DNA of 30,661 bases from a virus. The notes under the pieces were generated by a model that saw only the letters and a list, made by a program, of their open reading frames with translations, did no database searches and had not been told where the DNA came from. Made by a program: the position numbers and the translations under genes. Positions 1 to 30,661 of this stretch are shown here, piece after piece. Location of the stretch: IMG/VR virus record IMGVR_UViG_3300020187_000134, positions 1 through 30,661 of that record. One strand, written 5' to 3'. Positions within the stretch are counted from its first letter, which is position 1. Each line of letters begins with the position of its first letter.

Positions 1-264
1 ACTATTAGCACCACCGCTAGTACCACCGCTAGTTCCACCGCCACCACCAGAATCATGTCCTTGATTGTATATAACCATAGCAGCTTGATATGCTGCATTT
101 GCTTCTGCACCCGGACCAAACCTATCTCTAAATTCAGACAAGTTAGGTTTTCCTCCATGTGCTAAAGAAACTCTACCACCCTTAGACATATCTAACCTAT
201 CGGCAGTAACATACTTACCTTGATATTTTTTTAATCTTTTCTTTTGTTGTTTTTTTCTTGCCAT
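1..264 (-). CDS. Glycine-rich phage protein, 3' part missing
   Basis: The frame opens with ATG at 264 and stays open for 88 codons to the window edge, so the C-terminus is missing. The N-terminus is strongly basic (MARKKQQKKR), then comes a mixed segment with SKGGRVSLAHGG, and from about residue 71 a Gly/Ser/Thr-rich tract (GGGGGTSGGTSGG). The gene is the last visible member of the leftward structural operon. A near-consensus sigma70 promoter ends about 12 nt before the start codon, so the leader would be very short. Similar basic, glycine-rich proteins occur near tail genes of marine phages, from my memory of the family. A virion or tail-associated role is inference only. Confidence 0.7.
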   Translation of the reverse strand, partial: MARKKQQKKRLKKYQGKYVTADRLDMSKGGRVSLAHGGKPNLSEFRDRFGPGAEANAAYQAAMVIYNQGHDSGGGGGTSGGTSGGANS

Positions 265-276
265 AGTTATATACCT

Positions 277-305
277 ATTTTACTTGACTTCAAAGAGTTT
301 GTCAA
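277..305 (-). promoter_or_regulatory. Near-consensus sigma70 promoter
   Basis: On the minus strand TTGACA (305-300) is followed by a 17-nt spacer and TAAAAT (282-277), one mismatch from the -10 consensus. It lies in the end of the membrane/coiled-coil gene and the following gap. Transcription would start near 270, only about six nucleotides before the ATG at 264. Confidence 0.6.
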
Positions 306-522
306 GCTTTTCTCCGATTTTATCTATTCTATCCATGAGGATTCCCATGTCATCTTTAACTTCATTTTTGGTTACGTAGTCTTTTGCAATCTCTTCACGA
401 GTCTTGTTTAAGAGAATGTCTAATCTTTTGTTTTCTTGTGTATTACTTTTGATGCTATAAAGCACTGGAGCTAACACCAATGTTATGAAGATGTTCCAGA
501 ACAAGTAAGGTGTTAGTTCCAT
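280..522 (-). CDS. Small membrane/coiled-coil protein, possible holin or lysis-associated
   Basis: This is an 80-residue protein. One hydrophobic helix lies at about residues 5-24 (PYLFWNIFITLVLAPVLYSI). A charged coiled-coil-like tail follows (NKRLDILLNKTREEIAKDYV, then DRIDKIGEKLDKLFEVK). One N-terminal membrane segment followed by a heptad-like helix recalls small phage holin/XhlA-like or spanin-associated proteins, but I see no specific motif. It sits between tail genes, where lysis genes are often found in podoviruses. The lysis role is an inference; it could also be a small membrane-bound virion component. Confidence 0.75.
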   Translation of the reverse strand: MELTPYLFWNIFITLVLAPVLYSIKSNTQENKRLDILLNKTREEIAKDYVTKNEVKDDMGILMDRIDKIGEKLDKLFEVK

Positions 523-529
523 AGTGTGT

Positions 530-874
530 TTATCCTATTGTTTTAGTAACGGATGTTGGTGTGATAAGTAATACGATTTGAGCATCTAATCCAGCTTTTA
601 AATCTGTAACTGCATCACTACCCATAGCAGCTTCTACCCAGCCTTGTACGTCTGAAGCAGATAAATCTGCAAAAGCTGTAAAGCTTGACAAGTCTGAAGT
701 ATCTACAGATTGAGTTCCGTATGATGTAGCAGTCCAGTTGTTGCCATCAGCATCCTGATTAGCATCGTCTTCTGCTGTTAATCTCCAATGCACGTTATAA
801 ACAACGTCTGCATTACTTTCTAGTGTTGGGTAAGTATCAACTGTTGAAACATCCCATGTATATCCTATTGCCAT
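530..874 (-). CDS. Conserved phage protein, probably virion- or tail-associated
   Basis: This 114-residue acidic protein carries segments that recur in marine phage proteins as I remember them: YPTLESNADVVYNVHWRL, YGTQSVDTSDLSSF and GWVEAAMG. I know no biochemical function. It lies directly downstream of the fibre gene in transcription order (2-nt gap) and has a clear ribosome binding site (GGAG) 8 nt before its ATG, so it is probably cotranscribed with the fibre. It could be a fibre accessory or chaperone, but nothing in the sequence proves this. Confidence 0.8.
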   Translation of the reverse strand: MAIGYTWDVSTVDTYPTLESNADVVYNVHWRLTAEDDANQDADGNNWTATSYGTQSVDTSDLSSFTAFADLSASDVQGWVEAAMGSDAVTDLKAGLDAQIVLLITPTSVTKTIG

Positions 875-876
875 AA

Positions 877-3800
877 TTATTCTCCTTTTAATAAGTTAAT
901 TTCAGATTGTAAGGCATCAATCTGTGTTTGTTGTTCTTTCATTCCTGCAACTAAATGTACTACTAATTTGCTGTAATCCATTTGATACATCTCTTCTTCA
1001 GAACCTGATACAGCGTTAGGAACTATGTCTAACACTTCTTGTGCTATTAAACCTTCGTCAGCTTGTCCATCTGCTTTCCAGTTATAAGCTACTGGGTTAA
1101 GTTCGTTGATAACTTCTAAACCTCTTGCAGAGCCTGTAACGTCTTTTAGTCTTGCATCTGATGATGTGTTGTAAGCTGTTGAAGAACCATTAGTAAAAAT
1201 TGTTCCAACAGCACCATTAGCGTTCCTAAAAGCTACGTGTCCTTCATTTCCTGTACCAGTTCTTCTTGACTCAAAATTATACGAAGTTGTGCTTTCAGCA
1301 GTTATTTTTGCACCAAAAGAACCAGCAGTAGTCCCCACAAACAAGTTGCCTGATGAGTCTATTCTCATGCGTTCTGTTTGAGAGCCAACAGTAGCGGATG
1401 ATGAGTGGAATGTTATACCATTATATCCATCAATTCTTACTGTACTGTTTGGTAAAGAAACACCAGCAGAATTACTACCTGCTCCATTATATATTTTTCC
1501 ATCTGAAATACCTATATTACCATTTACTGTAAGAGCCTCTGCAGGAATACTAGTACCAATTCCAACATTACCTGAAGAATCAATACGCATTCTTTCTACT
1601 GGGGTTTGACCAGTAGCAGATGCAGATGTAACTTGCATGAATTTTAAACTACCAGTAGTACTTGTAATAATATTACCTGCTGCACCTCTAGTCGTAAAAG
1701 TATTTGCACTAGATTCACAATCGGTACTAAATCCTATATAAGGGTCTCCATTAGTTCCAAAAACACCTAAAGTTCCGTAATATTGTCCGCCATTATTTTC
1801 GTGACCAAACTCTATAGAAGCACCATTTTGTCTGTTATTAAATTCTGCCATAGTTTGTCTAGCTACAGCGTTAATTTGCAATACGCCATCAGAAGTAATA
1901 CGCATTCTTTCTGTATCGTTACCACTAGATATACCAGCAGTATGAAAAGACATATATGTAGTAGCACCTGATGAGCTTCCATATTTGTATCTAATACTTC
2001 CTTTTACACCTGAACCTGCTCCTGAACTATCTCCGCTATAAAATTCTAAACCAGCTATATCGTGACCAACAGTATGTGACGAACCTGAATTGATAGTGCC
2101 TAATCTTAAATATGCTGAATTAGCTGTGCTTGTTTGACCTTCAATGAGAACTGAAGGACTACTCGTTCCAATTCCAACATTGTTTGAAGAATCAATTCTT
2201 ACTTTTTCGCTATTATCAATTAAAAACTTCATTACAGAACCAGATTGAGCATCTCCAGCATCAGCATTAAAAGATAAAACACCATTAGCTTGTGTAATTT
2301 GAGCAAAAGTAGCAGGAGATGATGAGTCAGACAATCGCATTGCAGATGTTCCGTTTGCAGATATGTCTAATAAGTCACTAGGACTAGCAGTTCCAATTCC
2401 AACGTTGCCTTCCATTAAAAGAATGTTTGAAACAGAACTTGTTCTAGGTATTAATACTAAATCACCATTATTGCCTGAGTATGCACTTGTTGACATACCA
2501 ATATAACCTGCTGTTTGCGAACTAGGTGTAGATGCAATATCTCCAAACCTTAAACCAACGCCATTAGCATCCAAAATTTCTAGCTTAGTTGCTGGTGAAG
2601 TATCTCCAATTCCAACGTTGCCTGAAGCATCTATTCTCATACGTTCTGTGCTTGATGTGCCAAAAGTTATTTTACCAGCAGAGTTATTAACCATAACATC
2701 TAACTGGTCTGCGTTTTCGTTGTAGTTGATTTGAACATTACCACTTGACGCAGTTTCTAAGTAAATCTGAGGTGATGCACTTTTTATAGATAATTCAGCA
2801 AAAGGACTAGTCGTTCCAATTCCAAGCGATTCAGCACTTGCATCCCAGAATAGAGCTTGGCTAGTTCCTGTATCTTCGTAGAAGGAGATGTCGCCTGTTT
2901 GGTCAATTCTTAATCTTTCTAAAGGCTCAACATCGCTAGTGCTACCTCTGGTGTGAAAACTTAGTCTTGCCCTATAATCTGCTAAAGCATTTTCTGTTGC
3001 TCTTATTTCTGTTCCTGTGTAAGTAAAAGTTCCCGCACCTTGTGGATTTATTCCAATTTTACCTATACCCGCAACAGAGCCTGATGAACCTGCTGCATCT
3101 CCTACTCTTAAAGCATAAGCCCCATTGGTTTGTGCTGATATTTCTGCCAAACCATCAACAGTAAGCCCATCCATCGTGGCTGTACCTGTTACGTCTATGC
3201 CTGTTGAGGTTGTGGCTAGTTTTAAAGCAGAATCATAATAAAGTTCCACAGCACCGTCTGGTATCATCCTTGCCATGTATTCTGTAGAGCCTTTATCAAA
3301 TTCTATATGTGAACCATTAGTTCTAACTACTAAGTTCCCGCCACCAGTTTCTTCAATAATTGAGTGATTACCTGTAGCTGTGTGATAAATCTCTAAATCT
3401 GAACCTGCTCCAAAGATAGCTTTATCGTCATCACCAAAGTTGATATCGCCTGTAGTTGTTAAACCTGTAAGAGTTCCAACACTTGTAATATTAGGTTGTG
3501 CTGCTGTAGCTAGTGTGCCTGTAATGTTTCCTGAAGATTGAATAGTACCTGTAATATTAATATTACCAGTACCAGTTATATCGCTTGAGTTTAAATCTAA
3601 ATCTCCACCTAGTTGTGGAGTTGTATCTTCTACAACTTCATTAGTTGCAGCAACTGTAGTATCTACATAAGCCTTTACAGACTGCTGTGTAGGTATAAGA
3701 GTTGCAGAGTTTGAAGCCATGTTGTCTTCATCAACAAAAGCTGTAGCAGTTATTGTACCATCGTTAAGGCTACCAAATGTTAAATCTGTAATTGTTGTAG

Positions 3801-4995
3801 CAGCTATTGTACCACCTTCAACTTTATCACCGGATATTTGATTGTCTGCTAAAGTTAGTGTACCTGCAGAAACGTCTAAAGTTTTACCAGCTCCTACAGT
3901 AACATCTGAAGTTGCTATAGTTGCACCATCAATAGTACCACCATCAATGTCTGGAGTATTAACGTCTGGGCTTGTAAGTGTCTTATTTGTTAAAGTCTGT
4001 GTGCCTGTAAGAGTTGCAACTGTGCTGTCTATTGCTAAAGTAACTGCATTACCTGTTGCAGAACTATCAAGACCTGTACCACCTGATACAGTTAATGTTT
4101 CACTGTCTAAATCTATAGCTATTGTACCACTATCTGTAGTGATGTCTAAATCTTCTGCAGTAATTTGTGTATCTACATAATCTTTTACTGCTGCTGAAGT
4201 TGGTAAACTTGTATCGTTATCGTTAGAACCAATACCTTCTGACTCTAATACAATTGCAGAAGCTTTAAAGTTATCTACTTCAATGTTTGATACAGTGTTG
4301 TTATCAACATCTATTGTTTTGTTTGTAAGAGTTTGAGAACCTGTAAGAGTTGCAACGGTAGCATCTATATTAACTGTAACAGTATTACCTGAACCTACAG
4401 TATCTAAACCTGTCCCACCAGCGATTGTAAGGCTTTCAGAGTCGAGGTCAATGCTTAATGCACCACCACTATCACCTAAGAAATCTAAGTCCTGTGCAGT
4501 GACTTGAGCATCGATATAAGCTTTTACAGATTGTTGAGTTACTAAAGATGTAGCACTATCAGAACTTAAGTCATCTTCATCAAGCACTGCTGTAACTGTA
4601 GAGCCTGTTGCAAGTACTAAGCTATCTATATTAGCTGTGCCATTAATGTAAAGGTCTTTAAACTGTAAAGAACTTGTACCTAAGTCTATGTCGTTATCTG
4701 TAACAGGTACTATAGCTCCATCTGCTATGTATAACTGTTGTACTGGACTATCAGAAACTTGTACATAAAATTCTATGTAGTTATTTGTTGTATCTATTAA
4801 TACTTTATTATTTGGAGCAGTTTCTCCTGCATCACCAATAAGACCTATAACTGGTCCTTCGTTTGCAGTGCCATCGTGTTTGTGACCACCTGTATTACTA
4901 AAAGCATTTAAAAGTTGGTTGTACTCATTATTAAATAATGCAGCAGTGATTGTATCTCCGTCTGCGAATGTACTTTGTCTTGTATAACCTGCCAT
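877..4995 (-). CDS. Giant tail fibre/spike with C-terminal S74 chaperone domain
   Basis: A 1372-residue receptor-binding or host-recognition fibre. Residues 36-42 (GGHKHDG) contain an HxH motif like those binding metal in fibre trimers. Two tandem units of about 112 residues start near 168 and 280 and share SIDLDSE/AIDLDSE, GGTGLD and TLTNKT. The centre carries at least six beta-type modules built around ERMRIDSSGNVGIGTSSP-like sequence. The last 94 residues form a Peptidase_S74 intramolecular chaperone: SSDARLK places the expected self-cleavage between Ser1279 and Asp1280, and the C-terminus is a helical tail (MKEQQTQIDALQSEINLL). In this family the chaperone trimerises the fibre and is then released. 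It starts 5 nt after the nozzle-like gene; an internal promoter at 5567-5539 may raise its expression. Confidence 0.93.
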   Translation of the reverse strand: MAGYTRQSTFADGDTITAALFNNEYNQLLNAFSNTGGHKHDGTANEGPVIGLIGDAGETAPNNKVLIDTTNNYIEFYVQVSDSPVQQLYIADGAIVPVTDNDIDLGTSSLQFKDLYINGTANIDSLVLATGSTVTAVLDEDDLSSDSATSLVTQQSVKAYIDAQVTAQDLDFLGDSGGALSIDLDSESLTIAGGTGLDTVGSGNTVTVNIDATVATLTGSQTLTNKTIDVDNNTVSNIEVDNFKASAIVLESEGIGSNDNDTSLPTSAAVKDYVDTQITAEDLDITTDSGTIAIDLDSETLTVSGGTGLDSSATGNAVTLAIDSTVATLTGTQTLTNKTLTSPDVNTPDIDGGTIDGATIATSDVTVGAGKTLDVSAGTLTLADNQISGDKVEGGTIAATTITDLTFGSLNDGTITATAFVDEDNMASNSATLIPTQQSVKAYVDTTVAATNEVVEDTTPQLGGDLDLNSSDITGTGNINITGTIQSSGNITGTLATAAQPNITSVGTLTGLTTTGDINFGDDDKAIFGAGSDLEIYHTATGNHSIIEETGGGNLVVRTNGSHIEFDKGSTEYMARMIPDGAVELYYDSALKLATTSTGIDVTGTATMDGLTVDGLAEISAQTNGAYALRVGDAAGSSGSVAGIGKIGINPQGAGTFTYTGTEIRATENALADYRARLSFHTRGSTSDVEPLERLRIDQTGDISFYEDTGTSQALFWDASAESLGIGTTSPFAELSIKSASPQIYLETASSGNVQINYNENADQLDVMVNNSAGKITFGTSSTERMRIDASGNVGIGDTSPATKLEILDANGVGLRFGDIASTPSSQTAGYIGMSTSAYSGNNGDLVLIPRTSSVSNILLMEGNVGIGTASPSDLLDISANGTSAMRLSDSSSPATFAQITQANGVLSFNADAGDAQSGSVMKFLIDNSEKVRIDSSNNVGIGTSSPSVLIEGQTSTANSAYLRLGTINSGSSHTVGHDIAGLEFYSGDSSGAGSGVKGSIRYKYGSSSGATTYMSFHTAGISSGNDTERMRITSDGVLQINAVARQTMAEFNNRQNGASIEFGHENNGGQYYGTLGVFGTNGDPYIGFSTDCESSANTFTTRGAAGNIITSTTGSLKFMQVTSASATGQTPVERMRIDSSGNVGIGTSIPAEALTVNGNIGISDGKIYNGAGSNSAGVSLPNSTVRIDGYNGITFHSSSATVGSQTERMRIDSSGNLFVGTTAGSFGAKITAESTTSYNFESRRTGTGNEGHVAFRNANGAVGTIFTNGSSTAYNTSSDARLKDVTGSARGLEVINELNPVAYNWKADGQADEGLIAQEVLDIVPNAVSGSEEEMYQMDYSKLVVHLVAGMKEQQTQIDALQSEINLLKGE

Positions 4996-5000
4996 TGTGT

Positions 5001-6602
5001 TTATCTCCTACCTGATGGAATGTAATCTATGTATAATCCGTTTATTGTGTATGGTGCGTTTGTATCGTTTGTTAATATTCTAAAGCTATTAGAGTAACCA
5101 CTACCCTGAAGTGCTAACCTAACTAAAGGCTGTTCAGATGCTCCAAATTTTGCAGTGCCAAATAAAGCACTACCAAATATTGATGGGGCTGGTACACTTT
5201 CTAATAAGTAATCTTCGGGTTGTGGTGTTTCGTTACTATCGTAATCAAATCTAACTCTTACTGAAGGCTGTACTTCATTTTCAGGACCAATTGATAGTTT
5301 AACGTAGTGTAAAGTTTTTAAAGTTCCAAAGTCACCATAATCATAGTCAGGTGTTTGATATCTTGCATCTATTGCAGCACCATCAAAATTATCACCTGAG
5401 TTATGTAAATAAACATAACCGTCTGTATCACCATGATAATATTTTTCAATACCATTAGTATCAAATCCAGAGCCTATAGCTGTAACTTCCATACCTAGCA
5501 TTTCAGACCATTCAAAACCATTAGGTCTTAATGTACCTATTATACCTCTTTGTGAAGCATTTGTCAAGTCTGTATCAGTATAAAATAATCTATACTGTGA
5601 TTTTTCTCTTAATACTACACTACTTATTGTATATTCGTTGACATTTTGTGCTAGTTCTGTTATAATAGGTTGTATTGACTTACTAACTGTACCTAACTCA
5701 ACGTCACCAATTCTTGATGTACCAGCAACTGTTCTTAAGCCATCAGGTGCTAAAAATATTAAATCACCACCAATCTCTTGAATACTGTAGCCACTTAAAC
5801 ATCCTACACTTTCAGCAACAGGTACTACTGCTACTGTACTTGAGTTATTAATGTTTATAAGTTTATGAATACTATTTTCACAAAATATAAATAAATCTGT
5901 ACGGAAACCTTTAATACCTACTATCTTATCTGATATAGTTACTGCACCTGCACCAGCACCACTAAAAGATGTAGGGTCATTATTAACACTGTAGTAAACT
6001 GTATTTTCATTATCAGTTACACCAGCAGCTATTAAATGATGGTCATGGGCTGTAATAAACTGTACGCCTTTAGTACCTGTAACTATTATTTCTTCTGTAA
6101 AGTATGTTCTTGTACTTAAAGCTCCCGTGCCTTCCATTCTAAAACTAAAAGGTTCATTAACTCCATCAGCTATAATAATACTTCCGTAGTCTTGTCCAGC
6201 ACCTTCAAACATTGCAAATTGACTTTGCCCTTGTCCAGTTCTTGCTGCAATACTTTTACCTGTAAAGGTTGCATAGTCATCTCCACTACCTGCAGATAAT
6301 CTATTTATTGTTAGCCATGTAATACCATCTTGTGTAAAGTATATGTTAGTACCTGCAGTAACTACAACACCATCTGCATAAGGTTGAGTACCTAATATAG
6401 TTGTTGTGCTACCTGTAGGTTGAACTGCATCTCCTGCACCAAACTTACTAAAACCATTAATACGTCTATATCCACCTTCAATAGATACTTCAAAGTTTTG
6501 TAAAACTGTAGCAACTCCGGGTGTACGTAACAAGTCTATAGAGTTAGCTGATGTTACTAAGCCACCTGCACATGCTACGGTAAAAGGTTGTGAACGTGCC
6601 AT
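5001..6602 (-). CDS. Tail nozzle/hub-like protein (P22 gp10 or T7 gp12 position)
   Basis: A 533-residue protein without signal peptide or membrane segment, rich in short beta strands and turns. The start (MARSQPFTVACAGGLVTSAN) and the LQNFEVSIEGGYRRINGF segment are typical of podoviral proteins that extend the tail below the adaptor ring, such as P22 gp10-like hubs and tail tubular protein B-like nozzles, as I remember them. Order supports this: adaptor-like gene upstream, fibre gene downstream. The ribosome binding site is weak. The gene holds an exact consensus sigma70 promoter at 5567-5539 aimed at the fibre. The family assignment rests on context and local similarity, not on a catalytic motif. 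Confidence 0.75.
   Translation of the reverse strand: MARSQPFTVACAGGLVTSANSIDLLRTPGVATVLQNFEVSIEGGYRRINGFSKFGAGDAVQPTGSTTTILGTQPYADGVVVTAGTNIYFTQDGITWLTINRLSAGSGDDYATFTGKSIAARTGQGQSQFAMFEGAGQDYGSIIIADGVNEPFSFRMEGTGALSTRTYFTEEIIVTGTKGVQFITAHDHHLIAAGVTDNENTVYYSVNNDPTSFSGAGAGAVTISDKIVGIKGFRTDLFIFCENSIHKLININNSSTVAVVPVAESVGCLSGYSIQEIGGDLIFLAPDGLRTVAGTSRIGDVELGTVSKSIQPIITELAQNVNEYTISSVVLREKSQYRLFYTDTDLTNASQRGIIGTLRPNGFEWSEMLGMEVTAIGSGFDTNGIEKYYHGDTDGYVYLHNSGDNFDGAAIDARYQTPDYDYGDFGTLKTLHYVKLSIGPENEVQPSVRVRFDYDSNETPQPEDYLLESVPAPSIFGSALFGTAKFGASEQPLVRLALQGSGYSNSFRILTNDTNAPYTINGLYIDYIPSGRR
5539..5567 (-). promoter_or_regulatory. Perfect sigma70 promoter inside the nozzle-like gene
   Basis: On the minus strand TTGACA (5567-5562), a 17-nt spacer and TATAAT (5544-5539) match the consensus at all twelve positions. 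A transcript would start near 5532 and run through the last ~530 nt of the host gene into the fibre gene that begins at 4995. Confidence 0.65.
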
Positions 6603-6605
6603 ATT

Positions 6606-7373
6606 TTAAAAGTAAGTTCTATCGTCTGTCATATACTTTGGAGCTGGATTCATAAGGTTTGATTTCATATACTTCATTCCTTTCTTATAATCATCCAATG
6701 CGAAAGCTGCTTGTTGTGGGCTTTCTTTAAACTGCCAAATGTAATAACGACTTCTAGCTGTTATTATATTACTGTACTGCTCTGGTAAAGTGATTGTGTC
6801 ATCGTGTGCTGATAACGCAGTCGGTCTTACAAAAGCATAAAAGTGTATATTATAAACCTTATCAGGTATTGGACTTAATCCAAATTTTCTATTGTCAGGA
6901 GACTTGATTACAAATCTAGGTTCTCCGTGGTTTTGAGTATCTGCATCGTCTGCATTCTCACTGTCTCTGTAGTATCTTGTCCAGTCTGTATTAGTAAGAA
7001 ACTTTAAACCTTTAGAGACATAAGGTGTTGTTTCTCCATCTACATTGATTGTTGTAACATAAAAGTCATCCCAATCTATTGATGAGTAGTCTGTAGTGAT
7101 ACTAGAACTATCAGACTTTAATGTGTACCATCTTTGTCCTGCAACTGTAGCAACTGTTACGTTACCATAGAAAGGGTCAGTGCCTCCACTAGCTCCTGCA
7201 GAAAAGAAAGGTAATTGTGGTTCTTCGTTGGCTATATCAAATATAGATTTATTGATACTATCTTTAACAAACTTCTGAATACCTGTAGCGTTTGTAAAGT
7301 TTGCAGATGTTAAAGGAACTTCATTAAGTTCTCTTAGTACTTCGTTAGTTATGTCAAGATATGTTGTAGCCAT
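6606..7373 (-). CDS. Tail adaptor / head-tail connector (gp4/gp11-like)
   Basis: A 255-residue protein. Its N-terminus (YLDITNEVLRELNEVPLTSA) begins with a helix like the one seen in podoviral adaptor proteins that bind the portal, such as T7 gp11 and P22 gp4-type connectors. Central residues form a beta-rich insertion, and the C-terminal helical part (QYSNIITARSRYYIWQFK) is also typical. It lies between the capsid and nozzle-like genes, the expected place. The start overlaps the stop of the preceding 48-residue gene by one base (TAATG), implying coupled translation. Exact family membership needs a profile search. Confidence 0.75.
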   Translation of the reverse strand: MATTYLDITNEVLRELNEVPLTSANFTNATGIQKFVKDSINKSIFDIANEEPQLPFFSAGASGGTDPFYGNVTVATVAGQRWYTLKSDSSSITTDYSSIDWDDFYVTTINVDGETTPYVSKGLKFLTNTDWTRYYRDSENADDADTQNHGEPRFVIKSPDNRKFGLSPIPDKVYNIHFYAFVRPTALSAHDDTITLPEQYSNIITARSRYYIWQFKESPQQAAFALDDYKKGMKYMKSNLMNPAPKYMTDDRTYF

Positions 7374-7519
7374 TATTTTTTGTGAACCTTTTGAATTGGA
7401 AAGTTTGCTTCTAAACTTGCACCTTTATGTTTTACAAACTTACCTGTGTGTTTCATTAATTTAAACGTACCATTTTTTTGTTTCATCCAATGGTGTCCTT
7501 TTGGTGCTTTAACTTTCAT
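7373..7519 (-). CDS. Small basic phage protein, 48 aa
   Basis: A short frame from ATG at 7519 to TAA at 7375-7373. The protein is very basic (MKVKAPKGHHWMKQKNGTFK, then LMKHTGKFVKHKGASLEANF). It fills the gap between two genes exactly: the start is 2 nt after the upstream stop, and its stop shares one base with the adaptor start. Proteins with the pattern MKQKNGTFKLMK and KHKGASL recur in marine phages in my memory. No function is known; a nucleic-acid-contacting or minor virion role would fit the charge. The ribosome binding site is weak. Confidence 0.75.
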   Translation of the reverse strand: MKVKAPKGHHWMKQKNGTFKLMKHTGKFVKHKGASLEANFPIQKVHKK

Positions 7520-7521
7520 GC

Positions 7522-7683
7522 TTAGTTAGCTTTAGCTTTTGGACATTCTCCATGACCATACATAGGCTGAACTGAACCACCTTTAACATACATCATTCTA
7601 CCACCACCCATTTTTTTATCTCTAGGCTTCATGTTATATCCACCCATCATCATCTCTTTTCTTTTTTCTTCTCCGTATTTCAT
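7522..7683 (-). CDS. Small Met/Gly/Lys-rich phage protein, 53 aa
   Basis: I start this at 7683 (MKYGEEKRKEMMMGGYNMK) because AAGGAG lies 7 nt upstream. A longer in-frame start at 7737 would run back through the terminator hairpin and is unlikely. The protein contains many Met, Gly and Lys residues and ends YGHGECPKAKAN. Short Met/Gly/Lys-rich proteins with GGGRMMYVKGG-like strings are common beside capsid genes of marine phages. Function unknown. It is the first gene after the capsid terminator, so its expression depends on read-through or on another promoter. Confidence 0.7.
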   Translation of the reverse strand: MKYGEEKRKEMMMGGYNMKPRDKKMGGGRMMYVKGGSVQPMYGHGECPKAKAN

Positions 7684-7696
7684 TTTTATCTCCTTG

Positions 7697-7728
7697 TTTA
7701 AAAAGTGGAGGAGACCGAAGCCTCCCCC
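7697..7728 (-). terminator. Rho-independent terminator after the capsid gene
   Basis: In the leftward transcript a 9-bp stem (GGGGGAGGC pairing with GUCUCCUCC, with two G-U pairs) is closed by a UUCG tetraloop at 7707-7728 and followed by ACUUUUUAAAC. It lies in the 54-nt gap between the capsid stop and the next gene. It would let the capsid transcript be made in excess over downstream tail genes, with partial read-through. Confidence 0.85.
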
Positions 7729-7737
7729 GAGTGACAA

Positions 7738-8709
7738 TTAGTCAATTACATAAAATGCACTTACTAAAGCATCATCTCTAAGTACTTTCGCACCATAGAC
7801 ATGTAAGCCTCTTACTATATCACCAAATGATGATGGGTCTCTCAACACTTCAGTTGAAAGAATAGTATTAGCAGTAGCAGTTGATGAAATGTGACCAGCC
7901 ATACATTTACCAGTAGCATTAGTTGGAGTAGCAACGTTATTAGATTTGTACATGTCAAATCCTCTTAGTTTACCACTTGATACTAAACCATTTCTGATAG
8001 AGCCTTGTCCAGCGTTAAAGTCAACAGACATTAACTTAGAGTCAGCTTTAGCTAATTCTTCATAGAATGAAGGAGGAGCTACGAACCATCTACCTTCTTC
8101 AGGTACATTTTGTTCGTCTAATAGTTTAGCAAATCTTGCCATAAGGTCAATTGCATCTACACCAGTTCCGTCAGAACCTAATAGGTCTACAGAATTACTT
8201 CCTGCTAAAGTTGCATCAGCAGTTGCATTATCCGTACCAATAATGTGGTCAGGAGTTGAAGCTGATACACCAGCAAACATAGTTGCTAGTACAGCAGAAT
8301 CATATGCATCTTTAAGAGCATAAGCAGCAGATGATGAAGCTACTTCTTTGAAGTTGACATGTGACATTTTAGTTTCAATATCATCTACGATGAATTTAAA
8401 AGCTTTAGCACTATCAACAACAAGAGTTGTTTCAGCATCAGTTAGTTTAGTTGCAGCAGTATCAGTGCCTCTTGTATAGTCAGAGACAGAGATTACTGGT
8501 TCACCAATGATTTTTACAGAGTCTCCGTAAGCAGATATTTCACCAGAATAATCGGTGTTAGTAATAGCTTCAACTACACTTGCCTTTCTGAAAAAGTTAA
8601 GAACTTTCTTAGAGTATATGGAAGGTAGGAAGAAACTATTAGTTTGTCCACTTATGGAGTTTGCAAAGTTTGCATCGGTATCAGTTGAGGGTTCAAAATA
8701 TTGAGCCAT
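7738..8709 (-). CDS. Major capsid protein (HK97-fold type)
   Basis: A 323-residue protein that forms the icosahedral shell. The N-terminal region (FLPSIYSKKVLNFFRKASVV) and the pattern VDDIETKMSHVNFKEVASSS resemble podoviral major capsid proteins of the HK97-fold class. The RWFVAPPSFYEELAKAD segment followed by GKLRGFDMYKSNNV is typical of the central domain of these proteins. Position agrees: it comes right after the scaffold-like gene, which is needed for assembly, and is followed by a strong terminator. AAGGA lies 9 nt before the ATG. No protease or cleaved N-terminal arm is visible, so assembly probably uses the separate scaffold. Confidence 0.9.
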   Translation of the reverse strand: MAQYFEPSTDTDANFANSISGQTNSFFLPSIYSKKVLNFFRKASVVEAITNTDYSGEISAYGDSVKIIGEPVISVSDYTRGTDTAATKLTDAETTLVVDSAKAFKFIVDDIETKMSHVNFKEVASSSAAYALKDAYDSAVLATMFAGVSASTPDHIIGTDNATADATLAGSNSVDLLGSDGTGVDAIDLMARFAKLLDEQNVPEEGRWFVAPPSFYEELAKADSKLMSVDFNAGQGSIRNGLVSSGKLRGFDMYKSNNVATPTNATGKCMAGHISSTATANTILSTEVLRDPSSFGDIVRGLHVYGAKVLRDDALVSAFYVID

Positions 8710-8735
8710 GATATTATTCCTTTAAGTTTTAATAG

Positions 8736-9620
8736 TTATTTTACGATTCTGCCCATTTGCATTGCATCTGATATCTCTTTTTCAAATCTATCAAATTCTG
8801 CAATACTCATAGCAGCAATCTCCTTTTCAGACCAAACCTTTTGTTGATTAGGTTCTATACTTTTTGTTTTAGTAGAAACCATATCAGCAGCAGATTTTCT
8901 AGTCTGTTTAGAATTTGACTTAGTCTTAGTAGGTTCAATTCCAAAATCCTTTTTAAACAAATCTAATGCACGTGAAGCTAGGTCAGCATCGTCAGCGTTT
9001 GAGTATATCCAGTCTTGGATAGACTTAGGCTGTTCTTTTGCCCAACCATGAAAGTCATCACTGTTTCTGATATCTTCAAAATCAGGGTGTCTTTCCATTA
9101 ATCTTTTCTCTGCACTCTGTCGTACTAAGTTGTTTTCACGTTCTTGGAGTTTACTAAGGCGTTCTTCTAGAACTTTTGCTTTAGTCTCAGATTGTAAATG
9201 AGCAACGGTTTCTACGACTTCGTAAACATCAGGATAGTTATTTTTAAACTCTTCAAGTTCTTCTGGAGATTTAGGAGCTTTGTATTCGGTTCTATTACTA
9301 GTAGCCTCTTCAATTAACTCTTGTTCTCTAGATTTAAACTCGTTAAGCTTACTATCGTAATGCTTTTTTAAATCATCATATCTTTTTTTATAATCTGGTT
9401 TCTTATAAGGAGTATCCTTAGAAGTTTCCAGTTCTTCAGTATTGACATTATCTGTAGACTTAACTTCAGTTATGTCATTACTATCAAAGAGTTTATTCTT
9501 TTCAGAAGGCTCTTCAAAATATAATTGATTAGCAGGGGTAAAAGGTTTATCTTGTACGTGGTAATCTTTCTTTGCGTTATAAGGATTCGCTTGTTCTTCC
9601 TTTTGGACTGTATTAGTCAT
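8736..9620 (-). CDS. Capsid scaffolding protein
   Basis: A 294-residue, highly charged, mostly helical protein. The first ~75 residues look disordered. A long coiled-coil stretch follows (KKRYDDLKKHYDSKLNEFKS, and again around TKAKVLEERLSKLQERENNL), and a basic C-terminal part ends DAMQMGRIVK. This composition, and its place directly before the capsid gene, match phage scaffolding proteins, which bind capsid subunits through a C-terminal helix and leave the head before DNA packaging. The assignment rests on composition and position. Confidence 0.8.
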   Translation of the reverse strand: MTNTVQKEEQANPYNAKKDYHVQDKPFTPANQLYFEEPSEKNKLFDSNDITEVKSTDNVNTEELETSKDTPYKKPDYKKRYDDLKKHYDSKLNEFKSREQELIEEATSNRTEYKAPKSPEELEEFKNNYPDVYEVVETVAHLQSETKAKVLEERLSKLQERENNLVRQSAEKRLMERHPDFEDIRNSDDFHGWAKEQPKSIQDWIYSNADDADLASRALDLFKKDFGIEPTKTKSNSKQTRKSAADMVSTKTKSIEPNQQKVWSEKEIAAMSIAEFDRFEKEISDAMQMGRIVK

Positions 9621-9637
9621 TTTCTATTCTCCTACTC

Positions 9638-9696
9638 AGGGCTTGTTTCACAAGGTAGCTCTATGTCGACTAGAGGGCTTGTTTGTAAAGGTAGCC
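9638..9696 (-). repeat. Two imperfect 23-bp direct repeats before the scaffold gene
   Basis: The 136-nt gap between two structural genes holds two copies (9638-9660 and 9674-9696), spaced 36 bp apart and identical at 19 of 23 positions. Shared cores on the plus strand are AGGGCTTGTTT and AAGGTAGC. The repeats end shortly upstream of the scaffold ribosome binding site, so they lie in the 5' leader of the scaffold-capsid message. They may bind a protein or form RNA structure. I see no sigma70 promoter here. Confidence 0.6.
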
Positions 9697-9756
9697 TTTC
9701 GGTTATTAATGTGATAAAGTGCCTACGCTAATAGGGTGGCTTTATCGTTAGTTTGT

Positions 9757-10548
9757 TTAGCTTCTTACGTATGGCTGATATTTAATCATGTTTTCGTTTA
9801 TAGCTTCTTGTGTTGGGTCTGAACTCATGTCCATTCCTAACAACGCATCAGCTTGTACGTTTACATTATTATCTTCAGGCATTCCGCCTTCAGCTAAACC
9901 TTGTCTTTCATCTGCTTTTGCTTCAGCATCTTTCATCATAGACATTAAACTGTCTTCTCCGATTTCTTCTACAGCTTTTGCAGTAAAGACAAATTCTCCG
10001 TCAGACAACCTTGCAGGTATACTGTCAGAGACTCCTGAACCCGGTCCATTAACAGGACCAGACCCAGCAAATTCTTGAGCAACATCTATTATTTTATCAA
10101 ATAACATAGATAGTTGTTCGTCTTGTTCTAGTTTGGAAGTTAGCATATCTTCTTCTTCTTCGCTTAATGCTTCTTCCATTATAAATCTTGTGTAGTTATC
10201 TTCCATGTCATCGTCAGATTCCATTTCAGATTCCATTGGTGGTGTCATAACCATTAACATTTGGTCATCTATTTCTCCACCTTCAGCTTTTTGTTCTCTT
10301 GACTCTTCTTTTTTAGCAATCGTATTAAAAACATTAAATACATTTCCGGGTTCTGCATTAGTTTCTTTTTCTACTCTATTAATAATTTTTCTTACTTTAG
10401 GAGAAGACATGGTATTATTTTGTATAACATTTACTTCTTCTTTAGATACTCCCATACCCATTAAATTATTTATAGCTTCTTGCATTGGGTCTACAACTTT
10501 TTCACCAGAAGCATAACCTAATCTAACTTCATCTTTTTCTAACATCAT
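9757..10548 (-). CDS. Conserved acidic phage structural protein
   Basis: A 263-residue, Met- and acid-rich protein. Residues about 169-195 (GPGSGVSDSIPARLSDGEFV and the following FTAKAVEEIG) form a segment that recurs in structural proteins of many marine phages. It starts with ATGATG, overlapping the stop of the preceding gene in an ATGA junction, with GGAAGGAAG upstream. The gene sits between portal and scaffold. A role in head assembly, or as an internal virion protein, is inferred from position; no enzymatic motif is visible. Confidence 0.8.
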   Translation of the reverse strand: MMLEKDEVRLGYASGEKVVDPMQEAINNLMGMGVSKEEVNVIQNNTMSSPKVRKIINRVEKETNAEPGNVFNVFNTIAKKEESREQKAEGGEIDDQMLMVMTPPMESEMESDDDMEDNYTRFIMEEALSEEEEDMLTSKLEQDEQLSMLFDKIIDVAQEFAGSGPVNGPGSGVSDSIPARLSDGEFVFTAKAVEEIGEDSLMSMMKDAEAKADERQGLAEGGMPEDNNVNVQADALLGMDMSSDPTQEAINENMIKYQPYVRS

Positions 10549-10775
10549 ATTTCTTCCTTCCTATTAATTGCTTCCTTAACCTGCTTGTCCAGTTGCTCCA
10601 ACCGTACCAGAGAACTCACTCTCCCCTGCAACCGGTACATTTCCTGTTCCGATGTTGCCACCGCCAGTGCCTGTAGCTCCAAGTTCTTGAGGTTGTTGAG
10701 GTACTCCTTGAGGTCCTCCCATTGGGGGCTGTTCACCACCGGGTTGAGCTTCCTCGCCATTTGTTTGTCCAGCAT
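10545..10775 (-). CDS. Small helical protein overprinted on the portal 3' end
   Basis: A 76-residue charged helical protein (MLDKQMARKLNPVVNSPQWE, then LYRLQGRVSSL-type sequence and VKEAINRKEEI). Its frame overlaps the last 200 nt of the portal gene in another frame of the same strand. I accept it because AGGA lies 7 nt before the ATG at 10775, because its end overlaps the next start in an ATGA junction, and because similar short proteins with a NSPxWExLxEYL pattern follow portal genes in other phages as I remember them. Function unknown; a head-completion or portal-associated role is possible. Confidence 0.75.
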   Translation of the reverse strand: MLDKQMARKLNPVVNSPQWEDLKEYLNNLKNLELQALAVATSEQEMYRLQGRVSSLVRLEQLDKQVKEAINRKEEI

Positions 10776-12780
10776 TCTGCATTCCTATTATTTGTGCCAT
10801 GATTGCAGCTTCTTCAGGGTCATTGAGTATTTCATCAGGGTCTAAGTCTAAGCTGTAGGCAAGTTCACTTACGAGTTTAGAAATTTTAACAAACGGAGCA
10901 ATAGCAGGACTTTGTGCAGTTTGTAAGAACATAGTAAGTCTTTGACTTCTAACTTCTTTTTGCATCAAGCTATTCGTTCCAGTAGCTTTAACTTCTAAAT
11001 CACCTTTAACATCCAACTCATCTTCTAGGAATTGCATGTTCCACTGGAAGTAAGACTCCCCTAGTGGCTTTAATAAAAAGTCATCAAGGTTTTTGATAAC
11101 TGTTTTAATATTTAAACTTGATGCTCCAAGTAACATAGACATGCCAGAAGCAGTCCTTGTCATACTTTGAACACCTGTTTGACCGTGTGAATAACTAGGT
11201 ATACCTGTTTGTTCATCTGCAAGTTGTCTAAACTTATCAAACATCATTAAGTTTTCTTGTGATGTATTAGGAAACTTCAAACCATGTATAGCTTGTCCCG
11301 GCATTCCAGCTTGTCTTCTAAAGACTTTACCCGGATATATTTCCATTGATTGTCCACCTACTAAAGCAGACTCGTCTACATCAAATACAAGAGAACCAGA
11401 CATTGCTAAGTTATCTATAGCCATTCTTGCATGACCATTCATAATCTGTTGACTATCATCCATATTCTCTGCTACACCAATACCAAAGAAGTTATATGGA
11501 TTTCTTTCGTATGGGAAAGCGTTATATGGTATTCTGTATGGAGTAAATGGATTGAGTACAGCCCTTAACAAGTAAGTACCACATGTCCATATGTTTACTT
11601 GTACTTCATCTAAGTCATCAACACTGTCGGGTAAGTCGATTCCTACTTCTCTTGCGTACTCTGCATCCATCATTCCCCAGTATTCTAAGACTTCAAAACT
11701 GCTACTTATATCTTCATCACTTCTAGCATCGTCTTTTAACTGGCTTTCAAAATCTTTCTCTACGTAGTTAGCACCCATCTGTATTGCACTACGTATTGCA
11801 TCTTCGTCAAAGTAAGGCATATTTCTTAACTGCCTTAATTGACTTCTGTTCATTTTATGTCTATGGATAATGTATTCACATTCTTCCATGTTAGTAGCGT
11901 TAGGGTCTGGATAAAAATCCCAACAACTAACAAACTCAATTCTAGGTACTCTAACTTCTAAAGGGTTATAACTTCTGTTACCTTCTTCATCTGTATCCCA
12001 CTTGTGAAGTTTCTTGTTAAAGTTAAATGGTCCTTTTACAATCCCTGTACCAAGTAAAGCAGATTCTAAAAGAGCATTTCTTAATTCTGAGTTTCCATTT
12101 GATTCTTCAATCTGGTCATGGATAAGTTTCTCCATTCTTCTTGCAGCTCTTTGTGCAGGAGATACTTCAATTTTTTGTGGGTCAGGACTAGTACCGTCTT
12201 TAAGAATACCAGCTTTTTCAGCTTGGTCTTCAAGACTATCTTCAAACATACCGTTATAAAAACTTGCACCGGGTTTTAAAGTTCTACCATCTCCTTCGTA
12301 ACCAACATCATAAGGGCTATCTATTCTGTTACCAATATCATCAGGTATTTCCATACCTTCTGATGTTTCTAAACCGGGTGTAGGACTAGCTGTGTCAAGG
12401 TGTGCAAAGTTTGTTTCACCTTCTGCTATTTTAGTTTCGGAAATTCCTATCGGAAATTTACCTGTACCAAAGATAACATCAACAAGTTGTCCAAATGCTG
12501 CAAGTACTTTAGTCTTAGTAACTTTTACAAAAACTCTAGACTTTTCAGATTCTCTAAACTTAACACTTTTAGCATAAAGACCTCTATAGTTCTCATATGC
12601 TTTTAACCAACGAGTCTCATCAGTTTGTCTAGCTTCTTCCGCTTGAGCATAACGTCCTTTAATAATACCAATAAGATTTCTTTGTTGGTCTTCTTCTAAA
12701 GTTAATTGAACTCCAGACTCTCCTTCAACTTCTTCGTAGATACTATCAGCGTTTAAAAATGTATTTCTGTCTTCTGCCAT
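10576..12780 (-). CDS. Portal protein
   Basis: A 734-residue protein forming the dodecameric DNA entry ring at one vertex, in a size range typical of P22-like podoviral portals. The N-terminal helical region (RYAQAEEARQTDETRWLKAY), the wing and stem (RIEFVSCWDFYPDPNATNME, a typical portal signature) and a helical crown (IPSYSHGQTGVQSMTRTASG) are recognisable. The last ~65 residues are low-complexity Gly/Pro/Gln and are encoded where the 76-residue gene overlaps. It lies 6 nt after the large terminase, its packaging partner. An exact sigma70 promoter inside terL (13242-13214) points at it. Confidence 0.9.
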   Translation of the reverse strand: MAEDRNTFLNADSIYEEVEGESGVQLTLEEDQQRNLIGIIKGRYAQAEEARQTDETRWLKAYENYRGLYAKSVKFRESEKSRVFVKVTKTKVLAAFGQLVDVIFGTGKFPIGISETKIAEGETNFAHLDTASPTPGLETSEGMEIPDDIGNRIDSPYDVGYEGDGRTLKPGASFYNGMFEDSLEDQAEKAGILKDGTSPDPQKIEVSPAQRAARRMEKLIHDQIEESNGNSELRNALLESALLGTGIVKGPFNFNKKLHKWDTDEEGNRSYNPLEVRVPRIEFVSCWDFYPDPNATNMEECEYIIHRHKMNRSQLRQLRNMPYFDEDAIRSAIQMGANYVEKDFESQLKDDARSDEDISSSFEVLEYWGMMDAEYAREVGIDLPDSVDDLDEVQVNIWTCGTYLLRAVLNPFTPYRIPYNAFPYERNPYNFFGIGVAENMDDSQQIMNGHARMAIDNLAMSGSLVFDVDESALVGGQSMEIYPGKVFRRQAGMPGQAIHGLKFPNTSQENLMMFDKFRQLADEQTGIPSYSHGQTGVQSMTRTASGMSMLLGASSLNIKTVIKNLDDFLLKPLGESYFQWNMQFLEDELDVKGDLEVKATGTNSLMQKEVRSQRLTMFLQTAQSPAIAPFVKISKLVSELAYSLDLDPDEILNDPEEAAIMAQIIGMQNAGQTNGEEAQPGGEQPPMGGPQGVPQQPQELGATGTGGGNIGTGNVPVAGESEFSGTVGATGQAG

Positions 12781-12786
12781 GTACTT

Positions 12787-14436
12787 TTAATATCCAAATG
12801 TTGAATCAACTGGTCTATACATTTCACGTTTTAAACCTCTTATACGTTCTAATGGGCTTTCCATTCTTGGTCTACTCATTATCATATAACGTAATGCATC
12901 ATATGCGTGGTCTGAAGCTTTTGTATCTACATCTTCAGGGTTAATCTTAGACAATGGTATAGACTGTAATTCTCTTATTAAGTTAGGACATGTATTAAAT
13001 ATCTGTAACTTAGGTCTACCATTTTCTCTAACCTTTAAATACTCGTGTATTTGTATCTTACCTTGTATTCTATTCTTATCAGCTCGTCTTAACTTATGAC
13101 CAGCCTTAACTAAACTTTCTCCTACAGTTGGACCAGTCGTTCCTGTTCTTGCCCATGCTGCAGTATCTAAAACCCCGTTCACTGAGAAAGGGTCTTCTGT
13201 CTCCATATCTGTTATTATAGCACCTAATTCTTCTCCTGTCAAGCCTTTTTTGTATAATTCTCTATAAATTATTAAAGTATTATCGTTTATATCCATTATT
13301 CCCCATAAACAACAGGACTCTGCAGCATATCCATAGTCAACTGCTTTGACTCTTTCCCAGTGTACAGGCAGTTCAAATGGTGTAATAATATGATTTTCAG
13401 GACTAAATTCTACAAATGCAGCTCCTTCAGCTACATCCCAGTTACCTTCTAAGAGTTGTCTACGTTGTATAGGTGGTAAAGACTTAAGCATCTGTTCATA
13501 AATACCATCTTCTGCAAGGTATGGGTTATCAGCTAACTTAGCAGGAATAAACTTACGAGTTAATCCATCTTTACCTAAGAATGATTTGTTTGATTCGTTT
13601 GGTTCTATGTATCTTTTCTTTACCCAATTAGAACCAACACCACCGGGGTTAGCAGTACAGCGTAAATATGTTTGTATTTCTTTGTCTGTTGTTCTAAGAC
13701 GTGAAGCAAGATAGTTCCAACTAAACTCTGTAGGTAGATGGGTTATCTCATCAAACCCTATCCAACTATATGCTTGTCCTTGATATCTGTATACGTCTGC
13801 ATCTCTTTCAAGGAAACCAAACTCAACCTTTGCACCGCTTGGAAAGTTCCAAAGCTTTTCTACTTCTCTGAACTTAGCACCGGGAAATGCTTGTGGATAT
13901 AATTCACGAGACTTATCAATCATCTCTCTTAGTTCTGGCATAGACCTTCTAAGTATCAATGCTCTGTGTGCAGACCTATGTGCGTATCTTAGTGGGTCAA
14001 CAATCATGGCATATGATTTACCACCACCAGCAGCTCCACCATATAACACATCTTTTTCACCAGCAGCAAGGAAGTCTGTTTGTGGACCTTCGTTAGCGTG
14101 GAAGAATACATGATGATTATCAAGTACTTCTTTTACAGCTTTGGGTAACGTATCTAAATCACTTTCTGTAACAATGCCTTCTTTAGTATTGTCCAGCTTT
14201 TCAAGTGTTGTTTTTTGTTTCTTGAATGATTTCTTAGCGTTGTTTAGCTTCTCTTCAAGTTTTCTGATGTTTTTTTGTTTACGAGTAATAGTCCTACGTG
14301 CTGCATCTTGTGCATCTTTAGGAGGTCTACCACCTTTCTTACGAGGCGTACCATCTTTGTTCTTTACAAAATTACCTTCGTTATCTTGCAAGTAAAGATG
14401 TGGGTTCAGTTCCCAATCTTTCGCTTCGTAATCCAT
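12787..14436 (-). CDS. terL: Terminase large subunit (packaging ATPase-nuclease)
   Basis: A 549-residue motor that translocates DNA into the head and cuts concatemers. Residues 29-41 (GTPRKKGGRPPKD) resemble an AT-hook, and 52-85 look like a basic coiled coil. The ATPase has Walker A at 133-141 (GGAAGGGKS), Walker B at 225-230 (WIGFDE) and a coupling motif at 260-266 (CTANPGG). The RNase H-like nuclease shows acidic residues in AVDYGYA (D367), GVLDTAAW (D424) and ASDHAYDALRYM (D509/D513). The start overlaps the upstream gene by 56 nt and has only a weak ribosome binding site, but no alternative Met precedes the ATPase. Confidence 0.95.
   Translation of the reverse strand: MDYEAKDWELNPHLYLQDNEGNFVKNKDGTPRKKGGRPPKDAQDAARRTITRKQKNIRKLEEKLNNAKKSFKKQKTTLEKLDNTKEGIVTESDLDTLPKAVKEVLDNHHVFFHANEGPQTDFLAAGEKDVLYGGAAGGGKSYAMIVDPLRYAHRSAHRALILRRSMPELREMIDKSRELYPQAFPGAKFREVEKLWNFPSGAKVEFGFLERDADVYRYQGQAYSWIGFDEITHLPTEFSWNYLASRLRTTDKEIQTYLRCTANPGGVGSNWVKKRYIEPNESNKSFLGKDGLTRKFIPAKLADNPYLAEDGIYEQMLKSLPPIQRRQLLEGNWDVAEGAAFVEFSPENHIITPFELPVHWERVKAVDYGYAAESCCLWGIMDINDNTLIIYRELYKKGLTGEELGAIITDMETEDPFSVNGVLDTAAWARTGTTGPTVGESLVKAGHKLRRADKNRIQGKIQIHEYLKVRENGRPKLQIFNTCPNLIRELQSIPLSKINPEDVDTKASDHAYDALRYMIMSRPRMESPLERIRGLKREMYRPVDSTFGY
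13214..13242 (-). promoter_or_regulatory. Perfect sigma70 promoter inside terL
   Basis: On the minus strand TTGACA (13242-13237), a 17-nt spacer and TATAAT (13219-13214) match the consensus exactly. The predicted start near 13207 would give a transcript with ~430 nt of terL 3' end followed by the portal gene. It lies in the codons for GLTGEELGAIITD. Confidence 0.65.
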
Positions 14437-14671
14437 ACTTTTTATCTATGTGTTTTTTAAGTCCCGGAGCAGACATACGTCTGTCAGTTTTATATTCTAA
14501 CCAATCACATGCAGCCTGTAACGATATCTCTTCGTTGACTACCATGTTCTCTGCAATCTGCAAAGCTTCTAACTCTTCTTCAATAGGTTTTAAAAAAGAA
14601 CTAGCTTCTTCAGCTAACTGATACCCAAAAGGTATAGTTGATGTAGCTCTTTTTATATATCCTTCTTTCAT
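14381..14671 (-). CDS. Conserved phage protein next to terminase
   Basis: A 96-residue helical protein (IPFGYQLAEEASSFLKPIEE, then ELEALQIAENMVVNEEISLQ). Residues around 50-75 (SLQAACDWLEYKTDRRMSAP) read like a small helix-turn-helix region. The start overlaps the upstream stop in ATGA, and its end overlaps terL by 56 nt, so it is translationally linked to terL. A helix-turn-helix protein directly before terL is the usual place for a small terminase; this gene or the 141-residue gene at 15829-16254 could play that part. Which one does is not decided by the sequence. Confidence 0.75.
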   Translation of the reverse strand: MKEGYIKRATSTIPFGYQLAEEASSFLKPIEEELEALQIAENMVVNEEISLQAACDWLEYKTDRRMSAPGLKKHIDKKYGLRSERLGTEPTSLLAR

Positions 14672-14907
14672 CTGTACTTAGCTGTTTTCTCTGCTATTTT
14701 TTTAGGTTGTTTAACAAACTGTCTACCACGTTTAGTTCCTTCTCGTTTTGCTTTTGTTGTTGCTGCGTACTCTTGAGATGATAATGCCTCTCTCGCTTTC
14801 TTCGGGAGATATCTTTCCCCCGTTTCCGCAGACGGTTTACCACTCTTAGTACCCCAATCTTGTGTTGTCCAATTTCTAAGACTTTGTTGACTTTTTCTTA
14901 GTGACAT
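14668..14907 (-). CDS. Small basic conserved phage protein
   Basis: A 79-residue, very basic protein (MSLRKSQQSLRNWTTQDWGT, KSGKPSAETGERYLPKKARE). Nearly identical patterns (SLRNWT-QDW-TKSGKPS and ALSS-EYAATT) recur in marine phages as I remember them. No enzyme motif is visible. It overlaps the preceding gene by 32 nt and is joined to the next gene by an ATGA junction. The charge and the neighbourhood of packaging genes suggest DNA contact or a virion role, which is an inference. Confidence 0.8.
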   Translation of the reverse strand: MSLRKSQQSLRNWTTQDWGTKSGKPSAETGERYLPKKAREALSSQEYAATTKAKREGTKRGRQFVKQPKKIAEKTAKYR

Positions 14908-15010
14908 TTGTTTTCTTTTCTTTTGTTACTAAACACGTTTTAAATAACTTAGCGTATGCTTTGTTTAGTCTATTCATCATTTCAATCATAAATTCTTCTA
15001 TCCTTTTCAT
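14876..15010 (-). CDS. Very small basic protein, 44 aa
   Basis: The start at 15010 (MKRIEEFMIEMMNRLNKAYA) is chosen because a longer in-frame start would overlap most of the previous gene. The product is an amphipathic helix followed by a lysine/threonine tail (TKEKKTNVTKKKSTKS). It begins one base after the previous stop codon and overlaps the next gene by 32 nt. The ribosome binding site is weak (TAAGT). Function unknown, and it is less certain than its neighbours. Confidence 0.55.
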   Translation of the reverse strand: MKRIEEFMIEMMNRLNKAYAKLFKTCLVTKEKKTNVTKKKSTKS

Positions 15011-15011
15011 A

Positions 15012-15200
15012 TTACTTATAGCCACCCCCTGCAGCTTTGTAAAGTTTAGCAAGGAGCTGGGCTTTTCGAGCAGACCACTGACCGGCTTTACCACCTTTAG
15101 TACCGCGTTTAACCTTCTCGAAAAGTCTCTTACGCAAGGTTGGCTTGGTATAATTACCAGCTTTATTAACGGTTGATTTACTCTTCTTCTTTGTTGGCAT
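15012..15200 (-). CDS. DUF5872-like small basic protein
   Basis: A 62-residue protein starting MPTKKKSKSTVNKAG at 15200, where GGAGGAAAG lies just upstream; the longer frame to 15284 would read through its neighbour. The segment KPTLRKRLFEKVKRGTKGGK followed by GQWSARKAQLLAKLYKAAGG matches what I recall as DUF5872, a small domain common in phages and some bacteria, of unknown function. The protein is strongly positive. It overlaps the upstream gene by 23 nt. Confidence 0.8.
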   Translation of the reverse strand: MPTKKKSKSTVNKAGNYTKPTLRKRLFEKVKRGTKGGKAGQWSARKAQLLAKLYKAAGGGYK

Positions 15201-15366
15201 TTTTCTTTCCTCCAAATATAGCATCCCAGTTATCTCTGTACTGTTTGGAATGTACATTAACTCTAGGTGCAGAACCTTTACCACCGTCTGAAGGTTTGTA
15301 AAGTCTACCCTTATTCTTTTTACTAGACATAAGGACAGGTTTCTCGTTGCTACCTAGCTGTGGCAT
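15178..15366 (-). CDS. Small basic phage protein, 62 aa
   Basis: The protein (MPQLGSNEKPVLMSSKKNKG, then HSKQYRDNWDAIFGGKKNAN) is basic and polar with a central SKQYRDNWDAIFG segment. It lies 12 nt after the preceding gene, and its 3' end overlaps the DUF5872-like gene. TAGGG precedes the start. I recognise no domain. It belongs to the run of tiny basic proteins between the two terminase-region genes. Confidence 0.7.
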   Translation of the reverse strand: MPQLGSNEKPVLMSSKKNKGRLYKPSDGGKGSAPRVNVHSKQYRDNWDAIFGGKKNANKEEE

Positions 15367-15378
15367 ATAACTACCCTA

Positions 15379-15657
15379 TTACCATTTAACCTTATCAGCC
15401 CAATAGGCTGCTGATAGTTTACCTTTTTTAATGTTCTTACCGTGTCTCGCTTTAAAAGACTTTCTCTTTGCTTTCATTCTGGCTGATTCACCCGCTTTAG
15501 GTTTCCCTGCAGTCTTAGCACCTTGTTCACCAAACCTAATCATTTTAATAGTATCTCCTTCCTTTGCAAGAACTACGTGTGATTTAGTTGGGTGTTTTGG
15601 AGTACGTTTAGGTTTGTTATAACCTGCAAACCTTTCTCCTCTATATTCAATGCTCAT
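15379..15657 (-). CDS. Small basic conserved phage protein, 92 aa
   Basis: The N-terminal half is beta-rich (VVLAKEGDTIKMIRFGEQGA). The C-terminal half is basic and ends in a well-known phage pattern, KSFKARHGKNIKKGKLSAAY followed by WADKVKW. I recall this C-terminus from many cyanophage and marine phage proteins of unknown function. The start shares one base with the stop of the 59-residue gene (TAATG). DNA binding or a virion role is possible. Confidence 0.8.
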   Translation of the reverse strand: MSIEYRGERFAGYNKPKRTPKHPTKSHVVLAKEGDTIKMIRFGEQGAKTAGKPKAGESARMKAKRKSFKARHGKNIKKGKLSAAYWADKVKW

Positions 15658-15836
15658 TAGTGTACCGTCCTCTTCTTTGTTTGGTCATCGTGTTCTAGTT
15701 CTTGAATCTCTCCTAGAACTAACAACCCATATTGTATTGCTATTCTATTTGCTTGGGCAATTGTATCTGCTTTGATATATGGACCAATAGCAGGTCCATC
15801 TTCATTAACGTGTTCAGTTATCCAAAGCTTAGTCAT
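15657..15836 (-). CDS. Small conserved phage protein, 59 aa
   Basis: A short gene from ATG at 15836 to TAA at 15659-15657. The protein starts MTKLWITEHVNEDGPAIGPY and continues IKADTIAQANRIAIQYGLLV, which suggests a small alpha/beta fold. It is packed tightly: the start lies inside the last codons of the preceding gene and the stop shares a base with the next start. The pattern WITE...G-IK-DT---A---A---GL-V-G is one I associate with phage proteins that take up this position. Function unknown. Confidence 0.75.
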   Translation of the reverse strand: MTKLWITEHVNEDGPAIGPYIKADTIAQANRIAIQYGLLVLGEIQELEHDDQTKKRTVH

Positions 15837-16254
15837 TATTGACTACCTCATAGTTAGCGTCCTCTGCTTCTATATCAATCGTATGCTTTTCTGGTAGTAT
15901 AAAGATACCGCCACTAACATTATGATTAATATCTACTTTATCCGTCTTAACAACACCAGCCCTATCTAGTATCGTCTGTGCAGCTTGTAGCTTGTTGTTA
16001 GCTTGAGGAACAGGCTTATCAGATTTCATAACCTCTATAAGCTTGAATGCTGCAGTTGGGGCTTCCCTTGCAAGTACGTCACTGGCTAAATCCACTACTT
16101 CGTTTTTTAGTGCTTTTAATATTTGATAGTGATTGCCTGAATACCCTGCAAGTTCGGCTGACTTTTTGAAGTCCCCACCAGTATCTACTAAGTGATTCAA
16201 GAATGCTTCTTGTTTTTCAGTTAGATTTCTCTTCTTTTCTGGTAGGTAGCTCAT
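15829..16254 (-). CDS. Terminase small subunit-like protein
   Basis: A 141-residue protein. Residues 10-35 (NLTEKQEAFLNHLVDTGGDF, then KKSAELAGYS) match the helix-turn-helix start of Terminase_2-like small subunits, which recognise phage DNA for packaging. A central helical part (KLQAAQTILDRAGVVKTDKV) fits oligomerisation. The acidic C-terminus could contact the large subunit. It is the first gene of the leftward operon. An exact sigma70 promoter ends 6 nt before its ATG and there is no ribosome binding site, so its message may be leaderless. It is about 1.4 kb from terL. Confidence 0.8.
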   Translation of the reverse strand: MSYLPEKKRNLTEKQEAFLNHLVDTGGDFKKSAELAGYSGNHYQILKALKNEVVDLASDVLAREAPTAAFKLIEVMKSDKPVPQANNKLQAAQTILDRAGVVKTDKVDINHNVSGGIFILPEKHTIDIEAEDANYEVVNND

Positions 16255-16260
16255 GGTATT

Positions 16261-16289
16261 ATTATATAGTATCTTTTAAAGTTTGTCAA
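16261..16289 (-). promoter_or_regulatory. Perfect sigma70 promoter for the leftward structural operon
   Basis: On the minus strand TTGACA (16289-16284), a 17-nt spacer and TATAAT (16266-16261) are exact. The expected start is at or within a base or two of the A of the ATG at 16254. It is divergent from the promoter at 16348-16376, with 58 bp between the two -35 boxes. Confidence 0.85.
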
Positions 16290-16347
16290 GTTTTTTTACA
16301 AAACTTTCAAGTCTTTTCACATATTTTAAAGTATTTGCATAAAGTAC

Positions 16348-16376
16348 TTGACAAAATTGAAAAGTAAGTGTATAAT
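16348..16376 (+). promoter_or_regulatory. Perfect sigma70 promoter for the rightward early region
   Basis: TTGACA at 16348-16353, a 17-nt spacer and TATAAT at 16371-16376. It drives transcription into the origin-like region. The first gene begins at 17171, so the untranslated leader would be about 790 nt. The transcript could also act as a primer or regulatory RNA for the origin. Confidence 0.85.
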
Positions 16377-16626
16377 AAAGTTGAAAACGTCCCCAGGTTT
16401 AAATACATATATCCTGATAGGATAATACCTATATAGCCCCACCCAAACCTAACAAATATTTATCAATCATTCTTTATAATCCCCATAACTTATTATATAA
16501 TACTATAGCTTTATTCGTGTTGTAAAGTATATAAAAGGTTATGGCGTTTGTGAAGTTTTAAAGCTTTATAAAGCCCAACTGGTTAATACCACTATTGGCT
16601 AGAAATGTATAAGATTTATATATATA

Positions 16627-16658
16627 CCACCCCACCCCCCCTGTACATCCTGCCCCCC
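16627..16658 (-). other. G-rich tract on the minus strand (possible G-quadruplex)
   Basis: In AT-rich surroundings the minus strand carries runs of 6 G (16658-16653), 7 G (16641-16635) and 4 G (16633-16630) with smaller runs between. Splitting the 7-G run gives four runs of at least three G. It ends 12 bp before the first DnaA-like box. Confidence 0.45.
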
Positions 16659-16670
16659 TACTTTAAAAAC

Positions 16671-16745
16671 TTATCAACAGGATATCAACAGCTTATCCAC
16701 TTTTAAAGTGTGTCATGTATAACCTGTGGATAACTCTGTGGATAA
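16671..16745. other. DnaA-box cluster (putative replication origin)
   Basis: Five 9-mers lie within 75 bp. Three are forward at exactly 11-bp steps: TTATCAACA (16671), ATATCAACA (16682) and TTATCCACT (16693). Two are reverse-strand perfect TTATCCACA boxes (16725-16733 and 16737-16745) at a 12-bp step. TTATCCACA is the strong bacterial DnaA box. Regular spacing on about one helical turn and the AT-rich surroundings fit an initiator array. No Rep-type initiator gene is visible in the window, so host DnaA is the natural candidate. Confidence 0.65.
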
Positions 16746-16768
16746 CTTTTAAAGACTTTACAAGCTTG

Positions 16769-16803
16769 AAAAGTGTCATACCACCCCTTTAAAAGTGTCA
16801 TAC
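16769..16803 (+). repeat. Short direct repeat AAAAGTGTCATAC
   Basis: Two identical 13-mers at 16769-16781 and 16791-16803, 22 bp apart, between the DnaA boxes and the iterons. Related fragments occur nearby (TTAAAGTGTGTCATG near 16705 and AAAAGTGTATA near 16840). Confidence 0.6.
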
Positions 16804-16842
16804 TTTACAAGCTTTACAAGTCTAGTTTATGCCCCGTGAAAA

Positions 16843-16985
16843 GTGTATAAAATTTATACAATTTATAATCTGTACAATTTTTATACAACTTCACAAGCTG
16901 TACAATTTTTATACAACTTTATAAGCTGTACAATTTTTATACAATTATTTAGTCTCATCTTTACAAGCTGTACAATTTTTATACA
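16843..16985 (+). repeat. Iteron array CTGTACAATTTTTATACA
   Basis: Four exact copies of an 18-mer start at 16870, 16898, 16926 and 16968 (steps 28, 28 and 42 bp), each followed or preceded by ACAAGC-like sequence. A degenerate copy lies at 16843-16860. Each copy contains an imperfect dyad, GTACAA-ttt-TTATAC, so it can bind a dimer. Direct repeats of this size beside DnaA boxes are the usual layout of iteron origins in plasmids and some phages; they could equally be operators. Confidence 0.75.
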
Positions 16986-17089
16986 GCACCTCTCTTGAAA
17001 CCCTTACTGCTACAGCGTTTATAAAGTTGTTGCATTCTCTTTTCATATAGTATCTTATATAGGAATGAAAACAAAACAGCACAAGAACA

Positions 17090-17145
17090 ATGTCAAGGAC
17101 ACTTTACACCTGTATATCCATACAGTATGTCAAGTAGACTTTACA
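17090..17145 (+). repeat. Direct repeat flanking the LexA-like dyad
   Basis: Two 19-mers, ATGTCAAG-N3-ACTTTACA, at 17090-17108 and 17127-17145 (16 of 19 positions shared, 37 bp apart) bracket the CTGT-N8-ACAG dyad. The block lies just upstream of the first early gene. Confidence 0.65.
17110..17125 (+). promoter_or_regulatory. LexA-type dyad CTGTATATCCATACAG
   Basis: The site matches CTGT-N8-ACAG, the SOS-box core of gammaproteobacteria and related groups. With flanks it agrees with the 20-bp E. coli consensus at 16 positions by my count. It lies 45 bp upstream of the ATG at 17171, a repressor-like position. A phage repressor with similar specificity is an alternative. Confidence 0.5.
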
Positions 17146-17170
17146 GTGCATAACAAAAGGAAATATTAAA

Positions 17171-17500
17171 ATGAAAAATGAAAATAAAAATGTGACTCTT
17201 ACTTTAACTGTAGAAGAATTAGATTTAATTAGACATGCTACATGGTCTTTAGAATCTAAAATAGAAAAAGATATAGAAGAATCGAACTCTAAAGATGATA
17301 ACTATAAAAAAGAAGATAGCTTTTGGACTAGAAAAAATGACATTCAAAAGAATATGTATTTTGATTCTAAAGCTTTAAGAAGCAAAGTAATTAAAGCTAA
17401 TTCTAATTCTTTTGCTACTTTTGAAGATAGACAAGCTTTTGAAAAAGAACATAAGCTAGAAGCTGGAGATTTATGTTCTAGGTACGCTAACAATAGATAA
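17171..17500 (+). CDS. Early protein of unknown function, 109 aa
   Basis: The protein begins with a polar lysine/asparagine stretch and a segment (VTLTLTVEELDLIRHATWSL) whose strand-then-helix pattern recalls small phage regulatory proteins, though I see no defined domain. The middle is highly charged and the C-terminus is helical. It is the first rightward gene after the origin-like region, preceded by AAGGA. A conserved intercistronic hairpin follows its stop. No membrane segment or enzyme motif is visible. Confidence 0.75.
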   Translation: MKNENKNVTLTLTVEELDLIRHATWSLESKIEKDIEESNSKDDNYKKEDSFWTRKNDIQKNMYFDSKALRSKVIKANSNSFATFEDRQAFEKEHKLEAGDLCSRYANNR

Positions 17501-17506
17501 CCCCTA

Positions 17507-17544
17507 ACCACTTATCAAGCTCCTCTTTTGGGGCTTTAGGTGGT
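17507..17544 (+). repeat. Intercistronic two-tier hairpin, copy 1
   Basis: Outer stem ACCAC/GTGGT (17507-17511 with 17540-17544) and inner stem AAGCTCC/GGGGCTT (17517-17523 with 17530-17536). There is no U-run after it, so it is not a classical terminator. The sequence from here to the next ATG, including AAAGGAGTAAATAAA, is shared with copy 2. Confidence 0.8.
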
Positions 17545-17577
17545 ATAAAAACAACATTTACAAAGGAGTAAATAAAT

Positions 17578-17856
17578 ATGAAATTTGAAAAACAAAAAAT
17601 ATGTCAATTAAGAACTGTTATAGCAAGAATGGAGAATGGAGTTTATGAGAATCAACAAGAATTAATGAAAGCCATATTAAAGGTTTTATGTTCAACAGAT
17701 AAAACTCAATTTAAATATAATTATAGTTCAACAGATTTTTCAGATGATAAAACTTTATTAAAGCTTTCAGGACTAGCAAGAGTAGAATATTCAGGGGCTG
17801 TAGTAGATAAAGAACACTATATCAGGGCTGGACTTGAATCTATGTTAGAAGCATAA
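17578..17856 (+). CDS. Early protein of unknown function, 92 aa
   Basis: A mostly helical protein (MKFEKQKICQLRTVIARMEN) with a basic N-terminus and an acidic C-terminus (IRAGLESMLEA). I recognise no domain. Its ribosome binding site, AAAGGAG, belongs to the repeated intercistronic cassette, and copy 2 of the hairpin follows the stop. The gene is thus bracketed by two near-identical junctions and looks like a movable unit within the early operon. Confidence 0.75.
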   Translation: MKFEKQKICQLRTVIARMENGVYENQQELMKAILKVLCSTDKTQFKYNYSSTDFSDDKTLLKLSGLARVEYSGAVVDKEHYIRAGLESMLEA

Positions 17857-17862
17857 ACCCTA

Positions 17863-17900
17863 ACCACTTAATAAGCCCCTCTTTTGGGGCTTTAGGTGGT
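17863..17900 (+). repeat. Intercistronic two-tier hairpin, copy 2
   Basis: Outer ACCAC/GTGGT (17863-17867 with 17896-17900) and inner AAGCCCC/GGGGCTT (17873-17879 with 17886-17892). Relative to copy 1 the inner C-G pair replaces a U-G pair, so pairing is kept. It is followed by TTTACAAAGGAGTAAATAAA and the next ATG. Confidence 0.8.
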
Positions 17901-17932
17901 ATAAGAAACACATTTACAAAGGAGTAAATAAA

Positions 17933-18229
17933 ATGGCTAAAATAAAAAACTTTGAATTTTCTGATGTATATATTTCTAAATCAGATTTAATTGATTATTT
18001 ATATACTACTGAATTTAATAAATTTAGAGATGAAGTAGATATTTCAGATGATGAAGCAGTTGAGCAAGTTTTAAAAAATATCCAAAAGAAAATAAAACAA
18101 GGCTTTGCAATAAATAGTTGGAATTTAACAAAAGAATATTTGAAGCAAGAATCCAACGAATGGTTGCATATTAGTTTAGAGCAAAGCTTTGACGCTGTAG
18201 AAAGCAGTTATTTTAGAAATAACCCTTAA
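17933..18229 (+). CDS. Early acidic protein of unknown function, 98 aa
   Basis: An acidic helical protein (MAKIKNFEFSDVYISKSDLI) with a DISDDEAVEQVLKNIQKKIK segment and a C-terminal SFDAVESSYF. There is no membrane segment and no recognised domain. It begins with the cassette ribosome binding site (AAAGGAG) and is followed by the third, more diverged hairpin. Its acidity and early position would fit a host-interaction protein, which is a guess. Confidence 0.75.
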   Translation: MAKIKNFEFSDVYISKSDLIDYLYTTEFNKFRDEVDISDDEAVEQVLKNIQKKIKQGFAINSWNLTKEYLKQESNEWLHISLEQSFDAVESSYFRNNP

Positions 18230-18234
18230 CCCTA

Positions 18235-18273
18235 ACCACGTTAAACGCCTCCTTAATTGGGGGCTTTCGTGGT
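18235..18273 (+). repeat. Intercistronic two-tier hairpin, copy 3 (diverged)
   Basis: Outer ACCACG/CGTGGT (18235-18240 with 18268-18273) and inner GCCTCC/GGGGGC (18247-18252 with 18259-18264). The outer stem has an extra G-C pair where copies 1 and 2 differ on both sides, and loops have changed, but the two-tier shape is kept. The downstream ribosome binding region differs from copies 1 and 2. Confidence 0.75.
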
Positions 18274-18311
18274 ATAAAAATAACTAAACAAAGCGTGAGG
18301 GCTTTAAAATT

Positions 18312-18707
18312 ATGGATAATAAAATAAAAACACTAGCACAATTTATAGAGTGCGAAGTTGATGAAATAGAAAGAGTATATGGTGCTTCTACTTTTGAACA
18401 TGGGAATAGAGAATATCTAGTATTAACAGATGATGAAGCAGACGAAAGAGCAAAAGAATATATAGAAGAATCTATATGGGCTTTTTATTCTTCTTTTCTT
18501 GCAAAGCATACAAATATTGATGAAGAAATTATTAAACATTTACAAGATAAATGTGAAGGTGCTAATGATGTTTTATTAAATGCTGTTAAAGATATTGATG
18601 CTTTTATAAGTGAAGCTATCGGCTGTGATGGTAGAGGGCATTTTATGTCTAGCTATGATGGACACGAAGAAGAACTAAACGACTTATACATCTATAGAAC
18701 TAATTAA
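18312..18707 (+). CDS. Conserved phage/plasmid protein, 131 aa
   Basis: The segments EYLVLTDDEADERAKEYIEE, SIWAF and AIGCDGRGHFMSSYDGHEEE followed by YIYRTN match a family I remember from many phages and plasmids (TDDEAD..., GRGH-L/M-S-YDG, YYIYR-N). Its function is unknown to me. The conserved GRGH...YDG stretch could hold a ligand site but no reaction is known. GTGAGGG lies upstream of the ATG. It is the last gene before the second non-coding control region. Confidence 0.85.
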   Translation: MDNKIKTLAQFIECEVDEIERVYGASTFEHGNREYLVLTDDEADERAKEYIEESIWAFYSSFLAKHTNIDEEIIKHLQDKCEGANDVLLNAVKDIDAFISEAIGCDGRGHFMSSYDGHEEELNDLYIYRTN

Positions 18708-18718
18708 AATAAAATAAA

Positions 18719-18738
18719 ACCCCCATTAATTTGGGGGT
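18719..18738 (+). terminator. Hairpin after the first early gene block (possible terminator)
   Basis: A 7-bp stem ACCCCCA/TGGGGGT (18719-18725 with 18732-18738) with loop TTAATT, 12 nt after the stop codon. The first T-run (TTTTT, 18748-18752) comes about 10 nt later, so intrinsic termination may be weak. The position at the end of the gene block favours a terminator. Confidence 0.55.
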
Positions 18739-18835
18739 GCTGTTAGCTTTTTAAAATACATAATAAGAGAGACTGACTGTGCATGATTGTTTTATAATTC
18801 TATAAGACTTCAAAAACTTTTAAAACTATACAAGA

Positions 18836-18863
18836 TTTACAAGATATAAACACCACTTATAAT
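18836..18863 (+). promoter_or_regulatory. sigma70-like promoter in the second control region
   Basis: TTTACA at 18836-18841, a 16-nt spacer and a perfect TATAAT at 18858-18863. The expected start near 18870 coincides with the first base of a nested hairpin at 18871-18916. The downstream gene begins at 19120. Confidence 0.55.
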
Positions 18864-18870
18864 ACAACAT

Positions 18871-18916
18871 AACTAAACTTTATCGGACTCAATGAGAGCC
18901 TCTGTATTGAATAGTT
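18871..18916 (+). other. Nested hairpin in an early leader RNA
   Basis: Outer stem AACTA/TAGTT (18871-18875 with 18912-18916), then TCAAT/ATTGA (18889-18893 with 18906-18910) and AGA/TCT around a GCC loop. It lies in the 412-nt region without genes (18708-19119). That region otherwise shows the terminator-like hairpin, two promoter candidates, a LexA-type dyad and very AT-rich sequence at 18990-19110. Confidence 0.45.
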
Positions 18917-18962
18917 AGGTAAAGCCTAGCCTTAGTATCTAAAATCTCTAAGCTCTATTCGA

Positions 18963-18978
18963 CTGTATGAATATACAG
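18963..18978 (+). promoter_or_regulatory. Second LexA-type dyad CTGTATGAATATACAG
   Basis: A CTGT-N8-ACAG match that, with its flanks, agrees with the E. coli SOS-box consensus at 17 of 20 positions by my count. It lies in the gene-free region between the two early blocks, about 100 nt after one promoter candidate and about 80 nt before another. Confidence 0.55.
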
Positions 18979-19059
18979 TACTATGAATCATTACTACACT
19001 TTAAAAGAAATGTAAAGGGATATATTAAAAATAAATAAAATAAATATATTGCTTATTTG

Positions 19060-19089
19060 TTGACAGTAAATTAAATTTATAGGTATCAA
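19060..19089 (+). promoter_or_regulatory. Possible sigma70 promoter before the small-gene cluster
   Basis: TTGACA at 19060-19065, an 18-nt AT-only-rich spacer and TATCAA at 19084-19089 (four of six -10 positions). The expected start is about 20 nt before the ATG at 19120. Confidence 0.45.
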
Positions 19090-19119
19090 ATAAATAAATA
19101 GCTAGAGGGCTATAAGAAT

Positions 19120-19347
19120 ATGAAACATAAAAAAACAGTATATAGAAAAGCTTCAGGGGTAAACCCAGCACAGTATAAGTATAGAGGGTTTATTATAAGT
19201 TCTCATTATGATTGTGGTAGAAACCATTGGACAGGTAGCAACATACCTAACGACAATACAAAGCCAATTAGGTTTGGTGGGTGGGAACACACTATAAAAG
19301 ATGTTCAAGAAAAAATAGATAATCATTTTGAAATGGAGGATAAGTAG
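19120..19347 (+). CDS. Small phage protein of unknown function, 75 aa
   Basis: A basic, aromatic-rich protein (YKYRGFIISSHYDCGRNHWT) with a KPIRFGGWEHTIKDVQEKID segment. The pattern of strand, turn and C-terminal helix suggests a small alpha/beta fold. There is no membrane segment. It is the first gene of a tightly packed series of small genes. Its stop codon is directly followed by the next start. A GAGGG motif precedes the ATG. I do not recognise the family. Confidence 0.7.
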   Translation: MKHKKTVYRKASGVNPAQYKYRGFIISSHYDCGRNHWTGSNIPNDNTKPIRFGGWEHTIKDVQEKIDNHFEMEDK

Positions 19348-19758
19348 ATGATGTTAGAGTATGTAAAAGAAACTAGACAAGCAGTAAGAACAGCTTTTAA
19401 AGATTTAGAATCTAAAGGTTGGTATACAGGAACGCCTAGTAAAGAGGGTGTGTGGTGTTGTCAGTCTTGTAGTTGGGGTAATGTCCCTAAAGATAAAGAT
19501 AATGCTGTGTTCTACCATGAGCAGGGAGAAGAACGCTACAAGATATGGGGTGTAATTAACTTATATCATCAAGGCAATGCTTCAGAACTTGTAGAAACTT
19601 TAAACGATAAAGGACTTATCACTTCATGGAATGGTTTGGAGTCTAGGTCAGTACAGGTTTTAGGAATGGTAAAGCACCTTAACTCTTTTAAAGATTCAGA
19701 AATGGATAGAGAGGGCTATGGTGTAAATGGTAGAGGTAATTTATATGAGACAAGATAA
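19348..19758 (+). CDS. DUF6891-like phage protein, 136 aa
   Basis: A 136-residue cytosolic protein. Residues about 35-60 (GVWCCQSCSWGNVPKDKDNA, then VFYHEQGEE) carry a CCxxC cysteine group followed by a VFYH segment. This, with a later LVETLNDKGLITSWNG...RSVQVLG stretch, resembles what I recall as DUF6891, of unknown function. The cysteines could bind metal. GGAGG lies 8 nt before the first ATG of an ATGATG start. The family call is tentative. Confidence 0.7.
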   Translation: MMLEYVKETRQAVRTAFKDLESKGWYTGTPSKEGVWCCQSCSWGNVPKDKDNAVFYHEQGEERYKIWGVINLYHQGNASELVETLNDKGLITSWNGLESRSVQVLGMVKHLNSFKDSEMDREGYGVNGRGNLYETR

Positions 19759-19778
19759 CCATAAGGAGGTTAGATAGT

Positions 19779-19946
19779 ATGCAAAAATATAAAGACATAT
19801 ACGAATATAGCACTATATCACATAAGGCTTACAGCGTAGCGAAACAGAACAGAGAATGGAAAAAAACATGGGTAGTTGTTGAGCCTAATAAAATACAGCT
19901 TGACAAACCTATAGCAATTAGGAGGTTAAAAGAATGTTTGACATAA
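19779..19946 (+). CDS. Small basic protein, 55 aa
   Basis: The ATG at 19779 is preceded by AAGGAGG at 9 nt. The protein (MQKYKDIYEYSTISHKAYSV, AKQNREWKKTWVVVEPNKIQ, ending RRLKECLT) has a short N-terminal helix and a beta-like centre. It overlaps the next tiny gene by 13 nt. I do not recognise it. Confidence 0.6.
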   Translation: MQKYKDIYEYSTISHKAYSVAKQNREWKKTWVVVEPNKIQLDKPIAIRRLKECLT

Positions 19947-20017
19947 CAATAACAACTGTGATAATTTATATAATTGTAGGGCTAATGGTTGGCTACTACT
20001 TAAATGAGAGGGACTGA
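19934..20017 (+). CDS. Membrane micropeptide, 27 aa
   Basis: A 27-residue peptide made almost entirely of one hydrophobic helix (ITITTVIIYIIVGLMVGYYL) with a charged end (NERD). AGGAGG lies 8 nt before the ATG. The gene overlaps the previous one, and its stop is 2 nt before the next start. Such peptides in phages can modify host membrane functions; here the role is unknown and expression is unproven. Confidence 0.5.
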   Translation: MFDITITTVIIYIIVGLMVGYYLNERD

Positions 20018-20019
20018 GA

Positions 20020-20184
20020 ATGAGTAATATAATAACAGAAACATACGCTGATAAACTGTATGAGGAACTATACGAAAAGTATTATAAAGAAGTAGGTAAG
20101 ACTACAGATGATGTTGAGTATATAGAAAAGGAAGCTGAGAGATTAGCTGAAATAGATTTAGATAACTTTGAAATGGAGGGATAA
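20020..20184 (+). CDS. Small acidic helical protein, 54 aa
   Basis: The protein (MSNIITETYADKLYEELYEK, then EYIEKEAERLAEIDLDNFEM) is acidic and predicted helical. It begins 2 nt after the preceding stop and ends 3 nt before the next ATG. GAGAGGGA precedes the start. The C-terminal DNFEMEG resembles the HFEMEDK end of the 75-residue gene at 19120, mostly because the ribosome binding site of the next gene lies there. Confidence 0.6.
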   Translation: MSNIITETYADKLYEELYEKYYKEVGKTTDDVEYIEKEAERLAEIDLDNFEMEG

Positions 20185-20187
20185 GGC

Positions 20188-20403
20188 ATGAGTAAACTAT
20201 ACAGAGAATATGAATATGAAAAAGAATGTGTACTTCACACACTTGACAAACTTGAAATGAGTGTAAGGTTTCTAAACGTCTGGGTCAATGAGCCTATGGG
20301 TTTAGAGAACGCTAAGTACGTACTGGAAAAGAACTCTAACAGGACATACGATTTGTTAGATATTAATATGGTAAAAGAATTAGTAGAGGAGGAAGTCAGA
20401 TGA
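20188..20403 (+). CDS. Small acidic helical protein, 71 aa
   Basis: The protein (MSKLYREYEYEKECVLHTLD, KLEMSVRFLNVWVNEPMGLE) is helical and acidic, ending MVKELVEEEVR. GGAGGGATAAGGC lies before the ATG. The stop overlaps the next start in an ATGA junction. There is no known domain; it is one of a chain of coupled small early genes. Confidence 0.65.
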   Translation: MSKLYREYEYEKECVLHTLDKLEMSVRFLNVWVNEPMGLENAKYVLEKNSNRTYDLLDINMVKELVEEEVR

Positions 20404-20489
20404 CACATAATATACTAATGAAGGTAGCAGTACTAGGTATGATAACTTGTATCTGGATATTGTATTTAATAAATGGAGGTGCAGTATGA
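20400..20489 (+). CDS. Membrane micropeptide, 29 aa
   Basis: A 29-residue peptide with one membrane-spanning segment (MKVAVLGMITCIWILYLING). Its start overlaps the upstream stop (ATGA), with GAGGAGG upstream, and its own stop overlaps the next start in the same way. This double coupling supports translation despite the small size. Role unknown. Confidence 0.5.
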   Translation: MTHNILMKVAVLGMITCIWILYLINGGAV

Positions 20490-20746
20490 ATGTTGATAGC
20501 GATAAACCAAAATACATTGAAGCTAGGTACAGTGCATATCTTAGTTGGGACTTAGAAGAACTAGGTATTGACTGGGATGAGATAGAAGATTGGGACTTGT
20601 TAAGAGCAGACCTACATATAACTTTTAAAGATGGAACTCAAAAGGTGTATGAAAACTGGCAAGACTTAGACATAGATTATAAACATAACTTTGAAGAAGT
20701 CCTTATACTTGATGAGGATTGGCATGAGGTGGAGGGATTGAACTGA
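20486..20746 (+). CDS. Acidic aromatic phage protein, 86 aa
   Basis: I start at 20486 (MNVDSDKPKYIEARYSAYLS) because GGAGG lies 6 nt upstream; an earlier in-frame start lacks this. The product is very acidic and rich in Trp and Asp (IDWDEIEDWDLLRADLHITF) with a WHEVEGLN end. Its charge pattern is like DNA-mimic proteins used against host enzymes, but there is no specific family evidence. It overlaps both neighbours by a few bases. Confidence 0.7.
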   Translation: MNVDSDKPKYIEARYSAYLSWDLEELGIDWDEIEDWDLLRADLHITFKDGTQKVYENWQDLDIDYKHNFEEVLILDEDWHEVEGLN

Positions 20747-20874
20747 TGATAATATATGAAGGCATAACAAAAGAGATAGAAGATATCAAAGATGCAGTAG
20801 CTAGACAAGAGAAGGTACTGTATGAGATACTAGAACTATTAAAACAACAGGAGGTTGATGATGATGAACATTAA
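20746..20874 (+). CDS. Small coiled-coil protein, 42 aa
   Basis: The peptide (MIIYEGITKEIEDIKDAVAR, QEKVLYEILELLKQQEVDDD) has regular hydrophobic spacing typical of a coiled coil. GGAGG lies about 10 nt before the ATG. The start shares a base with the previous stop (TGATG), and the end overlaps the next gene. Function unknown. Confidence 0.55.
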   Translation: MIIYEGITKEIEDIKDAVARQEKVLYEILELLKQQEVDDDEH

Positions 20875-21022
20875 TACATTAGAAAAAGAAATACTTAAAG
20901 CTATTGATATAGAAAGACAAGAACTGCGTAATAACTTTAGGAATTGGAAAACTATTGAAGAAAGCTTTATAGATTTAGAAAACTTTACCTGTAAATTATT
21001 TACAGAATATAAAGGAGGTTGA
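20861..21022 (+). CDS. Small helical protein, 53 aa
   Basis: Three consecutive ATG codons (20858, 20861, 20864) follow AGGAGG; I take 20861, 6 nt after the ribosome binding site. The protein (MMNINTLEKEILKAIDIERQ, ELRNNFRNWKTIEESFIDLE) is helical. Its last codons, for KGG, form the ribosome binding site of the next gene. Function unknown. Confidence 0.6.
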   Translation: MMNINTLEKEILKAIDIERQELRNNFRNWKTIEESFIDLENFTCKLFTEYKGG

Positions 21023-21024
21023 TG

Positions 21025-21210
21025 ATGACAGCTAAAGAAATGACAGATAAAAATTTTATAAACTTTCAAGATGATTTCTATAATCTTTTAGAAAAGTATG
21101 GAGTTGGTAAGATTGACATAGAACATTCACAGTTTAATAGTATTTGCAACCTTAGAAATAAGGTAGTAGAATTTATTGAACAAGAAACGTGGGAGCAAGA
21201 TAATGAATAA
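21025..21210 (+). CDS. Small acidic protein, 61 aa
   Basis: The start at 21025 lies 6 nt after AAAGGAGG; the ATG at 21022 is also possible. The protein (MTAKEMTDKNFINFQDDFYN, LLEKYGVGKIDIEHSQFNSI) is helical and acidic. The start region, AGGAGGTTGATGATGA, is copied almost exactly from the start of the gene before it, which suggests local duplication of translation signals. Function unknown. Confidence 0.65.
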   Translation: MTAKEMTDKNFINFQDDFYNLLEKYGVGKIDIEHSQFNSICNLRNKVVEFIEQETWEQDNE

Positions 21211-21439
21211 AACTTTATACAAAAGACTAGAAGATATATGTGCAAGAGAATATGTTGTTAATAAATTATCTGAACATAAGTTTAGAACATTTGTCGACTT
21301 TCTTTATGATGACATAAGAACATGGGACAAACCTACAGATGTAGCAGATGTTGATGTAATACATAGGATAGAAGAACATCTAAGCTACATGGTGAGCAGG
21401 AGATTAGCTGATGCACACATAGGTACTAACCATGACTAA
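21203..21439 (+). CDS. Small phage protein, 78 aa
   Basis: I start at ATG 21203, inside the last codons of the previous gene, with GGGAG upstream; a longer TTG-initiated version is less likely. The product (MNKTLYKRLEDICAREYVVN, KLSEHKFRTFVDFLYDDIRT) is helical with a mixed charge. It overlaps the next gene by 8 nt. No family recognised. Confidence 0.65.
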   Translation: MNKTLYKRLEDICAREYVVNKLSEHKFRTFVDFLYDDIRTWDKPTDVADVDVIHRIEEHLSYMVSRRLADAHIGTNHD

Positions 21440-21641
21440 CAATCCCTTAGAAAGGCTTAGAAAAAAATTATCTTTTTTACTTGACAACCTTAAAAATAAG
21501 TTTAGAATGCTTATAAAATCTAAACAAAATAATAAAATAATTATTAATAAAGATATTAAAAATAATATTCCTAAACATTTAAAGGGATTAAATAATAAAC
21601 AATTAAAAGATTTACAAAGTCTTTTTAGAATGAGGATATAA
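21432..21641 (+). CDS. Small lysine/asparagine-rich protein, 69 aa
   Basis: A strongly basic protein (PLERLRKKLSFLLDNLKNKF, then KSKQNNKIIINKDIKNNIPK), with a helical N-terminal half and a KHLKGLNNKQLKDLQSLF end. The local sequence is even richer in A and T than its neighbours. A promoter-like TTGACA-16-TAGAAT lies inside it at 21481-21508, possibly by chance. Function unknown. Confidence 0.6.
   Translation: MTNNPLERLRKKLSFLLDNLKNKFRMLIKSKQNNKIIINKDIKNNIPKHLKGLNNKQLKDLQSLFRMRI
21481..21508 (+). promoter_or_regulatory. Possible internal sigma70 promoter
   Basis: TTGACA at 21481-21486, a 16-nt spacer and TAGAAT at 21503-21508 (one mismatch). It lies inside an AT-rich gene, so chance cannot be excluded. 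Confidence 0.3.
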
Positions 21642-21642
21642 T

Positions 21643-21876
21643 ATGAAGGTAAAACATTTAAAAACTAAAGTAAGTATTGATATGAGTGTTAGTGAGTATG
21701 ACACTTTATTTAAATACATAAACAAAATAGATAGTATGTTAAACACTTTACACGAGACAAACGATTTGTGGTTGTCTGATGTACATAACTTAAGCAGTCT
21801 TAGGTATGAGTTAGTTGAGTTGTTAGATGCTGAATGGAATCCAGATACATATAGATATGTAAAGAGAGGAAGTTGA
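21643..21876 (+). CDS. Small phage protein, 77 aa
   Basis: The protein (MKVKHLKTKVSIDMSVSEYD, TLFKYINKIDSMLNTLHETN) starts with a beta-like stretch and continues in amphipathic helices, a pattern like small ribbon-helix or coiled-coil proteins. GAGGATATA lies just upstream of the ATG. Function unknown; it lies one base after the previous stop codon. Confidence 0.65.
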   Translation: MKVKHLKTKVSIDMSVSEYDTLFKYINKIDSMLNTLHETNDLWLSDVHNLSSLRYELVELLDAEWNPDTYRYVKRGS

Positions 21877-22056
21877 GTGAGAGAAGACTGTAAGCTAACA
21901 CCTATGAACAAAGAAGAGTTTAGAATGTGGGAAGATTATATTATAAGTTATAATCATAGTAATCCTACAGACCAGATAGCTTACGAGGTCACATGGAAGG
22001 ACGATAATTATAAAGTAAAATTATTAAATTTAAAGGTTGACAGAGGGGTAGAGTAG
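21877..22056 (+). CDS. Small phage protein with GTG start, 59 aa
   Basis: A GTG at 21877 with GAGGA 6 nt upstream opens a 59-codon frame ending TAG at 22054-22056. The protein (REDCKLTPMNKEEFRMWEDY, then SYNHSNPTDQIAYEVTWKDD) has helix followed by beta segments and ends VDRGVE. A later ATG in the same frame exists but has no ribosome binding site. Its last ~20 nt hold the -35 and spacer of the promoter for the structured RNA. Confidence 0.6.
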   Translation: MREDCKLTPMNKEEFRMWEDYIISYNHSNPTDQIAYEVTWKDDNYKVKLLNLKVDRGVE

Positions 22057-22065
22057 TAGTATCAT
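22037..22065 (+). promoter_or_regulatory. sigma70 promoter for the structured leader/ncRNA
   Basis: TTGACA at 22037-22042, exactly 17 nt, then TATCAT at 22060-22065 (one mismatch). The expected start near 22072 coincides with the beginning of the helix-rich segment. The -10 lies in a dyad, AGTATC-ata-GATACT (22058-22072), a plausible operator. Confidence 0.7.
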
Positions 22066-22071
22066 AGATAC

Positions 22072-22390
22072 TTATTTCAGGTATGTCCAAAGGTGTAGCC
22101 CTCAACTAACCTTCCTGAACCTAAAGACATACGATTATATCGTGCTAGTTACTGGTCTAGTGCCAAGAAAACCAGACTGATTTTAAAGTTTTACAAGGTG
22201 TTCGAGCTACTGTAAAATCCTTTCTTGAAAAGGTTGTAGCTGAAATGGGATAAGAACTAAACCGATTACCTTCCCTTGTAAATTAAATCCTAGATTAAAT
22301 TCGGGGTAGTCAGTCGTTCGGTGACTCTAAAAGATAATGTTCGAGTGCTGGGTATCACTTTAAAGTACCTACTTTTAACTGGAGGGTTAT
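22072..22390 (+). ncRNA. Candidate structured leader or non-coding RNA
   Basis: About 320 nt with no convincing gene, between a promoter and the ATG at 22391. Potential helices: TTCAGG/CCTGAA (22076/22114) crossing GTATGTC/GACATAC (22081/22126), a pseudoknot or a switch; AAGGT/ACCTT (22090/22109); ACGAT/ATCGT (22131/22139); CTGGT/ACCAG (22152/22171); AGCTAC/GTAGCT (22205/22236) capped by CCTTT/AAAGG (22219/22229); GATTACC/GGTAGTC (22264/22305) competing with AGTCA/TGACT (22308/22322). It lies ahead of the replication module and ends at a strong ribosome binding site (GGAGGG). It may be a cis-acting leader, a free RNA or both. I could match it to no known class. Confidence 0.6.
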
Positions 22391-22648
22391 ATGAATCTAT
22401 ATTTTAAATCAACAACACTAGAAAAAGAGATAGGTTGGACATGGAAAGACATGGACAAAGCCTACTGGGATACGTGGATACCTAAGAAGTCTGATATCAA
22501 AATCATTACAAGACTTAACAAAGAACAAAAGAAACAAGCACTTGATGAGTTATGGGAAGACTTGCAAGGGGCTATACAATTTACACGTGATAGAAACAGT
22601 GCAAGAAGAAGACAGAAAAGACTTGCACAAAAAGAAAAAGCATGTTAG
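22391..22648 (+). CDS. Small basic phage protein, 85 aa
   Basis: The protein (MNLYFKSTTLEKEIGWTWKD, then LNKEQKKQALDELWEDLQGA) has a Trp-rich N-terminus and a helical, strongly basic C-terminus (NSARRRQKRLAQKEK). GGAGGG precedes the ATG. It is the first gene after the structured leader and precedes the DNA-binding protein. Nucleic-acid binding is plausible from the charge. I do not recognise the family. Confidence 0.7.
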   Translation: MNLYFKSTTLEKEIGWTWKDMDKAYWDTWIPKKSDIKIITRLNKEQKKQALDELWEDLQGAIQFTRDRNSARRRQKRLAQKEKAC

Positions 22649-22695
22649 AATCCAGACACTTAATACTAAAAAACTAAACCAACGGAGGTAATTAT

Positions 22696-23109
22696 ATGTA
22701 TGAGTATGTAGAAGGAAAAGCTATGTGGGCTAATGTCAGCACACCAAACACTAAGTTTGAACCACATAAGTACGGAATCGTGGTGTTGACTGATGAAGAT
22801 ACTGCTACCAGATTAGAGGATGCAGGGTTATCAAGAGTAAGAACCAGAGATGGTCAAGCTAAGTATGATGAACCTGCTTTCTCATTCAGTAGAAAAGTAG
22901 AACGACATGATGGGACTACCAATCCTGCACCTAAGTTAGTTGACGCTGATGGTAACGACTTAGATGTTAGTCTTGGTAATGGCTCTGAAGTTACTGTGAA
23001 GATTAAACCTTACACAGGAAAGTATGGTACATTTGCAGAGTTAATAGCTGTGAAGGTTACTAATTTAATTGAATACACTGAACCAAGTTCAGACAACGAG
23101 GAATTTTAA
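22696..23109 (+). CDS. Single-stranded DNA-binding protein (gp2.5-like)
   Basis: A 137-residue OB-fold type protein that would coat single-stranded DNA during replication. Supporting features are the beta-rich body, the segment NGSEVTVKIKPYTGKYGTFA followed by ELIAVKVTNLIEY, which resembles T7 gp2.5-like phage proteins, and an acidic tail ending SSDNEEF. An acidic tail with a final Phe is the hallmark by which gp2.5 contacts polymerase and helicase. CGGAGG lies 8 nt before the ATG. The gene leads the replication block, next to primase-helicase and polymerase. Confidence 0.8.
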   Translation: MYEYVEGKAMWANVSTPNTKFEPHKYGIVVLTDEDTATRLEDAGLSRVRTRDGQAKYDEPAFSFSRKVERHDGTTNPAPKLVDADGNDLDVSLGNGSEVTVKIKPYTGKYGTFAELIAVKVTNLIEYTEPSSDNEEF

Positions 23110-23110
23110 T

Positions 23111-23371
23111 ATGATTATTACTATTAAGAATGATGATGGCGAATCAGTCTATGATGTTTCAAAGATTGAAGATGAGCAGAAGAGAGCAGGTGCTAATGTA
23201 TCTATCAGTAAGATAGGCACATTGAATGTACTGGTTGAAGCTTTGAACTATGCTTCACAAGGACATCAAAATAATCTTGAAGCTGTGCTAAAGGAAAGCC
23301 CTGAAGCAGTAGTTGAACAAGAGGAACAAGAAGAAGAAGTAGTTGTAGAAGATTCAGAAGACGAATCTTAA
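23111..23371 (+). CDS. Small acidic phage protein, 86 aa
   Basis: I start at ATG 23111 (MIITIKNDDGESVYDVSKIE), one base after the DNA-binding protein stop, with GAGGA upstream; the longer frame would overlap that gene. The last ~25 residues are nearly all Glu, Val and Asp (EQEEQEEEVVVEDSEDES), an acidic tail much like those of gp2.5-type proteins. It may be a partner of the DNA-binding protein, or a DNA-mimic-like factor. Function unknown. Confidence 0.7.
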   Translation: MIITIKNDDGESVYDVSKIEDEQKRAGANVSISKIGTLNVLVEALNYASQGHQNNLEAVLKESPEAVVEQEEQEEEVVVEDSEDES

Positions 23372-23389
23372 TTATTAATGAGGGCTAAC

Positions 23390-25060
23390 ATGGATAAAAC
23401 TTGGGACAAGCTACACCAACCCTGTCCACTTTGCAACAGTAGTGATGCTGTAGGAATCAACGAAGATGATTCAGCAAAGTGTTTCAGTTGTGGGGAATTT
23501 ATGCCTAGCTATACTAAAGCATGTGGAGGAAAGGATATGCAAACAGCAACGAATACAACAACAACTAAACTACCTGATGTAGTAGATGAAGGGAAATTTT
23601 CAGCCTTAACAGACAGAAAAATATCTCAAGCTACAGCCACTAAGTACGGGGTTAAATGTGTACATGATTTACAAGGTAATATCGTTAAACATTTCTATCC
23701 TTTCTATAATGGTCATGAGTTATCAGCTACTAAGGTTCGTAATGTAAGGAATAAAGATTTCTTTTTATCTGGAAGTTACAATGATACAGGTTTGTTTGGT
23801 CAACAGTTGTTCAAGGGTGGCAAGTATGTCACTATAACAGAAGGCGAGTGTGATGCTATGGCTACCTATGAACTCTTAGGTTCTAAGTGGGCTGTAGTAT
23901 CTATCAAGCGTGGAGCAAACGGAGCAGTAAGGGACATCAAGGAAAGCCTTGAGTTCTTTGAAGAGTTTGAGAATGTAATCATTGCATTTGATAATGACAA
24001 GGCAGGTAAGGAAGCTTCTATTAAAGTTGCTAGATTATTTAAACCTAGTAAGGCTAAGATAGTTACTTTACCTAATGGATTCAAAGACCCTAACGACATG
24101 CTTCGTTCTAACAGACACAAAGAGTTTGTTGAATGTTGGTGGTCAGCTAAAGTTTATACACCCTCTGGTGTTATAAATGTATCTGAACAGCGTGAGAAGT
24201 TTCACAATCGTGAGAAGAAACAAAGCGTACCCTATCCTTATGAAGGACTGAACAAGAAATTGTATGGTCTTAGGGCAGGAGAACTTGTAACTCTTACAGG
24301 TGGTACTGGTCTTGGTAAGTCAAGTGTTACAAGAGAACTTGAACATCATCTTATTAAGAACACTACAGACAATGTAGGTATCATAGCATTAGAAGAAGAT
24401 TGGAGAAGAACCATTGATGGTATCTTATCTATTGAAGCTAACGCTAGATTATATGTTGACCAAGAACGTGAGAAGTTTTCTCAAGAAGAACTAGATAAGA
24501 TGTTTGATATTCTCTATGACGGAGAGAACAAGAACAGGGTGTGGGTACATTCACACTTTGGGACTAATGATATTGATGACATCTTTACTAAACTTAGATT
24601 CATGATTATTGGATGTGACTGCAAGTGGGTGGTCGTTGACCATTTACATATGTTAGTTAGTGCAGTACATGAAGGAGATGAGAGACGTGCCATTGATACT
24701 ATCATGACTAGACTTAGAAGTTTGGTAGAAGAGACAGGTGCAGGAATCATTTTAGTTTCTCACTTACGTAGAGTTGATGGTAACAAAGGACATGAGAACG
24801 GTATTGAAGTATCTCTATCTCATCTAAGAGGTTCTAATAGTATAGGACAACTTAGTGATTGTGTAATAGCCTTAGAAAGAAACCAACAATCAGATGACCC
24901 TGAAGAAGCTAGGACTACAAGACTTCGTATACTTAAATCAAGGTATACTGGAGATGTAGGTATGGCTTGTAGAGTTGTATATGATGGAGAAACTGGTAGA
25001 CTATCAGAGGTTAGCGACAGTGACATAGAGTTTGATAACACTTTAGATGAGGCATTTTAA
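23390..25060 (+). CDS. Primase-helicase (T7 gp4-like)
   Basis: A bifunctional 556-residue replication protein. I start at 23390 because GAGGG lies 5 nt upstream, whereas the ATG at 23378 has none. A zinc-binding domain has C12/C15 and C31/C34 (CPLC and CFSC). The TOPRIM primase shows TEGECDA (E151) and FDNDKAG (D201/D203). The DnaB-family helicase shows Walker A GGTGLGKS (304-311) and Walker B WVVVDHL (413-419), followed by IILVSHLRR. It unwinds DNA and lays down primers for the family A polymerase encoded next; the stop and next start overlap in TAATG. Confidence 0.95.
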   Translation: MDKTWDKLHQPCPLCNSSDAVGINEDDSAKCFSCGEFMPSYTKACGGKDMQTATNTTTTKLPDVVDEGKFSALTDRKISQATATKYGVKCVHDLQGNIVKHFYPFYNGHELSATKVRNVRNKDFFLSGSYNDTGLFGQQLFKGGKYVTITEGECDAMATYELLGSKWAVVSIKRGANGAVRDIKESLEFFEEFENVIIAFDNDKAGKEASIKVARLFKPSKAKIVTLPNGFKDPNDMLRSNRHKEFVECWWSAKVYTPSGVINVSEQREKFHNREKKQSVPYPYEGLNKKLYGLRAGELVTLTGGTGLGKSSVTRELEHHLIKNTTDNVGIIALEEDWRRTIDGILSIEANARLYVDQEREKFSQEELDKMFDILYDGENKNRVWVHSHFGTNDIDDIFTKLRFMIIGCDCKWVVVDHLHMLVSAVHEGDERRAIDTIMTRLRSLVEETGAGIILVSHLRRVDGNKGHENGIEVSLSHLRGSNSIGQLSDCVIALERNQQSDDPEEARTTRLRILKSRYTGDVGMACRVVYDGETGRLSEVSDSDIEFDNTLDEAF

Positions 25061-26790
25061 TGGACTTAGTATTTGACATAGAAACAGATGACTTGAAAGC
25101 AACTCTGGTACATTGTATCGTTGCTCAAGACATGGACACTGGAGAGATATATAAATATCCACCAGATAAATTGTCTGAAGGTTATGAACTGTTGACTAAG
25201 GCAGATACTTTAATAGGACACAACATCATTGGATTTGATATACCTATGGTAGAGAAGTTTGGTGGTGTTGACTTGTCAAAGATACCAGTCATTGATACTC
25301 TTGTACTATCAAGACTGTTCAACCCTAACAGAGAAGGTGGTCATAGCCTTGAGAAATGGGGATATAAATTAGGCTATCATAAGATAGACTTTTCAGATTA
25401 TCTTAATTACTCTAAAGAGATGATGGACTATTGTGTTAGAGATGTACAACTCAACGCTGTAGTATTAAAGAAACTAAGAGAGGAGAGTAAAGGATTCTCT
25501 AAACAATGTATAGCTATTGAACAAGGTGTAGCTAGGATAATGAAACAACAAGAAGTAAATGGTTTTAAGTTTGATTTACAATCAGCATTGTTATTACTTG
25601 CTGAACTTAGAGAAAAGAAACAAGCCATTGAAGATGAAGTTCATAATACATTTAAACCTAAATGGGTAGATGATAAATTAGTTAAGCCTTACATTAAGAA
25701 AGATGGAGACTTATCTAAGCGTGGACTTACAGATGATGAGTATCAAAGATGTTTAGATACAAATAACTTTGAACCTTTTATGAGACAAACACTACAAGAC
25801 TTTAATCTTGGTAGTCGTAAACAGATAGGAGAATATCTTATTGACTTTGGTTGGAAGCCTGAAAGGTTTACACCTACAGGTCAGCCTATAGTAGATGAGA
25901 AAACCCTATCAGCAATCACACACATACATGAAGCTAAACTTATAGCAGATTTCTTACTACTTCAAAAGCGTATAGCTCAAGTTGATTCTTGGGTTGAAGG
26001 AGTACAAGATGATGGTAGAGTACATGGCTTTGTAATACCTAATGGTGCTATCACAGGAAGAATGACACACAGGAATCCTAACATGGCACAAGTACCGGCA
26101 ATCTATAGTCCTTATGGTAAAGAATGTAGAGCCTGTTGGACTGTAGAAGAAGGTAATGTTTTAATCGGAGTTGATGCTTCTGGTCTTGAGATTAGAATGT
26201 TAGCTCATTATATGAATGACGAGGAGTACACAAATGAAATTCTCAATGGAGACATACACACCGCTAATCAAAAACTTGCAAACCTTGAATCAAGAGATAA
26301 GGCAAAGACATTCATCTATGCACTTATGTACGGAGCAGGAGATGAAAAACTTGGAAGCGTGGTCGGAGGAAGTACAGCAGATGGTAAGAGAGCTAGACAA
26401 TATTTCTTTGATAATAAGCCTACATTTAAGTCTCTTAGAGACAGAGTACAAAGAGCTTCAGCAAAAAACTACCTCAAAGGATTAGATGGTAGGAAGCTGT
26501 ATGTTCGTAATCAACATTCAGCATTGAACACTTTACTACAAGGAGCAGGTGCTATCGTAATGAAACAAGCATTGGTTATGTTAGATGATGTGTTAAGATT
26601 AAACACAATGGATTATAAATTCGTAGCTAACATACATGATGAGTGGCAGATAGAAGTACCAAAAGATAAAGCTGATTTTATAGGGAACTTTGCAGTAGAC
26701 AGTATTGTAAAAGCAGGAACACATTTTAATCTTCGTTGTCCTTTAGATGGCGAATACAAGATAGGAGATAACTGGAGTGAAACCCACTAA
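25060..26790 (+). CDS. DNA polymerase, family A with 3'-5' exonuclease
   Basis: A 576-residue replicative polymerase, shorter than T7 gp5 (704). The proofreading domain has Exo I FDIETD (D6, E8), Exo II IIGFDIP (D60) and Exo III YCVRD (Y124, D128). The polymerase domain has motif A GVDASGLEIR (D372), motif B RDKAKTFIYALMYG (R412, K416, Y420) and motif C NIHDEW (D527). Y420 is the position equivalent to E. coli Phe762; a tyrosine here is the T7-type state, linked in the literature with fast, virulent phages. It is coupled to the helicase (TAATG) and overlaps the next gene by 14 nt. Confidence 0.96.
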   Translation: MDLVFDIETDDLKATLVHCIVAQDMDTGEIYKYPPDKLSEGYELLTKADTLIGHNIIGFDIPMVEKFGGVDLSKIPVIDTLVLSRLFNPNREGGHSLEKWGYKLGYHKIDFSDYLNYSKEMMDYCVRDVQLNAVVLKKLREESKGFSKQCIAIEQGVARIMKQQEVNGFKFDLQSALLLLAELREKKQAIEDEVHNTFKPKWVDDKLVKPYIKKDGDLSKRGLTDDEYQRCLDTNNFEPFMRQTLQDFNLGSRKQIGEYLIDFGWKPERFTPTGQPIVDEKTLSAITHIHEAKLIADFLLLQKRIAQVDSWVEGVQDDGRVHGFVIPNGAITGRMTHRNPNMAQVPAIYSPYGKECRACWTVEEGNVLIGVDASGLEIRMLAHYMNDEEYTNEILNGDIHTANQKLANLESRDKAKTFIYALMYGAGDEKLGSVVGGSTADGKRARQYFFDNKPTFKSLRDRVQRASAKNYLKGLDGRKLYVRNQHSALNTLLQGAGAIVMKQALVMLDDVLRLNTMDYKFVANIHDEWQIEVPKDKADFIGNFAVDSIVKAGTHFNLRCPLDGEYKIGDNWSETH

Positions 26791-27196
26791 AGAAGACAGA
26801 AAGAAATTTGACATTGACTTAGAGTACGGAGAGATAAGAGAAGATAAAATAAAAGACATGCTAACTGGTAAGAAGATAGAAGTTAAATCAGAGAAAGGTA
26901 TGTGGATGAAGACAGGAAACATATGTATAGAGTATGAGTCTTGGAATAAACCATCAGGAATTAGAGCAACCGAATCAGACTATTGGTTTCATAACCTATG
27001 TGTAGGAGACAACGAGTTCTGTACTCTTGTATTTAAAACAGATGTACTTAGAACTATTGTTGATGACCTTGATAGTTTTAAAACTGTATGTGGTGGAGAC
27101 CATAACGCTAGTAAAATGTTCTTAGTTAATCTTCAGAAATTATTCTCATCAGATGTCATAAAAGCATTTAAGGAAACTGAAGATGAAAAAAAATAA
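26777..27196 (+). CDS. PD-(D/E)XK nuclease-like protein, 139 aa
   Basis: A GTG start at 26777 lies inside the polymerase end, with AGGAG upstream. The segment LEYGEIREDKIKDMLTGKKI then EVKSEKGMWMKTGNICIEYE fits a compact PD-(D/E)XK core: E19, a short hairpin, E35-V-K37 and a following strand. Similar phage proteins are annotated as endonucleases or resolvase-like enzymes. It probably acts on replication intermediates or host DNA. Metal-binding residues are present, but substrate and exact family are inferred. Confidence 0.75.
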   Translation: MKPTKEDRKKFDIDLEYGEIREDKIKDMLTGKKIEVKSEKGMWMKTGNICIEYESWNKPSGIRATESDYWFHNLCVGDNEFCTLVFKTDVLRTIVDDLDSFKTVCGGDHNASKMFLVNLQKLFSSDVIKAFKETEDEKK

Positions 27197-28058
27197 GAAA
27201 ACACTTGACACATTAGTAGAAGATATATATAATGAATTGTCGGCATTAGGAAAAGGCGAACATCTTAACATAGATGAAGAGTCAATCGAACAGTTTGGAG
27301 AGTCTATGAAACAGATTCTACATGACTGGTCACATCCTAGCCCAAGAGGTAAACCTAGTTTAAGAATGTCTAACATAGGTAAACAGCCTAGACAATTATG
27401 GTATGAGATGAACTCTGATTCTGATAATACAGAAGTCATATCTCCACCTACATTTATTAAGTTCTTGTACGGACACTTGCTTGAAGAGATAGTTTTATTT
27501 CTTGTTAAGTTATCCGGACATGAAGTAACAAGTGAACAGAAAGAGATAACAGTATCTGGAATTAAAGGACACATGGATTGTGTTATTGATGGAGAAGTTG
27601 TTGATGTTAAGACTGCTTCTAACTATGCCTTTAAGAAATTTAAAGATGGTACTCTAGCAGAGGATGACCCATTCGGATACATGGCTCAACTAGCAGGTTA
27701 CGAATCAGCAGAAGGAACTACTCATGGTGGTTTCCTTGCTCTTAATAAAGAGTCTGGAGAGTTAGCTATGTTCAAGCCTGATAACTTTGATAAGCCTAAT
27801 ATCAAAAAGAAAATAACTGATATTAAAAAGGCTGTTAAGTTAGCAACACCTCCTGATAAATGTTATGATGATGAACCAGATGGTAAGTCTGGTAACATGA
27901 AACTTGCAAGGGGTTGTACTTGGTGTAGGTTTAAACATGAGTGTCACGAAGATGCTAACGATGGTAAAGGTTTAAGAGTATTTAAATATTCAACAGGTTA
28001 TAGATACTTAACTCAAGTACCTAAAGTTCCTAATGTTATAGAGGTAACACAAATATGA
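27183..28058 (+). CDS. Exonuclease, PD-(D/E)XK (Cas4/RecB-like)
   Basis: A 291-residue nuclease in the place of the T7 gp6 exonuclease. Core features are YGHLLEEIV (E101/E102), GHMDCVIDGEVVDVKTAS (D132, D141, K143) and a downstream helix QLAGYESAEG. Four cysteines (C227, C245, C248, C254; CTWCRFKHEC) near the C-terminus are arranged like the metal or Fe-S cluster of Cas4/AddB-type nucleases. A shorter start at M42 also has a ribosome binding site (GGAG) and lies downstream of an internal consensus promoter. It likely degrades host DNA or trims recombination ends. Confidence 0.85.
   Translation: MKKNKKTLDTLVEDIYNELSALGKGEHLNIDEESIEQFGESMKQILHDWSHPSPRGKPSLRMSNIGKQPRQLWYEMNSDSDNTEVISPPTFIKFLYGHLLEEIVLFLVKLSGHEVTSEQKEITVSGIKGHMDCVIDGEVVDVKTASNYAFKKFKDGTLAEDDPFGYMAQLAGYESAEGTTHGGFLALNKESGELAMFKPDNFDKPNIKKKITDIKKAVKLATPPDKCYDDEPDGKSGNMKLARGCTWCRFKHECHEDANDGKGLRVFKYSTGYRYLTQVPKVPNVIEVTQI
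27205..27233 (+). promoter_or_regulatory. Perfect sigma70 promoter inside the exonuclease gene
   Basis: TTGACA at 27205-27210, a 17-nt spacer and TATAAT at 27228-27233 are exact. A transcript would start near 27240 and carry an ATG at 27306-27308 (M42) with GGAG upstream, then the downstream resolvase, HNH and nucleotide genes. Confidence 0.65.
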
Positions 28059-28303
28059 GTGGTAAGAAATCAAAACTGTTAAGACGTAAGGCTGAAGGAT
28101 TACTTATAGGATGGATTCAAAGCATGACTCCAGAAGGAGAAGATGCTAGTAAGATTAATAAGAAAAACTTACATGAGTTTCTACCAGAGCAAACACATAT
28201 CTTTGCTAACAATAGATTTATGCTAAGTGCTTACAGTCTTAGATGGTTCTATAAGAAAGTAAAACAAAATCCTAACTTTCATTTGGAAGAGTTAAGTGGT
28301 TAG
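28055..28303 (+). CDS. Conserved small phage protein, 82 aa
   Basis: A basic N-terminus (MSGKKSKLLRRKAEGLLIGW) and a C-terminal pattern, NNRFMLSAYSLRWFYKKVKQ-NP, that I recall from podoviruses with T7-like replication genes. Function unknown. It overlaps the exonuclease stop by 4 nt (ATGA) and the resolvase start by 8 nt. Its steady position between exonuclease and endonuclease I suggests a role in DNA processing, which is inference. Confidence 0.8.
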   Translation: MSGKKSKLLRRKAEGLLIGWIQSMTPEGEDASKINKKNLHEFLPEQTHIFANNRFMLSAYSLRWFYKKVKQNPNFHLEELSG

Positions 28304-28730
28304 AAGAGTTCCTAGAAAACCTAGACCAAAGAAAGTAAATGTACCTAAAGGGTATGACAGTTTATGGGAAGCAACGCTACATGAGACTGTGCTACAAGAA
28401 TGGAAACATCATTGGGATAACATTAACTATGTTGTTAAACATAAATACGAACCTGACTTTGTAAAGGTTATAGATGGTAAAACAATTTTACTAGAAGCTA
28501 AAGGTAGGTTCTGGGACTATGCAGAGTATAGTAAGTACATACATATAAGAGAAGCTATCCCTAATGACTATGAGTTAGTCTTCTTATTTCAGAAGCCTTT
28601 TTCTCCTATGCCTCAAGCTAAGAAAAGAAAAGACGGAACAAAAAGAACTCATGCTGAATGGGCAAAGACAAATAATTTTACATGGTATAGTGAAGAGACA
28701 TTACCAGAGGAATGGAAAAGTGAGTTATAA
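28296..28730 (+). CDS. Endonuclease I (T7 gp3-like Holliday junction resolvase)
   Basis: A 144-residue enzyme that cuts branched DNA, resolving junctions before packaging and helping degrade host DNA. It starts with GTG at 28296. Catalytic residues expected from T7 gp3 are in place: E25 (SLWEATL), D54 (KYEPDF), E67 and K69 (LLEAKG). The C-terminal part (IREAIPNDYELVFLF, then TLPEEWKSEL) also matches gp3. The N-terminus is basic (RRVPRKPRPKK). The next gene's GTG start lies in its last codons. Confidence 0.9.
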   Translation: MVRRVPRKPRPKKVNVPKGYDSLWEATLHETVLQEWKHHWDNINYVVKHKYEPDFVKVIDGKTILLEAKGRFWDYAEYSKYIHIREAIPNDYELVFLFQKPFSPMPQAKKRKDGTKRTHAEWAKTNNFTWYSEETLPEEWKSEL

Positions 28731-29232
28731 TAAACAATACTATCAAGATAATAAAGAAAAAATAAAGGCTCAATCATTAGAATATTATTATAATAATAAA
28801 GAAAAATGTTCTTTAAACAACAAAAAATATTATATAAGTAATAAAGACAATTTACAAGCTTATTCTAAAGAATATAATAAAAAGTGGTATCAAGATAATA
28901 AAGAAAAAATAAATGCTCAAAAAAAAGAATACAATAAAATCAATAAAGAAAAAATAAAACTACGTCAACAAGAGTACGAGTTAAAAAGAAAATATAATAT
29001 AACTTTAAAAGAAAGAAATATTTTATTACAAGAACAAAATAATAAATGTAAAATTTGTTCTTTAGAGTTTAATGAAAATATCTTTAAACTAAAAGCTTGT
29101 GTAGACCACTGCCACGAGACTGGTAAAGTTAGAGGTTTGTTGTGTCGTACTTGTAATGCAGGACTTGGTTATTTTAAAGATAATATAGAACAATTAACAA
29201 AAGCTATTAACTATTTACAGGTAACAGAATGA
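28720..29232 (+). CDS. HNH endonuclease, endonuclease VII-like, with N-terminal repeats
   Basis: I start at GTG 28720 (AGAGG 9 nt upstream) rather than at an earlier ATG that overlaps the resolvase by 80 nt. The 170-residue product has a lysine/asparagine-rich repeat region (YYQDNKEKIKAQ, WYQDNKEKINAQ and similar). It ends in an Endonuclease_VII domain: CKIC, VDHCHETGKVRGLLC and CNAGLG hold two zinc CxxC pairs and the DH-H-N active site. Such freestanding genes are often homing endonucleases that invade phage genomes. The gene is unusually A-rich compared with its neighbours, which supports recent acquisition. Confidence 0.9.
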   Translation: MSYNKQYYQDNKEKIKAQSLEYYYNNKEKCSLNNKKYYISNKDNLQAYSKEYNKKWYQDNKEKINAQKKEYNKINKEKIKLRQQEYELKRKYNITLKERNILLQEQNNKCKICSLEFNENIFKLKACVDHCHETGKVRGLLCRTCNAGLGYFKDNIEQLTKAINYLQVTE

Positions 29233-29501
29233 ATTATAAATTTAACGAAGATAAAATATTAAACGAATTAAAAGCTTACGTAGGTAATACGTATGACCAA
29301 CACTATGCTAATGGTAAGTACCAAGCAACAGATATGATAATTGATTCCGGATATGGAGAAGGATTCTGTCTTGGAAACATTATGAAATATGCTATGAGGT
29401 TTGGTAAAAAGGACGGTAAAAATAATTTAGACCTATATAAAATAATACACTATGCTATAATAGCAATCTACGTAAACAATAAGGAACAAGATAATGGTTG
29501 A
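29229..29501 (+). CDS. DUF3310-like protein (nucleotide kinase-like)
   Basis: A 90-residue protein whose centre (QHYANGKYQATDMIIDSGYG, then GNIMKYAMRFGKKDGKNNLD followed by LYKIIHYA) matches DUF3310, found in many phages and in the C-terminal part of T7 gp1.7, a nucleotide kinase. The GNxxKYxxRxxxKxGxxDLxK pattern is complete. It sits between a nuclease and the ribonucleotide reductase, consistent with nucleotide metabolism. The start overlaps the HNH stop (ATGA). Kinase activity for a stand-alone DUF3310 is unproven. Confidence 0.85.
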   Translation: MNYKFNEDKILNELKAYVGNTYDQHYANGKYQATDMIIDSGYGEGFCLGNIMKYAMRFGKKDGKNNLDLYKIIHYAIIAIYVNNKEQDNG

Positions 29502-30661
29502 AGATAAGATAGGTACTAAACAATACTTAGGTATAGAAATAGATTATGACAGAGAAAAAACATTTGATAAGTTTAGTCTTGATACTTTAAAAGATAGATA
29601 CTTATGGGATAACGAAACCCATGCACAGGAAGCTTTTGCAAGAGCATCAGTATTCGGTGCAACCTTTAAAGGAGAAACAGATTTTGAATTGGCTCAAAGA
29701 CTTTATAACTACAGTTCCCAAAGGTGGTTCATGTTTAGCACTCCTATACTTAGTAACGGAGGAACAACTCGTGGGCTTCCTATCAGTTGTTTTCTTAATT
29801 ATGTTCCTGATAGCAGGGGTGGTTTATCAGCTCATTATGATGAGAACATATGGTTGGCAAGTTCGGGTGGCGGTATCGGTGGCTATTGGGGAGACATTAG
29901 AAGTAACGGTATATCTACTACTCATGGCTCTCGTTCTACTGGCTCAATTCCTTTCATGCATGTAGTTGATTCTCAGATGTTAGCCTTTAATCAAGGTACA
30001 ACTAGACGTGGTTCTTATGCGGCTTACATGGACATCAGTCATCCAGAGATTGAAGAGTTTATTAACATGCGTAAAGAATCAGGTGGAGATATAAACAGAA
30101 AGAATCTTAACATACATAACGGTGTAAACATTACAGATGCTTTCCTTGAAGCAGTAGAGAAAGATGATGACTGGAGATTGATTGACCCTAAGAGTAACGA
30201 AGCTGTTAAGGTAGTAAATGCTAGAGACTTATGGTGGCAAATCATTCATGCTAGAGCAGAGACAGGTGAACCTTACATGGTCAACATAGATACTTGTAAT
30301 AAATATTTACCTAAAGCACAAAAAGATTTAGGACTTAAGATACGACAAAGTAATTTATGTTCAGAGATTACCCTACCAACAGACGAAGAAAGAACAGCAG
30401 TATGTTGTTTGTCTTCTGTAAACTTGGAACACTTTGATACTTGGTCAAAGGATGATAACTTCATACAAGATTTAATAACCATGCTTGACAATGTTTTACA
30501 GCACTACATTGACAATGCAATAGACACAACACAGTTAGGAGAATACAGTGCAAACTTTAAAAGATTTCAAAAATACGTTAGAGAAGGTAAAGAAGGATTT
30601 ACTAAATCTGCCTATTCGGCATATAGAGAAAGAAGTCTCGGACTCGGTGCAATGGGCTTCC
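29494..30661 (+). CDS. Ribonucleotide reductase alpha subunit, 3' end missing
   Basis: The ATG at 29494 (AAGGA 8 nt upstream) opens a frame of 389 codons still open at the window edge. The enzyme turns ribonucleotides into deoxyribonucleotides for phage replication. Key residues: C99 (ISCF) and C304 (AVCCLS) as the redox pair, N287, C289 and E291 (SNLCSEITLP) as the radical site, plus FSTPILSNGG and TTHGSRSTGS. NLCxE is typical of class I (NrdA/NrdE) rather than class II. No N-terminal ATP-cone is visible, so activity regulation may be lost. A beta subunit would be expected beyond the window. Confidence 0.9.
   Translation, partial: MVEDKIGTKQYLGIEIDYDREKTFDKFSLDTLKDRYLWDNETHAQEAFARASVFGATFKGETDFELAQRLYNYSSQRWFMFSTPILSNGGTTRGLPISCFLNYVPDSRGGLSAHYDENIWLASSGGGIGGYWGDIRSNGISTTHGSRSTGSIPFMHVVDSQMLAFNQGTTRRGSYAAYMDISHPEIEEFINMRKESGGDINRKNLNIHNGVNITDAFLEAVEKDDDWRLIDPKSNEAVKVVNARDLWWQIIHARAETGEPYMVNIDTCNKYLPKAQKDLGLKIRQSNLCSEITLPTDEERTAVCCLSSVNLEHFDTWSKDDNFIQDLITMLDNVLQHYIDNAIDTTQLGEYSANFKRFQKYVREGKEGFTKSAYSAYRERSLGLGAMGF

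Follow-up and report, generated by a model that had tools for sequence, protein, structure and literature searches.

Positions 22037–22390 of the virus record IMGVR_UViG_3300020187_000134, of which the whole stretch of 30,661 nucleotides was analysed (the window), very probably (about 0.95) encode a plus-strand RNA composed of independent folded cassettes that are swapped, acquired and lost among closely related marine phages; this estimate covers both the anatomy and the exchange. The array is a row of separable units, C0, M1, M2, M3, M4 and M5, and not one leader. It is non-coding, belongs to no known Rfam family, is not tied to the gene located directly downstream and does not represent one leader of the riboswitch type; probably it is not a DNA element either. 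Comparative evidence upholds the first-pass annotation of a structured RNA with its own promoter and without a known family. Its further proposal, a regulatory leader with competing helices, is not upheld: the supposed rivals lie in separate cassettes, the ribosome-binding site is outside the supported helices, and the downstream gene varies.

The window represents a 30.7-kb virus record. Genes of the portal, capsid, terminase and adaptor are located on the minus strand of its left part, two of these structural genes being of the SU10 type. The right part, on the plus strand, contains early and replication genes, namely those of a gp2.5-type single-stranded DNA-binding protein (SSB), primase-helicase, DNA polymerase and Cas4-type exonuclease. 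The gap at 22057–22390 is bordered by an ORF of 59 aa on one side and an ORF of 85 aa on the other (ORF85, 22391–22648, plus strand), followed by the SSB gene (22696–23109, plus strand). ORF85 has a basic C-terminus, does not regularly accompany the array, and gave no match in Pfam or PHROGs; together with its homologues it forms a small protein family with a conserved W-x-W...YWDTWIPKKSDIKI motif and a very basic C-terminus, which could be RNA-binding. The closest primase relatives in GenBank, those of Pelagibacter phages HTVC103P, HTVC104P and HTVC115P, reach only about 47%, which leaves the host of the window phage unproven.

Several other features were noted in the window. An ORF at 29499–30661, running past the window end, resembles by eye the large subunit of ribonucleotide reductase, the gene of which is annotated in a comparable place in HTVC115P. 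The region 16260–17170, about 900 nt of non-coding sequence between diverging gene blocks, contains DnaA-box-like sites TTATCCAC/TGTGGATAA and AAGCTGTACAATTTTTATACAA repeats and by its appearance looks like a replication origin. Three related hairpins of the CCAC..AAGCCCCTCTTTTGGGGCTTTAGGTGG type are located between early genes at 17507–17545, 17863–17903 and 18232–18275; their stem changes (GCTCC, GCCCC and GCCTCC versus GGGGC/GGGGGC) look compensatory, and the hairpins appear, from sequence inspection, to be a second, simpler intergenic RNA element.

Relatives of the array were collected as 80 loci from IMG/VR primase relatives, to which an exact search with the C0 core added the rest, giving at least about 100 viral contigs, most of them partial; a relaxed 15-base C0 pattern yielded one more real copy only (L180). 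Unit counts come from pattern searches and hold among the matches listed. A sigma-70-type promoter is located at 22037–22065 (plus strand), with the −35 box TTGACA at 22037–22042, a spacer of 17 nt and the −10 box TATCAT at 22060–22065. It matches 11 of 12 consensus positions, which bears out the near-consensus promoter predicted earlier, and the start is expected near 22072. The combination TTGACA-17-TATAAT/TATCAT/TACAAT was found in 66 of the 80 relatives with full upstream sequence, scoring 11–12 of 12 with a spacer of always 17 nt, and in all 66 promoter-bearing relatives the C0 core begins 25–28 nt past the −10 box. Across loci, array length ranges from 118 to 482 nt, with the modulo-3 classes evenly filled (30/26/25); therefore the interval 22037–22390 is non-coding, as had been supposed, and no conserved reading frame was found in it, an outcome that speaks for a real RNA. 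The ribosome-binding site GGAGGG, read from the sequence at 22381–22386 (plus strand), lies outside every supported helix, and no terminator was found at the array.

All cassettes are encoded on the plus strand. C0 (22076–22132), with the core GGTGTAGCCCTCAACTAACCTTCC, is always the first unit and occurs in at least about 100 contigs. Its helix P1, GTATGTC 22081–22087/GACATAC 22126–22132, is crossed by the helix TTCAGG 22076–22081/CCTGAA 22114–22119, which overlaps P1 by one base. Both helices had been recognised in the first-pass annotation and do exist; the picture of two alternative states offered with them proved wrong. P1 is swapped wholesale in relatives for AGTATGC/GCATACT, CATGGT/ACCATG, TCATAAG/CTTATGA or ACTATAGG/CCTATAGT, while TAGCCCTCA stays unchanged. 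All six pairs of the crossing helix are present in 38 of the 84 scorable copies, including the compensated form TTAAGG/CCTTAA, and the remainder are partially paired. Cassette M1 (22132–22178) consists of a hairpin CGAT/ATCG followed by an H-type pseudoknot, in which CTAG 22145–22148/CTAG 22157–22160 is combined with CTGGT 22152–22156/ACCAG 22171–22175. Its variants stay paired both in the inner stem (CTAG/CTAG, CGAG/CTCG, CAAG/CTTG) and in the knot (CTGGT/ACCAG, CTAGT/ACTAG).

M2 (22190–22282) is a large cassette with helices P1a (TTTACAA 22190–22196/TTGTAAA 22276–22282), P1b (GGTGTTCG 22197–22204/CGATTACC 22263–22270), P2 (AGCTAC 22205–22210/GTAGCT 22236–22241), an exchangeable hairpin P3 (CCTTT 22219–22223/AAAGG 22229–22233) and a pseudoknot GGGA 22247–22250/TCCC 22272–22275. 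The stem AGCTAC/GTAGCT capped by a 5-bp stem, proposed from the sequence, is real, its changes in relatives being compensated (CTAC/GTAG, TTAC/GTAA, CCAC/GTGG, CCTT/AAGG). The pseudoknot pairs of the large units differ by subfamily (GGGA/TCCC, GCAG/CTGC, TGGA/TCCA, GGTG/CACC, CACG/CGTG, GAAGG/CCTTC); with the register set by hand, each strand pairs with its own partner in 6 of 6 cases and with a swapped partner in 0 of 30. The pseudoknot strand is located directly 5' of the core AT(A/G)AG. M3 (22283–22306) contains the core CCTAGATTAAATTCGGGG at 22289–22306. M4 (22308–22343) is closed by the stem AGTCA 22308–22312/TGACT 22322–22326, compensated as AGACA/TGTCT, and has a possible pseudoknot CGTT 22315–22318/AATG 22336–22339, the pairs of which are invariant across relatives. 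A competition of GATTACC/GGTAGTC with AGTCA/TGACT had been suggested; in relatives, GATTACC pairs with GGTGTTCG in M2, and AGTCA/TGACT closes M4, so these are two independent units without rivalry. M5 (22344–22373) is an H-type pseudoknot of AGTG 22344–22347/CACT 22356–22359 and GGGTA 22350–22354/TACCT 22366–22370. Overall, the majority of the cassettes are H-type or double pseudoknots; short U/A-rich linkers connect the cassettes, and the array ends ahead of the ribosome site. The unit boundaries are hand-drawn, and in the order matching some stretches could not be assigned to any unit of the library, which is incomplete.

The compensatory changes in relatives that the first-pass annotation had called for were found as strong covariation. 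In M5 (21 variants, 27 nt) both helices are paired in 100% of cells, and 4 of the 9 pairs changed on both sides. A sliding partner gave 30–58% pairing, and in 0 of 500 column shuffles was the pairing, the compensated-cell count or the covariation score matched. The alignment contains 15 G.U cells and no A.C cells, which indicates that selection acts on the plus-strand RNA. Five variants labelled M17, unrelated sequence from a loose match and the source of most A.C cells in the separate table that contained them, were left out, as was the M7/M21 MAFFT alignment, the second helix of which was out of register, from the counts. When folding energy, also proposed as a check, was computed for the 319 nt, 65 of 100 dinucleotide-shuffled sequences did equally well (z +0.35), so that the natural sequence had no advantage; the program is blind to pseudoknots, for which an ordinary folding energy is expected, and so the test is uninformative here.

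Exchange of the cassettes is evident from their orders. Comparison with the unit library revealed 55 distinct orders in 85 distinct leaders, each beginning with C0 and, by a simple count, comprising 2–7 units. The usual order is C0; M1, M10 or M5; usually one of the large units M2, M6 and M11; M3 or M12; M4, M7, M13 or M17; usually M5, M8, M9 or M14; and the ribosome site. M5 is the last unit in most arrays and the second in L013, L039, L040 and L048. Nesting was also detected: the P3 hairpin within M2 and M11 is exchangeable, and M3 sits in P3 of M6 and M11. Unit order differs in 25 of 31 pairs with SSB at least 99% identical and in 62 of 63 pairs with SSB 97–99% identical. The loci L137 and L114 contain different cassettes, though their SSB is 99.8% identical and their flanks are 100% identical, namely 290 nt upstream of C0, 260 nt upstream of SSB (most of the ORF) and 600 nt of the primase region. 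The pairs L134/L130, L050/L052 and L050/L053 are similar, with different units between nearly identical flanks, and the difference between L009 and L006 is limited to the nested hairpin. Mosaics of metagenome assembly could inflate the cassette diversity; against this, several orders were found repeatedly in samples independent of each other: the commonest, C0-M1-M2(h1)-M4-M5, in six of them, further ones in two or three.

Cassettes also occur outside this leader. The M5 pattern also retrieved units from gaps in which both C0 and its promoter are absent. Units are located between an early gene ending in ...SVSLFQR and the next early gene in L241 and L243–L246, after a different promoter ahead of MNKREREYN in L226 and L235, and at two sites on one contig each in L107 and L113. 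In L243 and L245, the primase is 61% and 65% and the SSB 34% and 36% identical to those of the window, but the identity of M5 reaches 100% in both and that of M12 98% in L243. ORF85 is missing from 21 of 24 cassette-bearing loci chosen for the check, some of which share a contig. The reading of the array as an ORF85-specific leader was dropped, since cassettes were found without ORF85. A further unit, M16 (L107:3520–3580, L242:9190–9250, L040, L222), has strongly compensated stems AATGAGG/CCTCATT and GTAAGG/CCTTAC, an inner stem GCTC/GAGC or GTCC/GGAC and a knot GGAT/ATCC; in two of these loci, L107 and L242, the primase gene follows it directly.

The 18-nt core of M3 is present in more than 107 viral contigs on dozens of different stems, for example GTGTGACTAC/GTAGTCACAC, GAGAGACTGT/GCAGTCTCTC and CCTGTTTTC/GAAAACAGG; the M3 of the window, between M2 and M4, is without such a capped stem. 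In 41 distinct settings, the mean helix formed by the flanks was 7.2 versus 4.5 for swapped flanks, with at least 5 bp in 83% versus 41%. Most instances were retrieved by the exact core, which makes the core invariant there by construction; a search of 2.87 Mb of collected sequence with two mismatches allowed revealed one variant only (2 loci). M3 precedes more than 40 kinds of genes, primase and SSB included (named by N-termini, partly by eye), and a same-strand gene is located downstream at 109 of 118 sites. A second array type, found at L278, L284, L287, L301, L304, L305, L312, L318, L339 and L348, comprises a C0-like unit (GGTAGCCCTCAANAAAACCTTCCTAACC, stem CATGGT/ACCATG), a small hairpin and M3; it shares the opening motif and has a different downstream gene, mostly MKKQKQQI....

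Searches for known families gave negative results. The 4227 Rfam families, including riboswitches, ribozymes and ToxI, produced no matches in the window and none up to E 10 in 21900–22500, in agreement with the earlier statement that no riboswitch or phage RNA could be matched; in 19 related loci, the scores obtained were chance ones to snoRNA/sRNA models and all fell outside the arrays. Searches by blastn, with several arrays as queries against phages in GenBank (E up to 1–10), returned short chance matches or none, and a scan of GTDB genomes with the C0 core returned four chance matches with dissimilar flanks; accordingly, no cultured phage or bacterial genome in these collections matched the cassettes. 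In HTVC104P and HTVC115P (47% primase), no recognisable cassettes were found upstream of SSB. The cultured Pelagibacter phage HTVC115P (MN698247; L211:5142–5544) has a 400-nt non-coding gap ahead of SSB, with a GATACTGTAATCCTGC-like sequence of faint likeness to the large-unit core, and may offer a cultured system for further study. Within Rfam 15, the sequence collections searched and a limited literature search, no described counterpart of this hypervariable RNA locus was found.

As to function, each cassette may be a compact factor-binding RNA, its partner probably being a protein or an RNA machine of the host; the array would then provide exchangeable RNA inhibitors or decoys that are produced at an early stage of infection. 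This candidate trans role against host RNA-acting or defence factors is put forward tentatively, slightly ahead of protection of the mRNA in cis. It is favoured by the fast turnover at a fixed spot, the identical units in diverged phages, the lack of dependence on the downstream gene, unpaired cores that are near-invariant beyond what the fold needs, selection at the RNA level and the precedent of phage RNA mimics (PMC5449768, PMC10651486). Against it, neither a target nor an Rfam match, type III antitoxin RNA included, was found; the location of the cassettes in intergenic gaps and mRNA leaders would also be compatible with a role in cis, and part of the sequence invariance may reflect recent spread only.

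In principle, the mode would resemble that of pseudo-ToxI or RNA anti-CRISPRs, except that one array combines numerous distinct units. Phage pseudo-ToxI versions change by expansion and block a host toxin (PMC5449768). ToxI and pseudo-ToxI of type III toxin-antitoxin systems likewise consist of compact RNA pseudoknots arranged in tandem behind one promoter, and the H-type pseudoknot units of such systems are found among the cassettes; however, in known ToxI a single unit is repeated in tandem next to a toxin gene, whereas the cassettes within one array differ and no toxin gene was seen. The ToxN model gave no match in the window record and none in control genomes either. Racr RNA anti-CRISPRs are phage-encoded non-coding RNA mimics inhibiting a defence system (PMC10651486); they mimic CRISPR repeats, whereas the window cassettes are pseudoknots. 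Large ornate RNAs such as GOLLD and ROOL are structured bacterial non-coding RNAs, some of them phage-linked (PMC12286853), and are single RNAs of one conserved architecture, unlike the combinatorial cassettes.

A role in cis as mRNA punctuation is a serious, if still tentative, competitor. Here, pseudoknots would block ribonucleases or mark processing points and protect the mRNA of the next gene; any stable unit would serve, hence the interchangeability. The cassettes are in sense orientation, follow a promoter or a stop codon and are themselves followed by the next ribosome site; they precede many unrelated genes, and compact H-type pseudoknots whose crossing loops are rich in A are typical of stable RNA, all of which is consistent with it. 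Exoribonuclease-resistant RNAs are compact pseudoknot folds stopping a nuclease (PMC5760640); these flaviviral elements stop Xrn1, and the likeness lies in compact pseudoknots by description only. However, a purely mechanical role needs neither a near-invariant 18-nt core on varying stems nor fast turnover between near-identical flanks.

A post-transcriptional regulon, in which the cassettes bind a phage or host RNA-binding protein controlling early mRNAs, for example the nearby SSB acting autogenously, is improbable. The SSB gene just downstream and the regulon-like presence of M3 ahead of many genes agree with it, as does T4 gene 32, which is controlled by its own Ssb bound to a pseudoknot of the mRNA (PMC535899, PMC3014915); that leader likewise has a 5' pseudoknot ahead of replication genes with SSB nearby (PMC535899). 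But the T4 leader is one pseudoknot, and here exchangeable sets also precede unrelated genes; so many different folds would not be needed for one protein. The SSB gene usually follows ORF85, as in the window, where its leader is not the array, and a weak promoter-like site of its own accompanies it; the array is located ahead of SSB in L063 and L078, but a promoter-like sequence separates the two. Still less likely are small-molecule riboswitches or self-cleaving ribozymes, with the large cassettes M2, M6 and M11 as aptamers or catalysts. The double-pseudoknot fold and the conserved core letters TGTAAAA and GATRAGNACTAAACC would suit them, but there was no Rfam match at permissive thresholds and no common downstream pathway; an expression platform was not found, with no terminator and GGAGGG outside the supported helices, and M3, with its more than 40 downstream gene kinds, is not linked to one metabolic gene set. 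A DNA-level element, either a replication origin or mobile palindromes, is largely refuted and highly improbable: the array precedes replication genes and its elements move between sites, but the 15 G.U and 0 A.C cells of M5 indicate selection on plus-strand RNA, orientation is always sense, and 16260–17170, with its DnaA-box-like sites, is more origin-like, for which reasons the origin idea was dropped.

The analysis yields several undescribed pseudoknot families and the near-invariant 18-nt M3 RNA core. The cassettes are small enough for synthesis, probing, crystallisation and use as bait, so that direct tests are possible. To our knowledge, the known hypervariable phage loci are protein loci, namely tail fibres and anti-defence genes. 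A locus recombining dozens of folded RNAs as units between near-identical genomes would represent a new route of phage diversification. It is conceivable, if rather doubtful, that the cassettes form a hypervariable RNA arsenal, a shared and traded library in which each unit is aimed at a different host factor; if so, the combination of cassettes would determine host range or the ability to withstand defence, in the way that exchange of tail-fibre and anti-defence genes does at the protein level.
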